This document shows positions 1 to 64,000 of a stretch of DNA of 64,000 nucleotides, one piece after another (the stretch's first letter is position 1; each line of letters starts with the position of its first letter). Where the stretch lies: assembly GCF_900110645.1 (NCBI RefSeq), contig NZ_FOFB01000019.1, positions 62,001 through 126,000 on the forward strand, written 5' to 3'. Made by a program: the position numbers and the translations under genes. The notes beneath the pieces are model-generated. The model was not told the origin of the DNA. It searched no databases and worked only from the letters and a program-made list of their open reading frames with translations. The stretch comes from Neolewinella agarilytica. Lineage in GTDB: Bacteria; Bacteroidota; Bacteroidia; Chitinophagales; Saprospiraceae.

Positions 1-1683
1 AACGCCATTAAAATCTTCTCGGATAAAACGATCTTCAACGTAAACCGGAGACCAAATTTCCTTTATGGTGAAGAAACTGGCTTCCTTTTCACCGTAGGGC
101 CCAACGATGCCATCGGCGGCGTGATTACCATCGGTATCAAGCACTCCGTTCTTATCGGTCCGTACTACGGCTTCGTCCGCAAAATCCCACAAAAAACCGC
201 CAGCCACGGTTGGCATATTCCACATGAGTTTCCAGTAATCGTCCAGGCCCGCTCCGTGCCCTCCATCGTACAAGCCATGTAGAAACTCCGTCGGGAATAA
301 TATGCGATCAGCAGAATAAGCATCATTGGCTAAAGCATGGTAGTTGAAATAATGCAAGGTATTCGTTTTCCTGAAGATGTTCCAGGGGTGAATCACTTCT
401 CTCTGTTGAATATCCCATCGGGCATAGTCGTCGTCCAACTCCGTATTCCAACCGGTTTCGTTACCGTTGGCCCAAAGGATTATCGATGGATGGTTTACGT
501 CCCGGATGACTGTTTCACGCACAATTTTCCGGCCGACCTCCGTATCCAGTTTTGGCTTATGCCAGGTACAAACCTCATCGATTACGAATAAGCCCAAAGA
601 GTCACAAACATCCAGAAAATGAACATCAGGCGGATAATGAGACATCCGCACCGCGTTCATATTCATCTCTTTCATCATTTTCACATGCTCGATGCTCAAA
701 GCTCTTGAGGTTGTTCTTCCGGACTCAGGATAGAAGGAGTGGCGATTCACCCCTTTTAATTTAATCCGGACATCATTCACGTAGATTCCGTCACTTTCCA
801 GAACTTCTACTGTTCGAAAACCAATCCGCTGATCGACTTGGTGTACTATTGCTCCCCTGGTATCCAGCAAGTTGAACCTTAAGGTATAGAGCTTAGGCGA
901 TTCCGGGTTCCAGGTCTTAACATCGGGCGCTTTTGCCTTAATGCTCCACTTATCCTGCTCTTTCATCAGGTTTTGCATCGAAACATTTCGAACCGGTGTT
1001 CCATCGAGCTCGTAAAGTTCCAGTTCTATACGTTCTGCTTTGTCTGATCTGATGTAGACATCAGCGTTGATGGAGCCATCCGCCTGCGCGTCTGTAGCTA
1101 CCCGGTCAATATGATCGGCGGGTAATCTTTCCAGATAGACTGGTCGGAAAATTCCTCCGAAAATCCAAAAATCCGCCTTACGCTCTGCGTGGTTGATGGA
1201 TTCGTTCGATGAAGCTTTATCCACTCTTACCTCAAGAGTATTTACACCATCATAATTAAGTAAGTCACTTATCGGGTATTTAAATTCATAGAAAGCCCCC
1301 TGGTGAACGGGGCCCGCCATCTTACCGTTTATTTTCACCTCAGCATCCGTCATAACGCCTTCGAAGACAATTCTTATCTCGTCTTTTCCCCATGAATCGG
1401 GAACCTGAAACTCGTATTTATACAGCCCATACTCGTTTAGGCGATCATCAAAATCATCATGACCATAGTTGTAGGCACCGAAGCCCTGCAGTTCCCAGCA
1501 AGATGGTACTTCGATGGTAGACCATTGTTTGCTGTTCATTCCTTCCGACACGAAAAAGTCCCAGGTGACCGTATTGTCTTTTCCTGTTCCGGACAGATAC
1601 AGTCGTTCCGTTCTGGGGGGAGCGTCTCCGTACAGGTTGAACGAACCCACAATCACTAACAGTAAGAAAATTACTCTGCTCAT
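1..1683 (-). CDS. Glycoside hydrolase family 2 (beta-galactosidase-like), 3' end cut by window edge
   Basis: The reading frame is open from an ATG at 1683 to the left edge (561 codons, no stop), so the C-terminus is missing. The N-terminus is a short signal peptide (MSRVIFLLLVIVGSFNLYG), implying export. The order fits GH2: a jelly-roll sugar-binding domain (about residues 40-200, with WELQGFGAYNYG and KADFWIFGGIFRPVYLE), an immunoglobulin-like domain, then a TIM barrel starting near IKLKGVNRHSFYPESGR. The motif ILWANGNETG places the acid/base at Glu409, and FPTEFLHG places the likely nucleophile at Glu466. It probably removes terminal sugars (beta-galactoside or related) from oligosaccharides; exact specificity cannot be read from sequence. 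It stands alone, divergent from the following membrane protein. Confidence 0.9.
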   Translation of the reverse strand, partial: MSRVIFLLLVIVGSFNLYGDAPPRTERLYLSGTGKDNTVTWDFFVSEGMNSKQWSTIEVPSCWELQGFGAYNYGHDDFDDRLNEYGLYKYEFQVPDSWGKDEIRIVFEGVMTDAEVKINGKMAGPVHQGAFYEFKYPISDLLNYDGVNTLEVRVDKASSNESINHAERKADFWIFGGIFRPVYLERLPADHIDRVATDAQADGSINADVYIRSDKAERIELELYELDGTPVRNVSMQNLMKEQDKWSIKAKAPDVKTWNPESPKLYTLRFNLLDTRGAIVHQVDQRIGFRTVEVLESDGIYVNDVRIKLKGVNRHSFYPESGRTTSRALSIEHVKMMKEMNMNAVRMSHYPPDVHFLDVCDSLGLFVIDEVCTWHKPKLDTEVGRKIVRETVIRDVNHPSIILWANGNETGWNTELDDDYARWDIQQREVIHPWNIFRKTNTLHYFNYHALANDAYSADRILFPTEFLHGLYDGGHGAGLDDYWKLMWNMPTVAGGFLWDFADEAVVRTDKNGVLDTDGNHAADGIVGPYGEKEASFFTIKEIWSPVYVEDRFIREDFNGV

Positions 1684-1879
1684 ATCCGAAGTTGTTTCAG
1701 CCAGGTTGCTTGTTTCTTAGCACACATTCTACTCGTGAATTGAAATTGTACCTGGCTGTAGCCTGAGTATAGTCCGGCTGAAAAATTATTTTAGCCCGTA
1801 TGCTGGCAGCTAAGCTAGTTTCAAGACCAGCCAGAGTGAAATTTTACATAGATTGTTGTACAGAAATAACTATTACTAC

Positions 1880-2551
1880 ATGTCTCCCTCTTTCCTGGCC
1901 ACCTGTTTTGCCCTTATCGTCGGTCTCACCATTGAGCTGTTCTCCCGGGCAGCGGGCAAAAGTGACTGGCGGCTTTGGGCGGGAATATTCGTTTATGCCC
2001 TGATTCAGTTTGCGGTGGCGGCCACGGGATTTTACGAAAATACGGAGGCGATCCCGCCAAGATTTTTACTGAACGTATTGCCGGCCATTGCCCTCATCAT
2101 CTGGCTTTTCACCAGTGAGCGTGGGAAAGCCTTCCTTAATAGCCTCGACCTGAAAAAGCTGACCTGGGTCCATGTCGTTCGCGTCCCCGTAGAGCTAGTG
2201 CTTTATTCTCTTTTCCTTCAGGGCAGTATCCCCGAGATCATGACCTTTAGCGGAAATAACTTCGACATTGTGATGGGGCTCACGGCGCCGGCCATCATCT
2301 ACTTCGGCTACGGCAAAGGGATGATCTCGCCTACCCTGATTAAGATCTGGCACATCGTAGGGCTTATCCTGCTTATCAACATTATCGCCACGGCGGTGCT
2401 TTCCGTACCGTTTTCCTTCCAGCAATTTGGCTTTGAGCAGCCCAACGTAGCGGTGCTGAAAGCTCCCTATAACTTGTTGCCGGCAGTGATTGTACCGCTC
2501 GTCATTGTGGCGCATTTGGTGGGACTGAGCAGAAAGCCGGCAAACAAGTGA
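1880..2551 (+). CDS. Hypothetical multi-spanning membrane protein
   Basis: Not recognised as a named family. The 223-residue product (from ATG at 1880, MSPSFLATCF; an in-frame ATG at 1853 would add nine polar residues) has about six hydrophobic segments separated by short loops, for example FLATCFALIVGLTIELF and the C-terminal NLLPAVIVPLVIVAHLVGL. No catalytic or metal motif is visible. It resembles the small uncharacterised integral membrane proteins common in Bacteroidota. It is divergent from the GH2 gene and is followed by ccmE in the same direction, with a gap of about 140 bases, so co-transcription is possible but not shown. Confidence 0.7.
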   Translation: MSPSFLATCFALIVGLTIELFSRAAGKSDWRLWAGIFVYALIQFAVAATGFYENTEAIPPRFLLNVLPAIALIIWLFTSERGKAFLNSLDLKKLTWVHVVRVPVELVLYSLFLQGSIPEIMTFSGNNFDIVMGLTAPAIIYFGYGKGMISPTLIKIWHIVGLILLINIIATAVLSVPFSFQQFGFEQPNVAVLKAPYNLLPAVIVPLVIVAHLVGLSRKPANK

Positions 2552-2692
2552 TTTTTACGCTGCACAACTTGACCCAAATCTGACCGCCGGCGGCCTCCCT
2601 CACCGTACCTTCGCACAGCGAAGGGCGGTGGGTTCCCCCCTGCGTTTCAGTATCTCTTTGCACCTGCGTGCAGCGCCCAAATTCATGCCGTT

Positions 2693-3088
2693 ATGAAAAA
2701 GACATATATCATCGCCCTCATCATGGCCATCGTAGCCATCGCACTGGTCGTCAACGCCGGTGGAGAAGTGGCACCTTACGCTGACTTTGAAACCGCCGCC
2801 GAAAGCGGCGAATCCGTAAAGCTGGTCGGCACCCTGGTGAAAGACAAACCTATGGTTTTCGAGCCCATGAAGGACCCCAACAAGTTCACCTTCTTCCTCG
2901 AAGATCAGGCAGGTACCGAGCGGGAAGTCCTCCTGCTGATGGGTAAGCCGCAGGATTTCGAGATGTCCGAGTCCATCGTCCTTACCGGCCGCATGGAAGG
3001 CGAGAAGTTTATCGCTAAAGACGTGCAGCTCAAGTGCCCGAGCAAGTATAAGGATGAAGAATCGATGATTAAAGAACTGACGGAGTAA
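2693..3088 (+). CDS. ccmE: Cytochrome c maturation haem chaperone CcmE, cysteine (CxxxY) type
   Basis: A 131-residue protein with one N-terminal membrane anchor (residues 4-22) and an OB-fold domain (LVGTLVKDKPMVF ... SIVLTGRMEGEKFIAKDVQLKCPSKY). CcmE carries haem covalently from the membrane to the haem lyase CcmF. Standard CcmE binds haem through a His in HxxxY; here the site reads Cys115-x-x-x-Tyr119 (CPSKY), the variant known from archaea and some delta-proteobacteria. It is directly followed by ccmF, which fits. A copy of the dispersed 18-bp motif ends about 15 bases before the start codon. Confidence 0.85.
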   Translation: MKKTYIIALIMAIVAIALVVNAGGEVAPYADFETAAESGESVKLVGTLVKDKPMVFEPMKDPNKFTFFLEDQAGTEREVLLLMGKPQDFEMSESIVLTGRMEGEKFIAKDVQLKCPSKYKDEESMIKELTE

Positions 3089-3180
3089 CATAGTAATGTA
3101 TTAGTGTAGTAATGTAGTGCCCGTCACACATGCTACACGGCACTACATCACTACATTACCACAGAACTACACTACTACCA
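3089..3180. repeat. Low-complexity inverted array GTAATGTAGTG
   Basis: Variants of GTAATGTAGTG/TTAGTGTAGTAATG on the left and CACTACATTAC/CTACACTACTAC on the right, able to fold as a long imperfect hairpin with GCC-GGC near the centre. It fills the ccmE-ccmF gap. Confidence 0.85.
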
Positions 3181-6039
3181 TTGGAAGAAATACAATACAT
3201 CGGCGAACACCTCGGCCCCCGCTACATCGGTCACTTTGCGATGCTACTGGCGTTTTTTGGCGCGATCCTGAGTGGGTTCAGCTACTTTAAAGCCACCCAT
3301 CACCGGGAAGAGAAGCTGCGCAGTAACCGTTGGGGACGCCTCGGACAGCTGGCCTTTCTGGCGCACGGCGCAGCGGTTTTCACCGTCATTGGTACGATCT
3401 TTTACGCCATGCTCAACCAGTACTACGAGTACAGTTATGTGAGTAGTCATGTGAGCGGTGACCTGCAGCAACGCTATATTTTCTCAGCCTTTTGGGAAGG
3501 TCAGGAGGGCAGTTTTTTGCTGTGGATGTTCTGGCACGTCATCCTGGGCTACGTGCTGATGGTGACAGCCCGCAGGTGGGAGCGGCCCGTGATGACGGTT
3601 CTCTGCTCGGTTCAGGTGATCATTGTCAGTATGATTCTGGGTGTCCACTTTGGTGTTGGCGACTGGGTGCTAAAACTTGGTTCCAGCCCGATGTTATTGC
3701 TGCGGGAGACCATCGAAGCCCCCATATTTCAGCAGGCGGATTATGTCTCGCTGCTTAAAGGCAGCGGCCTCAACCCCAGCCTGCAAAACTATTGGATGAC
3801 CATCCACCCGCCTACTTTGTTCCTGGGCTTTGCCAGTACGGTAGTTCCTTTCGCCTTCGCCGTAGCGGGGCTGTGGACGGGCCAACACAAAGAATGGCTA
3901 AAGCCTGCCCTGCGCTGGAGTCTGTTCAGTGCCGGCATCCTTGGCATCGGCATCCTGATGGGCGCCGCCTGGGCCTACGAAGCACTCAACTTCGGAGGGT
4001 ACTGGGCCTGGGACCCGGTAGAAAACACCAGCCTCGTGCCCTGGCTTTTACTCGTTGCCGGCTTGCATACCAACCTGATCAGCCGGGCCACCGGGCAGGG
4101 AATACGGGCCACTTACCTCTTCTATCTCTTCACTTTCGTGATGATCATTTACAGTACGTTCCTGACCCGGTCGGGCGTGCTGGGAGACACCTCCGTCCAC
4201 GCTTTTACGGAGATGGGCCTGGAAGCACAACTACTGTTTTTCCTGGGTTTTTACGGGCTGGGAAGCATTGGCCTCATGGCCTGGCGCTGGCACAGTATCC
4301 CGGTTCCGGAAAAAGAAGAATCACTGAGTAGCCGCGAGTTCTGGATGTTCATCGGCAGCCTGGTGTTGTTCATGTCTGCCGTCCTGATTACGGGCTCAAC
4401 GAGCCTGCCCGTGTACAATGAAATCCGGGAATACTTTAATCCGCTGTTCGACGGGCTATCGCTCACGGACCCGGAAGACCACCACAACCGCTTCCAGATC
4501 TGGATTGGCATTTTCATCGGTATCCTCTCGGGCATCGCGCACTTTCTGCGCTGGCGGGAGCGGGACTTCAGCAAACACATTCGCTCGTTCTTACTGCATT
4601 CAGGGGCCGCGGTCGCAGGTGCATTGTTTTGTTCCTGGCTAACGCTCCTCTGGATTGACGCAGGTCCCTGGCAGTGGAAACTGATGCTTTTCTCCGGTTG
4701 GTTTGCGGTGTGGACAAACGCCGACTACCTGATTCGCTTCATCAGTAAGGATGTAAAGGTCTTCGGCAGCAGCCTGAGTCATATCGGATTTGGCATCATG
4801 CTGATTGGCATTCTTGCCAGTGGTGCTAACAAGCGCATCATCAGCCAGAACCAGTTCCTGATGGAGGGGCTGAGTGACGACGAAGAACTCGTCCGCACCA
4901 CCGTCATCCTCATCAAGGATGAACCCATGGTCATGGAGAACTATGAGCTTACCCTCCGGGGAGACAGCATTCATGGTTATAACCGGACCTATCAGGTAGA
5001 CTACAAGCAACGGGACGAGGCCGGAAACGTCATCGAAGAGTTCCAGCTGGAGCCCAATATTCTCTACGATAAGACCTTCGAGAAGATTGCCATCACGAAC
5101 CCCAGCACGAAGCATTACTGGAATAAGGATGTCTTCACGGTCATCATGAGCTTGCCCGAGGAAGAGCAGAGCATCAAAGCTAAAGAAGCCAAGGAGGACA
5201 GCCTGAAGTATCGGGTTTACCCCATGACGGTGGGCGATTCCTTTGCCTTCAAGGACACCCTGAAGATCCGGGAGCCGGACACCTTCATGATTCGCAACTT
5301 TGCCCTCAGCCTGACCGACTTCAAGCGGGTGCCTACCCACCCGGAGTACGTAGCCGAAGCCGGAGACATTGGCGTTGGCGCGACGGTGCTCATCCAGCGG
5401 GGGCGGGATACGGAAACCTACCAGAAAGAAGTAGCCCTCGTTTTACGCGAAGGTCTGCTCTACCACTACCCCGCTCAGATCAATGAGATCGCCACGCGGA
5501 TTAAGATCGATGAATCCGTCTTTGACCAGCTGCTGGTGGCAGAGGAGGAACTGGACTACGAGGAGTTCGTGCTGAAGCCCGGGTCTACCTTTACCGTTGG
5601 GGACAAGCGCCTCACCTTCCGCAGCTTCAAGCCTCAGCCGGAGGTGGACCATTACGCCCCCCGGGAGGGAGACATTGCCGTAAGCGCCGTGATTGACATC
5701 ACGGCCCTCGACGGAACCACCGGCACGATGGAGCCCGTCTTCATTATCCGGGATAAAACTCCAAGCCGGATTCGGGACGAGCACCGGGAGCTGGGTTTAT
5801 TCTCTAACCTGGTCAACCTTAATCCGGAAACCAGCGAGGCGACCTTACTCATTGCCGAGGCACCGCCACGGGGGGAGCTGAAGATTCCCGTTGCCGTAGC
5901 GACTAATTCTTCGCGTTCGGACTGGCTGGCCCTGCAGGCCATTGAGTTCCCGGGGATCAATCTCTTCTGGTTCGGCACGATTGCAATGCTATTGGGCCTG
6001 CTGATTTCAATGATAATCCGAATCCGGGCTCGCTTGTAG
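3181..6039 (+). CDS. ccmF: Cytochrome c haem lyase, CcmF/CcsA superfamily
   Basis: A large polytopic membrane protein that attaches haem to apocytochrome c in the periplasm. The tryptophan-rich haem-handling motif of the family is present (FGGYWAWDPVENTSLVPWLLLVAGLHT, split here: GGYWAWDPVENTS), as are conserved His residues (TIHPPTLFLGF, HAFTEMG). A large periplasmic region (about residues 590-920) lies between the last two membrane segments. I chose the TTG at 3181 (MEEIQYIGEHLGPRYIGHF), because related CcmF proteins begin this way; an upstream ATG at 3130 lies inside a low-complexity repeat. This gives 952 residues. It follows ccmE and probably forms an operon with it. Confidence 0.92.
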   Translation: MEEIQYIGEHLGPRYIGHFAMLLAFFGAILSGFSYFKATHHREEKLRSNRWGRLGQLAFLAHGAAVFTVIGTIFYAMLNQYYEYSYVSSHVSGDLQQRYIFSAFWEGQEGSFLLWMFWHVILGYVLMVTARRWERPVMTVLCSVQVIIVSMILGVHFGVGDWVLKLGSSPMLLLRETIEAPIFQQADYVSLLKGSGLNPSLQNYWMTIHPPTLFLGFASTVVPFAFAVAGLWTGQHKEWLKPALRWSLFSAGILGIGILMGAAWAYEALNFGGYWAWDPVENTSLVPWLLLVAGLHTNLISRATGQGIRATYLFYLFTFVMIIYSTFLTRSGVLGDTSVHAFTEMGLEAQLLFFLGFYGLGSIGLMAWRWHSIPVPEKEESLSSREFWMFIGSLVLFMSAVLITGSTSLPVYNEIREYFNPLFDGLSLTDPEDHHNRFQIWIGIFIGILSGIAHFLRWRERDFSKHIRSFLLHSGAAVAGALFCSWLTLLWIDAGPWQWKLMLFSGWFAVWTNADYLIRFISKDVKVFGSSLSHIGFGIMLIGILASGANKRIISQNQFLMEGLSDDEELVRTTVILIKDEPMVMENYELTLRGDSIHGYNRTYQVDYKQRDEAGNVIEEFQLEPNILYDKTFEKIAITNPSTKHYWNKDVFTVIMSLPEEEQSIKAKEAKEDSLKYRVYPMTVGDSFAFKDTLKIREPDTFMIRNFALSLTDFKRVPTHPEYVAEAGDIGVGATVLIQRGRDTETYQKEVALVLREGLLYHYPAQINEIATRIKIDESVFDQLLVAEEELDYEEFVLKPGSTFTVGDKRLTFRSFKPQPEVDHYAPREGDIAVSAVIDITALDGTTGTMEPVFIIRDKTPSRIRDEHRELGLFSNLVNLNPETSEATLLIAEAPPRGELKIPVAVATNSSRSDWLALQAIEFPGINLFWFGTIAMLLGLLISMIIRIRARL

Positions 6040-6081
6040 CGTCGACTTCAGTCGACGTTAGGCGCCGACTGAAGTCGGCGG
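6040..6081. terminator. Bidirectional hairpin between ccmF and coaD
   Basis: GCGTCGACTTCAGTCG and its near reverse complement CGACTGAAGTCGGCGG, stem about 14 bp, between convergent genes; no T run. Confidence 0.65.
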
Positions 6082-6090
6082 TACAAACAG

Positions 6091-6546
6091 TTAGACCTTC
6101 ACCCCCTCCGGCAAAAAGGGCGTAGCGTCTCCCCCACCCTTGATGATCTCGCGCACGATGGTGGAGCTGATGTGCGAGAAGGCCGGTTGGCTGATGAGAA
6201 AAACGGTTTCCAGCCCTTCCCCGACGATGTCGTTGAGCTGAGAGATGGTTTTCTCGTAGTCGAAGTCGCTGGCGTTCCGAAGGCCCCGCAATAAATAGCG
6301 GGCACCGATCTCGTTGCAGAAGTGAGCGGTGAGGCCTTCGAAGCTGCTGACTTCTACGGTTGGCTCATCGGCGAAGACTTCATTGAGCCAGGCGAGGCGT
6401 TGCTCGAGGGGGAAGAGGTATTTCTTCTGGCTGTTGACGCCTACGGCAACGACAATCTTGTCGAACAGCGGAACAGCACGACGCACCAGCTCCGCGTGGC
6501 CGGTGGTGATGGGATCAAAGGATCCGGGAAAGACGGCGGTTTTCAT
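6091..6546 (-). CDS. coaD: Phosphopantetheine adenylyltransferase
   Basis: CoaD converts 4'-phosphopantetheine plus ATP to dephospho-CoA, the fourth step of coenzyme A synthesis in the cytoplasm. The 151-residue length is typical. The N-terminal MKTAVFPGSFDPITTGH contains the nucleotidyltransferase GSFDPxTxGH signature; YLLRGLRNASDFDYE and SHISSTIVREIIKGGGD are the other conserved blocks (RGLR and the ISSTxVRE motif). The gene converges on ccmF and the two are separated by a hairpin that can serve both as terminator. A TACCTTAC box lies just before the ATG and may be part of its promoter. Confidence 0.97.
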   Translation of the reverse strand: MKTAVFPGSFDPITTGHAELVRRAVPLFDKIVVAVGVNSQKKYLFPLEQRLAWLNEVFADEPTVEVSSFEGLTAHFCNEIGARYLLRGLRNASDFDYEKTISQLNDIVGEGLETVFLISQPAFSHISSTIVREIIKGGGDATPFLPEGVKV

Positions 6547-6700
6547 GGCAGTAAGGTAGGTTGGTATTTTGATTCTTTGTTATTTTGGTTTATAAGAATC
6601 CGGAGCCGTTTTGGACGGTTCCCTGCCCATAAACAATTATTGCACCTGCGCGAGGCGCCAAAAATTACTGCTGAACAGAAATAGCACCTATCTTGGCAGC

Positions 6701-7987
6701 ATGCTGCAACAACTCAACGACCGCCGGACGATGAACGGCTGGGCTCTTTTCGACTGGGCCAACTCCGCCTTCGCACTGGTGATTACGACGGCTATTTTCC
6801 CGCCTTACTTCGAAGCCGTTATCGATAAGGAATTCACGGCTTTGGGCATGCAGTTCAGTAACAGCTCCTGGCTCGCCTTCACGATCAGTATCAGCTACCT
6901 GATCATTGCGGCGCTTTCCCCCGTTCTGTCAGGTATCGCTGATGCGGGCGGGCGGCGGAAGTTTTTTCTTCAGGCTTTTACCACTATTGGAGGATTAGGC
7001 TGCCTGAGCCTCTATTTCTTCCAGGATATGGGCGACCTGTGGCTGGGAACCATTGGCTTCATGCTCGGCCTCATAGGTTTTGCGGGCGGGCTCGTCTTTT
7101 ACAACAGTTTTTTGCCCGTTATCGCTACGGTAGACCGCTTTGACAAGCTTAGCGCCAAAGGCTTTGCCATGGGTTATGTAGGCTCCGTACTACTGCTGAT
7201 CCTCAACCTGGCGATGGTGCTTAAGCCAGAGCTGTTTGGTATTCCAGATACCGGCATGGCAACGCGCCTGGCCTTTGTTACCGTCGGTATCTGGTGGCTC
7301 GTTTTCGGCTACATTTCCTTTTCCCGACTGCCGGACGATGTTCGAAAAAAGAGTGCCGGACTGGCCGATGTGGCTAAAAAGGGAGTAGAGGAGTTCCAAT
7401 CTGTCTGGAAAAAGGTCAAAGCTTCTCCCCAAACGCTTCGCTTTCTGGGCGCTTTTTTCAGCTATTCTGCCGGAGTACAAACAGTCATTTTCCTGGCCTC
7501 TTTATTCGCGGCTAAAGAGTTGGGGTTTGAAACCAGTGAACTGATTCAGGTCGTCCTGATATTACAGATTGTTGCTATCGGTGGGGCTTACCTTGCTGCT
7601 TCAGTCAGTAAACGCTACGGTAATAAAGCGGCCATCTACTTTCAACTCGTCATTTGGTTTTGCATTTGCCTGGCGGGGTACTTCGTGCAGGGCAAATCGA
7701 CCTTTTATGGTGTTGCAGCGGCCGTAGGCTTAGTGATGGGCGGCATTCAAAGTATGAGCCGCAGCACTTACGCTAAGCTTATTCCCACCCGGGAGGACGT
7801 CACCTCCTATTTCAGCTTTTATGATATTCTGGAGAAAATGGCCATCGTAATGGGCACCTTCATTTTTGCGGGGCTTGACCTCCTCACCGGCAGTATGCGC
7901 CTCAGCCTATTAGCACTTTCTTTCTTCTTTGCGATGGGGATGATTATCCTCTGGCGGTTCAGGCTGGAGGAAGTAGAGACGATCTAG
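6701..7987 (+). CDS. MFS transporter, UMF1/Atg22-like
   Basis: A 428-residue carrier with about 11-12 hydrophobic spans. The opening WALFDWANSAFALVITTAIFPPYF and the later GIADAGGRRKFFL loop are characteristic of the UMF1 (Atg22-related) branch of the major facilitator superfamily, thought to export amino acids or unknown solutes. I start at the ATG at 6701 (MLQQLNDRRTMNGW); the ATG at 6731 is an alternative, and an in-frame extension back to 6611 runs through the dispersed 18-bp motif at 6641. The substrate cannot be predicted. It is followed by the O-acetylation pair after a low-complexity spacer. Confidence 0.85.
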   Translation: MLQQLNDRRTMNGWALFDWANSAFALVITTAIFPPYFEAVIDKEFTALGMQFSNSSWLAFTISISYLIIAALSPVLSGIADAGGRRKFFLQAFTTIGGLGCLSLYFFQDMGDLWLGTIGFMLGLIGFAGGLVFYNSFLPVIATVDRFDKLSAKGFAMGYVGSVLLLILNLAMVLKPELFGIPDTGMATRLAFVTVGIWWLVFGYISFSRLPDDVRKKSAGLADVAKKGVEEFQSVWKKVKASPQTLRFLGAFFSYSAGVQTVIFLASLFAAKELGFETSELIQVVLILQIVAIGGAYLAASVSKRYGNKAAIYFQLVIWFCICLAGYFVQGKSTFYGVAAAVGLVMGGIQSMSRSTYAKLIPTREDVTSYFSFYDILEKMAIVMGTFIFAGLDLLTGSMRLSLLALSFFFAMGMIILWRFRLEEVETI

Positions 7988-8045
7988 TCAGCAAGTGCCT
8001 CTCTGTCAAATCTCAACAATTCCTAAATCGATCTGATCATGGCAG

Positions 8046-8136
8046 GTCAATTACTTGACTCTCCGACTATCTGACTGCTTGACTATCTGACTGCTTGACT
8101 ATCCGACTCCTTAACTAATTTGACTTCCTGACTCAA
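8046..8136. repeat. Low-complexity array TGACTNCT
   Basis: About 11 degenerate eight-base units (TTGACTAT, CTGACTGC and variants) before the MBOAT gene start; the same family recurs at 27304. Confidence 0.85.
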
Positions 8137-8137
8137 T

Positions 8138-9568
8138 TTGCTCTTCTCCTCCCTCATCTTTCTCTGGCTGGCGCTTCCCATCATCTGGAGTGGAAGTTTA
8201 CTCTTGCCCAAAGTAGCCCGCAATGGTTGGCTGCTACTGATGAGCCTGCTGGTCTACGCCTGGGGCGGCGTGAGTTATACGGGCGTTCTGCTTTTTAGCA
8301 TTGTGATGAATTATGGAGTTGGTTTACAGCTTCACCGGTCAACAAAAAAGCTTTGGCTGGCGGCGGGAATAGTGGTTAATCTCGGAACGCTGGCTTACTT
8401 CAAGTACGCCGCTTTTGCCGTTGGCGAAGCCAACGATCTGCTGCGCCTCCTGGCCATTCCCACTTTCGAGTTACCGCGTATTGCCCTGCCTCTGGGCATC
8501 AGCTTTTATACCTTCCAGGCAATCTCCTACCTGGTGGACACTTACCGGGGTACTACCGAAGCACAGCGCAATCCTTTCCGCCTGGGGCTGTATATCTCCT
8601 TTTTTCCGCAGCTGATTGCCGGTCCGATCGTTCGCTATAAAGACATGAACCAGCAGATTGACCAACGATCCATCAGCTGGGACAAAACCGCCGAGGGTTT
8701 ACAACGCTTTCTGTACGGACTGGCTAAAAAGGTACTCATCGCCAACACACTGGCGGCGGTGGTTGAGGAGATTTTTGCGCTCGACTTCGCCACAATGGAC
8801 GCCTTCACCGCCTGGGCCGGGGTGCTGCTCTACGCCGGGCAGATCTATTATGACTTCAGCGGGTATTCAGATATGGCCATCGGGCTCGGCCTCCTCTTTG
8901 GCTTCCGCATTCCGGAGAACTTCAACTTCCCCTACGCCAGTAAAAGCATCCGGGAGTTCTGGCGGAGATGGCACATCACGCTCGGGGCATGGTTTCGGGA
9001 CTACCTGTACGTCCCCCTCGGCGGCAGCCGGGGTGGAGAGTGGCGCACGATGCGCAACCTGCTCCTGGTGTTTCTGGCTACGGGCATCTGGCACGGAGCA
9101 GCGTGGGCCTTTGTTATCTGGGGCCTTTGGCACGGGCTTTTCATCGTACTCGAACGGCAGCGCTGGTGGCCGCTGGAGAACGTGCCCTATGCCTTCCTGG
9201 TGGTACTCATCGGCTGGGTGCTGTTTCGAACGGAGAGCGTGGCGCTGTCCCTGGATTATTACACAGCGATGCTCGGGCTCAGTACAACAACGGTGCCTTT
9301 CGACTGGGCTTTCTACTGGGATCGGGAGCTTACGGTGGTGAGCTTGGTGGCGGTTTTGTTGGGGTGGCCCTGGGGGAAATGGCTATTTTCGGGTACAAGT
9401 ACAGATATACCCGAAAGCGTTTCCGGTACAAGTACAGATGTACCCGAAAAACTTCCCGGTACTTTTACCCAAATCCTCCAAATCACCCTCCTCCTAACCC
9501 TTTTCCTCCTCTCCACCAACGCCCTGGTCAACAACTCCCTCAACCCCTTCATCTACTTCCGCTTCTGA
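8138..9568 (+). CDS. MBOAT-family O-acyltransferase (AlgI-like)
   Basis: A 476-residue membrane-bound O-acyltransferase of the AlgI/DltB type, which passes acetyl groups across the membrane for polysaccharide acetylation. Seen: many hydrophobic spans, PLGISFYTFQAISYLVD, YYDFSGYSDMAIGLGLLFGF, NFPYASKSIREFWRRWHITL and the catalytic-His block TGIWHGAAWAFVIWGLWHG. It starts with TTG at 8138 inside the end of a low-complexity spacer; no closer ATG fits. Near the C-terminus (about 9400-9460) the DNA contains two tandem copies of a roughly 33-bp unit encoding SGTSTD(I/V)PE, an unusual insertion in a cytoplasmic or loop segment. Its stop overlaps the next start (TGATG), so the pair is co-translated. 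Confidence 0.92.
   Translation: MLFSSLIFLWLALPIIWSGSLLLPKVARNGWLLLMSLLVYAWGGVSYTGVLLFSIVMNYGVGLQLHRSTKKLWLAAGIVVNLGTLAYFKYAAFAVGEANDLLRLLAIPTFELPRIALPLGISFYTFQAISYLVDTYRGTTEAQRNPFRLGLYISFFPQLIAGPIVRYKDMNQQIDQRSISWDKTAEGLQRFLYGLAKKVLIANTLAAVVEEIFALDFATMDAFTAWAGVLLYAGQIYYDFSGYSDMAIGLGLLFGFRIPENFNFPYASKSIREFWRRWHITLGAWFRDYLYVPLGGSRGGEWRTMRNLLLVFLATGIWHGAAWAFVIWGLWHGLFIVLERQRWWPLENVPYAFLVVLIGWVLFRTESVALSLDYYTAMLGLSTTTVPFDWAFYWDRELTVVSLVAVLLGWPWGKWLFSGTSTDIPESVSGTSTDVPEKLPGTFTQILQITLLLTLFLLSTNALVNNSLNPFIYFRF
9396..9462 (+). repeat. In-frame tandem repeat in MBOAT gene
   Basis: Two copies of GGTACAAGTACAGATNTACC, about 33 bp apart, coding for SGTSTD(I/V)PE. Confidence 0.8.
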
Positions 9569-10767
9569 TGTCAAACGCCCTCCGCTACGGTCTGCCCATC
9601 GCCTTCGCCACTCTATTGATTGTGGCCTGGGCGGATGCTGCGTTTTTCGGGGCGCTGACGCAGGTGCAGAGTTTTAATAATAAAGCCAAGAAACCCGCCC
9701 CTGAACTTCGTATCGATTATCTCGATCCTTTCCCCCGGGATGCAGAGGCCTGGTTCAACGACAACTTTCCCTGGCGAGGACTCTTTCAGCGCTTCAACGG
9801 CCAGCTTCGCGCCTTCACCAATCGTCGCTCTCCCCTGCCCGACCTGGTCGTGCTTGGCGAAGATGACTGGCTCTATAAGGGCGGTCTGCAGCTTGACATC
9901 TACCGGGGTAAGCGTCGCTTCAGCCCAGAGGAACTGCGGAAAGTCACCGCAGAGTTACTGGCCCGCAAAGACAGCATCGAAGCAAGAGGAGGCCAATACT
10001 ACCTGGCCATCGCCCCCCTGAAACACCACGTATATCCCCAGTACCTGCCCGGTCATGTCCGTCCTCTTAATCAGGAATACGCCGTCCGTCAGCTCTACGC
10101 CGCGCTCGGGTCTACCGATCTTCGCTACATCGACCTCCACACGCCGCTACGGGCTTACGCTGCCTTACACCCTCCACTGCACCTGCGTGCACGCCAAAAA
10201 AACGACGCAGAAACCCACAACCTATATTACCGCACGGACCACCATTGGACCGTCCGTGCCGGTCTCCTCGCCGCCCAGACCATCCTCGATACCCTGATCG
10301 CCGATGGTCACCCCATCCTGGCCATCGACACGAGCACTTACGCCTTCAAAAACCGGCCCACCCACGGCATGACCCTAGCTAAAATGGCTGGCCTCGACCG
10401 CGAGAACCAGGATCACTTCCTTTCCCTCCACCACGACTGGACGACGGAGAGTAGCCCCCGCCCCAACATACAATCTCCACCAAAATTCCCCTACCCCAAT
10501 AGCTACGTCAAGGCCCGTCAGCAAAAAGACCCCATCCTGCGGCAGTCCTTACCCTCCCTATTCGTTACCCGGGAAAGCTTCGGTGAGAACCTGCTGCAGC
10601 CGCTATCCGATCATTTCGGTCGTTCCTTTTTTCTCTTCGACGAATGGAAGCACAAGCTCAACCTGGATCATTATGACCGGGAAGGCGGAGATGTCTATAT
10701 TCAATTGATCTGGGAAGGCTTTCTGTTCAATCTGCTGGAAATTCCGGAGGAGGACGGAAAGTGGTAA
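9568..10767 (+). CDS. AlgJ/AlgX-like (DHHW) O-acetyltransferase partner protein
   Basis: A 399-residue protein with one N-terminal membrane segment (YGLPIAFATLLIVAWADAAFFG) and an SGNH-like extracytoplasmic domain. The motif YYRTDHHWTVRAG is the D-x-H-W signature of the AlgJ/AlgX family, which completes acetyl transfer to an exopolysaccharide together with an AlgI-type MBOAT protein. The ATG at 9568 overlaps the MBOAT stop by one base, which fixes the start. Within the coding sequence at 10178-10195 is a copy of the dispersed 18-bp motif, encoding HLRARQKN just before the catalytic DHHW segment; it reads as an insertion in a loop. Which polysaccharide is acetylated is unknown. Confidence 0.85.
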   Translation: MSNALRYGLPIAFATLLIVAWADAAFFGALTQVQSFNNKAKKPAPELRIDYLDPFPRDAEAWFNDNFPWRGLFQRFNGQLRAFTNRRSPLPDLVVLGEDDWLYKGGLQLDIYRGKRRFSPEELRKVTAELLARKDSIEARGGQYYLAIAPLKHHVYPQYLPGHVRPLNQEYAVRQLYAALGSTDLRYIDLHTPLRAYAALHPPLHLRARQKNDAETHNLYYRTDHHWTVRAGLLAAQTILDTLIADGHPILAIDTSTYAFKNRPTHGMTLAKMAGLDRENQDHFLSLHHDWTTESSPRPNIQSPPKFPYPNSYVKARQQKDPILRQSLPSLFVTRESFGENLLQPLSDHFGRSFFLFDEWKHKLNLDHYDREGGDVYIQLIWEGFLFNLLEIPEEDGKW

Positions 10768-10777
10768 GTCCCCCCCC

Positions 10778-12274
10778 TCAATACCGCCCCAACACAAAGC
10801 GCCGGTGCGTCAGATAGGGATCCTCCGGCGAGTAGCTCAGCGCCTCATCAATGTATTGTCGGGCACTGCGGTAATCTTCTACCCTGAAATGATAATTGGA
10901 AGCCGCAACGAAAGCCGTCAGCGTCCAAAGATTGCGTTCCCGGCCGATGGGGATATCTACCAGCGACTGTCGGAATCGTTCCAGGGCAAGGCTCGCCAGG
11001 TCCGGGCGGTCCTCAGCGTAAAGGTCCCTCACCTTCCAGGCGAGTTCCCGCAGCAGCAGGTCCGCAAAGCGGTCCTGGGTTCGGATGAAGGGATATTTCT
11101 CCGCAGCGGCTTCCACCTGTTCGGTAAAAACAGCCCCACTGCCGCCTGCGCGGCGCAGGCCGTCAATCACCAACTCTCCCAATACGTAGCGTACCGTCTC
11201 GTTGTCAGGCGTCTCCGCAAACAACTCATCCGCAATGGTTTTGGCCCGGTCGATCCGTCCGCGCTGGTGGAAGTGCGTCAGCAGGCGCAGCCGTTGCAGC
11301 CGACCAAGTTCCGTGGCCCATTCCCCGCTTCCAGCGGGGGACCGGCTCAGGTAATCGCCCAGCAACTTAGTCGCCAGGTCTTCCCGCCCCTGGGCCAGCA
11401 GCAGGCGCTGCTGCTCATCAAAGTGTTGCAGAATGGCCGCTGGCAAGTACCGGTTAGCGGGGTTCTCCGCCCACAACTGAAAAAATTCATTAATGTCTCC
11501 TTCCACTTCCGGACGATCTCTGGCGGCAATCTGCAACTCCGCCGCCCGCTTTAACACCAGAAAGGCCGGTCGCTCCTCCCGCTTAAGTGCTTTCTCCAGC
11601 CGGACAATGGCTTCATCGTAGTCTTCAGCCGTGTAAGCCGCCTGCGCACGCCTGAACTGAAGGTAGGCCGACAGCTGGCCAAAAGAGAGTTTGTTAGAGG
11701 AATCATAGAAGTACTCCTCAAACTTCTTGTCCATACCCGCCTGGTCTGCCCCGGTAAAATCCACCTCCATGGTCGTCCCGACCATGGACAAATACTCCTT
11801 TCTGAAGGTAGCCTCTTCTCCCTCTTTTCGCTTTCTGCTTCCGGGGCGGCGTATCACTTCCTTACGCCCCTCGGGGTCGACGATGAGATAGGCTTCCCAA
11901 TGGTCTACATACCCATCGTAATCCAATTCAAAATGCTCGTAGGCCAAAGCCGTCAATACCGCTGCCGTAGCGTCGTTATAGCTCCCTACCCGGAAAGCAT
12001 CCGCCAGGTCGGCATTGGAGTTGTAAGTGCGAAACAGGTCCTTGCGTAAACGTGATTCTATCCTGCTGATTTTTTTCTTTACCGACTTCCGATCCACCTT
12101 ATCTTCCTCCTCCAGGGTAAGCAACAGCTGATTTACCCGCTGATAGAGGAACTGACGGGTATTAACGGTCCCGGGCTCTTCACCCGGCAACAGTAAGCGC
12201 AGCCTTGCCGTCAGATCATTAGCGAACAGAGATGAACAGAAAGCCAGCAGGATAACAGAAAAAAGAAAGCGCAT
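10778..12274 (-). CDS. Exported TPR-like protein of unknown function
   Basis: A 498-residue protein with a cleavable signal peptide (MRFLFSVILLAFCSSLFA). The mature part is mostly helical, with tetratricopeptide-like stretches such as LQFRRAQAAYTAEDYDEAIVRLEKAL (short piece: AAYTAEDYDEAIVRLEKAL) and, at the C-terminus, NYHFRVEDYRSARQYIDEAL SYSPEDPY. TPR proteins act as scaffolds, here presumably in the periplasm, but no partner is indicated. It converges with the AlgJ-like gene with only ten bases between the stop codons. A neighbouring lipoprotein gene lies upstream on the same strand. Confidence 0.75.
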   Translation of the reverse strand: MRFLFSVILLAFCSSLFANDLTARLRLLLPGEEPGTVNTRQFLYQRVNQLLLTLEEEDKVDRKSVKKKISRIESRLRKDLFRTYNSNADLADAFRVGSYNDATAAVLTALAYEHFELDYDGYVDHWEAYLIVDPEGRKEVIRRPGSRKRKEGEEATFRKEYLSMVGTTMEVDFTGADQAGMDKKFEEYFYDSSNKLSFGQLSAYLQFRRAQAAYTAEDYDEAIVRLEKALKREERPAFLVLKRAAELQIAARDRPEVEGDINEFFQLWAENPANRYLPAAILQHFDEQQRLLLAQGREDLATKLLGDYLSRSPAGSGEWATELGRLQRLRLLTHFHQRGRIDRAKTIADELFAETPDNETVRYVLGELVIDGLRRAGGSGAVFTEQVEAAAEKYPFIRTQDRFADLLLRELAWKVRDLYAEDRPDLASLALERFRQSLVDIPIGRERNLWTLTAFVAASNYHFRVEDYRSARQYIDEALSYSPEDPYLTHRRFVLGRY

Positions 12275-12383
12275 AGGCGAGGTAGTAATTGGGAAGACAA
12301 AGGTAAGGCGATAAAAAGGGCTTTTAACCTACCCTGCTTTCTTAATCCTCGCTCTGCACCTGCGTGCTCGCCACCTTAGCTGT

Positions 12384-13121
12384 TTAATTCTTCCCGATCT
12401 GCTTTTCCAGGACCGGCAAGCGGACAATAATTTGTATCACTTTCACATCCAGTCCTTTCAGTGCCGGGTTCTCACTACTGGTCTCCTGTTCTCCCGTAAT
12501 GGAAGGATGAAGAACCGTTTTTTTCCGGTTCTCAAAATCGTAGGATACCCGAAGCCGGTAGTCTTTCAGCGCGCCCCCTTTCCAATCGGTCACCGCTCCG
12601 GCGTAATCCCATTCAAATCCGTAGAAGCTAAAGGGGCCACCGTTAAGGCGTTCCAGTTCTTCCATAGTTGTACCAATCTTAATGCCCGTTTGTGCAGCTT
12701 TCCAATCCGTTGCCGTTAGGTCAACGGTGACCTGCATATCCCGAAGCTGGGCCTTCCCACCGGGAAAAAGCAGGGAAGCTTCTGAGGGAGTGCCCGGAAA
12801 AAGCTTGTACCCCGCCAGGTAATATCCTTCCCCCAGGTGAATACTGTCTTTCTTTACATTCTCTTCTCCGTAGTACTCCACCAGTTGTTCCGGCGTAGTA
12901 TTGGCGGTGATTTTCCCAAAGCGCTCGTTAGGTACATACGTACGGTCATCGGCAGAAATGCCGTCTACGGAAATAACTTTAGAGGGAACAGCATCCTGCT
13001 CAGGCGCGGCCGCAGGTGCAGGCTCAGAAACGTTGTCAGCAGGGTTTTCCCGCAGGTCAGCGTCCGCCTTACAGGCGGATAATAAAAGCAAGCCTAACAG
13101 TAATACGAGGTTGGTTTTCAT
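12384..13121 (-). CDS. Predicted lipoprotein of unknown function
   Basis: A 245-residue protein with a lipoprotein signal (MKTNLVLLLGLLLLSAC, lipobox LSAC, lipidated Cys17). I chose the ATG at 13121 because it places the signal correctly; an upstream ATG at 13172 would add a charged extension. The mature protein begins with a low-complexity Ala/Pro linker (EPAPAAAPEQD) encoded by a copy of the dispersed 18-bp motif at 13003-13020, followed by a compact domain without recognisable catalytic residues. It may belong with the TPR protein next to it, but the gap of about 110 bases and another motif copy lie between them. Confidence 0.75.
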   Translation of the reverse strand: MKTNLVLLLGLLLLSACKADADLRENPADNVSEPAPAAAPEQDAVPSKVISVDGISADDRTYVPNERFGKITANTTPEQLVEYYGEENVKKDSIHLGEGYYLAGYKLFPGTPSEASLLFPGGKAQLRDMQVTVDLTATDWKAAQTGIKIGTTMEELERLNGGPFSFYGFEWDYAGAVTDWKGGALKDYRLRVSYDFENRKKTVLHPSITGEQETSSENPALKGLDVKVIQIIVRLPVLEKQIGKN

Positions 13122-13213
13122 CTGATTTTTTCTTGATCTGCCAGCGAAAGTACAAGCTTTCCGCAAATACATTCGATTGCTTTGTCTCCATCACGTTATT
13201 CCCCTCCGGGAAG

Positions 13214-13245
13214 TTGTCAAATTCCTTCTCCAGCCCTTAAATTTA
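13214..13245 (+). promoter_or_regulatory. Promoter of GH10 xylanase gene
   Basis: TTG at 13214-13216, then 21 bases, then TAAATTTA (13238-13245), close to the Bacteroidota consensus; the ATG is 42 bases further. Confidence 0.5.
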
Positions 13246-13286
13246 GCTTCACACGATCGTGCATTAATAAATTTTAAAAGTCCATT

Positions 13287-15431
13287 ATGCGAATTACACT
13301 ACTCCTTTTAACCAGCCTTTGTATGGGGCTGCTGACCGCTCAGCCAGATGCTTACCACACGACACTCACTACCTGGCTAAGCACTCAGTACACCCTCACC
13401 GGTGCAACCTACCCGACACACGATTCTGAGGTGGAAAACTTCTCGGCCTCCGGTGGCTATGGTATGGCCCAAACCAGTGGTACTGTTTCTGATCAGGACT
13501 TCACCCGTATATTGAAGTTCAGCGTCCCCGGTGGCCTGCTAAATCCCTGGGATGCCGGCTGGAACATCAGCAATACCCAACCCGTCAATATTGGAGACAA
13601 GGTGCTGTGGGTAATTTACCTCCGGGTTTCCCCCACCGAAGCCGGGAACTCCACCGGCCAGGTCTCCCTCATTTGTGAAAGGAATGATACTTACGAAAAA
13701 GAGGTCAACATCAATGTTGAACTCACCGAAACCTGGAGGCGCTATTTTATTGCCATGGACATTTCCACCCGTAATCATCCGGTTGGCGGCCTGACCACCG
13801 GTCTGCACCTGGGCTCCCGCCAACAAAACGTCGAAGTCGGAGGATTTGCCTTGCTTAACTACGGCAACAGCGTGCCCTTGGATCAACTCCCCAGCGACCT
13901 CAACAATGATGAATACGGTGGCTTCGAAGCAGATGCTGCCTGGCGAGCACCGGCGGCTGACAGAATTGAATCCATTCGTAAGTCTGACCTGGAGCTAACG
14001 GTACTGGACGTTGACGGTAACCCGATGGCCGCTACGGACGTACAGCTGCGCATGCAACGCCACGCCTTCGACTTCGGCACCGCCATCAAGGCCTGCCGTT
14101 TTCCCGGTGGCCGTTGCTACAACCCAACCTACGTCAGCAAACTCTTCGACCTCGACGGCCGCGGGCATGGCTTCAGCGCTGTCGTTTATGAAAACGACCT
14201 GAAGTGGCCCGCCTGGGAAGACGAATGGGTCTCCACTAATGAGCAAACCATCCGGAACATGCAGCTTCTTAGCGAGATGGACATCGACGTCCGCGGGCAC
14301 GTGCTGCTCTGGCCGGGCTGGAGCAATATGCCCGACCGGATGGAGCAAAACAGCAACAACCCGGATTATCTGAAGGGAGAAATCGAAAAGCACCTGGTAG
14401 ACTTTCTGGAAACAAAGAATTTTGATCAGTACGTGACCGATTGGGACGTGTTGAACGAAGTCAACACCAATACGGATCTGGCCGCAGCCCTTCGTGGCAC
14501 CCCGGGCTACACCACCGGCCGGGAAATCTACGCCGAAGTGTTCAAGAGAGCCCGCGAGCTCGCACCTGATGCAGAGTTATACATCAACGACTACATCACT
14601 ATGTCGCTGAAAAACACCGACGGAGCCCTTTACAACCAGTATAAATCCTTCATTCAGGAGATGCTGGATCAGGGCGCTCCGATGGACGGCGTCGGATTCC
14701 AGGCCCACCTGGGCGCTTCGCCCAATAGCATTTACGACATTCTGGGTACCCTGGACGATTTCCACGAAGCGTTTGGCCTGCAGGCAAAAATCACGGAATT
14801 TGATCTGCCAAGAAACGTACCTGAAGAATTGGCTGCTGATTACCTGGCAGACTTCCTTACCGCTACCTTCAGCCACGAAAGCGTCGAGAGCTTTATGTTC
14901 TGGAATTTCTGGGACGTCGATACCTGGGCCAACCCCGGAGCCAATCTTTACGATGGCGGCTTTAACGAAACCCCTGCTCATGCTGCTTTTGTGGACCTCG
15001 TCTTCAACGAATGGTGGACGGACGCTGACCTGACTACTGACAACGATGGCAAAGCCACCGTTCGTGGGTTCAAAGGCACTTACGAAGTTACCCTAGACTG
15101 TAACGGAGAATCCTACGTCGTCGCCTTTGATATGAATGACGATCTAGCCCAAACCATCGACTGTTCCGCACTGGTCAGCACCACCCTGCCCACGCTACCG
15201 GAAGGATCTGTAGAGGCCTACCCCAACCCCGGTCGCGGCCCCTGGACGATCAATAACCACCTTCCCACTACGCTGGATGCCGTGCTGATAGATGGCACCG
15301 GCCGCAAGCTTTGGAGTGGGCAAATGCTGACGGGGAACCATCCGTTAGACCTTGACCTCCCCGCCGGCGTCTATCACCTTCAATTGACGGATGGGACGCG
15401 CGCCAGCAGCCTCCGGCTGATTCAGCTGTAG
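13287..15431 (+). CDS. GH10 endo-beta-1,4-xylanase with T9SS sorting domain
   Basis: A 714-residue secreted enzyme: signal peptide (MRITLLLLTSLCMGLLTAQ), a beta-sandwich carbohydrate-binding-like region (about 30-210), the GH10 barrel (about 250-570) and a type A T9SS C-terminal domain (AYPNPGRGPWTINNHL ... LPAGVYHLQLTDG). GH10 cleaves internal beta-1,4 links in xylan. The acid/base is Glu391 in WDVLNEVNTN and the nucleophile Glu504 in ITEFDLP; the family HxHxLxWxx pattern appears as RGHVLLWPGW. The T9SS domain means export through the outer membrane and surface anchoring or release. A promoter-like TTG-N21-TAAATTTA stands before the ATG and a hairpin terminator follows, so it is probably a single transcription unit. 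Confidence 0.95.
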   Translation: MRITLLLLTSLCMGLLTAQPDAYHTTLTTWLSTQYTLTGATYPTHDSEVENFSASGGYGMAQTSGTVSDQDFTRILKFSVPGGLLNPWDAGWNISNTQPVNIGDKVLWVIYLRVSPTEAGNSTGQVSLICERNDTYEKEVNINVELTETWRRYFIAMDISTRNHPVGGLTTGLHLGSRQQNVEVGGFALLNYGNSVPLDQLPSDLNNDEYGGFEADAAWRAPAADRIESIRKSDLELTVLDVDGNPMAATDVQLRMQRHAFDFGTAIKACRFPGGRCYNPTYVSKLFDLDGRGHGFSAVVYENDLKWPAWEDEWVSTNEQTIRNMQLLSEMDIDVRGHVLLWPGWSNMPDRMEQNSNNPDYLKGEIEKHLVDFLETKNFDQYVTDWDVLNEVNTNTDLAAALRGTPGYTTGREIYAEVFKRARELAPDAELYINDYITMSLKNTDGALYNQYKSFIQEMLDQGAPMDGVGFQAHLGASPNSIYDILGTLDDFHEAFGLQAKITEFDLPRNVPEELAADYLADFLTATFSHESVESFMFWNFWDVDTWANPGANLYDGGFNETPAHAAFVDLVFNEWWTDADLTTDNDGKATVRGFKGTYEVTLDCNGESYVVAFDMNDDLAQTIDCSALVSTTLPTLPEGSVEAYPNPGRGPWTINNHLPTTLDAVLIDGTGRKLWSGQMLTGNHPLDLDLPAGVYHLQLTDGTRASSLRLIQL

Positions 15432-15464
15432 GAACGGTACTCATTGCTATTTATCATTTTAACG

Positions 15465-15505
15465 CTTTACGAACGGCCGCAAATCCGTTCGTAAAGTGTT
15501 TTCTT
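15465..15505 (+). terminator. Terminator of GH10 gene
   Basis: CTTTACGAACGG (15465-15476) and CCGTTCGTAAAG (15485-15496), loop of eight, followed by TGTTTTCTT. Confidence 0.9.
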
Positions 15506-15569
15506 ATTTACTTTTGAGGTGACTTACACTATTTGCCGCCCGTCTTAAAGGCAAAATGATAACAACGCG

Positions 15570-17066
15570 ATGAAACAATTTTTACTTTTTTCCCTGCTGC
15601 TGGCGGGCACTTTTGTGTCTGGCCTATCAGCTCAAGACCGGGTCTCTCTCTCTATTCCTGATGTTGTAGCTGCCGGCGGAGCCAGCGAAATTTGCGTACC
15701 GATTATTGCGGATAGCTTTCCGGATATTGCTGCAGTAGACTTTTCCATTGGTTGGGATATGACCCAGGTTAGTTTCACGGAAACCCGCCTGGGTGACAAC
15801 CCACTTGGCTTGACGGACAACACCGTAGCCATGCCCGAACCTGATAATATTGTTATCACCTTCACTACCAATGACCTGATGGGGATCACCCTTTCCCCCG
15901 GAACGGTGATGTTGGAACTTTGCTTCAACACCACCGGAGACAGTGGCTTTAGTCCCCTGACTTTTGCGGGCTTTCGCTCACCGGAATTCGTACAAGAAGG
16001 CGAGTTCACTCCTTTCCCCTTCGACACTTTCCCCGGCAGCATCACCTACGGTGCTGACGTAGCGGCCAACGTCTTGCCCGGAGACACCAACAACGACGGA
16101 CAGGTGGATCATACCGACCTCCTAAACATCGGCCTCGGTCACGGCACCAATGGCCCGGAACGATTCAACGCCTCCGGCGAATTCACCGCTCAGGTAGCGG
16201 CCATCTGGCCCACTAACTTTACGAATGGTCTTAACCTGGCCTACGCCGACGCCAATGGCGACGGAGCGATCGCCGATAACGATCTGAATGCCGTCTCCGC
16301 CAATTATGGCCAGATTCTTGATGGTGGCAGCTTCACCCCTGCCGCCAACGGCAGCAGTGTAATCCCCGAAGCCCCCGTATTATCAATAGCGGTCAACGAC
16401 GTAAACGCCGGAGAAACCGGCACCATGATTGTTTCCCTCGGAGACGGGAATGACCCGCTGGCCGTCGGTTACGCCCTGGCCTTCACGCTCACCTATGATC
16501 CCGCCCAAATTGACGCCGGGAGCTTTGAAGTCAACTTTGCCAACGCTTTCCTGGGAGAGGACCTGCTGACCATCGACCGTGTTAACCCGGTCGTTCCCGG
16601 CCGTTTAGAGATTGCCCTGAGCCGCAAAGACCAGATCAATACGACTCTGCCCGGTGGGCAGGTTTGCCGTATTAACTTTCAGGCACTTAATAACAATAGT
16701 AGCGGAGATTACACCCTGGATCTTACTATCGTCCCCAATGCGTTCCTGCTATCTGACCAAAGCTCCGCGCCGATTACTGGCAGTACGGCTAGCTTGATGG
16801 TCATGGGCACCACCTCCGCCAGCGAACCAGCCTGGGGCCGGGAGCTCAGCATTTTCCCCAACCCCTACACCAACGGTCCGCTGAGCATTCAGGGCAACCT
16901 GCCCGCTTTTGATCAGGTGCGTATCCTGGATCTTCAGGGGCGCTTACTCCAAAGCTACACAGGAAACCTACGCCAGCTGGACCTGACGAACCTCCCCGCA
17001 GCAACCTACTTGCTTCAGATCGAAATCGATGGAGAGCGCGTAAATCGCAAGCTAATCAAGCGCTAA
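15570..17066 (+). CDS. Cohesin-dockerin-cohesin protein with T9SS sorting domain
   Basis: A 498-residue secreted protein. After the signal peptide (MKQFLLFSLLLAGTFVSGLSAQ) comes a cohesin-like beta-sandwich (about 23-165: PIIADSFPDIAAVDFSIGWD). Next is a dockerin type I-like region with two calcium loops: GDTNNDGQVDHTDLLNIG (about 172-189) and DANGDGAIADNDLNAVSANYG (two 12-residue DxNxDG loops, about 230-250). A second cohesin-like domain follows (about 268-415) and a T9SS type A tail (SIFPNPYTNGPLSIQG ... YLLQIEIDGERVNRKLIKR). Cohesins and dockerins bind each other in cellulosomes; a single protein carrying both suggests self-association or scaffolding with enzymes such as the adjacent GH10, but that is inference. 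Confidence 0.85.
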   Translation: MKQFLLFSLLLAGTFVSGLSAQDRVSLSIPDVVAAGGASEICVPIIADSFPDIAAVDFSIGWDMTQVSFTETRLGDNPLGLTDNTVAMPEPDNIVITFTTNDLMGITLSPGTVMLELCFNTTGDSGFSPLTFAGFRSPEFVQEGEFTPFPFDTFPGSITYGADVAANVLPGDTNNDGQVDHTDLLNIGLGHGTNGPERFNASGEFTAQVAAIWPTNFTNGLNLAYADANGDGAIADNDLNAVSANYGQILDGGSFTPAANGSSVIPEAPVLSIAVNDVNAGETGTMIVSLGDGNDPLAVGYALAFTLTYDPAQIDAGSFEVNFANAFLGEDLLTIDRVNPVVPGRLEIALSRKDQINTTLPGGQVCRINFQALNNNSSGDYTLDLTIVPNAFLLSDQSSAPITGSTASLMVMGTTSASEPAWGRELSIFPNPYTNGPLSIQGNLPAFDQVRILDLQGRLLQSYTGNLRQLDLTNLPAATYLLQIEIDGERVNRKLIKR

Positions 17067-17097
17067 GCATTACCCACCTGAAAGCAGCTTACACAAC

Positions 17098-17131
17098 ATT
17101 CGCCCCCTCAAACCGGTTTGAGGGGGCGAAT
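17098..17131 (+). terminator. Terminator after cohesin gene (34-bp perfect palindrome)
   Basis: ATTCGCCCCCTCAAACC meets its reverse complement with no unpaired centre. It has no T run, so its strength is uncertain. It lies 31 bases after the stop and 14 before the M23 start. Confidence 0.65.
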
Positions 17132-17144
17132 AACGTTAAGGTCT

Positions 17145-17729
17145 ATGTTTTACAAAGTACTGCTGCTGGAAATACTGCTCATCTTCGGGATGATTAGCCT
17201 GAAGGTATACCAGAGCCTGCCGGAAACTAAAGTCTCCGTAGGGGAAACGACCGTCGTCATTAAGTCGGTAAAGGAGGTCGCAGAGCTTCCTCAGCGCCCG
17301 ATCCCCTCCGTAAGCTCCAGTGGAATATCTGATCTTAGATTTCCCGTAAAGGGTCATGGCCCGGAGGACATCATTTCCGTTTTTGGCGACAAGCGGGGTA
17401 AAAACCGAACGCATGAGGGGATCGACATCAAAGCTCCCAGAGGGACAGCGATTGTGGCCACCACTGATGGATTCATCGAGCGGGTGAAGGAAGGTGGCAA
17501 CGGAGGGAAACAGGTATATCTGCGCGGCGTTAAGGGCCGCCTGTTCTACTACGCTCACCTGGAGGATTGGTCCGTTGAAGAATACCAGGCAGTTTCTGCG
17601 GGGGAAGTGCTCGGCACGGTCGGAGACTCCGGTAATGCTCAGGGAACCACTCCTCACCTGCACTTTGAGATCATGCTGGGAAAGGAGAAGAAGTCCATTG
17701 ACCCGCTTAAGTTTTGGATCAATGCCTGA
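17145..17729 (+). CDS. M23-family (LytM-type) metallopeptidase
   Basis: A 194-residue protein with an N-terminal membrane anchor or uncleaved signal (VLLLEILLIFGMISLKVY) and a C-terminal LytM domain. Zinc ligands are visible in THEGIDIKAPRGT (HxxxD) and in PHLHFEI (HxH). Such enzymes cut peptide cross-bridges of peptidoglycan, or act as regulators when degenerate; here all ligands are present. I use the ATG at 17145; the upstream TTG at 17118 lies in a palindromic terminator. The gene converges on metK with a bidirectional terminator between them. Confidence 0.9.
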   Translation: MFYKVLLLEILLIFGMISLKVYQSLPETKVSVGETTVVIKSVKEVAELPQRPIPSVSSSGISDLRFPVKGHGPEDIISVFGDKRGKNRTHEGIDIKAPRGTAIVATTDGFIERVKEGGNGGKQVYLRGVKGRLFYYAHLEDWSVEEYQAVSAGEVLGTVGDSGNAQGTTPHLHFEIMLGKEKKSIDPLKFWINA

Positions 17730-17782
17730 TGAGGACTTCCACCCTGCTCTTTTCTCCTCCCCCTGCACCCGCGTTCGCGCAA

Positions 17783-17822
17783 AAAAAAGGACCGGCTGCT
17801 TATTGGCAACCAGTCCCTTTTT
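17783..17822. terminator. Bidirectional terminator between M23 gene and metK
   Basis: AAAAAGG-ACCGGCTGC pairs with GCAACCAGTCCCTTTTT (one bulge, several G-U pairs), A and T runs on both sides of a stem between convergent genes. Confidence 0.85.
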
Positions 17823-17843
17823 CAAGCTAATCGTAATTCGTAA

Positions 17844-19097
17844 TTACAGTTTAAATGCTTTCTTCACCTTGGAAACATAGTCCAGTTTCTCCCAGGTAAA
17901 GGTTTCTACGTTCATGGTTTTCGATTTGCCGGACCCATCCACAAAGGTGAGTTTCTTCTTTTCCGGCGTACGTCCCATGTGGCCATAAGCTGCCGTGTCA
18001 GAATAGATTGGCTTGCGCAGTTTCAAGCGCTTTTCAATCGCATAGGGGCGCATATCAAATACCTGAGCAACCTTTTTGGCAATCTGTGCGTCGGTCATTT
18101 TCACCTTAGCGGAGCCGTTGGTATTGACGTAGATATTGGTTGGCTTTGCAACGCCGATGGCGTAACTCACCTGAACCAGAATTTCGTCGGCAACGCCGGC
18201 AGCCACCAGGTTTTTAGCGATGTGCCGGGTCGCATAAGCCGCTGAGCGATCCACCTTACTCGGATCTTTACCAGAGAATGCACCACCTCCGTGCGCTCCC
18301 TTTCCGCCGTAGGTGTCAACGATGATCTTGCGGCCGGTAAGACCGGTATCTCCGTGTGGTCCGCCAATTACGAACTTACCCGTTGGGTTAACGTGGTAGG
18401 TGATGTCCTTGGTGAAGAGTTTCTGAATGTTCTTTTTCAGACCTTTTTTCACCTTGGGGATCACGATGCTGATTACGTCCTCCTTAATTTGAGCGAGCAT
18501 CTTCTTGTCCACATCAAAATCATCGTGCTGGGTAGAAACGACGATGGAATCGATCCGAATGGGCTTATGGTTATCATCATACTCAATCGTTACCTGGCTC
18601 TTGGAGTCAGGGCGCAGGTATTTCATCTTTTTGCCCGCTTTGCGAAGCGCTGCCAGCTCCTGGAGGATGCGGTGACTGAGGTCCAGCGCCAGAGGCATAT
18701 AGTTCTCCGTTTCGTTGGTGGCGTAGCCAAACATCATCCCCTGGTCACCAGCCCCCTGGTCTTCCGCTTTTGTGCGTTCTACTCCCTGATTGATGTCGGG
18801 GCTCTGCTCATGGATCGCCGAAAGGACACCACAGCTGTTAGCCTCGAACATGTATTCGCTCTTGGTGTAGCCGATGCGTTTGATGACGTCACGGGCCAAT
18901 TGCTGAACGTCCAGGTAGGTTTTAGATTTAACCTCCCCGGCCAGCACTACCTGACCGGTAGTTACCAATGTTTCGCAAGCAACCTTCGAAGAAGGGTCAA
19001 AAGCAAGGAAATGATCTACGAGGTTGTCACTGATTTGATCCGCTACCTTGTCGGGGTGGCCTTCTGATACTGACTCAGAAGTAAAGAGGTATGGCAT
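17844..19097 (-). CDS. metK: S-adenosylmethionine synthetase
   Basis: MetK makes S-adenosylmethionine from methionine and ATP in the cytoplasm. Family blocks are all present: [24 protein letters not shown] (N-terminal GHPDK), [36 protein letters not shown] and [20 protein letters not shown]. The 417-residue length fits bacterial MetK with a small internal insertion (KKNIQKLF region). The upstream leader contains TACCTTAG close to the start and no SAM riboswitch that I could recognise. Upstream lies a low-complexity inverted array. Confidence 0.98.
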
Positions 19098-19180
19098 ATG
19101 GTTGATTTTTTAGGATCGCTAAGGTAGGACGCCCACCGGGAGTATGGTAGTGCTTGCCCAAAATTTACGCTGAAGGGTGA

Positions 19181-19382
19181 GTTGGAGGTTGCAGGGGCCA
19201 GGTTGCAGGTTGCAGGTTGCAGGGTCCAGGTTGCAGGGGCCAGGTTGCAGGTTGCAGGGGCCAGGTTGCAGGGTCCAGGTTGCAGACGCCTGGTAATAAC
19301 CCGCAACTTGCAACTTACAACCTTGCAACTTACACCTTGCAACTTGCACCTTGCAACCTGCACCTTGCAACCTGCAACCTAC
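19181..19382. repeat. Low-complexity inverted array GTTGCAGG
   Basis: Left half: about 12 GTTGCAGG(G/T)CCAG units; right half: CAACTTGCA/CAACCTGCA units, the inverse. It fills the metK-sulfatase gap and could form a giant hairpin. Confidence 0.9.
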
Positions 19383-19383
19383 C

Positions 19384-20913
19384 CTACTCCCCCAATGCCG
19401 AAAACCGGAATCGCTCTACCGTACTTGGGGTATGCTCCCGGGCCATGATAGCCTCGATTTGAGTGACAATTTCCGGAAATTGAGCCGCTACATCGTTGCT
19501 TTCCTGAATGTCTTCTTCCAGATCATAGAGCTCCACCACCAGATTACCATCCTGCATTCGCTGTCGCATACCTTTCCACTTTCCCATTCTAACGGCCTGC
19601 TGGCCTTTATAGGCAGGAAACTCCCAGTAGAGGTAATCATGTGCTTTTTGCGCTTTACCCTGCAGGGCAGCTAAAAAACTGATGCCGTCTCCTGCCGGCG
19701 CACTAGCGCCGGTTATCTCTGCCAGCGTAGGCATTACGTCCTGAAAGCCAGAGAGGTGATCACTGGTCGTGCCCGGTTGGATCACCCCCGGCCAGGCAGC
19801 AATCATCGGTACGCGGATGCCCCCTTCGTAGACATGTCCCTTGATTCGTCCATTAGTCGAGGGAAAGGGGCCGGCGCTCTGAAAAAAGCCGGCATCTACT
19901 CCTCCGGCGTAGGTTGGCCCGTTGTCACTACTGAATACGATCAGGGTATTCTCGTAGATTCCTTTTTCTTTGAGCAGCGCAACGAGCTCTCCAACCTGTT
20001 CGTCCAGGGTAGAAATCATGGCAGCGTAGGTTGCCCGGGGATATTGAGTAGGGAAATATGCTTTGCCCCGGTAGGCTTCCTCCGGGCCGAATTTCTCCCG
20101 GTAATAATCAACCCACTCCTGTGGAGCCTGCAATGCCAGGTGGGGTAACGGACTGGCGTAATAGAGAAAGAAAGTACTGTCCGCGTTTTGGTCCACAAAA
20201 TTGAGCACCGCCTCCTGCATGACATCCGGTGCGTAGTCGTTTTGCAGAAACTCGCCAAAGAATTCGTCGTCAGGTTGTCCCTCCGACTGTTCCCGAAGCT
20301 GGTGAGGGGCAATCAGGTCATTGTCCAGATAAATCCGTTTATCGTTTTCCCACAGATGCGTCGGATACAAATTGTGCGCCTGCCGCTGGCAGTTATAGCC
20401 ATGAAAGTAGTCGAAGCCCTGCTTATTGGGGGTTCCCTCAGAACCGGGATACCCCAGCCCCCATTTCCCCACCAGACCGGTGACGTACCCTTTATTCTGC
20501 AGCACCTCCCCCAGCGTAACTAGAGAGTCCGGGATGGGCCGCTGTCCCTCCAGGCTTGGATCATCAAACATGGCTTGAAAATTCCAGACATCGCCGCGGC
20601 TTTTATCCTCGTCGTTACCCCTCACAAAAGCGTGCCCCGTGTGCCGTCCCATCAACAATACGCCTCTGGCCGGGGCACAAACCGGCGCCCCGCTGTAGTG
20701 CTGTGTAAAGCGCGTCCCGCTGGCGGCCAGCGCGTCCAGGTGAGGAGTCTCAATGAGCTCCTGGCCATAACTGCCTAATTCTCCGTAACCGAGGTCATCC
20801 GCAAGAATGTATATGATGTTGGGGGGTGGCACTTCCTCCTTAACGGGGTCAGTACAACCGGTAAATGCAAGAGAAAAAAGAAGGCAGGTCAGGTAAGAAA
20901 GGGAGGTTTTCAT
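19384..20913 (-). CDS. Arylsulfatase-type sulfatase, lipoprotein
   Basis: A 509-residue type I sulfatase that removes sulfate esters, probably from algal or animal polysaccharides. The formylglycine site is CAPARG with Cys79, which must be matured by a formylglycine-generating enzyme encoded elsewhere. Metal ligands are in YILADDLGYGE (Asp39, Asp40) and FSSDNGPTYAGGVD. The N-terminus is a lipoprotein signal with lipobox FTGC (Cys20), so it should be anchored in a cell-envelope membrane. No other PUL gene adjoins it. Its start (ATG 20913) is supported by the signal sequence. Confidence 0.93.
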   Translation of the reverse strand: MKTSLSYLTCLLFSLAFTGCTDPVKEEVPPPNIIYILADDLGYGELGSYGQELIETPHLDALAASGTRFTQHYSGAPVCAPARGVLLMGRHTGHAFVRGNDEDKSRGDVWNFQAMFDDPSLEGQRPIPDSLVTLGEVLQNKGYVTGLVGKWGLGYPGSEGTPNKQGFDYFHGYNCQRQAHNLYPTHLWENDKRIYLDNDLIAPHQLREQSEGQPDDEFFGEFLQNDYAPDVMQEAVLNFVDQNADSTFFLYYASPLPHLALQAPQEWVDYYREKFGPEEAYRGKAYFPTQYPRATYAAMISTLDEQVGELVALLKEKGIYENTLIVFSSDNGPTYAGGVDAGFFQSAGPFPSTNGRIKGHVYEGGIRVPMIAAWPGVIQPGTTSDHLSGFQDVMPTLAEITGASAPAGDGISFLAALQGKAQKAHDYLYWEFPAYKGQQAVRMGKWKGMRQRMQDGNLVVELYDLEEDIQESNDVAAQFPEIVTQIEAIMAREHTPSTVERFRFSALGE

Positions 20914-21192
20914 ACCGAAAATATACAGATTAACGGCTGAAAGAGGAGAACTTCCACCAAAGCATTGCTCCGTTTATTATTCATTGCACCTGCGGCACGC
21001 GCCAAATTTGTAGAGGTGTTTTGCAACGCACGGTCTTGCAACTTATCTTTCGTTTGACACGGATATTTCAACAGATGCAGCGATGTACGCAGGTGCAATG
21101 CAGGGGACAAAAGCAGTGTCGGCTCCTGGCTTTGATGATCATTATTTGCCCGGAATTTCATCCCAAACGATCTACTTTTTGTATATAATCAC

Positions 21193-22227
21193 ATGACTAG
21201 ATACTGGAATGCTTTTGTTGAAGGCTATACTGGTTACGCCAACTATCTCTTCCACGAAATTACCCACCCTTCCTGGAACAACTACTTCTATTGGTTGATC
21301 GCCGTTTCTTTGTTCTTCTTTCTGCTGGAAGTCGTTATTCCCTGGCGCAAGAAGCAACCTGTTTTTCGCAAGGACTTCTGGCTGGATGGTTTCTACATGT
21401 TTTTCAATTTCTTTCTCTTTTCCCTCATTATTTACAGTGCAGCTTCCAACGTAGTCGTCAATCTGTTCAACGACGGAATTGCCTGGATCACCGGTGGTTT
21501 CAACCTCCAGGCCAATAACCCGCTCAATAACTTTCCGATGTGGAGTATTCTCCTGATCGGCTTCCTGGTTCGGGATTTCGTGCAGTGGTGGATTCACCGC
21601 TTGCTGCATCGTTCTGACACTTTATGGGAGTTCCACAAGGTCCACCATTCCGTAGAGGAAATGGGCTTTGCTGCCCACCTGCGTTATCATTGGATGGAGA
21701 ACATCGTGTATCGCACGCTGGAGTATATCCCCCTGGCTCTGCTGGGCATTGGGCTCTATGACTTCTTCATCATCCACATTTTCACCCTGGCCTGGGGGCA
21801 CTACAACCACTCGAACATCAGCGTTAGCGGATACATCACCGGCGGAATCCTGGGTATGCTTTTGGGTATCGTTGCCGCCAATGGCTTACTGGACATTACG
21901 CTCTTTAACGACCCGGAGTTGTTAGCTAAACTCGGCATTATCCTGGGCTTTACCCTGGCAGGCAGTCTGCTCCTGGGAAAGCTGATGAAGTATCTTTTCA
22001 ACAGTCCGGAAATGCATATCTGGCACCATTCCTACAACTTACCCGAAAGCCGGTACTACGGTGTCAACTTCGGCCTGACGCTGGCCATCTGGGATTACCT
22101 CTTCAAAACAGCGTATATTCCGCATGATGGTCAGGACATCAGGCTAGGTTTCCCGGGCATAGAGAAATTCCCTCAGGATTTTACCGGTCAGATCACCCAT
22201 GGTTTTAAGGATGACAATACTGAATGA
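21193..22227 (+). CDS. Fatty acid hydroxylase / sterol desaturase family protein
   Basis: A 344-residue integral membrane di-iron enzyme. Histidine boxes HRLLHR, HKVHHS and HIWHHS, separated by hydrophobic spans, are those of the sterol desaturase/fatty acid hydroxylase superfamily; a further HYNHSN adds a ligand. Substrates in bacteria include fatty acids, carotenoids and ether lipids, so the target cannot be assigned. It is followed after 68 bases by the sulfite-oxidase-type gene on the same strand. Two copies of the dispersed 18-bp motif, in opposite orientation, lie 97-208 bases before the start. Confidence 0.88.
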   Translation: MTRYWNAFVEGYTGYANYLFHEITHPSWNNYFYWLIAVSLFFFLLEVVIPWRKKQPVFRKDFWLDGFYMFFNFFLFSLIIYSAASNVVVNLFNDGIAWITGGFNLQANNPLNNFPMWSILLIGFLVRDFVQWWIHRLLHRSDTLWEFHKVHHSVEEMGFAAHLRYHWMENIVYRTLEYIPLALLGIGLYDFFIIHIFTLAWGHYNHSNISVSGYITGGILGMLLGIVAANGLLDITLFNDPELLAKLGIILGFTLAGSLLLGKLMKYLFNSPEMHIWHHSYNLPESRYYGVNFGLTLAIWDYLFKTAYIPHDGQDIRLGFPGIEKFPQDFTGQITHGFKDDNTE

Positions 22228-22295
22228 TCCTTCCACCACTACCCGTAAAAATCTGAATTCCTACCCGGCGACACCCGCCCATTAAGTCGAAATCC

Positions 22296-23612
22296 ATGCC
22301 AGATAAAAAAGTCATCGGACTGCACGAACTCTACGCCAAAGATGCCATTGAGGCCGACAAGCAACTTTGGGGCCGGACGAGCGACCCCGTCAGCCGACGC
22401 GGCTTCCTGCAAAAAGGTGCCCTGACGGCCCTTTCCATGGCCCTGGGCTCCCACATGGTCTTTGCAGAGCATTTCCCCGCAGGCATGATTCCTGCCGGAC
22501 TGGCCAATTCCGATCTACCCTTTAGCCTGCCCGGCAAACGGGCTGGTTTGGTGGTGCTTAACGACAGGCCAATTAACGCGGAGACCCCACCCCATCTGCT
22601 GGATGATGAGCTGACGCCAAATGACTTGTTCTTCGTCCGCAACAATGGTATTCCCCCCGAAGATATCGATGTAGCCAACTGGACGCTAACCATTGAGGGA
22701 GAGTCTGCCAAACAGAAAAAGACCTACACGCTTGCCGAGCTAAAATCAACCTTCGAGCACGTCACCTATAACCTGACGCTGGAGTGTGGGGGCAACGGGC
22801 GTTCAGAGTTTAACCCGCCGGCGAAGGGTAATCAATGGTCTACCGGCGCCGTTGGTTGCGCCGCCTGGACGGGCGTGCGGCTCCGCGACGTGCTCAAAGC
22901 GGCGGGCGTAAAGAGCGACGCCGTTTACGTTGCGTACTACGGCAGAGACACCCACTTGTCCGGAGAGCCCGGTAAAGTGGTCATCTCCCGTGGCGTACCC
23001 ATCGCCAAAGCGATGGAAGAAGAAAGCCTCATCGCCTGGGCCATGAACGGCCAGAACATCCCGCTGCTCAATGGCTACCCCCTACGACTTGTATTTGGTG
23101 GCTTCCCGGCCTCCTGCTCGGGTAAATGGTTGTCAAAAATTGTCATCAGAGATCGTGTTCACGACGGACCGAAGATGACCGGACAGTCTTACCGCGTGCC
23201 CTGCAAGCCGGTTGCTCCCGGCACGAAAGTCCCCGACGATGAAATGTGCATCATCGAAAAGATGCCCGTTAAGTCCTTAATCACCTACCCTAAAACGGGA
23301 GCGATGATCAAACGAACCGCCAGGCTCCCCATTCGGGGTAAAGCCTGGACCTCAGCCGCCAGGATCAAGACGGTAGAATATTCTATTGACTTCGGCTCCA
23401 GCTGGAATCCATGCAACGTAAAAGTGCCGACCAACCGATACGGCTGGCAGGGCTTCTTCGCCTCCGTATCCTTTCCGCAAACCGGCTACTACGAGGTCTG
23501 GGTGCGGGCAACCGATATGGAAGGGGACACTCAGCCCATGCTCCTTCCGGGGTGGAACCCCCGGGGCTACCTCAACAACGCCTGCCACCGCATCGCCGTA
23601 AAAGTATCCTGA
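22296..23612 (+). CDS. Sulfite oxidase-family molybdopterin enzyme (SorA/SoxC-like)
   Basis: A 438-residue molybdenum enzyme. The twin-arginine signal SRRGFLQKGALTALSMALG predicts export folded to the periplasm. The cofactor domain contains the molybdenum-binding cysteine in NLTLECGGNGRSEF, and GYPLRLVFGGFPASCSGKWL is the C-terminal part of that domain; a dimerisation (Mo-co dimer) domain follows (about 315-435). It probably oxidises sulfite to sulfate. The next gene, two bases downstream, encodes a c-type cytochrome that would take the electrons, as in SorAB-type sulfite dehydrogenases. Confidence 0.92.
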   Translation: MPDKKVIGLHELYAKDAIEADKQLWGRTSDPVSRRGFLQKGALTALSMALGSHMVFAEHFPAGMIPAGLANSDLPFSLPGKRAGLVVLNDRPINAETPPHLLDDELTPNDLFFVRNNGIPPEDIDVANWTLTIEGESAKQKKTYTLAELKSTFEHVTYNLTLECGGNGRSEFNPPAKGNQWSTGAVGCAAWTGVRLRDVLKAAGVKSDAVYVAYYGRDTHLSGEPGKVVISRGVPIAKAMEEESLIAWAMNGQNIPLLNGYPLRLVFGGFPASCSGKWLSKIVIRDRVHDGPKMTGQSYRVPCKPVAPGTKVPDDEMCIIEKMPVKSLITYPKTGAMIKRTARLPIRGKAWTSAARIKTVEYSIDFGSSWNPCNVKVPTNRYGWQGFFASVSFPQTGYYEVWVRATDMEGDTQPMLLPGWNPRGYLNNACHRIAVKVS

Positions 23613-23614
23613 TC

Positions 23615-24112
23615 ATGAGATTTCGCCCGGATTTGCTACGCGCCATGATCGTTCTTTTCAACCTCGCATTGGTGATCTTTGGCTTTACCTTTTTCTACCT
23701 GCTCTTTGGTGAAACGCTGTTGAAAAGCTACCATAACCGGCCTGTCCCCATGGAACAGCCGGGCTACCGCTCAGGCGGCAGCGGAAAGACCGCCGATGCA
23801 GAGGAGGAAATCGTCAATGGTATCCACGTCCAATCCGGGCTCATTTATGCCGAAGGCTTCGACATCGTCCGCGGCAACTGTACTGCCTGTCACTCCGCCA
23901 AGCTAGTCACTCAGAACCGCGCTACCCGCGAAGGATGGACGGATATGATCCGCTGGATGCAAGCCAGGCAGGGTCTTTGGGACTTAGGCGAAAACGAACC
24001 CGTCATCCTTGATTACCTGGCGACCAATTATGCTCCGGAAGACATTGGCCGCCGGGCTACAATTGATGTAGAGGAGATTGAATGGTATTTGCTGGAATTG
24101 GAGGAGGAATAA
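23615..24112 (+). CDS. Monohaem c-type cytochrome, electron-acceptor subunit of sulfite dehydrogenase
   Basis: A 165-residue protein with an N-terminal membrane span (MIVLFNLALVIFGFTFFYLLFG) and one haem c site, CTACH, followed by a helical segment (MIRWMQARQGLWDLGENEPVILDYLATNY) ending in a MxxxQ/W-like helix typical of small cytochromes; the split stretch here is MIRWMQARQGLWDL. The ATG at 23615 follows the molybdoenzyme stop by two bases, so the genes are coupled. It is likely the SorB-like partner that passes electrons toward a terminal oxidase, with maturation by CcmE/CcmF-type machinery. Confidence 0.88.
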   Translation: MRFRPDLLRAMIVLFNLALVIFGFTFFYLLFGETLLKSYHNRPVPMEQPGYRSGGSGKTADAEEEIVNGIHVQSGLIYAEGFDIVRGNCTACHSAKLVTQNRATREGWTDMIRWMQARQGLWDLGENEPVILDYLATNYAPEDIGRRATIDVEEIEWYLLELEEE

Positions 24113-24144
24113 GCTATTTCGCTACGGGAGTCGGCCCTTGCCAA

Positions 24145-24730
24145 GGCTAATAGAAAAAGGCCGTTGTCTTACGACAACCAACCATCGGCGGGCTACCAGG
24201 ATGCCGCTAGCGCGGGAAAAAGTCCGAACCGATGGGGGCTAATAGAAAAAGGCCGTTGTCTTACGACAACCAACCATCGGCGGGCTACCAGGATGCCGCT
24301 AGCGCGGGAAAAAGTCCGAACCGATGGGGGCTAATAGAAAAAGGCCGTTGTCTTACGACAACCAACCATCGGCGGGCTACCAGGATGCCGCTGGCGCGGG
24401 AAAAAGTCCGAACCGATGGGGGCTAATAGAAAAAGGCCGTTGTCTTGCGACAACCAACCATCGGCGGGCTACCAGGATGCCGCTAGTGCGGGAAAAAGTC
24501 CGAACCGATAAGGGCTAATAGAAAAAGGCCGTTGTCTTGCGACAACCAACCATCGGCGGGCTACCAGGATGCCGCTAGCGCGGGAAAAAGTCCGAACCGA
24601 TGGGGGCTAATAGAAAAAGGCCGTTGTCTTGCGACAACCAACCATCGGCGGGCTACCAGGATGCCGCTAGCGCGGGAAAAAGTCCGAACCGATGGGGGCT
24701 AATAGAAAAAGGCCGTTGTCTTGCGACAAC
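24145..24730 (-). repeat. Six-and-a-bit tandem 92-bp units derived from tRNA-Pro 3' end and terminator
   Basis: Direct repeat units begin at 24145, 24237, 24329, 24421, 24513, 24605 and (partial) 24697, a regular 92-bp period without spacers. On the minus strand each unit reads: an outer stem CATCGG/CCGATG, an inner hairpin CCGC-GCTA-GCGG, a stretch like the tRNA-Pro 3' end (ATCCTGGTAGCCCG against ATCCTGGTACCCCG), then hairpin GTTGTC-GNAA-GACAAC followed by GGCCTTTTTCT. The units follow tRNA-Pro in its direction of transcription. 92 is not a multiple of three, so the apparent reading frames are artefacts. Differences among copies are mostly in loops. Confidence 0.95.
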
Positions 24731-24740
24731 GACCTTTTCG
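24697..24740 (-). terminator. Intrinsic terminator of tRNA-Pro
   Basis: Immediately 3' of tRNA-Pro the minus strand reads AAAAGG-TC-GTTGTC-GCAA-GACAAC-GG-CCTTTTT: a 14-bp stem with one mismatch, a GCAA loop and a T run. Its distal half is the part copied in each of the six downstream 92-bp units. Confidence 0.85.
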
Positions 24741-24815
24741 TCGGGGTACCAGGATTCGAACCTGGGGCCTCCTGCTCCCAAAGCAGGCACGCTAACCGGA
24801 CTGCGCTATACCCCG
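24741..24815 (-). tRNA. tRNA-Pro (anticodon UGG)
   Basis: A 75-nt cloverleaf: acceptor CGGGGTA/TACCCCG, anticodon arm CCTGC-TTTGGGA-GCAGG, T arm CCAGG-TTCGAAT-CCTGG, discriminator A. No CCA is encoded. It is 31 bases after tRNA-Ser on the same strand and probably shares its transcript. Confidence 0.97.
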
Positions 24816-24843
24816 AAGTGAACCGAAGTTCACATTTAATTTG

Positions 24844-24935
24844 TGGCGGAGACGGCGGGATTCGAACCCGCGGTACCCCGTTAAGAGTACGTCGATTTAG
24901 CAAACCGGTGGTTTCAGCCACTCACCCACGTCTCC
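24844..24935 (-). tRNA. tRNA-Ser (anticodon GCU), CCA encoded
   Basis: Acceptor GGAGACG/CGTCTCC, D arm GGTGAGTGGCTGAAACC, anticodon loop TTGCTAA, a long variable arm (CGTACTCTTAACGGGGTACG region) typical of serine tRNAs, T arm GCGGG-TTCGAAT-CCCGC. The discriminator G is followed by CCA in the DNA, unlike the other two tRNAs here. Confidence 0.95.
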
Positions 24936-25185
24936 GGGTGTAAAATATGTAGTATCCTTTGGCCATTGCTCAAAGGGGAGATGATTCAGCAAACCGGATG
25001 GTTTACCTACGGTGGTCGCTGTGCTCTGCTCAGCCACTCACCCACGTCTCCGGGTGTAAAATATGTAGTATCCTTTGGCCATTGCTCAAAGGGGAGATGA
25101 TTCAGCAAACCGGATGGTTTACCTGCGATGGTCGCTGCGCTCTGCTCAGCCACTCACCCACGTCTCCGGGTGTAAAACTGCTTTG
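24936..25185 (-). repeat. Two 116-bp tandem copies of a tRNA-Ser-like element, 5' of tRNA-Ser
   Basis: The sequence beginning with the tRNA-Ser 5' 20 nt recurs at exactly 116-bp intervals (plus-strand positions 24915, 25031, 25147). On the minus strand, elements 25167-25093 and 25051-24977 (75 nt each) start with GGAGACGTGGGTGAGTGGCT as in tRNA-Ser, contain GGTTTGCTGAATC resembling its anticodon arm, and end with CATCTCC, which can pair with the acceptor 5' strand in six of seven positions. They lack a long variable arm and a T arm. They differ from one another by only a few bases. Confidence 0.9.
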
Positions 25186-25246
25186 CTAACAACTTTTTGC
25201 AGCATGGAAGTTGCAATTGGGCATGCGTTACTTCCTTAAGCGGTCG

Positions 25247-25276
25247 CAAATTTACGCGCATAAACTCATTTACAAA
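25247..25276 (-). promoter_or_regulatory. Promoter of the tRNA-Ser/tRNA-Pro unit
   Basis: Minus strand TTTG (25276-25273), 18 nt, then TAAATTTG (25254-25247), matching the Bacteroidota -33/-7 consensus TTTG-N19-21-TAnnTTTG within one base of spacing. Transcription would start near 25240 and run first through the two tRNA-Ser-like elements. Confidence 0.7.
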
Positions 25277-25451
25277 AGCTTTAAACCAAAATTCTTCCAG
25301 AAAGAAGAAAGTATTTCCGGCATATCCCTATGACTCCCTGACAATCAATCTTATAGAAATATTACTTTCAGCGTTTCAAATCGCATCAATGGTTAGAAAA
25401 ACCTTCGGCTCGCTGCGCTCGCTATGTACCGGCTAACAAATCAGCTAGTGA

Positions 25452-25634
25452 AACGGAGTCGGCCGGCATGAGATCGTCGTCTATACCGTTAACCCAGAGT
25501 ACGTCCTGCTCTACGAAGACCCCACTGATGGGCTCGGCGGGCTGACCGAAAACCGGACGAACATTATCAATGGCTTTGGAGTCTTTACCGGGGTTACCAG
25601 TGTAAGGGATACGTTTACGGTTTATGCGCAGTAG
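25452..25634 (+). pseudogene. 3' remnant of an outer-membrane-type gene (possibly DUF4249)
   Basis: A 60-codon open frame preceded by an in-frame stop, with no start or signal. Its end, NRTNIINGFGVFTGV, resembles the C-terminus of DUF4249 proteins, which usually accompany TonB-dependent receptors. The 5' part is absent, replaced by the tRNA-repeat region, so it appears to be a truncated relic. The family assignment is from memory and uncertain. Confidence 0.5.
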
Positions 25635-25639
25635 GGGCT

Positions 25640-27067
25640 CTACTCAAGGCAGCTTTGCTTAATACTCAATACGCCTTGCACGAAAGTAATCCTGACATAA
25701 CTCCAGTCGGCTAGATTATTGGTTTCCTTTTCCCTGTAGAAAAACTCAGTCCCTACAACATCGGAATGAATCTTTCTTGGTGAAAGGAGTCCCACATCAA
25801 TCTTTTCACAACGCAACCAGTTTTCAGTCGTCACTTGTGCCTGACTTTCATTCAATCCTGCCAATCTCAAATCAGCCCAACAAGTTTCCCATTGGTTGAA
25901 TTTTACCAGTTGGTTCCCATGGTCGTCTTTACGGATATTCAATCGGTAAGCGTGATCTTCTTCCTCATGATTGGAATAATTTAGACTGTCATCTAAAAAC
26001 AAGTTTCCTTTAGCGTAATCTGCCAGTGCTGCACGCTGAGTAAACACCCCCACCGGACTCACATAAGCATCAAACACCCACCCCCGGCCAATATCCGACC
26101 CGATAAACGTCCATTTTCCGGAGAGTCCATCGATGACGGTTTCTTCTTCCTGCTGCCGGATGATCCCCAGGCTGGCGCCATAGTCCAGCTTCCCGACTAC
26201 CGCCGAGTCCAGGCTGGGTGCGGAGCGAATGTTAAGCCCATTCCAAGCATTAGCGAAATGGTAGGGCCTGATCACCGTCGGGTCATACCACTGGTCAAAG
26301 GCCCGGTTGAGGGCCTCGTGGAGGATGGTGTTGTGGTCTTCGGCCGGGAGGTGGAGGAAGGTGGCATCCGTCCTATCTTCCAGCAGGCGGGCAAGCTTTT
26401 GGGAGCCGTTTACCATGACGGGGTACTCCGTGCCGGCGGAGAGGAAGACGCGTTGGGGGAGATCCGTCAGGGCCGACGTCAGCGAGTCCATTCGTTGGTA
26501 GAGTCCTTCGCGGTCCCACCAGAGAGAAGGGCTGATGATGATGTAGTCATCGTAATGGCCCGGGTATTTCAGCAGGACTTCCGTTGCCAGGAGGCCGGCG
26601 AGGGACTGCCCGACCAGGGTGCGATGCTCAGTAGTCCGGAAGGTGGTTTCGGTCCAGTTCGTCAATTCTTTTTGCAAGAATTCGATAAACCGGGCAGAAC
26701 CGCCGGTAGTCGGAAAGTCCGCCCGATCACGCGGGTCAGAGCTGGGGTAAGTCATATCCCGCTTGCGGTCGGTGTTGGCAATCCCGACGAGGATGGTCGG
26801 CGGCATCATGTGGTGATCCTGATAATAGCGAACGAGGCCGGCGACGTGGAAAAAGTCTTCGCTAGCCGCACCATCTAACAGGTAAATGACGGGGTATTCT
26901 TTAGCCGTAGAATCGGCGTATTCCCGGGGCAGCAGAACGTTGAGCACCCGGTCTTCTGCCAGCATTGTCGACGGCAAGGTGTATTGCTGCCCGAAGGTGA
27001 CATCCTTTTGGGCGCGGACGCAGGTGCAGAGAATGGTTAACAAAAGCAGGCTTAGGAAGCTTCGCAT
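25640..27067 (-). CDS. Exported alpha/beta-hydrolase esterase (EsterD/Fes-like) with SH3-like domain
   Basis: A 475-residue protein with a signal peptide (MRSFLSLLLLTILCTCVRAQ), so I start at 27067 rather than the longer frame to 27187. The catalytic domain (about 25-285) has the nucleophile elbow LVGQSLAGLLA and resembles putative esterases of the enterochelin/feruloyl esterase group. A bacterial SH3-like segment follows (about 295-365: NIRSAPSLDSAVVGKLDYG). The last part is unassigned. It may release acyl groups from polysaccharides or siderophores. The signal-peptide cleavage region CTCVRAQK is encoded by a copy of the dispersed 18-bp motif (27011-27028). Confidence 0.85.
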   Translation of the reverse strand: MRSFLSLLLLTILCTCVRAQKDVTFGQQYTLPSTMLAEDRVLNVLLPREYADSTAKEYPVIYLLDGAASEDFFHVAGLVRYYQDHHMMPPTILVGIANTDRKRDMTYPSSDPRDRADFPTTGGSARFIEFLQKELTNWTETTFRTTEHRTLVGQSLAGLLATEVLLKYPGHYDDYIIISPSLWWDREGLYQRMDSLTSALTDLPQRVFLSAGTEYPVMVNGSQKLARLLEDRTDATFLHLPAEDHNTILHEALNRAFDQWYDPTVIRPYHFANAWNGLNIRSAPSLDSAVVGKLDYGASLGIIRQQEEETVIDGLSGKWTFIGSDIGRGWVFDAYVSPVGVFTQRAALADYAKGNLFLDDSLNYSNHEEEDHAYRLNIRKDDHGNQLVKFNQWETCWADLRLAGLNESQAQVTTENWLRCEKIDVGLLSPRKIHSDVVGTEFFYREKETNNLADWSYVRITFVQGVLSIKQSCLE

Positions 27068-27221
27068 ACGGTGGGCCATGTTAAAATCCGGAGAGCTTAA
27101 ATTTGGTCTTGCAAGGTAGCCTTTTGAGCGTACACCAATGTCTACTCTTATGTTACGTTCACTGCTCCTATCCACACTCCTTTGCACCTGCGGCAGCGCC
27201 TGCTGACTTAGCTGCCGTTAC

Positions 27222-27262
27222 ACTCGCGCAAGCGCTCGGGTTTTTCGGAGCGGAGCTCCTCG
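27222..27262. repeat. GC-rich dispersed hairpin repeat, copy
   Basis: CTCGCGCAAGCGCTCGGGT then TTTCGGAGCGGAGCTCCTC, close to the copy at 40252-40293. Confidence 0.7.
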
Positions 27263-27303
27263 TCCGAAAAGCCAGCCGCTTCGCAGTGTGCCCTACAACA
27301 GCG

Positions 27304-27366
27304 GCAGCTACTACCTGACTCCTTGACTACCTGACTGTTTGACTCCTTGACTACCTGACTCCCTGC
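27304..27366. repeat. Low-complexity array CTGACTCCTTGACTA
   Basis: About four degenerate 15-base units, same family as at 8046; lies directly after prfB's stop on its 3' side. Confidence 0.85.
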
Positions 27367-27369
27367 CTC

Positions 27370-28458
27370 CTACTTCGCCTCCCCACTCCACCGCAAGTAA
27401 GCCTTCAGAAACCCTTCCAGGTCCCCGTCCAGCACCGCATCCGTCTGCGAAGTCTGCCAGCCCGTCCGGTGGTCCTTCACGCGGCGGTCGTCGAGCACAT
27501 AGCTCCGAATCTGGCTGCCCCATTCGTTGGCGGTTTTCCCGGCTTCCACTTCTTCTTTCTCCGCGCGCTGCTTCTCCAGCTCTTTTTCGTAGATCCGGCT
27601 ACGGAGCATCTTCATCGCCCGGTCCCGGTTCTTGTGCTGCGAGCGTTCATCCTGGCACTCCACCACAATACCCGTTGGGGCGTGGGTAACCCGGACGGCG
27701 GACTCCGTCTTGTTAACGTGCTGCCCACCCGCGCCACTGGCGCGGAAGGTATCCCAGCTCAGATCGGCCGGGTTAATCTCCACCTCAATGCTGTCATCCA
27801 CCAGCGGGTGTACGAATACGGAGGCGAAGCTCGTCTGCCGCTTTCCCTGGGCGTTGAACGGACTGATACGCACCAGGCGGTGCACCCCGTTTTCGCCCTT
27901 CATCATGCCGTAGGCGAAGTCGCCCTCAATCTCAATGGTCGCAGATTTGATGCCCGCGACGTCCCCGTCGTTGCGGTTGGCGGGGCGGACTTTATAGCCC
28001 GCGTGCTTCTCGGCGTACATTGTAAACATCCGCAGCAGCATCTCGGCCCAGTCGTTGGCCTCGGTGCCTCCGGCACCGGCGTTAATCTCCAGAATACAGC
28101 CCAGTTCGTCTTCCGGGCGGTTAAGGGTGGCCCGGAACTCGGCGTCGTCCAGAACCGCAACGGTTTCTTCGTATCGGCGGTCCAGGTCTTCTTCCGTCCC
28201 CTCCCCTTCTTTCAGAAACTCCAGCAGTATTTCCAGGTCATCCACCCGGTCAGCTACCACCTGATATTGCTTTACCCAGCCCTTGTTACTCTGCAGCTGC
28301 TTCATCACTGCTTCGGCGGCTTTACTATCGTTCCAGAATTCCGGATCCAGGCTTTTTTGTGTAAGGTCTTCAATGACGAAGCTCCGCTTCTCCACGTCGA
28401 GGTAACCGCGCAGCAGGGCCAGGCGATCTTTGAGCTCTTTGAGTTGGTCTGAAGTCAT
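27370..28458 (-). CDS. prfB: Peptide chain release factor 2
   Basis: RF2 ends translation at UGA and UAA. The 362-residue product has the GGQ loop (SGAGGQHVNKTESAVR) that triggers peptidyl-tRNA hydrolysis and the SPF codon-recognition motif (RISPFNAQGKRQTS), which distinguishes RF2 from RF1. The frame is continuous from the ATG at 28458 (MTSDQLKELKDRLALL), so the programmed +1 frameshift found in many prfB genes is absent. It is downstream of, and separated by a terminator from, the rpmB-rpmG-DUF4295 operon. Confidence 0.97.
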   Translation of the reverse strand: MTSDQLKELKDRLALLRGYLDVEKRSFVIEDLTQKSLDPEFWNDSKAAEAVMKQLQSNKGWVKQYQVVADRVDDLEILLEFLKEGEGTEEDLDRRYEETVAVLDDAEFRATLNRPEDELGCILEINAGAGGTEANDWAEMLLRMFTMYAEKHAGYKVRPANRNDGDVAGIKSATIEIEGDFAYGMMKGENGVHRLVRISPFNAQGKRQTSFASVFVHPLVDDSIEVEINPADLSWDTFRASGAGGQHVNKTESAVRVTHAPTGIVVECQDERSQHKNRDRAMKMLRSRIYEKELEKQRAEKEEVEAGKTANEWGSQIRSYVLDDRRVKDHRTGWQTSQTDAVLDGDLEGFLKAYLRWSGEAK

Positions 28459-28545
28459 GATAGATTCGTTGAGTAGGCGGGGCGCGAAAGTACAGTATTT
28501 AGCAAGAAGATCGAGCGTTGCAGATTGAGTACTACAACAGAAAAG

Positions 28546-28585
28546 CAAAGAGGCCCATGTCGCGTTAGCGAAATGGGCCTCTTTG
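28546..28585. terminator. Terminator after the rpmB-rpmG-DUF4295 operon
   Basis: Perfect 13-bp stem CAAAGAGGCCCAT (28546-28558) with ATGGGCCTCTTTG (28573-28585) and an inner CGC-GTTA-GCG; T-rich sequence follows on the minus strand. It lies 19 bases after the DUF4295 stop and 88 bases before prfB. Confidence 0.85.
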
Positions 28586-28604
28586 TATCCAGAAGAAGTA
28601 AGAA

Positions 28605-28778
28605 TTACTTGTCCTTCATGAATTCATCAATCTTGTCTTTGTGGACCATTACCTCTTTGTAAGAGTACTTGCCCGTTACAGGATCCTTTACGGACTGTAC
28701 GACTTTGATGAAATCGCGGCCGGAGCCAGCGTTGGCGGCCCGTTGTCCGGTCCGAGAGTTCTTTGATACTTTAGCCAT
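28605..28778 (-). CDS. DUF4295 small basic protein
   Basis: A 57-residue basic protein (MAKVSKNSRTGQRAANAGSG ... KDKIDEFMKDK), too short for a standard ORF cut-off. It lies 56 bases after rpmG on the same strand, matching the conserved Bacteroidota order rpmB-rpmG-DUF4295, and is probably ribosome-associated. It has no cysteines and no membrane segment. Confidence 0.88.
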   Translation of the reverse strand: MAKVSKNSRTGQRAANAGSGRDFIKVVQSVKDPVTGKYSYKEVMVHKDKIDEFMKDK

Positions 28779-28834
28779 TGCAGAATTGGTTGTCTATCCT
28801 TAACGACAACTGCCGCTATGGATAAGTTCAATGA

Positions 28835-29023
28835 TTACTTGATTTCCCGGTGTAGTGTCACCTTGCGCAGAATCGGGTTGTACTTCTTAAGCTCAACACG
28901 ATCAGGAGAGTTCTTACGGTTCTTTTGAGTAACGTAGCGGCTGGTGCCGGGCTGTCCGCTGGTCTTGTGCTCGGTGCACTCCAGAATGATGAGGTTGCGG
29001 TTACCTTTACTTTTCTTAGCCAT
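28835..29023 (-). CDS. rpmG: 50S ribosomal protein L33
   Basis: A 62-residue protein of the large ribosomal subunit. [19 protein letters not shown] and [20 protein letters not shown] are typical L33 blocks; only one of the possible zinc-ribbon cysteines remains (ILECTEH), so this is a Cys-poor (C-) form. Second gene of the rpmB operon. An unusually long hairpin (29032-29137) occupies the gap to rpmB and ends eight bases before the start codon, so it may control L33 translation or processing. Confidence 0.95.
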
Positions 29024-29031
29024 AATTAATG

Positions 29032-29137
29032 ATCTTTTAGATTTTGGCTGTTCTTAAGTCAGCCGAAGAAACAAAGCTCCACGCCTGCGACAGTGGAGCT
29101 TTGTTTCTCCGGCTGACACAGCCAAAATCTAAAAGAT
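29032..29137 (-). promoter_or_regulatory. Long inverted repeat between rpmB and rpmG
   Basis: Left arm: ATCTTTTAGATTTTGGCTG, GTCAGCCG, AGAAACAAAGCTCCAC. The right arm is its reverse complement apart from a six-base insertion (TTCTTAA against T) and one mismatch; the loop is about 10 bases. The total paired length is about 43 bp. It fills most of the 152-base rpmB-rpmG gap in the transcript. Confidence 0.85.
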
Positions 29138-29175
29138 GTGGAGCAATAACCTCTTTGGTAAGGAGACTAAATTAT

Positions 29176-29427
29176 TTATTTCAGCTTAACGCCGGTTTCG
29201 ATGCCTTTGCTTTCCAACTTCTTGATGTAAGCATATACACCAAGCTTGTTGATCGTACGCATGGCAGAAGTAGAGATGCGAAGAGTTACGAACTTGCCTA
29301 ACTCAGGAACAAAAAATTTCTTCTTCTGAATGTTAGGAACGAAACGACGCTTCGTCTTCCGGTTAGAGTGGGAAACGTTGTTGCCGCTGATCGGCTTCTT
29401 ACCCGTGAGTTTACAAACTTTAGACAT
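29176..29427 (-). CDS. rpmB: 50S ribosomal protein L28
   Basis: An 83-residue protein of the large subunit: MSKVCKLTGKKPISGNNVSHSNRKTKRRF is the conserved N-terminus (CxLTGKKPxxGNxVSHS; stretch shown in two overlapping parts as KVCKLTGKKPISGNNVSHSN). First gene of the rpmB-rpmG-DUF4295 operon and adjacent to tRNA-Arg upstream. Confidence 0.96.
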   Translation of the reverse strand: MSKVCKLTGKKPISGNNVSHSNRKTKRRFVPNIQKKKFFVPELGKFVTLRISTSAMRTINKLGVYAYIKKLESKGIETGVKLK

Positions 29428-29490
29428 CGTTACATACGTTATTCGGCACGAATGCCGGGAACAAAAAGGCAGACCGAAGTCTGCCCGATG

Positions 29491-29564
29491 TGACCGCGTC
29501 AGGATTCGAACCTGAAACCTCTTGATTCGTAGTCAAGTGCTCTATCCAGTTGAGCTACGCAGCC
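29491..29564 (-). tRNA. tRNA-Arg (anticodon ACG)
   Basis: Acceptor GGCTGCG pairs with CGCGGTC including two G-U pairs; anticodon arm CTTGA-CTACGAA-TCAAG; T arm CAGG-TTCGAAT-CCTG; discriminator A. No CCA encoded. The first base A of the anticodon would be read as inosine. Confidence 0.97.
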
Positions 29565-29585
29565 ATTCTTCTTCCGAAGCGGGTG

Positions 29586-29593
29586 CAAAGGTA
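29586..29593 (-). promoter_or_regulatory. -7 promoter element of tRNA-Arg
   Basis: Minus strand TACCTTTG, a full match to the Bacteroidota -7 box TAnnTTTG, 22 bases before the tRNA 5' end. The -33 element is not clear. Confidence 0.55.
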
Positions 29594-29672
29594 ATTCTTG
29601 TTTTGGAATTACACAATAGAAGGGTAAATATTTTATTCTTTTTTTATTGATTGCCCTTTTGCCCGCGAAGGT

Positions 29673-30593
29673 CTATTTGTTCCGCCCAATGATTACAACC
29701 CCGACAATCACCAGGCCTGCACCAATACCCTGTACCAGGTTCAGGCTTTCGTTAAGCACCAAGTATTCCAGCACAATAGTTGCTACGGGGCCAATTGCCC
29801 CGAGAATGGCGGCGTCCCCTGCACCAATCCGGCGTACTCCCTCCGTCACCATATAGCTGGGGATGACGGTACAGAAAACAGCCAGTACTAATCCGTAGAC
29901 ATATAAACCCGGCTCCAGCCCGAAAAGAGTGTTGCCCGAAAAGAACACGTGCAGCAATACCGCGATGCTGGCAGCGACCAGTGCCAGAGAGGTGAACCGG
30001 ACCGTGCCCAGGCGCGGCGCGAAGCGCCCGCTGCCGATCACGTAAAAGCTGTAAAGAAAGGCACTCAGGAAAACGAGGCTGGCGCCCAATGCGGTATAAT
30101 TCCCTACGGAGAAGTCCGATCCACTAAAGGCTAGTGCAATGCCGGCGTAGCAAATTCCGGTGGCCAGCCATTGAACGGGCTTGATGGGCGTCCCGAAAAT
30201 TATCCGTTGCAGCAAAAGTACCATCGTAGGGTATACGAACAGGATCAGTCGCTCCATCCCCGCACTGAGGTACTGCAAGCCGAGAAAATCGGTGTAGCTC
30301 GCTGCATAATAGCCAAAGACCCCCAGAATGACGATCACAATAAAATCACGCCGGCTGAGCGGCCCGTGGGTAGCCGTACGCTCCCGCCGAAACCAGGCGA
30401 TCAATAAAAACAAGGGTAATGCGAAAGCCATCCGCAGGCCAAGCAACGTGATGCTCGTCACTTCATACTGATAGGCCAGTTTAATCACAATTGCCTTGCA
30501 GGAAAAGAGTATGGCCCCCAGCAGCATCAGACCTACGCCAATTTGGCGATTACGAATGGCGGCGGCATCAATGGAGGGCTCGGCGGCTGGCAT
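29673..30593 (-). CDS. EamA/DMT-superfamily transporter
   Basis: A 306-residue protein with ten hydrophobic spans arranged as two EamA halves (first GVGLMLLGAILFSCKAIVIKLAY, second SLVFLSAFLYSFYVIGSGRF). The drug/metabolite exporters move metabolites such as amino acids or purines; the substrate cannot be told. It stands alone between the tRNA-Arg and ZIP genes; a copy of the dispersed 18-bp motif lies 84 bases before its start in the gene's orientation. Confidence 0.85.
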   Translation of the reverse strand: MPAAEPSIDAAAIRNRQIGVGLMLLGAILFSCKAIVIKLAYQYEVTSITLLGLRMAFALPLFLLIAWFRRERTATHGPLSRRDFIVIVILGVFGYYAASYTDFLGLQYLSAGMERLILFVYPTMVLLLQRIIFGTPIKPVQWLATGICYAGIALAFSGSDFSVGNYTALGASLVFLSAFLYSFYVIGSGRFAPRLGTVRFTSLALVAASIAVLLHVFFSGNTLFGLEPGLYVYGLVLAVFCTVIPSYMVTEGVRRIGAGDAAILGAIGPVATIVLEYLVLNESLNLVQGIGAGLVIVGVVIIGRNK

Positions 30594-30744
30594 ATGGGAT
30601 CAAGTTCGCACAAAGGTCGACAGATGGGGCTTAGGCTACGATCCTTTCCCCGCCTGAATTACGATGCAGCAGGTTGGGCGCCGGAGCGCAGGTGCAGAAG
30701 ATTGTTTTTTTAGCAGTGGAGGCGCTTTCAGGCTACCAGACGAT

Positions 30745-31497
30745 CTAGTGCGCCGTAAAGTAAGCCACCATCATCCCCACCACCACTACGGCAAATTTCT
30801 TAGCAGAAATGCCGTGGTTGCGGTCTCCGTCCGCCTCGAAAAGGATCGTTGTGGAGATATGCAGGAAGCTACCGATCACGAGGGCCAGCACCCGGTTCCG
30901 CCAGACGGGATCAATACTGATCACTTCGCCCAGCACGGCCCCCAGAGGTGAAAGCAGACCAAACAGCAATAAGCACCCCCAGGTAGTACGCGATGAATAG
31001 CCCGAATGCCGCAACAACAAACCCAGAGCAAAGGCCGCAGGAATTTTGTGCAGTACAATTCCCACCAGCAGGTGGTCGCCATCCATGTGTGTATGCTGGT
31101 GTAGCGAGTGGCCCATCTCTCCTGCCGTGCCCAGCGGCAAACCTTCCAGCAAAGCGTGCAATCCCAAGCCGACCATTACCGTAATAGCATAGCCGTATCC
31201 CTGTCGTTTATGGGCGTGTACGTGGCCATGTTCCACGCCCTGGCTAAGACCTTCCAGCAGGAGTTGAACAAAAAAACCGCCCAGTAGCCATACGCCGGTA
31301 TGATACTCCGGATTACGGAATACGGTGGGCATTAACTCCATGGCTGCAATACCTAAAAGGTAAGCACCACTAAAGGATAACAAAAGAGGAAGAACAGCCT
31401 GCCAGCGATTTTTGTCAGAATCGGTACGGATGGCTTGCGCCAATCCTCCACCGATCAGTACACTGCTAAAGAGGATCAGATATTGCCAGATGGCCAT
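30745..31497 (-). CDS. ZIP-family metal transporter
   Basis: A 250-residue ZIP transporter that brings zinc or another divalent metal into the cytoplasm. The metal sites are in GLGLHALLEGLPLG (fourth span) and VLHKIPAAFALGLLL (fifth span); a His-rich loop HGHVHAHK between earlier spans is typical. The gene directly follows an ArsR-type regulator on the same strand, which suggests metal-responsive control. Confidence 0.9.
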   Translation of the reverse strand: MAIWQYLILFSSVLIGGGLAQAIRTDSDKNRWQAVLPLLLSFSGAYLLGIAAMELMPTVFRNPEYHTGVWLLGGFFVQLLLEGLSQGVEHGHVHAHKRQGYGYAITVMVGLGLHALLEGLPLGTAGEMGHSLHQHTHMDGDHLLVGIVLHKIPAAFALGLLLRHSGYSSRTTWGCLLLFGLLSPLGAVLGEVISIDPVWRNRVLALVIGSFLHISTTILFEADGDRNHGISAKKFAVVVVGMMVAYFTAH

Positions 31498-31579
31498 AGA
31501 GAGTCAGTCGGGAGCACAAAAAAATCCATAGAAATGGAAAAGGAATACAGGGGTGTTTTACAGCAACTAATCAGTACAT

Positions 31580-31906
31580 TCACATATTACACTGGCAGTT
31601 CTCCAGGCATTCAATGATCAGGCTAACGTCACGTTCCTTCAGGCTATACATCATGGAGCGTCCATCCCGCTTGACGGAAAGAATCCCCTTAAGCTTCATG
31701 TTCTGAAGATGATGGCTTACCAGAGATTGTTCGGCGCGGGGCCCGAGGGCGGCGCAAATATCCGTCACGTTAAGGCGTGGGTGCTGCTCCAGAAGATGAA
31801 CGATACCCAGCCGCAGAGGATGAGCCACCGTTTTCAGGATAAAAGCGATACGCTCCAGCTTCTCCGCTTCCTGTTCATTCAATATGGTGGGCTTCACATT
31901 TTCCAT
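31580..31906 (-). CDS. ArsR/SmtB-family transcriptional regulator
   Basis: A 108-residue winged-helix repressor: hydrophobic HPLRLGIVHLLEQ helix, recognition region RAEQSLVSHHLQNMKLKGIL and the wing VKRDGRSMMYSL. The C-terminus ECLENCQCNM has three closely spaced cysteines that may bind metal. Because the ZIP gene follows after 82 bases on the same strand, it probably regulates zinc uptake; a direct match to its operator could not be identified. Confidence 0.88.
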   Translation of the reverse strand: MENVKPTILNEQEAEKLERIAFILKTVAHPLRLGIVHLLEQHPRLNVTDICAALGPRAEQSLVSHHLQNMKLKGILSVKRDGRSMMYSLKERDVSLIIECLENCQCNM

Positions 31907-32350
31907 GCTACCGGGATTTTTTCGTTGCCATTGGATACAAGTAAGGAGTAGGATTAGTTGAGAATATGGTCAATTCAGGCCAATCACCCGGAAAATCATT
32001 GTTGATTTCCTGCTGCGAGTTCCTGCCCACTCTTTTACTTCAACATTGGGAGCCAACCCCACGTCGCCCCCCTCATCCACCACCCGGCAAGGCCTCCTAC
32101 TACAGCACCCATGCCCGGAAATTTATCATTAGCTCCGGATCTGAATCAGCACCGTATCGCGCCTGTTGGCTGAGTACCCGTATGCACTAAGCTAGAAAAG
32201 CGGAAGGGCTAACCACGGATGCGGCCGAATTTCGGAAGTGTACGTTTAGGCGTACTTTTCAGCGCTTAAATCAGCGTGCTTTAAGGTGCAAAGTCTGTTG
32301 CATTGCTGAGCACGAAATACTTTCGCTGAAAGTCAAATCCATTTCCCGCA
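31907..32350. other. Intergenic region without recognised gene
   Basis: Holds the divergent starts of the ArsR and Crp/Fnr genes. Seen: GTACG-TTTAGG-CGTAC near 32240, and a perfect 15-bp inverted repeat ACTTTC-GCT-GAAAGT at 32319-32333, 17 bases before the Crp/Fnr ATG, which could be its own operator. A 74-codon open frame at 31966-32190 has no coding features. Confidence 0.5.
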
Positions 32351-32869
32351 ATGCTCAACGCTAAAAAAAGGAAAACACGAAAAGTATCCAAAGGTGACGT
32401 CCTTTTGAGTTCCGGAGATATTGCCATCTATGGTTATCAGGTCCTAAGCGGTTGCCTGAGAAGTTACGTCATCGACCGTAACGGAAAGGAGCACATCCTG
32501 CAATTTGCTCCCGAAGACTGGCTGATCACTGATTTGGATAGCGCCATGAACAAAAAGCCGTCGGCTATTTTTATTGATGCAATCGAAGACAGTGAAGTCA
32601 TTTCTGTTCGCGTTGCTGAGTTCATGAATTTCCACAGCCTGGACAAAAATACGCTGGTTGAAATGAATCTCAAGTTCCGTAACAGCATCATTGCGTCCAA
32701 CAAGAGAGTCATCAATATGCTGTGCGCAACGGCCGAGGACCGTTACCTCGAGTTCCTCGAAACTTACCCCGACCTGGCACAACGGATCCCCCAGAAACTG
32801 ATCGCTTCCTACATTGGCATTACACCAGAATACCTGAGTGATCTGAGGCGTAAACTTGCTAATAAGTAA
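32351..32869 (+). CDS. Crp/Fnr-family transcriptional regulator
   Basis: A 172-residue regulator: N-terminal cyclic-nucleotide-binding-like domain (KGDVLLSSGDIAIYGYQVLSG ... RNGKEHILQFAPEDWL, in two blocks) and a short C-terminal winged helix (LIASYIGITPEYLSDLRRKL). No Fnr-type cysteine cluster is visible. Many Bacteroidota proteins of this kind respond to unknown signals. The following DoxX and ferric-reductase-like genes are possible targets, but there is no direct evidence. Confidence 0.88.
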   Translation: MLNAKKRKTRKVSKGDVLLSSGDIAIYGYQVLSGCLRSYVIDRNGKEHILQFAPEDWLITDLDSAMNKKPSAIFIDAIEDSEVISVRVAEFMNFHSLDKNTLVEMNLKFRNSIIASNKRVINMLCATAEDRYLEFLETYPDLAQRIPQKLIASYIGITPEYLSDLRRKLANK

Positions 32870-33161
32870 CAGACGCTTTAAGGCCTGCCGGAAGGGCAAT
32901 CCTTTTCTATTCCTTTTTCTTAAGGTATCTTATTTTTTGCCCGAATTCCTACCCGCAACTTTGCCCCGGTGTAAATCAAGAAAGGTTTTCACTCTTCCAA
33001 ATTTGGCGGTGTGCCAGATGTAAGGATACACCTTAGTCGTCAGACGAGCTTTCCACCGACTGAAACAGGAGGAAACAACTCATCCGGCAAATACAATTAC
33101 CATCCTTACACCTGTTGTATTGCCCCTGATTTCTTATCAAACCAAACAAATTTCGGGTATA

Positions 33162-33572
33162 ATGTCAGTCCAGAACAACAACAAAGCAATCAATATCGGC
33201 CTGTGGATAGCACAGGCTTTACTCGGCCTCATGTTCCTGATGGCCGGCTCAATGAAAACCTTTCAACCCGTCGAAGCACTGGTGGAGGCACTTCCCTGGG
33301 TCGCCAATACTCCGGTAGCGCTGGTGAAGTTCATCGGCATAAGCGAATTGCTCGGTGGCCTGGGTTTGCTACTGCCCTCCATTTTACGTATCAAGCCATT
33401 CCTGACCGTTTGGGCAGCCTACGGCCTGGTGGTCGTAATGGTGCTGGCCGCTGCTTTCCACGCCTCAAGAGGGGAATTCTCCGCCATCGGTATGAACGTT
33501 GTTCTTATCGGCCTGGCAGCCTTCATCGCCTGGGGCCGGAGCAAGAAAGCACCGATTGCAGCTAGGGCCTAG
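33162..33572 (+). CDS. DoxX-family membrane protein
   Basis: A 136-residue protein with four membrane spans and the DoxX pattern (IAQALLGLMFLMAGSMKTF, ISELLGGLGLLLPSILRI). DoxX proteins are linked to redox balance, but their chemistry is unclear. I start at the ATG at 33162 (MSVQNNNKAINIGLW); an ATG at 33120 gives an implausible extension. The end overlaps by 11 bases the end of the convergent gene on the other strand. Confidence 0.85.
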   Translation: MSVQNNNKAINIGLWIAQALLGLMFLMAGSMKTFQPVEALVEALPWVANTPVALVKFIGISELLGGLGLLLPSILRIKPFLTVWAAYGLVVVMVLAAAFHASRGEFSAIGMNVVLIGLAAFIAWGRSKKAPIAARA

Positions 33573-34158
33573 GCTGCCGTTGCTTCCAAACCCGGTACAC
33601 CTGCAGCAACATCACCGGCACGAAGTGCACAAGGGCAGCGCCCATGCTTCCCCCCTCTCCCTGTAAACCCAACAGGGCCCAGTGGGCAAAGGCCATAATT
33701 GCGGCGAGGTAAACCCACCGCTGAAGCTTTTTCCAGGCAGGGCCCATTCTCCTGACGGCAGCATCGGTACTCGTGATGGCCAGAGGGATAAAGATGAAAA
33801 AGGCAATCCAGCCGGTTAGGATGGCGATATCGGCAAACTCATTGACGATCCGCCCCAGGGAGTACTCCAGAAGGTAAAAGATGGTGTGCAACAGGGTATA
33901 AGCAAAGGCCGCTACCCCAAAGAAACGACGATTCCGCATGAGCCAACCTACTATTTTGGCCTTGGGAAACAGCAAGGAGACGGGAGTGGCTACGAGACTG
34001 ACAATCAGCATCCGTCCGGCTAATTCGCCGGTGATGTGCATAATCTGATCGTAGCTGATGCCGCTACTCAGGTAATTCCTGGTGAGTAGAATTCCGGGGA
34101 TTGCCAGAATTACCCAAAGGATATACTTACTGGTGAGGAAAGATTTTAATTTATCCAT
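33562..34158 (-). CDS. Ferric reductase-like transmembrane protein (MsrQ-like)
   Basis: A 198-residue protein with six membrane spans and paired His residues in helices three and five (AFAYTLLHTIFYLLEY, MAFAHWALLG), as in the haem-b ferric-reductase-like domain family that includes MsrQ. No flavin or NAD-binding domain is attached, so it needs a partner. MsrP is not nearby; the molybdoenzyme at 22296 is of the same fold family but in another locus. It converges on DoxX. Confidence 0.8.
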   Translation of the reverse strand: MDKLKSFLTSKYILWVILAIPGILLTRNYLSSGISYDQIMHITGELAGRMLIVSLVATPVSLLFPKAKIVGWLMRNRRFFGVAAFAYTLLHTIFYLLEYSLGRIVNEFADIAILTGWIAFFIFIPLAITSTDAAVRRMGPAWKKLQRWVYLAAIMAFAHWALLGLQGEGGSMGAALVHFVPVMLLQVYRVWKQRQPRP

Positions 34159-34264
34159 TATATGTAGTCAGGTGGATGCAGGATAGCCTTGTGGAGGGCT
34201 CTATTCCGTCGCCAGAGTAAGAGAATAATCACCGGTTAATAACACCGCTCCTTCGTCTTTCCCC

Positions 34265-34324
34265 TGCACCTGCGTCCGCGCCCGCATTCCACACTCAGTA
34301 GAATCAGGCGCGGACGCAGGTGCA
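34265..34324. repeat. Inverted pair of the dispersed 18-bp motif
   Basis: TGCACCTGCGTCCGCGCC at 34265-34282 and its exact reverse complement at 34307-34324, separated by 24 bases. They form a hairpin between the GH3 stop and the start of the ferric-reductase-like gene, and are the only pair of identical copies facing one another in the window. Confidence 0.95.
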
Positions 34325-34372
34325 GGGTTTAGAACGAGAAAGCAGTGTATGTTGCAGGCTTCGCAAAAATGC

Positions 34373-36700
34373 TTAACGCAAGGTTTGGGCTTTGGAGTAC
34401 CTGGCCGTCCGTTCATCCTGAATAACTCCGTCCCAATTCATTCCAAAGCCGAAATCGTAGGCGTGTCCTGCAGCGTCTACATGTGGATCCATGTCCAGTG
34501 GTACATCCTCGAACTGTTTCTCAACGGTTATCATATTGGCGGGCATCTGTAACGGTAACAGACCAGAAGGAGTTTCCTTACCCGCCAGCACGTCCAGCAC
34601 CGCCTGGCGCTGCACCCCAAAGTCGATCAGCAAACCTTCGATCTCTTTTTCAAACTCTGCGACCACGGTAGGATTACTCAGGCTGAGCACCACCACTACA
34701 GGCTTATTGCCCATCTCGCGTGCGGTTTTCAGGACCAGCTCCAGGTCCGACCGATTGGTAATCTTGGCCAGCTTGTTTTTGTACGTACGGTTCAGTACGT
34801 CCTGCTCACGGGAATCTCCTGCCAGCGAGGGATCCCTGGCCTCGGCAGCCCGGTAGGCGTCGTATTGCAGGCTGATGGGCAGGAAGCCATTGTCACCAGA
34901 CTCTGCCAATTCCGCGCTATAGCCCGCCGTTCTGCCGTTCTGCGGGTCGGTGATAAACACGACGGCAACGTCCGCCTCTGCGGCGGTAGTCACGGGTGTC
35001 ACATATCTGTCCAGCAAAGCCGAATCCACAGGAGCGGCCCAGCCCCCGGGCGTGCCCGGGCCAAAAAAGCCCTGCGTTGGCGGGTTGTAGCGCTCCGGCA
35101 CGTAAACCCTGGTGGTCTTTCTAAGCGGCAGCACGTTGTTTTTGTTCTTCAGCAGCACCAACGACCGTAATTGAGCTTTGTAACCAGCTTCCATGAATTC
35201 AGGCTTACCCACGGTCGCTTCCGTGTTCGCCACGTCGAGGTAAGGGTTTTCAAAAAGACCGACATTGAAGATGTTCTTCAGCAGGCGCACAGCAGACTGA
35301 TTCATCCGCTTACGCATAGCTTCTTCGCCCATTTCTTTCACGCCCATTTTGTAGGCTTCAATGACCGGCCCGGAGGCGTTATTGCCGCCAAACTGATCAC
35401 ACCCCGCCAGCAGGACACGGTAATGACGTTCCGCTTCGGTAAGCCCTTCCACCCCCCAGGGCGTAGCTCCGAATTGGGCCATTCCGCCGTCTTCACGGGT
35501 AACGCCCCAATCAGTACAGATCACGCCGTCGTAGCCATATTTGCCTCGCAGCATGTCGTTAATGAAGTAAGCACTGAAGGCATTACCTACGTTCTCGCCG
35601 CTGGGATTCAGCCCGGTGGAGATTGTGTAGTAGGGCATCACCGCCGAAGCGGATCCAGTCCCCCCTTTGAGATTAAAGGCTCCATCGACAAAAGGCTTCA
35701 GGTGGTCCGCCAGGTTGTTGCCAGGGAAAACCGCAAACTTCCCGAAGCCGTAGTGTGCATCACGGCCGGCCTCTCCGGTACCGCCGCCGGGCCAGTGCTT
35801 GACCATCGCGTTGACGCTCTCATTGCCCCACCCGTTGGCTGATCTCGTGGTTTGAAAACCGTCCACGTAAGCGCGGGCCATGTCAGTAGCCAGTGTGGGG
35901 TCAGGGCCAAAGGTGCCGTTAAAACGGTACCAGCGCGGGTCAGTCGCCAGGTCTACCTGGGGAGACAGCGCCGTAGCGATACCGAGGGCGCGGTACTCGC
36001 TGGAGGCAATCTCTCCGAATTCCAGCATGAGCTCAGGGTCAAAGCTGGCGGTGATACCCAGGGCGTTGGGCCAGCGGGAGATGTCTCCACCGGCGCCAAT
36101 GTTGAACTCATCGTTATTCTCCGCCTGGTGGCGGGGGTCAGAGCTATTATTGGCCGGGATGCCAAGACCGATTCCTTCTACCAACGCCTGGGCATTGTTG
36201 TTCCAGCGGGCAGCAACAGCGGGGCTCTCTACACTTGTGTACAGTACGTGACGGAGGTTGTCTTCCGTAAGGAAAGTAATCTGCTGATCGCTCAGCTCAT
36301 AAGCCTCCTTGCCGCTTTCCGCGTAGGGTTTACCGCCATAAGTAGACCCGCGAAAGCCCCCACCGGGAATGCGCTGGTGACCGCTGTACAACATCAGCCC
36401 GGCGATCTGCTCAATGCTCATACGGGCGGCCAGATCGGTAGCGCGCTCATCAACGCTTAGCCGCCAGTCTTCGTAAGGGTCGAGCGTACCATTTTTATTC
36501 AGGTCTTTGAAAGCCTTGTTGTCAACGGTCAGGATCGTAACGCCGGATTCAGGTGAATAGCCAAGTTGAGCACCATCAGTATTAGTAACCAGGTTGAAAT
36601 CAGTGCCTTGGGTTTCGATAAATTCCGGCCCGCCGCACGAGGCGACCAAAGTGCTTAAGGCAACGAAGCTTAAAAGTTGTAGGTAAGAAAGTATATGCAT
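34373..36700 (-). CDS. GH3 beta-glucosidase-type glycosidase, lipoprotein
   Basis: A 775-residue GH3 enzyme that removes glucose or xylose from beta-linked oligosaccharides. The signal with lipobox LVASC places it in a cell-envelope membrane. An EF-hand-like loop (DLNKNGTLDPYEDW) opens the mature part, before the (beta/alpha)8 domain; the catalytic Asp lies in VICTDWGVTREDGG, and KHWPGGGTGE is another conserved block. A second alpha/beta domain and a short tail follow. The upstream neighbours (carboxylesterase, Nudix-type regulator) suggest a plant-polysaccharide locus. Confidence 0.93.
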   Translation of the reverse strand: MHILSYLQLLSFVALSTLVASCGGPEFIETQGTDFNLVTNTDGAQLGYSPESGVTILTVDNKAFKDLNKNGTLDPYEDWRLSVDERATDLAARMSIEQIAGLMLYSGHQRIPGGGFRGSTYGGKPYAESGKEAYELSDQQITFLTEDNLRHVLYTSVESPAVAARWNNNAQALVEGIGLGIPANNSSDPRHQAENNDEFNIGAGGDISRWPNALGITASFDPELMLEFGEIASSEYRALGIATALSPQVDLATDPRWYRFNGTFGPDPTLATDMARAYVDGFQTTRSANGWGNESVNAMVKHWPGGGTGEAGRDAHYGFGKFAVFPGNNLADHLKPFVDGAFNLKGGTGSASAVMPYYTISTGLNPSGENVGNAFSAYFINDMLRGKYGYDGVICTDWGVTREDGGMAQFGATPWGVEGLTEAERHYRVLLAGCDQFGGNNASGPVIEAYKMGVKEMGEEAMRKRMNQSAVRLLKNIFNVGLFENPYLDVANTEATVGKPEFMEAGYKAQLRSLVLLKNKNNVLPLRKTTRVYVPERYNPPTQGFFGPGTPGGWAAPVDSALLDRYVTPVTTAAEADVAVVFITDPQNGRTAGYSAELAESGDNGFLPISLQYDAYRAAEARDPSLAGDSREQDVLNRTYKNKLAKITNRSDLELVLKTAREMGNKPVVVVLSLSNPTVVAEFEKEIEGLLIDFGVQRQAVLDVLAGKETPSGLLPLQMPANMITVEKQFEDVPLDMDPHVDAAGHAYDFGFGMNWDGVIQDERTARYSKAQTLR

Positions 36701-36922
36701 TTAGCTGCAGGTTAAATTTTGAGTATTGAAATGGGCTTACTGAACCCGTTTAAACTTTCCGTTCGCGACCTTTTGCGAGCCCCGATATCCTTTATTTACC
36801 TTATAAAATAACTCAGGTAGCAAGGGCTTTGCTTGGTTTTACTGCTTTGCCAGATAACATCAGGACTGCGGAGCAGTCAGCTCAGAAAGATTTAAAACAT
36901 ATCCACTGAAAAAGGTGGAGGG

Positions 36923-38536
36923 CTATCTGCCTTTCTGGCGGTTAAAATCGAGAAAAGCCTTGTCCGGATGGTATCGGAGTTGCCACTCCTTATCGATCAT
37001 CATGGTTGCTCCTTTCTCCGTAGTATAGTGTTCCCAACGTGGTAATCCGGCTTGTGAGGGGTTGCCAAAGCGAGCAAAGTTTATCCAGGCCTGACTGACC
37101 TTCGCCGCCAGAGTTCTGGCTTCAGGACCGCCTCCGGTCATGTTTCTGGCCAGGTCAGTGGTGTTGAAGGTAAAAGGGACCTCCACGCAATGAATCGCTT
37201 TGTATTTGCCGCCCATCACGGGCGACTGCCAGGTAAACAGGTACATGTACACCGGGGCGCCACCGGAGAGACTTGCTTTAGTATCTGCCTGGGCTACTGC
37301 GCCCATCCGGAACATGACGTCAACGTCGATCAGGTCTGAAGGAACTCTTTGTTCCGGGTAAGCAGCCTTTACGGCTGCGACAAAATCAGCCGCGCGGTCG
37401 CCGTGCTGTTGTTTGATACGCTCCATGATCGTTGCTTCGGGAGCCGCAGACAGTGCACCGTTCATAAATGGCATAAATTCGTTTTTAACCGTGCCGATCA
37501 GTAACGGAATATCCCTGGCCAATGACAATGCCTCATCACTTGAGTACTGGTAAGGTAAAATAGCGCCATCAACGCTTGGCCCCCAACCGAGGCCAAAACC
37601 ACCAACCTCCTTACCGGCAGCACGTAGTTCTCCTTCAACCGTCTTGAGGGCCCGACTGGAGGCCTCTGCAAGTTCGGCGAAGGGAAGATTCTGCAGGCGA
37701 TTAACTTCGGCTGCCGGAATATCCAATTCCTTTAAAGTAGCGGCAGCAATCCGCTGCGTCGTCTCTTTAGTGAGCATATTCGAGCGGAAGGAACCACTCT
37801 GGTTAATGGCTTTATGGAAAAGGCCTTTTGCGGAGGGCATAGACATAAGAGTATTCACCTTCGCTCCTCCTCCTGACTGGCCGAAAATAGTCACGTTGTC
37901 GGGGTCTCCACCAAAGTTTCCGATGTTATCCCTAACCCATTCCAGTGCCAGCTTCATATCCATAACGGAGTTATTGGCTGAAGCAGCGTATTCGTCTCCG
38001 TAGGCGGAAAGGTCGAGGAAGCCTAGAACGTTAAGTCGGTGGTTGATGGATACCACGACGACGTCGCCCGAGCGCGCCAGGTTCTCTCCATCGTAGGAAG
38101 GAAGTTCCTGCGAAGAACCAGAAGTGAACCCTCCACCGTGAATCCAAAACATGACGGGGCGTTTGCGACCATCTTTCAGGCCGGGGCTCCAGACGTTGAG
38201 TACCAGGCAATCTTCGCTAGTATATCCCCAGTTGTGGTCAAAGACGAATTCGCTTTCGTCCTGAACGGTAGTGGTTGGTGTAAGTAGCGGAGCAACCGGA
38301 CCGTAGGTACGGGAGCTGCGAACACCCTCCCAGGGGGAAGGCCTGGTGGCGGCCATAAACCGTTTGGCCTGGCCGTAAGGAATGCCCTTGAAAGTGAAGA
38401 TATCATTACTGATATAGCCCTGGACCTGGCCACTTTCGGTGGTCGTAATGGCGGCATCATTGCTCGTCACTAACTGAGCCTGCACCTGCGCGCCCGCCAA
38501 AAAAAGAAGTGCAATAAGACTTATTAATCGTGTCAT
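36923..38536 (-). CDS. Type B carboxylesterase, exported
   Basis: A 537-residue alpha/beta hydrolase: signal peptide (MTRLISLIALLFLAGAQVQAQ), FKGIPYGQ, EDCLVLNVWSP, the oxyanion-hole HGGGFTSGSS and the nucleophile elbow FGQSGGGAKV (GQSGG instead of the common GESAG). It probably removes acetyl, feruloyl or other ester groups from plant polysaccharides. The signal-peptide end is encoded by a dispersed-motif copy in the opposite orientation. A palindrome lies between this gene and the divergent Nudix-type regulator. Confidence 0.9.
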   Translation of the reverse strand: MTRLISLIALLFLAGAQVQAQLVTSNDAAITTTESGQVQGYISNDIFTFKGIPYGQAKRFMAATRPSPWEGVRSSRTYGPVAPLLTPTTTVQDESEFVFDHNWGYTSEDCLVLNVWSPGLKDGRKRPVMFWIHGGGFTSGSSQELPSYDGENLARSGDVVVVSINHRLNVLGFLDLSAYGDEYAASANNSVMDMKLALEWVRDNIGNFGGDPDNVTIFGQSGGGAKVNTLMSMPSAKGLFHKAINQSGSFRSNMLTKETTQRIAAATLKELDIPAAEVNRLQNLPFAELAEASSRALKTVEGELRAAGKEVGGFGLGWGPSVDGAILPYQYSSDEALSLARDIPLLIGTVKNEFMPFMNGALSAAPEATIMERIKQQHGDRAADFVAAVKAAYPEQRVPSDLIDVDVMFRMGAVAQADTKASLSGGAPVYMYLFTWQSPVMGGKYKAIHCVEVPFTFNTTDLARNMTGGGPEARTLAAKVSQAWINFARFGNPSQAGLPRWEHYTTEKGATMMIDKEWQLRYHPDKAFLDFNRQKGR

Positions 38537-38574
38537 GATCGAATTTTAATCTATCAAAGTGGTAAATATAACCC

Positions 38575-38599
38575 CTATTGTTGCGTTTCGCAACAATAG
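38575..38599. promoter_or_regulatory. Palindromic operator candidate between carboxylesterase and Nudix regulator
   Basis: CTATTGTTGCG-TTT-CGCAACAATAG is a perfect 11-bp inverted repeat, 39 bases before the carboxylesterase start and 64 before the regulator start. Nudix-type sugar regulators bind such palindromes. Confidence 0.6.
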
Positions 38600-38662
38600 T
38601 TTCACCTGCAGCCCTACTCTCGAAAAAATTCCTTACCATGGCAACCGCTTAATCGCTCTTCT

Positions 38663-39367
38663 ATGCAAGACATACGAACCACGAAATTTTTACCTCATCT
38701 GGCTTTTGACATTGTCATCTTTGGTTTTTCCGGAGAGGAGTTGAAAATTCTCCTGCTCGAGTACCATAACACGGGTTGGTTCGCTTTGCCGGGGGGCTTT
38801 GTGGGAAAAGACGAAGATCTGGACCGGGCCGTTCTTAAGGGCTTGCGGGAAAGGACCGGGCTGGAGCATATCCACCTGGAACAGTTTCATACTTTCGGGA
38901 GTATAGAACGCAACCAGCCCGACGTGATGCGAACCATTCTGCGGGCAAACGGTACAGACCCGGAGGACGTCCCCTGGATGCTGGAGCGTTTCGTATCCGT
39001 TGGCTATTATAGTCTGATTGATTATACAAAGGTCCAACCTACTCCTGATGAACTGTCGGACTCGCTGGAGTGGTACGCCATTGATAAACTACCGGAACTG
39101 TTGTTTGATCATGAGCAAATCGTGCATAAAGCACTGTTGACCCTCCGGAATAACCTCGACACTATTTTGGTGGGGGTAAACATGCTACCGGAAAGATTCA
39201 CCATTAAGGAGCTCCAAAAGGTTCATGAGGCGATCCTCGGGGAATCTCTTAACCGGAGTAGTTTTCAACGGCGAATGCTTGCTTCAGGGCGGTTGGCACG
39301 TCATGAGAAACACTATTCGGGCGGGTCACATAAAGCGCCTTACTTGTATAGTTTTGTGAAGACATGA
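38663..39367 (+). CDS. Nudix-domain winged-helix transcriptional regulator (NrtR/AraR type)
   Basis: A 234-residue protein with an N-terminal Nudix-like domain (about 10-150) and a C-terminal winged helix (ERFTIKELQKVHEAILG ... RSSFQRRML). The Nudix box (GGFVGKDEDLDRAVLKGLRERTGL) lacks the full catalytic REXXEE set (RERTGL), so it is a sensor rather than a hydrolase; in Bacteroides such proteins (AraR) sense pentoses. It is divergent from the carboxylesterase across a palindrome and likely controls it, perhaps also GH3. Confidence 0.88.
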   Translation: MQDIRTTKFLPHLAFDIVIFGFSGEELKILLLEYHNTGWFALPGGFVGKDEDLDRAVLKGLRERTGLEHIHLEQFHTFGSIERNQPDVMRTILRANGTDPEDVPWMLERFVSVGYYSLIDYTKVQPTPDELSDSLEWYAIDKLPELLFDHEQIVHKALLTLRNNLDTILVGVNMLPERFTIKELQKVHEAILGESLNRSSFQRRMLASGRLARHEKHYSGGSHKAPYLYSFVKT

Positions 39368-39669
39368 TCGCCTGAGCCGAACCCAAAATACTGTTTAGAA
39401 AGCCCATACCGGCCACAACGTAATGACTTTGGGTAGTCAATTATCTCATCTGAGTAGTGTTAAATTTATCGGACTTTCAAACCACCATTACAGACTTTTA
39501 AAGCTAACATTTTTCTTGCATAGCGGGAGAAAATGTAATGTTCTCTTTTGAACAGCTTACTTACAGAGCCGCCTGCGCCTGACCTTGACTGGTACTCTGA
39601 ATATTAAACTCACCATGTATTCCTCCAAGTTCCCTCTGCTTATATTTGCGGTGTCAAAAGACCCGAAGA
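39368..39669. other. Intergenic region before DUF6580 gene
   Basis: No gene seen. Contains the promoter -7 box at 39641. Confidence 0.45.
39641..39648 (+). promoter_or_regulatory. -7 promoter element before DUF6580 gene
   Basis: TATATTTG matches TAnnTTTG, 22 bases before the ATG at 39670. Confidence 0.55.
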
Positions 39670-40245
39670 ATGACCAAAGAAACCAGTCGCCCTACCCTAC
39701 TCCTTCTCATTGGCCTGATTGTACTGGCTGCTGGAAGCCGCCTACTACCGCACCCGCCTAATTTTGTGCCTGTAGGAGCTATGGCATTGTTTGGAGCTGC
39801 AGCTCTTCCTAAAAAATGGCTGGCCGTAGCGGTGCCACTTGTTGCTTTTTACCTGAGTGATCTGGTGCTCAACAATGTGGTGTATGGTCAGTATTATGAA
39901 GGTTTCTACTTAGGCGTAAGCCCCTGGGTATATGGTGGCCTTATGCTTATGATTCTACTGGGTATGGGAGTCCTCCGAAGCCGATCTTTCTCCTGGTTAA
40001 GGGTAGGAGGAGCAGCCGTTGGTGCTACTCTGGTATTTTTTCTGGTTACCAATTTTGGCGTTTGGGCCGGTGGCCTGATGTACCCCAAAACTGCTGCCGG
40101 CTTAATGGCAGCTTTTGCCGCCGGGCTTCCATTTCTGGTTAACAGCCTGCTGGCTAACCTGCTCTTCAGCGGCCTGCTTTTCGGCGCTGCTCAATGGATG
40201 GGGGTACCTTTTGTATCCAAGCAGAAAGCGACTCTTCGGGCTTAG
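39670..40245 (+). CDS. DUF6580-type membrane protein
   Basis: A 191-residue protein with six spans; RLLPHPPNFVPVGAMALFGAAAL (split: RLLPHPPNFVPVGAMALFG) and YLSDLVLNN match DUF6580 (ECF-like, substrate-specific membrane component-type fold) proteins of Bacteroidota. They may be S-components of vitamin uptake systems, but no energy-coupling genes are nearby. The ATG at 39670 is preferred to an in-frame GTG at 39646. Confidence 0.8.
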   Translation: MTKETSRPTLLLLIGLIVLAAGSRLLPHPPNFVPVGAMALFGAAALPKKWLAVAVPLVAFYLSDLVLNNVVYGQYYEGFYLGVSPWVYGGLMLMILLGMGVLRSRSFSWLRVGGAAVGATLVFFLVTNFGVWAGGLMYPKTAAGLMAAFAAGLPFLVNSLLANLLFSGLLFGAAQWMGVPFVSKQKATLRA

Positions 40246-40251
40246 ATCATA

Positions 40252-40293
40252 ACTCGCGCTTCGCGCTCGGGTGTTTCGGAGCGGGAGCTCCTC
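40252..40293. repeat. GC-rich dispersed hairpin repeat
   Basis: CTCGCGCTTCGCGCTCGGGT and the following GTTTCGGAGCGGGAGCTCCTC also occur at 27222-27262 with a few changes; a shorter form (CTCGCGCTTCGCGCTCG) is at 60964-60980. Copies lie between genes. Confidence 0.7.
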
Positions 40294-40309
40294 AACGAGG
40301 GTCTTTTCT

Positions 40310-40317
40310 TATCTTTG
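40310..40317 (+). promoter_or_regulatory. -7 promoter element of DUF481 gene
   Basis: TATCTTTG fits TAnnTTTG, 26 bases before the ATG at 40343. Confidence 0.5.
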
Positions 40318-40342
40318 AGGTATCCCACTGATACCCCGAACA

Positions 40343-41158
40343 ATGCCTTCTATCCATAGATCAAGCCCCTTAACCCTGCTTTTTGGGGGCTTTCCCTGCA
40401 CCCGCGTCCGCGCCCTGATTCTCTGTTCTTTCTTGTTTCCCATCATCGTCAACGCCCAGATCGTCAACATCGAGGATAAGCGTAAAAAGCTTGACACTCT
40501 AGGCTGGTACGGACAACTGGACCTGGGCGGCAACATCAATAAAAATACTTCACTGGTCACTACCCTCAAGGGGAGCCTGCGGCTGGACCGGCTGGGCCAG
40601 CGTGGCAATGTCCTTTTCCTGGCGGATTATCAACTCGTTCAGGTGAGTGGCGATAACGCAGTCAACGCCGGCTTTGGCCACTTCCGCTATGGTTACGAAC
40701 TCAAAGACCCCTGGCGTTGGGAGAGCTTCGCCCAGGTACAGTACAACGAAAAGCTACGGCTTAACCTTCGTTTCCTTACGGGCACCGGTATCCGGCGGCG
40801 CTTATACAAAAGAGAAGGTCGACGCGCCTACCTTGGCTTGTTGTACATGTACGAATATGATGAATTGGCTGGTGTAAATATTACTTACCGGGATCATCGC
40901 CTGAGCAGCTACCTCACCCTTTCTGCCAGTCCGCTGGCCAACCTTACTCTGGCCAGTACCACTTACTACCAGCCCCGGCTGCCCAACTTCAAAGACACCC
41001 GGCTTTCTTCCGTCCTTTCCGTCCAACTGACCATCACCAACCGCATCCGGTTCACGACCCAATACAGCCTCACCCACGATGCCCGGGTAAGCCGTGATTT
41101 ACCGGATGTTCCAAACACTACCTATAGCTGGGTAAATGGCTTACGGTGGATCTTCTGA
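40343..41158 (+). CDS. DUF481-family outer-membrane beta-barrel protein
   Basis: A 271-residue protein with alternating amphipathic strands ending in an aromatic residue (GLRWIF), typical of a barrel; the block WYGQLDLGGNINKNTSLVTT matches DUF481 (YjbH-like). The signal appears to be RALILCSFLFPIIVNAQ, 18 residues after the annotated ATG, and the preceding PCTRVRAL is encoded by a dispersed-motif copy (40397-40414). The ATG at 40343 may therefore be wrong, but no later start fits well. Confidence 0.75.
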   Translation: MPSIHRSSPLTLLFGGFPCTRVRALILCSFLFPIIVNAQIVNIEDKRKKLDTLGWYGQLDLGGNINKNTSLVTTLKGSLRLDRLGQRGNVLFLADYQLVQVSGDNAVNAGFGHFRYGYELKDPWRWESFAQVQYNEKLRLNLRFLTGTGIRRRLYKREGRRAYLGLLYMYEYDELAGVNITYRDHRLSSYLTLSASPLANLTLASTTYYQPRLPNFKDTRLSSVLSVQLTITNRIRFTTQYSLTHDARVSRDLPDVPNTTYSWVNGLRWIF

Positions 41159-41257
41159 GCATCCGCCGTAGCCAATGCACTGCTTTTGTCCGGGTAATAA
41201 ATACCTTCGTCTAATTCAATCCTCTTCCATAACTGCTGCGCCCTATATTCCCCCTGA

Positions 41258-42322
41258 ATGGTAACCGCAAAGGACATAAAAATCACCCTTGACGATCTCA
41301 GTAAAGCTGACGGAGAATTTCTGGTGGGGGATATTGTGAGCGGCCAGCTAAGAATTGACATCCCCGGCAAGTTGGCCGTCTGGCGCATTGAGCTCCGGAT
41401 GGGCGATCAAAAAACCACCATCGGCAATGATCTGGAATTGAAAGCCGGCACCAATTATCTCCCCTTTGTTTTTGCCAAACCGCTCGACAATTTTGACTTC
41501 AAAGGGCCGGGCTTTAGCATTGACCATAAGCTGGAGGTCAGATTATTCCCCAGCCGGATTCGAAACGAGAAATCAGGAGATGCCTACCTCCGCGATTTCG
41601 GTGGCACTACTTACGGTCTGTCAACCTTTGGGTTCAAAGAAGAGATATTCCCCTTTACTGTTTCCCGCGGAGATGCCCGCTACCGCATTGCGGGCCGGCA
41701 AATACTGCTGAACGGCAAAGATCGCAGCTGGTGGCTTTTCCTTATGGCAATTCTTTTTGCATCATCTATGCTCATGCCGGACGCGTCTTACGTCCCCTTG
41801 ATTATTCTGCTTGGTTTCCTGCCTTTCCTGTACATGCTTGAGGGCGATTACGTGGGCCGTCATCTCTTTGGCCACCTGCTGGCAGAGATAAGAACGGACC
41901 ATAAAGGCTTCCCTCACCTCCACCTGGAGCCCCGTGGTGCCGGCGAGGAATTTCTCGATGCCTGGATCGGCTTTCGGATCAGGGAAGTCATTGGGGCGGG
42001 TGATGATATACTAACAACAGATCTATTCAAAAAAAATGTCCGCATTCGTGACGCCGCCGTTCGGGTGGGAAAACACTTCCGCGTCCCGCTGCCTTTCCCC
42101 TTAGGAACACTACCTGCCACCTACCGGCAGTTCCCGAATAGCATCGAGTGGGAGTTTTACCTGGAGTACCCCAGAAAGCGGGGAAAAAACATTCAATTCC
42201 GGATACCCGTCGACGTGGCTTTTGCCCGACCGGAGCCCTTTATTGAGTCAGAGATAGACGAAGACGACTTTCTTGAGCTCGAGCCTTTGCAGGAGAAGCA
42301 GTTACATCAGCGGGAGAGATAG
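41258..42322 (+). CDS. Hypothetical membrane-associated protein
   Basis: Not recognised. A 354-residue protein: an N-terminal beta-rich domain (about 1-140), one pair of membrane segments (WWLFLMAILFASSMLMPDA, VPLIILLGFLPFLYML), then a second, charged beta-rich domain (about 195-330) and an acidic tail. It has no signal peptide, so both domains probably face the cytoplasm. An arrestin-like fold is possible but unproven. It converges on the next gene with eight bases between stops. Confidence 0.65.
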   Translation: MVTAKDIKITLDDLSKADGEFLVGDIVSGQLRIDIPGKLAVWRIELRMGDQKTTIGNDLELKAGTNYLPFVFAKPLDNFDFKGPGFSIDHKLEVRLFPSRIRNEKSGDAYLRDFGGTTYGLSTFGFKEEIFPFTVSRGDARYRIAGRQILLNGKDRSWWLFLMAILFASSMLMPDASYVPLIILLGFLPFLYMLEGDYVGRHLFGHLLAEIRTDHKGFPHLHLEPRGAGEEFLDAWIGFRIREVIGAGDDILTTDLFKKNVRIRDAAVRVGKHFRVPLPFPLGTLPATYRQFPNSIEWEFYLEYPRKRGKNIQFRIPVDVAFARPEPFIESEIDEDDFLELEPLQEKQLHQRER

Positions 42323-42330
42323 ATCTCCAC

Positions 42331-43575
42331 TCACCCCAACCCCTCCAACAACCGGTTCTTCCAGCGCGGGAAACCACCGACGAGCGCCGAGTCCGCTGAT
42401 TCGTGGATAACGAACCAAAACTCATGCTCAAAGTGCAGCGTGCGGCGATATTGCCCGCGCCCGATGCTGGCGACGGCAGCAATCTCTTTCTCTACGGCCC
42501 GGAACTGCTCATCAAGCGTTCGCCATTCCAGCGGCAGGCTCCAGACGTAAGTAGCGTTAGAGTCGAGTAACTCAAGGATGAAATGACGGCCTTCCTGTCC
42601 TTCGGCGACGAAGACGAAGCCAAATTTCGGGGAAAGTACGAAGCGGAGTTTACGGTCTTGCCGATGAAGGCGGCCGGCCAGAAATTCCAACTGCCGGGCA
42701 TTCCTGACCTTTTTGTGGCGCAGGATTTCGTTCAGCAGGTCGAGACCATCCTGCGGCAAAATGGCTTTGCCGAGTTCATTATCGTCAAGGCTCTCAAAAA
42801 CATCTTCGGGGGTGAAGAGGCTTTTGTCAACCGTCGTGATTCGATCTGGAGTAAGCAATTGCCGGACTCCTCGCGCACGAAAAACCTCCAGCATGTTATC
42901 GTCAATACGATCAATCTGCGGCGAACGGGCGGATCTTAGTTCTGGCTCGTCATTGGTAAACAGAACCTCAGCCGTTACACTGATGGTCTTCCGCTTTAAT
43001 GCCTTTACGAAAAAAGGTTTGATCGTGTTAAACTCAGCAACGACATGGTCATTGGGTATGCTAAAGTCTGCTGGATCCGTCAGTCCCGGTAACTGTACAC
43101 TTCCCTTCACTCCTCCGTTGACGAAAGTTAGCTCAAGCAGCGGCACCGAGAAAGAAACGCTTCGGGTAGAAGAAGGCACCTCCCAATCTTCCGCTTTTGG
43201 GGCCGCGGCCGCAGGTCCACGAGAAGTTGCGGAAGCAATGGGAGTTGCTAATAACCGGGCCAACGGCCCTGCCTGATAATAAGCCAGCTGTGCCTTAAGG
43301 GGTGCTTCCTCCAGGGGCGCCAGCCAAAGTTGCCGCACGGGACTATTCATCTTCCGCTCGGCCTTAAAGCCCTCCGGCTCCGCTTCATAATCCAGCACCC
43401 GGACTACCAGCCGGCCGGAAGCCTTGTCGTAGGCCGTCATCGCCAGTTCCCAAAACACCTCCTCCCGCTCCCGAAAGCGAAAGCTCCCGGCGGGCAGGTT
43501 CGTGTCCGTCCAGGGAATTGTTCCACTGCCATAACGAATCCCCTGGTTACTGATTTTGACGGTGATGGTTTTCAC
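42331..43575 (-). CDS. Hypothetical protein
   Basis: Not recognised. A 414-residue soluble protein without signal or membrane segment: an N-terminal beta-rich part (about 1-110), an Ala/Pro linker (RGPAAAAPKAE), a middle domain with DRIDDNMLEVFRARG and a C-terminal alpha/beta domain (about 300-414) with HFEHEFWFVIHES. Such proteins in Bacteroidota are sometimes found in DNA-repair or helicase neighbourhoods, but no such partner is here. Its start at 43575 has no better alternative. Confidence 0.6.
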   Translation of the reverse strand: MKTITVKISNQGIRYGSGTIPWTDTNLPAGSFRFREREEVFWELAMTAYDKASGRLVVRVLDYEAEPEGFKAERKMNSPVRQLWLAPLEEAPLKAQLAYYQAGPLARLLATPIASATSRGPAAAAPKAEDWEVPSSTRSVSFSVPLLELTFVNGGVKGSVQLPGLTDPADFSIPNDHVVAEFNTIKPFFVKALKRKTISVTAEVLFTNDEPELRSARSPQIDRIDDNMLEVFRARGVRQLLTPDRITTVDKSLFTPEDVFESLDDNELGKAILPQDGLDLLNEILRHKKVRNARQLEFLAGRLHRQDRKLRFVLSPKFGFVFVAEGQEGRHFILELLDSNATYVWSLPLEWRTLDEQFRAVEKEIAAVASIGRGQYRRTLHFEHEFWFVIHESADSALVGGFPRWKNRLLEGLG

Positions 43576-43715
43576 GGTGGGAAGGTACGAGGGATAACGA
43601 ATTTATGAGAGCACTCTCCAGCCTGCCGACTGCTTAGCGTCCTTACAACCAACTCCATATCACAGGTCTACTTGTTCAAGAACTCGCTGGGCGGGCTTTA
43701 GTCTGCACATCCGGC

Positions 43716-45299
<1,584 letters not shown>

Positions 45300-46229
45300 C
45301 TACCCCCGCCCCGCGAAAGCCACTTCAAAGCGCCACAGGTCCCGGGCAGCATGGCTATTGGGAAACACTTTGCGGGCTTCGGCTTCATGAGCGGACAAAT
45401 CCGGGTATCGGCTACTGAAATGCCCCATGATGAGCTGTCCTGCGGCTGCATCACGGGCAACGGTAGCGGCCTGCAGGGCCGTGGCGTGTCCTTTTTTGAG
45501 GGCGTCCTCCTGCATATCATGGAGGAAAGTCGCTTCATGATAAAGCAAATCCACCCCCTGCACCACTTCAGCCAGTTCCGGGAAGTAAACCGTATCCGAA
45601 CAGTAGGCGAAGCTTCTGGGCCCGGGAGCAGGGAGGGTCAATTCCTGATTCGGGATGAGTTCGCCGCTTGCCGTTATAAAGTCTCCACCGTTTTTGATGG
45701 CGGCGATGGCCGTCCAGGGAATATCGTGCGCAGCGATCTGGTCTTTGATGATGTTTGCCGGGCGCTGCTTTTCCCGCAACAAGTAACCGTTAGTCAGTAC
45801 CCGGTGCCGGAGGGGGAAAGCCGTCACTTCAAGCTCTTCGATGTCCGGCAGGCGGGTCGGTTCTTCCGCCGCGAAGGTCTCAAAAGTGAGTTCATAGGGC
45901 ATGGGAAAGCGGTCCAGTTCAAAGAGCGCTTCCAGGCGCGGGCGCAGGGGCAGTGGGGAGATGATGCGCAGAGGTTCCCGTCTGCCGTTGAGCGCCAGGC
46001 TGCTAAGCAGGCCTGGCAGGCCAAAGTAATGGTCTCCGTGTAAGTGAGAGATCAGGATGGTGGACACCTTCCCCATTCCCAGGCCAGCGGCCTGGAGTTG
46101 AAACTGCGTCCCTTCACCACAGTCAATGAGTACATCCGTCGTCTCCGAACGCAGGAAAACCGCCGAGCAGTGCCGGCCGTAAGCGGGCACTGCCCCGCTG
46201 GTGCCAAGGATGATTAATTCGAATCGCAT
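45300..46229 (-). CDS. rnz: Ribonuclease Z
   Basis: Rnz trims the 3' ends of tRNA precursors that lack a CCA. The 309-residue metallo-beta-lactamase-fold protein has ILGTSGAVPA, the zinc motif SHLHGDHYFGLPG, and C-terminal LIMGHFSSRY. It would be needed for tRNA-Pro and tRNA-Arg here, which lack encoded CCA. The ATG at 46229 is chosen to start with MRFELIILGTSG. STAS gene upstream on the same strand, separated by a hairpin. Confidence 0.93.
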   Translation of the reverse strand: MRFELIILGTSGAVPAYGRHCSAVFLRSETTDVLIDCGEGTQFQLQAAGLGMGKVSTILISHLHGDHYFGLPGLLSSLALNGRREPLRIISPLPLRPRLEALFELDRFPMPYELTFETFAAEEPTRLPDIEELEVTAFPLRHRVLTNGYLLREKQRPANIIKDQIAAHDIPWTAIAAIKNGGDFITASGELIPNQELTLPAPGPRSFAYCSDTVYFPELAEVVQGVDLLYHEATFLHDMQEDALKKGHATALQAATVARDAAAGQLIMGHFSSRYPDLSAHEAEARKVFPNSHAARDLWRFEVAFAGRG

Positions 46230-46306
46230 CCGGAGATAGTTTTGTGCTTGCCAGGAACAATGGCTGACCTTGGTGTAAAGTTGCTTAAGCCCGCTAAAAC
46301 TGAAAA

Positions 46307-46373
46307 CGGCCAACAATTTGCCGGCAGGCTACCCTTTGACGTAAAAGGTAGGCCGCCAGCAAATTGTTGACCG
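46307..46373. terminator. Hairpin between STAS gene and rnz
   Basis: 27-base arms (46307-46333 and 46347-46373) with four wobble or mismatch positions and an inner TACC/GGTA next to the loop. No T run on either side. Its outer end CGGTCAACAAT is shared with the infC terminator. Confidence 0.7.
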
Positions 46374-46403
46374 CTAAGGGCTGCTCAAGCAGGGAATCGT
46401 CCC

Positions 46404-46784
46404 CTACTCTTCGCCGTCTCCCTGAAGATCCCGCTGCAGTTCCTCCATCATAATGAAGTCGCTGGATTCGGAAACCGTTGGCAAAATCGTTAGTACGGAG
46501 TCTACTTTAGAGATCTCCACCAGACGCTGCACGGCGGGGTGGTCTACGCCGGTAACGACGAAGGTGCCCAGGTTGGTCCAGAGTCTGCGCGCCGTTAGAA
46601 TAGCGCTTAGTCCTGAGCTGTCAACGTACTTTACCGCGCTCAGATCAAGGATCAGGTTATTGATCCCTTCATTAGCCAGAATGACGAATTCGGACTTCAA
46701 CTGTGGCGCTACGGCGGAGTTGAGGTTGTCTTCTTCGGGCTTAATGAGCGTGTAGCGTTCTTGTTTATCGAGGCTGAATTTCAT
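46404..46784 (-). CDS. STAS-domain anti-sigma-factor antagonist
   Basis: A 126-residue single STAS domain: the key phosphorylation block is LDLSAVKYVDSSGLSAILTARRL (centre VDSSGLSAIL), with Ser in DSSGLS as in SpoIIAA/RsbV proteins. In Bacteroidota such proteins belong to partner-switching networks controlling sigma factors or other kinases; the matching kinase is not in the window. Acidic tail (DLQGDGEE). Confidence 0.9.
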   Translation of the reverse strand: MKFSLDKQERYTLIKPEEDNLNSAVAPQLKSEFVILANEGINNLILDLSAVKYVDSSGLSAILTARRLWTNLGTFVVTGVDHPAVQRLVEISKVDSVLTILPTVSESSDFIMMEELQRDLQGDGEE

Positions 46785-46801
46785 AATCTTTTTATTTGGC
46801 G

Positions 46802-46809
46802 CAAAGGTA
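46802..46809 (-). promoter_or_regulatory. -7 promoter element of STAS gene
   Basis: Minus strand TACCTTTG, full match to TAnnTTTG, 18 bases before the ATG. The leader would be very short. Confidence 0.55.
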
Positions 46810-47006
46810 GTTTTTTTGACTAAATCAGTGGAAAGCTAACAAAAGCCGGACCATTCATCAGAATTTGCCGATTTTTCCTCCAACTAAAGTTAGGCTTTAT
46901 TGTTCCCATCAAATAAGCTGTCGAAGTCCCGTACAAATTGTCCGCAAACCGGCGAAATGTCAGGTTTATTTGTCAGTAGTCGTCATCTGGCACGTTTATT
47001 ACAGCC

Positions 47007-47014
47007 TATATTTG
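47007..47014 (+). promoter_or_regulatory. -7 promoter element of clpC
   Basis: TATATTTG fits TAnnTTTG. Transcription from about 47021 would give a leader of some 90 bases containing a dispersed-motif copy (47058-47075). Confidence 0.6.
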
Positions 47015-47111
47015 ACGAAAGACGATGTTAGGAACGTTGCTGTTTTTCAACATTGCTTGCACCAGCGTCCGCGCCCCGTTATCTTTCCCCAACCAAAGAA
47101 AATTTATAAAA

Positions 47112-49694
47112 ATGAATCCAAGTAGAAAGGAATTCAGTCCTGAAATAAAGAAGGCCATGGCCCGCGGCAAAATTGAAGCCGAAAAACTGGGACATGCCTA
47201 CGTGGGCCCCGAACACCTTTTGCTGGGTGTTTTGAGTATGCCGGACAGCCTGGCAAACCGCGTATTACGGAACCTGGCCGTTGATATCCAGGCGTTGAAG
47301 GACACTATCCGCGAGAATATTCAGCGAAACAGTGGCCAGACCAGCGGCAATACCATCTCTCAACTCCCGCTTAACGATAAGGCGGACCGCGTCCTGAAAG
47401 TAACTTTTCTGGAGGCTAAGGCATTGAAGACAACGATTGTCAGCCCCGAACATCTGATACTCTCTATTCTTCGCAACAAAGAGTTGCCGGCGGCTAAAAT
47501 CCTCCGTCAGTTTGAAGTAGAGTATGACATTTATAAAGCAGAACTCGATTACGTGAAAGACGAAAAAGACTTCACCGAAGACATGGACCTCCCCATGGGT
47601 CAGGCTCCTGATGATGGCGGTGACCAATTTGAAGACGACGGCGATCAGGGCCGTGGCAACTTTCAGGGAGGCCAGCGTAAAGGTGGCCCCGGTGGTGGCA
47701 GTAAAAGCCGCACCCCTGTACTTGATAACTTTGGCCGGGACATTACAGCCCTGGCGGATGACAACAAGCTCGATCCCATTATTGGCCGGGAAACCGAAAT
47801 TGAGCGGGTCAGTCAGATCCTGAGCCGTCGCAAGAAGAACAACCCCATCCTCATCGGTGAGCCAGGTGTTGGTAAAACGGCCATCGTTGAGGGTCTTGCC
47901 CTCCGCATTAAGGAGAAAAAAGTGAGCCGGACACTCTTCGACAAGCGCATTGTGATGCTCGACCTCGCCGCCCTGGTGGCCGGCACGAAGTATCGGGGGC
48001 AGTTTGAAGAACGGATGAAGGCCATTATGACTGAGCTGGAAAAAAGCCGTGACGTAATTCTCTTCATTGACGAAATTCACACGATTGTTGGTGCCGGTGG
48101 TGCCACCGGCTCGCTTGATGCCAGCAACATCTTTAAGCCTGCCCTTGCCCGGGGTGAACTCCAATGTATTGGAGCTTCCACGCTGGATGAGTACCGCCAG
48201 CACATCGAAAAAGATGGTGCCCTTGACCGTCGTTTCCAGAAGGTATTGGTTAACCCGCCAAGCGCGGAGGAGGCCGTTCACATCCTGAACAACATCAAGT
48301 CCAAGTACGAAGAGTTTCACAATGTGAACTACTCCGACGAAGCCATCGAAGCCTGTGTGAAGTTCAGCGACCGCTACATTACGGATCGCTTCCTGCCGGA
48401 CAAAGCCATCGATGTACTCGACGAAGTTGGTGCACGCACTCACCTCAAAAACATCACCGTCCCTGAGCACATTGAGCAGGTAGAAGGAGAGATTGAGGAA
48501 GTACGGGAGCAGAAGAACCTGGCCGTAAAGAACCAGCAGTACGAACGTGCCGCTGACCTGCGCGACAAGGAAAGCAAGCTGCAGCGTTCGCTCGAAGAGG
48601 CTAAGGTAAAGTGGGAAGAAGAATCCAAGACCCGCCGCTACCCCGTTGAGGAAGACGACATTGCCGAGGTAGTGTCTATGATGACCGGCATCCCCGTGAA
48701 CCGGGTTGCTCAGAATGAGAGCAAGAAGCTCGTCGGCATGGCAGAAGACCTGAAAGGGTCCGTGATCGGTCAGGATAGCGCTATCGAAAAAGTAACCAAA
48801 GCCATTCAGCGTAACCGCGTAGGTCTTAAAGATCCTAAGAAGCCAATTGGTACGTTCATCTTCCTTGGCCCTACGGGCGTTGGTAAGACGGAGCTGGCCA
48901 AAGTACTCACTAAGTACATTTTCGACAGCGAAGACAGTCTGATTCGAATTGACATGTCTGAGTACATGGAGAAATTCAGCGTCAGCCGCCTGATTGGTGC
49001 CCCTCCCGGATACGTTGGCTACGAAGAAGGTGGTCAACTCACTGAAAAAGTACGCCGCAAGCCCTACAGCGTGATTCTGCTCGATGAGATCGAGAAGGCT
49101 CACCCCGATGTATACAATATCCTGTTGCAGGTACTGGACGACGGGCAGTTGACGGACGGTATGGGCCGTAAAGTGGACTTCAAGAACACGATGATCATCA
49201 TGACTTCCAACATTGGTGTCCGCCAGTTGAAAGACTTTGGTCAGGGAGTAGGCTTTGCCACTAAAGCCCGGACGGAGAACGCAGAGGAGAACAGCAAAGC
49301 GGTCATCAACAATGCCCTGAAGCGTACCTTCTCTCCGGAATTCCTGAACCGGATCGATGACGTTGTAATCTTCAACAGCCTCGGTCAGGAGGAAATCTTC
49401 AAGATCATCGATATTGCTCTGTCTGATTTGTACAAGCGTCTTGACGGACTGGAATTCAGCCTGGAGCTGGACGAAGCGGCCAAGAAGTTCGTTGCTGAAA
49501 AAGGCTTTGACCCGCAGTTCGGTGCCCGCCCTCTTCACCGCGCGATTCAGAAGTACATCGAAGATCCGCTGGCGGAGTTCATTCTGAACAATAACCCCGA
49601 AGGAGGCAGTAAGCTCATCGCCGTTCTTAATGAAGATGAGGATGGTCTGAGCATCACGCAAAACGAAGCCGTTGGCTCCGACGTAGAAGAATAG
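47112..49694 (+). CDS. clpC: ATP-dependent Clp protease ATPase subunit ClpC
   Basis: An 860-residue AAA+ unfoldase that feeds proteins to ClpP. Domains: two N-terminal repeat motifs ([20 protein letters not shown] ...), a Gly/Asp-rich linker (about 150-210), AAA domain 1 with Walker [10 protein letters not shown] and Walker [11 protein letters not shown], a UVR-type middle segment ([17 protein letters not shown]), AAA domain 2 with GPTGVGKTE and [13 protein letters not shown]. The ATG at 47112 ([11 protein letters not shown]) is preferred to an ATG at 47025. A 12-bp hairpin with T run follows. Confidence 0.97.
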
Positions 49695-49730
49695 CCCTGC
49701 GCTAAGTATTGCTATTTCTATAATTTTTTG

Positions 49731-49770
49731 GGTGAGCCGGAGGGATTTCTCTCCGGCTCACCTTATTTTT
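49731..49770 (+). terminator. Terminator of clpC
   Basis: GGTGAGCCGGAG (49731-49742), eight-base loop, CTCCGGCTCACC (49751-49762), then TTATTTTT. Confidence 0.9.
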
Positions 49771-49895
49771 ACGAGAGTTAAGGGATAAATCGGGAACTAT
49801 TTTCTTGCCTGTACCTTCTCTTATAGTACATTTTCCTAACAAGGTTTTTGCCCGCACACTGGGCAGCACCCCATTTTTAAATAAATACCAAAGTA

Positions 49896-50579
49896 TTGGG
49901 TAGAAGAAGAGGCGGCGGCCGTAGACGCACTTTCCGCAGAGAAGATACTGCACCGAAACACCGCATCAATGATATGTTGCGGGTTCCGGAAGTTCGATTA
50001 GTCGGAGATAATGTAGCGGATATTGCCGCTGAGCTCGGAGAGGACATCTCTGCCGGGAATGTTTATGATACCCGCCAGGTTAAAGGCTGGGCACGGGACA
50101 TGGCGTTGGACCTGGTTGAAATCAGCCCGAATGCAGTGCCCCCCGTTGCGAAGATCATTGACTATAAAAAGTTCCTTTACCAGCAAAAGCAACGGGAAAA
50201 GGAATTGAAAGCGAACACGGTTAAAACCGTCGTTAAAGAAGTTCGCTTCGGCCCAAACATGGGTGACCATGACTTTAATTTCAAGCTTCGTCACGCACGC
50301 GAGTTTCTGGAAGACGGTGCCAAAGTAAAAGCTTACGTACACTTCCGGGGTCGTTCGATTGTCTTTAAAGACCGTGGTGAACTGCTCCTGCTTCGTTTTA
50401 TGAAGGAGTTGGAAGATGTTGGTACTGCTGAGGCAATGCCAAAAATGGAGAAGCGACGGATGAACGTTATGATTCAACCCAAGAAGCGCAAGAAAAGCGA
50501 CGCTGCCAAGAAGAAAACGAGGGCAAAAGAAGCTGACGCTGAACTGGAAAAGAAGCTTAATACCATCGAGGAAGAATAG
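49896..50579 (+). CDS. infC: Translation initiation factor IF-3
   Basis: IF-3 controls start-codon and initiator-tRNA selection on the 30S subunit. The 227-residue product has the usual N- and C-domains (KHRINDMLRVPEVRLVGDN, DLVEISPNAVPPVAKIIDYKKF, KEVRFGPNMGDHDFNFKLRHA in blocks) and a long lysine-rich tail. It begins with TTG at 49896 (a basic MGRRRGGGRRR stretch), a non-AUG start as in other infC genes, where it allows autoregulation. It is separated from rpmI and rplT, which usually follow it. Confidence 0.95.
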   Translation: MGRRRGGGRRRTFRREDTAPKHRINDMLRVPEVRLVGDNVADIAAELGEDISAGNVYDTRQVKGWARDMALDLVEISPNAVPPVAKIIDYKKFLYQQKQREKELKANTVKTVVKEVRFGPNMGDHDFNFKLRHAREFLEDGAKVKAYVHFRGRSIVFKDRGELLLLRFMKELEDVGTAEAMPKMEKRRMNVMIQPKKRKKSDAAKKKTRAKEADAELEKKLNTIEEE

Positions 50580-50605
50580 AGCAATTCTTCTGCCGTAAAA
50601 GCATT

Positions 50606-50668
50606 GCGGTCAACAATCATCACCTTATCCTTCAGAGAAGGAGCTGATGATTGTTGACCGCTTTTTTT
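50606..50668 (+). terminator. Terminator of infC
   Basis: GCGGTCAACAATCATCA (50606-50622) pairs perfectly with 50645-50661, followed by TTTTTTT; the loop can form a small inner hairpin (CCTT/AAGG). Confidence 0.9.
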
Positions 50669-50857
50669 ATGCGATGAATACCCGGGCTGGGCCGCCGTAC
50701 TCGCAAACCAGAAAGAAAACCAGCGGATGGAGATCCGGACTTCCCTTAAGGCTACCACGCACGCGCTGCCGGACTGCGCTCCCCTCCCTGGGAGTCGCAT
50801 GCCTTTTTAGTTCTTAATTCACGCTAAAGGGTACAACAGAACCGATATGGGCCAGTA

Positions 50858-51709
50858 CTACCCTTCTTTTTGCGCAGCGGCTTCTTCAGCCGCGTAGGTA
50901 TTCAGCTCAACGTGCTTACTCTTCTTTCCTGGACGGATACGCATATTCAGGAATTCCACCATCAGAGAGAACGCAATGGCGAAGTAGAGATAGCCCTTTG
51001 GAACGGTCCCGACATGAGAGTCAAAAACAACCAGATCGCCCAGGTGAGCGCCTTCAGCAATCAGCATAAAGCCGATCAGAATAAGGAAGGCCAGGCCAAG
51101 CATCTGGACCGTTGGGTTCTTGTTGACGAAGTTACCGACGGGAACTGCAAAGAGCATCATGATCAAAACGGAGACCACAACAGCAATGATCATCACGATC
51201 AAGGCACCATATAGTCCGTTCGTCATCCCTACCGCCGTAAGGATGGAGTCAAAGCTAAAGACAATGTTGATGATGGTAATCTGAACGACTACGGAGGTTA
51301 GCGTAGCTCCTCCTTTGCCAGCTCCGGCACCGGCGTGATCTTCTTCTCCTTCCAGTTTGTGCCGAATCTCCGAAGTGGATTTATACAAGAGAAAGATACC
51401 ACCGGCGATCAGAATCAGGCTTTGACCGCTGAAACCACCAGCTGCCCAGCCCCAGTCAAAGCTAAACCAGGGTTCTTCCATAGCGACCAGGATGGAGACG
51501 CCGAACAGTAGCACGATACGTAGTACCATTGCTAGTATCAGTCCAATATTAGTGGCCCGCTTGCGGTCTGCTTCAGACTTCAACTTGTCCGATGCGATAG
51601 AAATGAAGATAATGTTATCGATACCGAGAACGATCTCCAGAAAAGTAAGGGTTAGCAAAGAAAGCCAAACGGCACCGCTACCAAAATCAGGGATATCAAA
51701 CATGCTCAA
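50858..51709 (-). CDS. TerC-family membrane protein
   Basis: A 283-residue protein with about seven spans; LTLTFLEIVLGIDNIIFISIAS and TIINIVFSFDSILTAVGM are the paired acidic blocks of TerC/Alx proteins. The family relates to tellurite resistance and manganese or pH homeostasis. It stands between infC and a hypothetical gene, without other metal-resistance genes. Confidence 0.9.
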   Translation of the reverse strand: MSMFDIPDFGSGAVWLSLLTLTFLEIVLGIDNIIFISIASDKLKSEADRKRATNIGLILAMVLRIVLLFGVSILVAMEEPWFSFDWGWAAGGFSGQSLILIAGGIFLLYKSTSEIRHKLEGEEDHAGAGAGKGGATLTSVVVQITIINIVFSFDSILTAVGMTNGLYGALIVMIIAVVVSVLIMMLFAVPVGNFVNKNPTVQMLGLAFLILIGFMLIAEGAHLGDLVVFDSHVGTVPKGYLYFAIAFSLMVEFLNMRIRPGKKSKHVELNTYAAEEAAAQKEG

Positions 51710-51786
51710 GCTGTATTAGATCAGTCGGAAGTAAAAATTCTTCCTGAGCTGCAAAACTACACAATGCCGGGCTTGTTTGGCAAACC

Positions 51787-52275
51787 ATGAAAGAAACGAA
51801 ATTTAGAAGACTGCGAAAGAGCGAGCTTGAGGAGGTAACCGATCAGTTCGTCAAATTCCTAAGTGTCAACGGAATTGATGCCGGAAGCTGGCAAAAGATG
51901 AAGGAAGAGCAGCCCGGGCGAGCAGATGGATTCATCCTGCAATTTTCCCAAATCGTGTTTGCCGGAGTCATTGAAAAGATAGAATACCTGGTTCATCGCC
52001 GGCCTAATGATCTGAGAACCTACAAAACCGGACCAGACAAAATTGAAATGCGGGGCATTCTCCTCGACGGACCAACCAGCATTGACTTTACCATAACTGA
52101 TCTCCCGCCCAAGGAGATGTTTGCCCGCATGAAAGCAGAAGGCGTGAGCCCTAAGCTGTATTCCGCTGAGCGTAAATATATGCCCACGGGGCGTGATCAG
52201 GACATTTTCCTCATCATGGAAGAGGGAGCCCTGATCGATAGTGGAGAGCTCTTTGAGACGCTGGCGGGCTTGTAG
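51787..52275 (+). CDS. Hypothetical protein, DUF6495-like
   Basis: A 162-residue soluble protein starting KETKFRRLRKSELEEVTDQFVKFL, which I recognise tentatively as the Bacteroidota DUF6495 family of unknown function; no catalytic motif is clear. Its stop codon directly abuts the stop of the convergent gene (no base between). Confidence 0.65.
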   Translation: MKETKFRRLRKSELEEVTDQFVKFLSVNGIDAGSWQKMKEEQPGRADGFILQFSQIVFAGVIEKIEYLVHRRPNDLRTYKTGPDKIEMRGILLDGPTSIDFTITDLPPKEMFARMKAEGVSPKLYSAERKYMPTGRDQDIFLIMEEGALIDSGELFETLAGL

Positions 52276-54780
52276 CTATTCCTCTCCCACCCTGAATTCA
52301 CAACTACCAAAGAAAGGCGTTCCGTCTTTACGAAGCCCCTGGGCGATAACGGTAAAAAGCCCTCGCTGGTCAGAAGTTACAAAGTCAACATCAACCCGGC
52401 CGCGCTTATTCGTACGCAAGTCCGCCACCCAGTACAGGGTAGTTCTCAGGTCCGGGCGGTTTCTGTTTTCGGGAAGGCTGGCATCAAAAGTGGCAAATTC
52501 TCTTACTTTCTGGTAGCCCTGAAACTCCGTCTCCAGTAAGCCAGCCTCCTTCAGCCGGCCGCGCTCGTCCTGATAGGTATACGCTACAATGGCGCCACCG
52601 GTAGGTGGCGCCCCAAGCCCAACCGCCCGGGGTCCTTTGACCACATCAATGAATTCAATAATTCTTACCGGCATATTTACCAATCGCTCGAAACGGGTTT
52701 CTACCCCGTCCAAAAAGTAAAGCGGCTCTACGGGGCCGTTAATTCCACTATTGCCTCGAATAACGATAATGTCCTCATTATCCACATTTTTGGTTAACTG
52801 TACACCGGGTAAGCCCCGCAGAAGGTCAAGAATATTTACCGCCGTTCGGATTCGGGGGTTGTCGGCTACCACTATCCGGGTGTCAGGTTGGCCACCATAC
52901 AGTTTGGACCGTTCCTGCCTCACCTCTTCTTCCTGGTCAATGCGGGCAGCGGTAATATCCACTACGTCAAGATCAATGATCAGCGAATCATAGGTTCGGG
53001 CAACGGTAAGTGCCTTCCGGCTGATCTCGGCGTAGTCGTTTTCCTCTTCTTCCGACTCCTCTTCCTTTATGGCCGGGGAGCGCATATCCATCGCCGTAAG
53101 TGGAGGCAGTATCACCGGATCAAGCTCTACCCGCTTCAGGTTTACATTGCTATTGTCCTCCAGATCAATGTCAGGATTGTTCCGATTCTTTTTGCCAAAC
53201 TTAAACCGCCCCTGGATCATCACCGGGAAGGTATCAAACACTATGATTGGGCCAAAAGCAAAGTACCCCTCCTCATCGCTCATGGTCTGAGCCGTAAAGC
53301 CGTTTTCCATTCTGGTCAGGAAGAGCTTACCCGGGCGGGCAACATTCTCGTTCTCCAGTTTTGTCATCCGACCGCGCAGGTAAAGCCCCGGCTCCAGCAG
53401 ATAATCAGGTTTAAAATCATCCAGTAGCCCCAGGTCGGGCCAGCGGAAGCGCCGCCAGGCGCGGGTGAGCAAAAATTCGTCCGTTCGGCGGGCACGTTCG
53501 GCTTCGTCTCCGGCGAAAAGGAGTTCCGGCGCATGCTGTACTGGCCGATCAATATCGCTGTTGAGTAAAAGCCAGGTCCTGATATCATCTCCCTTCGGAC
53601 CGCCCGTTGAAGCCCGGGGCAGAATACTCAGGCTAATGCGGGATTCTGCCAGACTGTCCGCCGCCGCGTCCCGGTAGGGCGCGGCTAACTGAATTTTGGC
53701 CGGCGCACGGAAATCATAACGCTCTGCGGAAGGTTGCACGAAAAGCTCACTCCTCGCGGGTGGAACGAAAAACAGCCTTTCCGCCACCGGCTGCCCGGCT
53801 CCATCAAAAACCGTAGCGACAATCACGCCCGCAGGAAGCGCCGGTACGGGAAGCATGATATTCAGCTCCGTAGACTCTTCTGGAATAGCCTGGGTAAATA
53901 TGTTGACACCCCGTAAATGCAGCAGCAGCGTAGCGTCTTCCAGCCCGGTTTCGGTGTTCGTAGCCAAATGCAGCCTTACCGTGTCCGTAGCTACCTCAAC
54001 CCCCAAATGAATACCACTGGCAAGAGCCTCCGGCAACTCGAACGCTTTTGGTGTCCCATCGGGTACGACACGATAGCTTTTACCCGCCACGGGCGTATAG
54101 GTAAACGTACCAATTCCGGTAGTTTCCGTAAAAACACTGTCCTCGATCTTGCCCTCTCCATCAAGCAGGCTGGCTTCAATGGCCAATGGCTCCCCGTTCG
54201 CAGTCTCTGCCACAAAGGCTACCCGGCAGGGGATACCCGCAACGCAGTCTCCGCCTTCCGCAAAAAAGCGCAGGCTTATGTTGTCATTCACAGCAAGCGC
54301 TTCATTAAGCGGCACTATATCTTCTGCCGGAGCGACTATTCCTCCACTTTCCTTCAGTCCCCCAACAATCTTGATCGCTTTCCGAAAAAGCGTATTCACC
54401 CCACTATTGCGTTGGTAGCTGGTATAAGCCGTTAACTGGTAATAACCGGGTAGAATATTGGCCGGGAGCGAAATGCTTCCGGAAGTATGGCCGTCAAAAG
54501 CGTAAATCTGCTTCCGGCTAACCGTTTCCTCCTGTGCGTCGTGAAGTTCCAGGTAGATCGTTTTACTGACACTGTCCGGCAGATGGTATCGACCGTCCAC
54601 CAGGTACACAGCAGCCAGAATGGTCTCTCCGCCGGCGTATACCGACTTGTCAGTGTGTACAAAGATTTTCTCGGGGAAGTAACTACGGTAGTAATTGTCC
54701 AGTAACTTCGAAAAGGATGCCTGTGCCAAAAGGCCAGGGCCCAATAGAAAAAGCAGGGCCAAAAATAAATACTTCGACAT
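52276..54780 (-). CDS. Exported MG2 / TonB-receptor plug-domain protein without barrel
   Basis: An 834-residue secreted protein: signal peptide (MSKYLFLALLFLLGPGLLAQ), an alpha-2-macroglobulin MG2-like domain (about 35-130: KIFVHTDKSVYAGGE), a series of beta-sandwich and carboxypeptidase-regulatory-like segments, and a TonB plug domain near the end (about 670-790: IVIRGNSGINGPVEPLYFLDGV) but no outer-membrane barrel. The plug may bind a receptor or scaffold at the outer membrane. I start at 54780 because the signal begins there; the open frame extends to 54873. Confidence 0.8.
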   Translation of the reverse strand: MSKYLFLALLFLLGPGLLAQASFSKLLDNYYRSYFPEKIFVHTDKSVYAGGETILAAVYLVDGRYHLPDSVSKTIYLELHDAQEETVSRKQIYAFDGHTSGSISLPANILPGYYQLTAYTSYQRNSGVNTLFRKAIKIVGGLKESGGIVAPAEDIVPLNEALAVNDNISLRFFAEGGDCVAGIPCRVAFVAETANGEPLAIEASLLDGEGKIEDSVFTETTGIGTFTYTPVAGKSYRVVPDGTPKAFELPEALASGIHLGVEVATDTVRLHLATNTETGLEDATLLLHLRGVNIFTQAIPEESTELNIMLPVPALPAGVIVATVFDGAGQPVAERLFFVPPARSELFVQPSAERYDFRAPAKIQLAAPYRDAAADSLAESRISLSILPRASTGGPKGDDIRTWLLLNSDIDRPVQHAPELLFAGDEAERARRTDEFLLTRAWRRFRWPDLGLLDDFKPDYLLEPGLYLRGRMTKLENENVARPGKLFLTRMENGFTAQTMSDEEGYFAFGPIIVFDTFPVMIQGRFKFGKKNRNNPDIDLEDNSNVNLKRVELDPVILPPLTAMDMRSPAIKEEESEEEENDYAEISRKALTVARTYDSLIIDLDVVDITAARIDQEEEVRQERSKLYGGQPDTRIVVADNPRIRTAVNILDLLRGLPGVQLTKNVDNEDIIVIRGNSGINGPVEPLYFLDGVETRFERLVNMPVRIIEFIDVVKGPRAVGLGAPPTGGAIVAYTYQDERGRLKEAGLLETEFQGYQKVREFATFDASLPENRNRPDLRTTLYWVADLRTNKRGRVDVDFVTSDQRGLFTVIAQGLRKDGTPFFGSCEFRVGEE

Positions 54781-55062
54781 GTAAAAGGGGTTCTGTAAGA
54801 GTTTAGGATAAATTGCGATAAATATACCTGTTCCCCTTCGCTCCAGCAACGAGGCATTTGCTGGCAACACCATCTTAACGACACTTTACACTCACCGAAA
54901 ATCATCTTTGTCAGGGCGACTCTGAGATTTTTTGGAATAACAATCGTTTTCAGGGCGCATACGCAGGATGCAATGGGAATTAAAGGAGCAAGGTTATGCC
55001 AAACTCCCGTACTTTGCCATCAAGATTCTATATTGGGTTAACACTGACACTAAAGCATCATC

Positions 55063-57441
55063 ATGCGCTTTTTACTTTTCCTACTGCTACCATTCCTGGC
55101 GGCTCTCGATGGCTGTGGAGGCACCAATAACGAGGAAGCCGTTACGGAACCCTCTGCTCCAGCCGCGGGCGAATCCCTCACTAAAGCAATCTACAAAGAC
55201 GCCAGCCAGCCTACTAAAGACCGCATTGAAGACCTGATTGGTCGGATGACCGTAGAAGAGAAGGTGGCTCAGGTAACGGCTGTCTGGAAAGACAAAAAAC
55301 GATTCTACAACGAAGACTTCAGCTTCAACGCAGACAGTGCTTTTGCCGTTATGCCGCACGGCATCGGTCACATCACACGGCCAAGCGAGCTGGAGGGCCC
55401 TCCGGCCATCGGCCGCTCCGGGCTTGACGAAGTCAACTTTACCAACGCCATCCAGAAATGGCTCGTGGAAAATACCCGCCTCGGTATTCCTGCCCTGAAC
55501 CACGAAGAAAGTCTCCATGGCCTGGCCGCACTCAATGCCACCAGCTGGGGACAGCCCATTTCCGTGGCCGCTACCTTTAACCGGGACCTCACCCGACAGC
55601 TATACGCCACGGCCGCCCGGCAAACCGCCAGCCGTGGTGGCCACGTCGTCCTTACCCCCGTAGTCGATGTTGCCCGCGACCCCCGCTGGGGCCGGGTGGA
55701 AGAAACCCTGGGCGAAGACCCCTTTCTGGCCGCTCAAATCGGCCTCCAGGCAGTACTGGGCTTCCAGGGAGACGATAACAAATGGGACGAAGGTGAAGTC
55801 TTTGCCACCCTCAAGCACATGGCCGGCCACGGCGAACCCGAAGGCGGCAATAATATCGCTCCGGCTAACATCTCCGAACGAACGCTCCGCGAAGTCTTCC
55901 TCTACCCTTTCCGGCACATCGTCGAGAAGGGCAACGTCCGCAACATTATGGCCAGCTATAATGAAGTCAACGGTATACCCAGCCACGCTAATGGCTGGAT
56001 GCTGAACACGCTGCTGCGGGACACCTGGGGCTACAAAGGCGCTGTCGTCTCTGATTACTTTGCCGTCCGCGAACTAACCGACCGTCACGCCGTAGCCCTT
56101 AACTGGAAAGCCGCTGCCGTGCTGGCCATCTCCTCGGGCATTGATATTGAGCTCCCCGACCGGGAAGCCTACCCGGCCCTGGTAGAAGCCGTCAACGACG
56201 GCACCCTGGATGAGGCGATCCTCAACCAGGCCGTTAGTCGTATTCTTCAGCAAAAGTTCGATCGGGGCCTCTTCGAAAACCCTTACACCGACCCCGCCGG
56301 CGTGCTGGACAACACGGCAGAAGACGATGCTCTGGTTCGTAAGGCTGGTGCTGAAGGCATGATTCTGCTTACCAACGACGGCATCCTCCCCTTTACCGAT
56401 AAAATAAAAACCATCGCAGTCGTTGGCCCCAATGCTGACAAGGTGCTCCTCGGCGGATACTCGGACATGCCCGATCACTTTGTGACCATCAAAGACGGGC
56501 TGGAAAACGCCCTCGGAGCTGACTCCGTAAACCTCATCTACGCCGAAGGCGCCCGGGTAGTAGAACCCGGCAGCTGGTACAAGGACCCCGTTGTCGCTAT
56601 TCCGGAAAGTGAAGACCGGCTAAGGATCAAGGCCGCAGCCCGGGCAGTCCGGCAGGCGGACGTGATCGTCCTCGCCGTAGGTGGCAACGAACTCACCAGC
56701 CGCGAAGCCTGGGCCGAAGGCCACTGGGGAGACCGCCCGACGCTGGACATGGCCGGCCTGCAGAATGAGCTGATCGACGAACTGGCTAAAACCGGTAAGC
56801 CGATCGTCGGACTTGTGTTCGGAGGTCGCCCGTTGGACATTGCCAACCTCATCGAGAAATCTTCCGCCGTCTTCCAATGCTTTTACCTCGGACAAGAAAC
56901 GGGTAACAGTGTGGCCGATGTCCTCTTTGGCAAAGTAGCTCCCGGTGGAAAACTCCCCATCAGTCTGCCGAGGTCCGTCGGCCACATCCCGGCTTACTAC
57001 AATTACAAGCCAACGGCACGACGGGGCTACCTCTTCGATGATGTCTCCGCTGCCTGGCCCTTTGGCTATGGTTTGAGCTACACCACTTTCAACATCTCTC
57101 CGCCTACCCTCTCCGCCGCCAGCGTACGACTCGGCGAAGCCGCAAACGTAAAAGTCACCGTCTCCAATACCGGGACACGGGCAGGCTCCGAAGTTGTTCA
57201 ACTCTACATAAGGGATCGCTTCAGTTCCGTCACCCGTCCCGTGCGGGAGCTCAAGGGCTTTGAGAAAGTATACCTCGAGCCTGGTGAAAGTACGACGGTC
57301 ACCTTTGAACTCGGTCAGCAGGAGCTGGAGCTTCTCGACATCAATATGAAGTGGACCGTTGAGCCGGGAGAATTCGAAGTCATGGTTGGCAACAGCAGCC
57401 GGTTGAAGGATTTGAAGTCGGTGGTATTCACCGTCCGCTGA
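55063..57441 (+). CDS. GH3 glycosidase (BglX-like), lipoprotein
   Basis: A 792-residue GH3 enzyme: lipoprotein signal (MRFLLFLLLPFLAALDGC, lipobox LDGC), (beta/alpha)8 domain with NHEESLHG, RDPRWGRVEETLGEDPFLA and the nucleophile Asp in GAVVSDYFAV, a second alpha/beta domain, and a C-terminal fibronectin III-like domain (EVVQLYIRDRFSSVTRPVRE). It probably removes glucose or xylose from oligosaccharides in the periplasm. Independent of the first GH3, from which it differs strongly. Confidence 0.94.
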   Translation: MRFLLFLLLPFLAALDGCGGTNNEEAVTEPSAPAAGESLTKAIYKDASQPTKDRIEDLIGRMTVEEKVAQVTAVWKDKKRFYNEDFSFNADSAFAVMPHGIGHITRPSELEGPPAIGRSGLDEVNFTNAIQKWLVENTRLGIPALNHEESLHGLAALNATSWGQPISVAATFNRDLTRQLYATAARQTASRGGHVVLTPVVDVARDPRWGRVEETLGEDPFLAAQIGLQAVLGFQGDDNKWDEGEVFATLKHMAGHGEPEGGNNIAPANISERTLREVFLYPFRHIVEKGNVRNIMASYNEVNGIPSHANGWMLNTLLRDTWGYKGAVVSDYFAVRELTDRHAVALNWKAAAVLAISSGIDIELPDREAYPALVEAVNDGTLDEAILNQAVSRILQQKFDRGLFENPYTDPAGVLDNTAEDDALVRKAGAEGMILLTNDGILPFTDKIKTIAVVGPNADKVLLGGYSDMPDHFVTIKDGLENALGADSVNLIYAEGARVVEPGSWYKDPVVAIPESEDRLRIKAAARAVRQADVIVLAVGGNELTSREAWAEGHWGDRPTLDMAGLQNELIDELAKTGKPIVGLVFGGRPLDIANLIEKSSAVFQCFYLGQETGNSVADVLFGKVAPGGKLPISLPRSVGHIPAYYNYKPTARRGYLFDDVSAAWPFGYGLSYTTFNISPPTLSAASVRLGEAANVKVTVSNTGTRAGSEVVQLYIRDRFSSVTRPVRELKGFEKVYLEPGESTTVTFELGQQELELLDINMKWTVEPGEFEVMVGNSSRLKDLKSVVFTVR

Positions 57442-57618
57442 TGGTCGAGACAATACGCGTCAAGCCGGGCAAAGGAGCCTGCCGACTTTGACCGTCCAAC
57501 TCCACCACATAGGGAGTTACCACACTAAGCCGCTCCGGGAGCCTTCGGCCCCGTTCGCGCTCGACGCAAAGCGTCTCGATAACCGTCACTGACTGGCAAC
57601 ATTACTAATATAGCAACC

Positions 57619-58155
57619 TTATACCGCCGGATAATCCGCCCGATGCAAACGTTTAACGCCCGTCCGCCGGTCTTCAAAATAGCGCTTAAGCGTAAAGACA
57701 GAAGAGGTGAAGGCCATCTCCTTCCAGGGAATATCGGCTTCGGTGAACAGGGCTGTTTCCAGGCTTTCTTCGCCGACGCCAAAGGCGCCGTCCACCAATT
57801 CACCTACGAACTGCAGGTAGATCTGGTTGATTTTCGGCAGGTTATAGAGACTGATCAGATAGTCAATTTTCACCCGGGCGGCGGCTTCTTCCCATACTTC
57901 CCGGCGGGCACCATCGGCGACGGACTCTCCATTTTCGAGGTAACCGCTGGGGACGTTCCACAGGCCGTGGGCAGGCTCGATGGCACGGCGACAGAGCAGG
58001 ACCTTATCCTCCCAAACGGGCAGGCACCCCGCCACAATGTTGGGGTTCTGATAGTGGATCGTTTGGCAAGCAGGGCAGACAAAACGCTCCCGGTTATCCC
58101 CTGGCGGGATTTGGAGTGTAATCTGACCGGAGCCGCAGTTGGAACAAAACTTCAT
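57619..58155 (-). CDS. Nudix hydrolase with zinc ribbon
   Basis: A 178-residue protein: N-terminal zinc ribbon CSNCG...CPAC and a Nudix box starting GYLENGESVADGARREVWEEA (GX5EX7REXXEE: G, E, RE, WEEA). Such hydrolases act on nucleoside diphosphate derivatives such as NAD or ADP-ribose. Downstream of GH3 on the opposite strand; a TACCTTAA box precedes it. Confidence 0.92.
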   Translation of the reverse strand: MKFCSNCGSGQITLQIPPGDNRERFVCPACQTIHYQNPNIVAGCLPVWEDKVLLCRRAIEPAHGLWNVPSGYLENGESVADGARREVWEEAAARVKIDYLISLYNLPKINQIYLQFVGELVDGAFGVGEESLETALFTEADIPWKEMAFTSSVFTLKRYFEDRRTGVKRLHRADYPAV

Positions 58156-58218
58156 GGACGGTTAAGGTAGGCAAAGTCCTTATATTGGGGAGCAGTTATC
58201 CGAAAACACCCCTGAATA

Positions 58219-60942
58219 ATGCAGCGACTTCTCCTCCTTTCATTCTTCCCCGTCCTGCTGACTTTGTGGTTGGCAGCGGGTAGTTGCAGCCATGAAGAGC
58301 GGATCAGTTATAACGACAGCATCCGACCTATTTTTAACGAGAAGTGCATTGCCTGCCACGGTGGAGTGAAACAGTCCGGTGGGTTTGGGCTTGTGTTCCG
58401 GGAGGATGCCTTGGGAGAAACCAGTAGCGGTAAATTCGCCATCGTTCCGGGTCGGCCGGCGAAGAGTGAGATTGTTGTCCGGATCAAACACGACAACCCG
58501 GAGCTACGGATGCCTCTCGAGCACGCCCCGCTCACCGTGGAAGAAACGGAGTTGATCGAAACATGGATTCGCCAGGGAGCGGAGTGGGAGGAGCATTGGG
58601 CGTACTTACCCGTCAAAGAGGTTGAGGTGCCTACATCCACTACTGTTGGTATCCAGCATCCGATCGATGCCTTCGTCCGCGCCCGGCTCCAAAAAGAGAA
58701 GCTTGCACCTGCGCCCCGCGCCCAAAAACGCGATCTCCTTCGCCGGCTTAGCTTTGACTTAACGGGGCTGCCGCCAAGCCAAAAAATGATGCTTTCCTTT
58801 CTGGAAGACGATCGGCCGGAAGCCTACGAAGAGGCCGTTGATGCGCTCTTGCAAAGCCCGGCCTTCGGAGAGCACTGGGCCAGCAAATGGCTTGACCTGG
58901 CGCGCTATGCCGACTCGCGAGGCTATGAGCGAGACCCCAACCGGACAATCTGGCCCTGGCGTGACTGGGTAATCCGCGCCTACAATGAGGACATGCCCTA
59001 CGATGAATTCACCCTTCAGCAACTCGCCGGAGACTTACTGCCGGAGGCAACTCCCGATCAATATCTCGCGACTGCCTTCCACCGCAACACGCTGAGTAAT
59101 GATGAAGGCGGCACCTCGAACGAAGAGTACCGAAACATTACCATCATGGACCGGGTAGCCACCAGCTGGGAAGTCTGGCTGGGCACATCGATGGCCTGCG
59201 TGCAGTGCCACGGCCATCCGTATGACCCGCTCCGACACGAGGAATATTATCGCAGCTACGCCTTCTTCAATCAGAGTACTGACCATGACCACGTTTCTGA
59301 AGCACCTAACCTGATCGCCTTTTTCCCGGCGGAAGAAGAGAAGGTCAGAAAGCTGGAAGATTGGGTGCGGGAACATGAGAATAAGGAGGCGCAGACGCAG
59401 GTGCAAAATTGGGTTAAACGGCTGCGAATGCGCGAGCCCCGGCTTCGTCCCGAAACGTTTACCGAAGTTGTCGGAGGCATCTTTACGGACCGGGGAGATG
59501 AAGACTTCCTATTCGTGCATAACGACAATTCCTTCCGCCTGGAAGGGCAACTTCTGGACGATATCGCCGCCATCCACCTCTCTTACCGGGCCATGAGTAA
59601 GGGGCTGTCCTTGCGCATCACGCTGGATGCACTGGACGGGCCACTGCTGCTGGAGACCGCTCTTTCCTCCCGCAAGTGGCCCTTCGGCACCCAGCAACTT
59701 AAAATTCCGCCAACGGCGGGTAAGCACGACTTATACTTCCAATTCAGCGGTGTCGAAAACAAAAAAATTGCCGGCATCTACGGCGTTCACTTCCAGGAAA
59801 AACTTCCCGGTGAAGGGCAGGCAGGATACGCTGAAGTAGAGGCCTACATTCAGGAATTACTGGAAGCCAAAGACTCCGTTCGCGTTCCGGTGATGGTAGA
59901 CCGGCCTGCGGAGCAGGCCCGAACCACCCGGATCTTTACCGCGGGCAACTGGCTGGTGCCCGCTGACACGGTTGAGCCAGGGGTAGCCCCCGTTTTCCCG
60001 CCCATGGCGGAACACAACAGGCCGCTGAACCGACTCGATTTTGCCCGGTGGATTACCGCTCCTGAAAACCCGCTCACCGCCCGAGTAGCCGTAAATCGCT
60101 ATTGGGCGGCCCTCTTTGGCCAGGGTATCGTTACCACCCTCGAGGATTTTGGCAGCCAGGGAGGCTTGCCTTCCCACCCGGAACTCCTCGACTGGCTGGC
60201 CGGGCAATTCTCCGGAGAGTTAGGTTGGAGCACGAAGCAACTTCTCCGTCTGATGGTTACTTCGGAGACCTATCAGCAATCTTCCACCACCAGCCCGGCG
60301 TTACTCGCCGCAGACCCCTACAATGAGCTACTGGCCCGCGGCCCGCGCAAACGACTGAGTGCCGAAGAGGTGCGGGATCAAATCCTTGCCGTATCCGGGT
60401 TGCTGAGCGATAAAATGTACGGACCGGGCGTTATGCCTCCCCAACCAGACGGTCTTTGGGATGGTGTCGTTTACAGTGGTATGAAGTGGATCACCAGCGA
60501 AGGAGAAGACCGCTACCGTCGGGGAATTTACACCTATCTCCGACGCAGTGTCCCCCACCCCTTCCTGACGACCTTTGACGGCCCGAACCGCGAAGTTTGC
60601 CTGTCGCGGCGGACGAACACCAACACCCCGCTGCAAGCCCTGATGACGCTTAATGACCCGGTTGTGGTGGAGGCAGCCAATGCGCTGGCGAGAGATTTGA
60701 TGACTACGGAAACTTCTTATCCAGAATTGATAACTGCCGCCCATCAACGAGTACTGTTCCAGGCGCCGGCAGTAGCCGATGCTACCGCACTTCTCCGACT
60801 TTACAATGAATCATTGGTATACTACCATACTTCCCCCACTGAGGCGGAAGAACTGGTCGGCAGTACAAATGCAGAATTGGCCGCCCTGACGGTGGTGGTC
60901 AATGCGCTGTTTAATCTGGATGAGTTTATCTCGAAGGCGTGA
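58219..60942 (+). CDS. Cytochrome-type DUF1549/DUF1553 (PSD1/PSCyt1) protein
   Basis: A 907-residue exported protein typical of Planctomycetes-like polysaccharide loci: a signal (LLLLSFFPVLLTLWLAAGSC, possible lipobox GSC), a PSCyt1 haem c site CIACH, DUF1549 (about 140-360, LARYADSRGYERD) and DUF1553 (about 610-900, FARWITAPENPLTARVAVNRYW as two blocks). Its function is unknown, perhaps oxidative attack on sulfated polysaccharides or transfer. The next gene encodes its usual partner DUF1501. Two dispersed-motif copies lie inside the coding sequence (58704 and 59388). Confidence 0.9.
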   Translation: MQRLLLLSFFPVLLTLWLAAGSCSHEERISYNDSIRPIFNEKCIACHGGVKQSGGFGLVFREDALGETSSGKFAIVPGRPAKSEIVVRIKHDNPELRMPLEHAPLTVEETELIETWIRQGAEWEEHWAYLPVKEVEVPTSTTVGIQHPIDAFVRARLQKEKLAPAPRAQKRDLLRRLSFDLTGLPPSQKMMLSFLEDDRPEAYEEAVDALLQSPAFGEHWASKWLDLARYADSRGYERDPNRTIWPWRDWVIRAYNEDMPYDEFTLQQLAGDLLPEATPDQYLATAFHRNTLSNDEGGTSNEEYRNITIMDRVATSWEVWLGTSMACVQCHGHPYDPLRHEEYYRSYAFFNQSTDHDHVSEAPNLIAFFPAEEEKVRKLEDWVREHENKEAQTQVQNWVKRLRMREPRLRPETFTEVVGGIFTDRGDEDFLFVHNDNSFRLEGQLLDDIAAIHLSYRAMSKGLSLRITLDALDGPLLLETALSSRKWPFGTQQLKIPPTAGKHDLYFQFSGVENKKIAGIYGVHFQEKLPGEGQAGYAEVEAYIQELLEAKDSVRVPVMVDRPAEQARTTRIFTAGNWLVPADTVEPGVAPVFPPMAEHNRPLNRLDFARWITAPENPLTARVAVNRYWAALFGQGIVTTLEDFGSQGGLPSHPELLDWLAGQFSGELGWSTKQLLRLMVTSETYQQSSTTSPALLAADPYNELLARGPRKRLSAEEVRDQILAVSGLLSDKMYGPGVMPPQPDGLWDGVVYSGMKWITSEGEDRYRRGIYTYLRRSVPHPFLTTFDGPNREVCLSRRTNTNTPLQALMTLNDPVVVEAANALARDLMTTETSYPELITAAHQRVLFQAPAVADATALLRLYNESLVYYHTSPTEAEELVGSTNAELAALTVVVNALFNLDEFISKA

Positions 60943-61106
60943 GGGCGCGCTAATGGGGAGATGCTCGCGCTTCGCGCTCGTAGGTCCCCGGATTACGGCG
61001 ATGGCTCCGCCCTCGCCTTCATCCGGGGCTAAACATGTTCGATCCCTACGGGATCTGCCAGTCTAAGGAGGTTCGACTACTCTGTAGTCTTTAGAAACAA
61101 AAAACA

Positions 61107-62576
61107 ATGAAAATAAACGAAGAAGCACATTACCGCAACGCACAACTCAACAGCCGCCGGCTGTTTCTCCGCAACGGTGCTCTCGCCTTAGGCGGCGCCG
61201 CGCTGGCGGGGCTTAGCGGCTGTTCATCTTCGACTGGCAGCACGGAAGGTACGGTACCCGAATCGATGCGACAGGCCATGCGTTACGCCCCAAGGGCCAA
61301 GCGGGTGATCTATTTGCACATGGCCGGAGCCCCCTCTCAGCTGGAGCTCTTCGATTACAAGCCCAAACTGGAGGAACTACACGGGAAAGACTGCCCGGCA
61401 TCCCTGCTGGCTGGCAAGCGTTTTGCTTTCATTCAGGGAACACCACTGATGCTGGGCCCGCAGGCTAATTTTGCGCAACATGGCCAGAGCGGCGCCTGGG
61501 TCTCCGACCTGTTGCCACACTTTAGCAAAGTAGTGGACGAGGTAGCCTTCCTGAAAGCCGTGCATACGGATGAGTTCAACCACGCGCCGGCGCAGCTACT
61601 GATGCATACAGGTAGTCCGAGGGTCGGCCGGCCGGCCTTCGGCTCGTGGGTAACTTACGGTCTGGGCTCGGTGAACGACAACCTTCCGGGCTTTATCGTC
61701 CTGGCTTCGGGAGGGCAGTTGCCCAGCGGAGGAAAAAAACTCTGGGGCAGTGGTTTTCTGCCCTCTATTCATCAGGGCGTACAATGCCGCTCCGAAGGCG
61801 ACCCAATTTTATACTTGGGTGACCCCAAAGGAATAAGCCGGGATTTACGCGGCCGCAGTATTGCGGCCATCAACGAAATTAACCAGCGGCAGTACGAGGA
61901 AGTCGGAGACCCCGAAACCCTGACCCGCATCCGTCAGTATGAGATGGCCTTCAAAATGCAGGTCTCCGTCCCTGAAGTGATGGACATCAGCAAGGAGCCC
62001 GACTATATCCATGCGCTTTATGGAAGTCAGCCGGGGGGCTCCGGCTTCGCGAATGATTGTCTGCTGGCCCGCCGCCTGGTGGAGTCCGGTGTGCGATTCG
62101 TCCAACTCTACAACTGGGGCTGGGACGATCACGGCACGAATAAGGGCGCCAGCCTCAACCACGGTTTACGGGATCGCTGCCGCCGCATTGACCGGCCCAT
62201 GACGGCCTTGCTTACCGATTTAAAGCAGCGTGGAATGCTGGAAGATACGCTCGTCGTCTGGGGCGGAGAATTTGGCCGGACTCCCATGCAGGAAAACCGC
62301 GGCGGTGTTACGATGCCATTCTATGGCCGTGACCACCACGGCGCAGCCTACACGATGTGGATGGCCGGTGGTGGCGTCCGCCCGGGCATCACCTACGGTG
62401 AAACGGACGAAATTGGCTTCTACGGCGTCAAGGACCGGATGCACGTTCACGATGTGCAGGCCACTATGCTCAAACTCCTCGGCTTTGACCACGAACGGCT
62501 TACCTACTCCTTCCAGGGACGGAACTTTCGGTTGACGGATGTGGCGGGGGAGGTGGTGGATGGGTTAGTTTTGTAG
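61107..62576 (+). CDS. DUF1501 protein (Planctomycetes-type sulfatase-like)
   Basis: A 489-residue exported protein with NSRRLFLRNGALALGGAALAGLSGC, a twin-arginine-like signal followed by a lipobox (LSGC). The body resembles the alkaline-phosphatase/sulfatase-fold DUF1501 family (YLHMAGAPSQLELFDYKPKL, NWGWDDHGTNKG, WGGEFGRTPMQ). Almost always paired with the DUF1549/DUF1553 protein, as here (gap 164 bases). The joint function is not established. Confidence 0.9.
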   Translation: MKINEEAHYRNAQLNSRRLFLRNGALALGGAALAGLSGCSSSTGSTEGTVPESMRQAMRYAPRAKRVIYLHMAGAPSQLELFDYKPKLEELHGKDCPASLLAGKRFAFIQGTPLMLGPQANFAQHGQSGAWVSDLLPHFSKVVDEVAFLKAVHTDEFNHAPAQLLMHTGSPRVGRPAFGSWVTYGLGSVNDNLPGFIVLASGGQLPSGGKKLWGSGFLPSIHQGVQCRSEGDPILYLGDPKGISRDLRGRSIAAINEINQRQYEEVGDPETLTRIRQYEMAFKMQVSVPEVMDISKEPDYIHALYGSQPGGSGFANDCLLARRLVESGVRFVQLYNWGWDDHGTNKGASLNHGLRDRCRRIDRPMTALLTDLKQRGMLEDTLVVWGGEFGRTPMQENRGGVTMPFYGRDHHGAAYTMWMAGGGVRPGITYGETDEIGFYGVKDRMHVHDVQATMLKLLGFDHERLTYSFQGRNFRLTDVAGEVVDGLVL

Positions 62577-62645
62577 ACGGTAGTCTGTAGTCGGTAGTCT
62601 GTAGTCTGTAGACTACCGTATACCGTATACCGTATACCGTCTACC
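62577..62645. repeat. Low-complexity inverted array GTAGTC/ACCGTATACC
   Basis: Right after the DUF1501 stop: repeats of TAGTCTG followed by inverted GACTACCG and three GTATACC units. Lies between two convergent genes. Confidence 0.85.
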
Positions 62646-62655
62646 AAAATAAGCC

Positions 62656-63762
62656 CTACCCCAGCCCCAGCCCCAGGTCACCCAGAGACTTCCGGTGCTC
62701 CCGCAGGGCGACATCGATTTCTGCTTTCTTGGCGGCGATGTCCGCCGTTGTCTGGTGAACCCCAACTTCGGTATGGATACGCAGTCGGTTTTTGACGTTA
62801 TTCGTTCGTTCCGTGATGCTTTCTTTGGCTTCCATGGCGTAAACGTGCTCGTGCTCGTGCAGGAGGTGGTCATACGGGCTTCGGGGCGAGATCAACTTAG
62901 TGAAGATGGGGGCTGTTTCGATGGCGATGAACAGCAGAGTGATGAAGATGCTGGCCATCAGGATGGCGTCACTACGGCTACCGAGCCGATCGAGGGCATC
63001 AATACGGGCGGCCATACCGCCGTAGGCCCCGCGTTCAAGGCTGGTGATGCCGGCGGCAGCTTCGGCGCGGAGCGTCGTGATCTCGCTGCGTTTAGCGTCA
63101 ATTTGTGGCTGCAGAGCGGCTAAGGTTTCGTCGAGTTCGGCCTGTGCCTGGGCAGCGGTGGCCTTTTTAGCGCGATAGATGGGCCCCATGTTACGGACGC
63201 CGGAGCCTCCGGAGCCATCGGCTTCGGCCAGGGCGGCGGCAGCCGCCGCATCCCGGGCGGTGGTTTTAGCGTCCACCTCGGCCTGGAGGGTGGCGAGCTC
63301 ATTTTCTGCGGCGGTAATACCGCCGGCGAAGCGGGCATTAACGCGGTCCTCCTGCTCTTTGAACGTCTCCTGCTCCATGACGATCAGCTCCGCATCGATT
63401 TCTTTTTCGAAGATCTTCAGCTCCAGCGGCTTAGAAATAACGAGCGCCAGCAAGATGGCCATGGCAAGGCGAGGCAGGGCGACCATGAAGTCTCCAAAAC
63501 CTCCTTTACTTTTCATACTGGATACGATATAGCGGTCAAGGTTAAAGATCATCAAGCCCCAAACCAGACCAAAGAGGACGGCCATTATGTAGCTGTCAAA
63601 GATGGTGTAGAGCGCATACCCGGCGGACAAGGTGGCCAGCACACCGGTGAAAAATATCGTTCCTCCGATTCCAAGGTATTTGTTCTCATCGGAGGGTACA
63701 CGATCAAGAATAGTACGGTCAGCTCCGGAGCAAAAAATGAAAAAATCTTTCAGTGAATTCAT
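62656..63762 (-). CDS. DUF4407 membrane protein
   Basis: A 368-residue protein with four membrane spans: three near the N-terminus (such as GGTIFFTGVLATLSAGYAL) and one late (ILMASIFITLLFIAIETAPI), enclosing a long coiled-coil region of about 150 residues rich in Ala and Glu. This is DUF4407, a Bacteroidota family of unknown role. It converges on the DUF1501 gene. Confidence 0.88.
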   Translation of the reverse strand: MNSLKDFFIFCSGADRTILDRVPSDENKYLGIGGTIFFTGVLATLSAGYALYTIFDSYIMAVLFGLVWGLMIFNLDRYIVSSMKSKGGFGDFMVALPRLAMAILLALVISKPLELKIFEKEIDAELIVMEQETFKEQEDRVNARFAGGITAAENELATLQAEVDAKTTARDAAAAAALAEADGSGGSGVRNMGPIYRAKKATAAQAQAELDETLAALQPQIDAKRSEITTLRAEAAAGITSLERGAYGGMAARIDALDRLGSRSDAILMASIFITLLFIAIETAPIFTKLISPRSPYDHLLHEHEHVYAMEAKESITERTNNVKNRLRIHTEVGVHQTTADIAAKKAEIDVALREHRKSLGDLGLGLG

Positions 63763-64000
63763 GTGGGGATGATTTTGGGTTGTGATAGTTTAAGTCTTCG
63801 TTGGACCACTAAATTGTACTTTAAGAGTCTCCCTGGCTAGTTTTTTCGATAAGCATCCGGGATTTGGGGACTAAGGGGGAAAGGAGTAAAGGGGGAAGGG
63901 CGGAAAAGGGGAAAGGGAGTTTGGCGCGGACGCGGGTGCAGGCTAAGATCAGAGAGCAAGGAAAAAACATCGCCTCCACTGCTGTATCAGCTTCCATTGC
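63763..64000. other. Upstream region of the DUF4407 gene
   Basis: No gene seen. It contains purine-rich low-complexity sequence and a dispersed-motif copy (63923-63940) in the orientation of the DUF4407 gene. Confidence 0.4.

Follow-up and report, generated by a model that had tools for sequence, protein, structure and literature searches.

The window, a stretch of 64,000 nucleotides from Neolewinella agarilytica, contains a tRNA operon on its minus strand between 24.1 and 25.3 kb (Table 1). In transcription order, the operon includes a promoter block, two units of 116 bp, intact genes for tRNA-Ser(GCU) and tRNA-Pro(UGG), and six units of 92 bp. All of these elements, which an initial sequence-only reading of this DNA had listed in the same order, were recovered from the sequence, the tRNA calls and a tandem-repeat analysis (TRF). 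The promoter block, TTTG-N18-TAAATTTG, follows the Bacteroidota-type promoter consensus; it is also found in three relatives (L011, L012 and L013), and in three others (L009, L014 and L015) only TAAATTTG is preserved.

Table 1. Coordinates of the tRNA operon and its tandem units within the window
Feature	Position	Strand	Basis
Promoter of the tRNA operon, TTTG-N18-TAAATTTG	25247..25276	-	sequence
Upstream unit 1, 116 bp	25052..25167	-	alignment to tRNA-Ser and tandem-repeat analysis
26-nt hairpin insert in the D loop of upstream unit 1, core GAGCGCAGCGACCATCGCAGG	25121..25146	-	alignment
Upstream unit 2, 116 bp, directly abutting tRNA-Ser	24936..25051	-	repeat comparison
tRNA-Ser(GCU), intact	24844..24935	-	tRNA call
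tRNA-Pro(UGG), intact	24740..24815	-	tRNA call
tRNA-Pro terminator	24699..24739	-	sequence
Downstream array, six complete 92-bp units	24147..24698	-	
Downstream unit 1, 92 bp: degenerate tRNA-Pro nt 46-76 with T-loop insert, then terminator	24607..24698	-	
21-nt insert, CCGC-GCTA-GCGG hairpin, in the T loop of downstream unit 1	24665..24685	-	alignment
Downstream unit 2	24515..24606	-	
Downstream unit 3, most divergent (94.6-96.7%)	24423..24514	-	
Downstream unit 4	24331..24422	-	
Downstream unit 5	24239..24330	-	
Downstream unit 6	24147..24238	-	

The 116-bp units do begin with the 5' end of tRNA-Ser, as first read: alignment places nt 1-21 at the start and, past the hairpin insert, nt 22 to about 43. 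In upstream unit 1 these are followed by TCTCC, which is able to pair with the copied GGAGA, and then by a hairpin and a spacer. The 92-bp units were likewise correctly described as a degenerate tRNA-Pro 3' end plus its terminator hairpin; tRNA-Pro nt 46-76 can be aligned, the hairpin and T run of the tRNA-Pro terminator are repeated in every downstream unit, and units 2-6 have the CCGC-GCTA-GCGG insert at the same position as unit 1. On the minus strand, a terminator scan flagged the copies in all six units; tRNA-Pro's own terminator was flagged on the plus strand only.

The TRF scores of the two arrays (1123 and 507) rule out a chance origin of the repeats, and the 92-bp unit has no occurrence outside this locus in the 6.2 Mb N. 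agarilytica genome. Identity is 97.4% between the two upstream units and 94.6-100% among the six downstream units. That such copies multiply in tandem, as had been suggested, is apparent when copy numbers are compared among relatives. In G009, a member of the same genus, tRNA-Ser and tRNA-Pro are identical to those of the window, and a single unit is present on either side, as against two and six in N. agarilytica, where the exact numbers are uncertain because the assembly consists of 74 contigs. The G009 units are 93.1% and 88.0% identical to those of the window; since the identity within the arrays is higher, the arrays grew or were homogenised after the lineages split. Other tandem arrays in the window consist of heptanucleotides (GTTGCAG / GCAACCT, at 19181-19378 and 45106-45298) or of 8/16-bp repeats (at 8054-8133 and 27310-27371).

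This layout is not peculiar to the Ser-Pro operon, since other tRNA genes of the same genome show the same anatomy. A census, with a copy score threshold of 32, covered 154 tRNA genes from seven genomes: 48 of the 49 tRNA matches listed in N. agarilytica and part of those in the other six. At least one partial copy was detected beside 31 of the 154 genes. Copies of the 5' half lie upstream in 14 cases and downstream in three, and copies of the 3' half lie downstream in 24 and upstream in three; in a control with non-cognate flanks, the threshold was reached in 26 of 4656 comparisons. The early observation that only tRNA ends are copied, the 5' part upstream and the 3' part downstream, thus extends from this operon to the census. 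In N. agarilytica, 11 of the 48 genes pass: Ser(GCU), whose copy scores 44, Trp, Asn, two Asp, Arg(CCG), Ala, Gly(GCC), Thr(GGU), Ser(GGA) and an atypical Val. Pro(UGG) was added by eye as a twelfth gene with a copy. Its copy is degenerate, with a score of 23 that falls inside the control range, and its identity rests on the copied terminator and on better-kept units at the same place in G015 and G008. A unit, then, is one tRNA end with its flank (the leader, or the trailer with its terminator) and a hairpin in or replacing a tRNA arm, and the intact tRNA stays adjacent.

The hairpins were examined in 33 copies selected by hand for alignment, some of which share one array. A hairpin-bearing insert is found in all 33, in most cases flagged by the alignment and in the two N. 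agarilytica Ala copies and the G009 Pro copy by eye. The atypical Val copy has no insert within its 30 matched nt. Four of the inserts, one in the Asn copy, one in an Asp copy and two in a full-length Arg copy, are related 24-nt hairpins without visible target duplication, with the intact tRNA serving as the empty-site reference. This hairpin type, one of the GNA kind, is dispersed in N. agarilytica, with 62 matches as compared to seven for the backwards pattern, and about nine of the 62 fall within tRNA units. Among 30 of the dispersed loci that were read, two are at tRNA genes and many others are in larger palindromes (judged by eye, uncounted). The dispersed hairpin-pair element itself, GCCGNAGGCAGMCGCGNAGCG, is found at 62 places (e.g. 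L143-L172) and, in many of the loci read, lies in the loop of a longer palindrome. The T-loop hairpin type of Ser(GGA) and Thr, by contrast, is not dispersed; its four matches in N. agarilytica are all beside those two tRNAs. Hairpins also differ between species at the same gene, as the Trp 5' array of G019 carries TCCCGATAGCTATCGGGA and that of N. agarilytica a GNA-type hairpin located in a different loop. G019 (Neolewinella antarctica) contains 106 TCCCGA(N3-8)TCGGGA palindromes, against zero when the pattern is run backwards; in each of the remaining 20 genomes of the genus the number is 2-17.

At several tRNA genes, the copies flank a short ORF of the GIY-YIG family. This is the case for tRNA-Ala and tRNA-Asp in N. 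agarilytica and for tRNA-Asp in G013 and G019, and Pfam PF01541 is found in all four of these ORFs. Two of the five GIY-YIG matches in N. agarilytica are short free-standing ORFs, and each is located no more than 200 bp 3' of a tRNA gene, on the strand of that gene, with a hairpin-bearing 3' part of the tRNA after it. The window arrays have no such ORF, and none of the five matches is on the window's contig.

The four tRNA-adjacent ORFs were used in a scan of named genomes, which identified 459 relatives; the best 80 were analysed. The ORFs are about 90 amino acids long, and an ORF-bearing unit measures about 0.4 kb. In 68 of the best 80 the ORF is within 500 bp of a tRNA gene, in three it is further away, and in nine there is no tRNA in the locus. 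This 85% adjacency applies to the subfamily, because the 80 loci are the best matches to four ORFs that are themselves tRNA-adjacent; chance proximity is estimated at less than 1%, a figure for the N. agarilytica genome only (49 tRNA matches in 6.2 Mb). In all 71 of these loci with a tRNA within 1 kb, the nearest tRNA is on the same strand as the ORF; in a few, what is counted as this tRNA may itself be a copy armed with a hairpin. Beyond the ORF, 53 of the 71 loci have a partial copy of that tRNA, and in 18 none is detectable. Where the tRNA is upstream, a far-side copy is found in 43 of 58 loci, as against five of 58 when another tRNA is drawn at random; where it is downstream, the count is 10 of 13, a figure without a control. 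A TCCCG-CGGGA hairpin occurs in the 200 bp around the copy in 41 of the 71 loci, but in only four of 1294 control windows and three of 1420 shuffles, and a looser form occurs in 52 of the 71 and 21 of the 1294 control windows. The strict hairpin is absent in 30 loci, 19 of which also lack the loose form. In many of the 22 loci inspected, the hairpin replaces the anticodon arm. A separate adjacency scan, in which the ORF was recognised in part of the loci, scored nine of 30 within 500 bp, nine on the same strand and eight with a far-side copy.

The tRNA-adjacent loci among the best 80 of the 459 include representatives of the Bacteroidota, Marinimicrobia, Cloacimonadota, Chlorobiota and Patescibacteria. 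Relatives of one of the ORFs were sought in viral contigs, and none were found. One Marinimicrobia MAG (L185, 2438-3772) contains three tandem GIY-YIG ORFs with a TCCCGACATGCGTCGGGA hairpin before each; a tRNA-Asp 5' part was read before the second and third, and an intact tRNA-Asp follows the array. In three further loci (L178, L138 and L118), the final codons of the GIY-YIG ORF reach or enter the partial tRNA copy (one example ends in ..ENGPGSSVG), so that the stop is supplied by the tRNA part.

The ORF-bearing and ORF-less units are bridged by loci at tRNA-Pro. Three loci show the Ser-Pro operon of other genera. L033 has two ORF-less units with the Pro 5' part, and L037 has one such unit and a second broken by the contig end; both have TCCCG hairpins, and both contigs stop before tRNA-Pro. 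L032 has two ORF-less Pro 3'-part units with TCCCG hairpins. In locus L273 (G105), tRNA-Ser is followed by a complete pseudo-tRNA-Pro with TCCCGATTTTAAATCGGGA as its anticodon arm, then by the genuine tRNA-Pro, a GIY-YIG ORF and a tandem pair of 3' units. In both 3' units the anticodon arm has a TCCCG hairpin, which is frayed in the first unit and intact in the second, and the T loop has a GGC-GCA-GCC hairpin, at the hairpin position of the window's Pro units. In L280 (G045), whose contig shows no tRNA-Ser, a 5' unit, tRNA-Pro, an ORF-less 3' unit, an ORF and a further 3' unit follow one another.

Within the genus, nine of 21 genomes match the ORF profile. Nineteen loci were read at the tRNA-Asp gene: the ORF is present in N. 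agarilytica, G013, G017, G019 and G008 (the last by profile), ORF-less copies are found in G005 and, by eye, in G007, and nothing clear is seen in 12, one of which (G010) has a single hairpin. G017 and G003 form a filled/empty pair at this gene. Their match runs through the end of the terminator (1615 in both), beyond which G017 carries additional DNA that comprises two ORFs and hairpin-bearing copies; similarity then returns, displaced by about 0.8 kb initially and by about 0.5 kb farther along. G005 has two identical, and therefore recent, Ser units, yet it has no match to the GIY-YIG ORF profile, which implies that units can expand without such a nuclease being resident in the genome.

With the anatomy and polarity of the units, their hairpins, their association with the ORF, their presence and absence among relatives and their tandem expansion all observed, the best explanation for the window arrays appears to be that they are ORF-less, locally multiplied units of a family that settles at tRNA genes through a nuclease mechanism, a reading that we favour by a modest degree. 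The sequence-only reading overlooked that the phenomenon is genome-wide and that its anatomy is common to GIY-YIG nuclease elements. Cutting, homing and the part played by the hairpin are what we infer from these features. A GIY-YIG nuclease would cut within a tRNA gene, and repair against an element-bearing or sister copy would duplicate the tRNA end and its flank, leaving the gene intact. The hairpin in the copy would destroy the cut site and render the copy inert. An existing unit could then expand by ordinary unequal recombination or slippage, here to two and six copies, and the window arrays would be ORF-less descendants or passengers of GIY-YIG elements.

The window units have the 5' part upstream and the 3' part downstream of an adjacent intact tRNA, and a hairpin lies in or replaces a tRNA arm of each copy. 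Their hairpins are of the GNA or GCTA type, not TCCCG-CGGGA, and to call them members of the GIY-YIG element family is therefore a weaker claim than to say that they are built like its members. The dispersed GNA hairpin may belong to another element, given its dispersal and the small share of its matches that fall in tRNA units. On the reading favoured here, the GNA-hairpin arrays of the genus would descend from or depend on GIY-YIG members. More broadly, and with less confidence than we would place in an even chance, these loci may represent a widespread minimal mobile element of bacterial tRNA genes, which invades by means of a GIY-YIG nuclease of about 90 amino acids, spares the tRNA through duplication of its end, marks the spare part by exchanging an arm for a hairpin, and produces ORF-less arrays, including both in the window, that are moved in trans.

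One close likeness is to a phage enzyme. In PMC13096335, the GIY-YIG nuclease SegB of phage T6 is described as cutting in tRNA genes, with RAWTSGAAC as the enriched motif, and driving tandem amplification of a tRNA segment. This motif can be read as the complement of the T-loop sequence. SegB of T-even phages resembles the bacterial ORFs in being a free-standing GIY-YIG nuclease adjoining tRNA genes. The bacterial ORFs, however, are about 90 amino acids long and have an intact tRNA on one side and, on the other, a partial copy of it in which a conserved hairpin lies in an arm or replaces it, and the window arrays lack an ORF altogether. SegB-like cutting and amplification is proposed for the bacterial elements, every enzyme step of which would hold by analogy.

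It is also possible, but rather unlikely, that the units arose passively, with slippage duplicating a tRNA end and its flank and the spare copy receiving REP-like hairpins of a dispersed kind, all without a GIY-YIG nuclease. Insertion of a hairpin into the sole good copy would be lethal, and none is seen. The 24-nt inserts in Asn, Asp and Arg (twice), the dispersed hairpin family, the Val copy without an insert and the G005 expansion all agree with such an origin. Repeated slippage, one of three options offered at the outset, does account for the copy number, but it explains neither the origin of the units nor their hairpins. Hairpins in all 33 selected copies are unexpected for later accidental insertion, ORF-less units have the hairpin of the nuclease elements at the same operon, and the Ser(GGA)/Thr T-loop hairpin type is not dispersed. 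REP/REPIN sequences, which are associated with RAYT transposases, are likewise short, dispersed hairpin pairs without visible target duplication, but the hairpins described here are inside tRNA parts. A RAYT link was rejected, as none of the five Y1_Tnp loci in N. agarilytica is convincingly flanked by the dispersed hairpin; there are only two hairpin hits, each with five mismatches and each separated from the Y1_Tnp match by over 0.5 kb.

An interpretation of the units as functional RNAs, which would resemble tRNAs or act as decoys for enzymes of tRNA processing or modification, seems improbable. The layout has a counterpart in the distal repeats of E. coli tyrT, the source of rtT RNA, which are 178-bp units with 19 nt of tRNA-Tyr. 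These too are tandem units that start in the tRNA 3' end downstream of the gene, but the units of the window and family have hairpin inserts, include 5' parts as well, and occur at many tRNAs and in many lineages. Rfam holds a family for RtT RNA. A search against Rfam returned nothing but tRNAs at the cut-off, and no rtT family even with E up to 1; the earlier suggestion of a family of tRNA-like small RNAs is not supported, and no evidence was found for decoys of tRNA-processing enzymes. The same search gave no intron covariance match, and a group I intron in the tRNA was rejected. The Ser units lie between the promoter and the tRNA and are therefore probably transcribed. They fold better than shuffled sequences in the window (z of -2.4 and -3.0, frame shifted 7 nt), in G015 (-5.1) and in G004 (-3.7), but the values for G005 and G019 are no lower than -1.0 and -0.7, respectively, and two Pro units give -1.6 and -0.2 (frame shifted 10 nt). 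The Pro units are moreover located behind the tRNA-Pro terminator, each ending in a terminator of its own, and both hairpin sequence and unit presence vary between close species.

The idea that the hairpin and TCTCC insulate the real tRNA from misfolding with the half-tRNA was considered and is unsupported by the folding model, which speaks against an insulating role of the Ser leader. In the thermodynamic model, the probability of the native acceptor stem in the window is 0.000 with the real units and 0.674 without them. With the real Ser leader it is at most 0.012 in four of five species; the exception is G019, at 0.679 versus a shuffled mean of 0.464.

That the units are remnants of tyrosine-integrase attachment sites is most improbable: integrative elements at tRNA genes often give rise to partial tRNA genes and also leave one intact and one partial copy with gene function kept (PMC9897764), but here both tRNA ends are used, with 5' parts upstream alongside 3' parts, the units measure only about 100 bp (too short, in the window, for an integrase gene) or about 0.4 kb with an ORF, hairpins lie within the parts, and the ORF-bearing members have a GIY-YIG ORF.

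The DNA elements proposed here, which settle at tRNA genes and leave them intact, appear to form a family that has not been described; in the open PMC literature, no account was found of such units, nor of GIY-YIG elements tied to tRNA genes on bacterial chromosomes. Essential tRNA genes are expected to be hard to invade, and the elements suggest a route that needs almost no DNA, in which the gene is kept, one end is duplicated and the duplicate is disarmed by a hairpin. They connect GIY-YIG nucleases to tandem amplification on bacterial chromosomes in a way that can be tested, and would explain puzzling tRNA-end repeats as well as some false tRNA calls. Hairpin-armed pseudo-tRNAs give rise to erroneous annotations of suppressor or additional tRNAs: ARAGORN calls one such copy, beside tRNA-Pro in L273 (oriented (-), 1265-1340), a tRNA-Stop(tta), and another, beside tRNA-Val in L082 (1405-1472), a tRNA-Glu(ttc).
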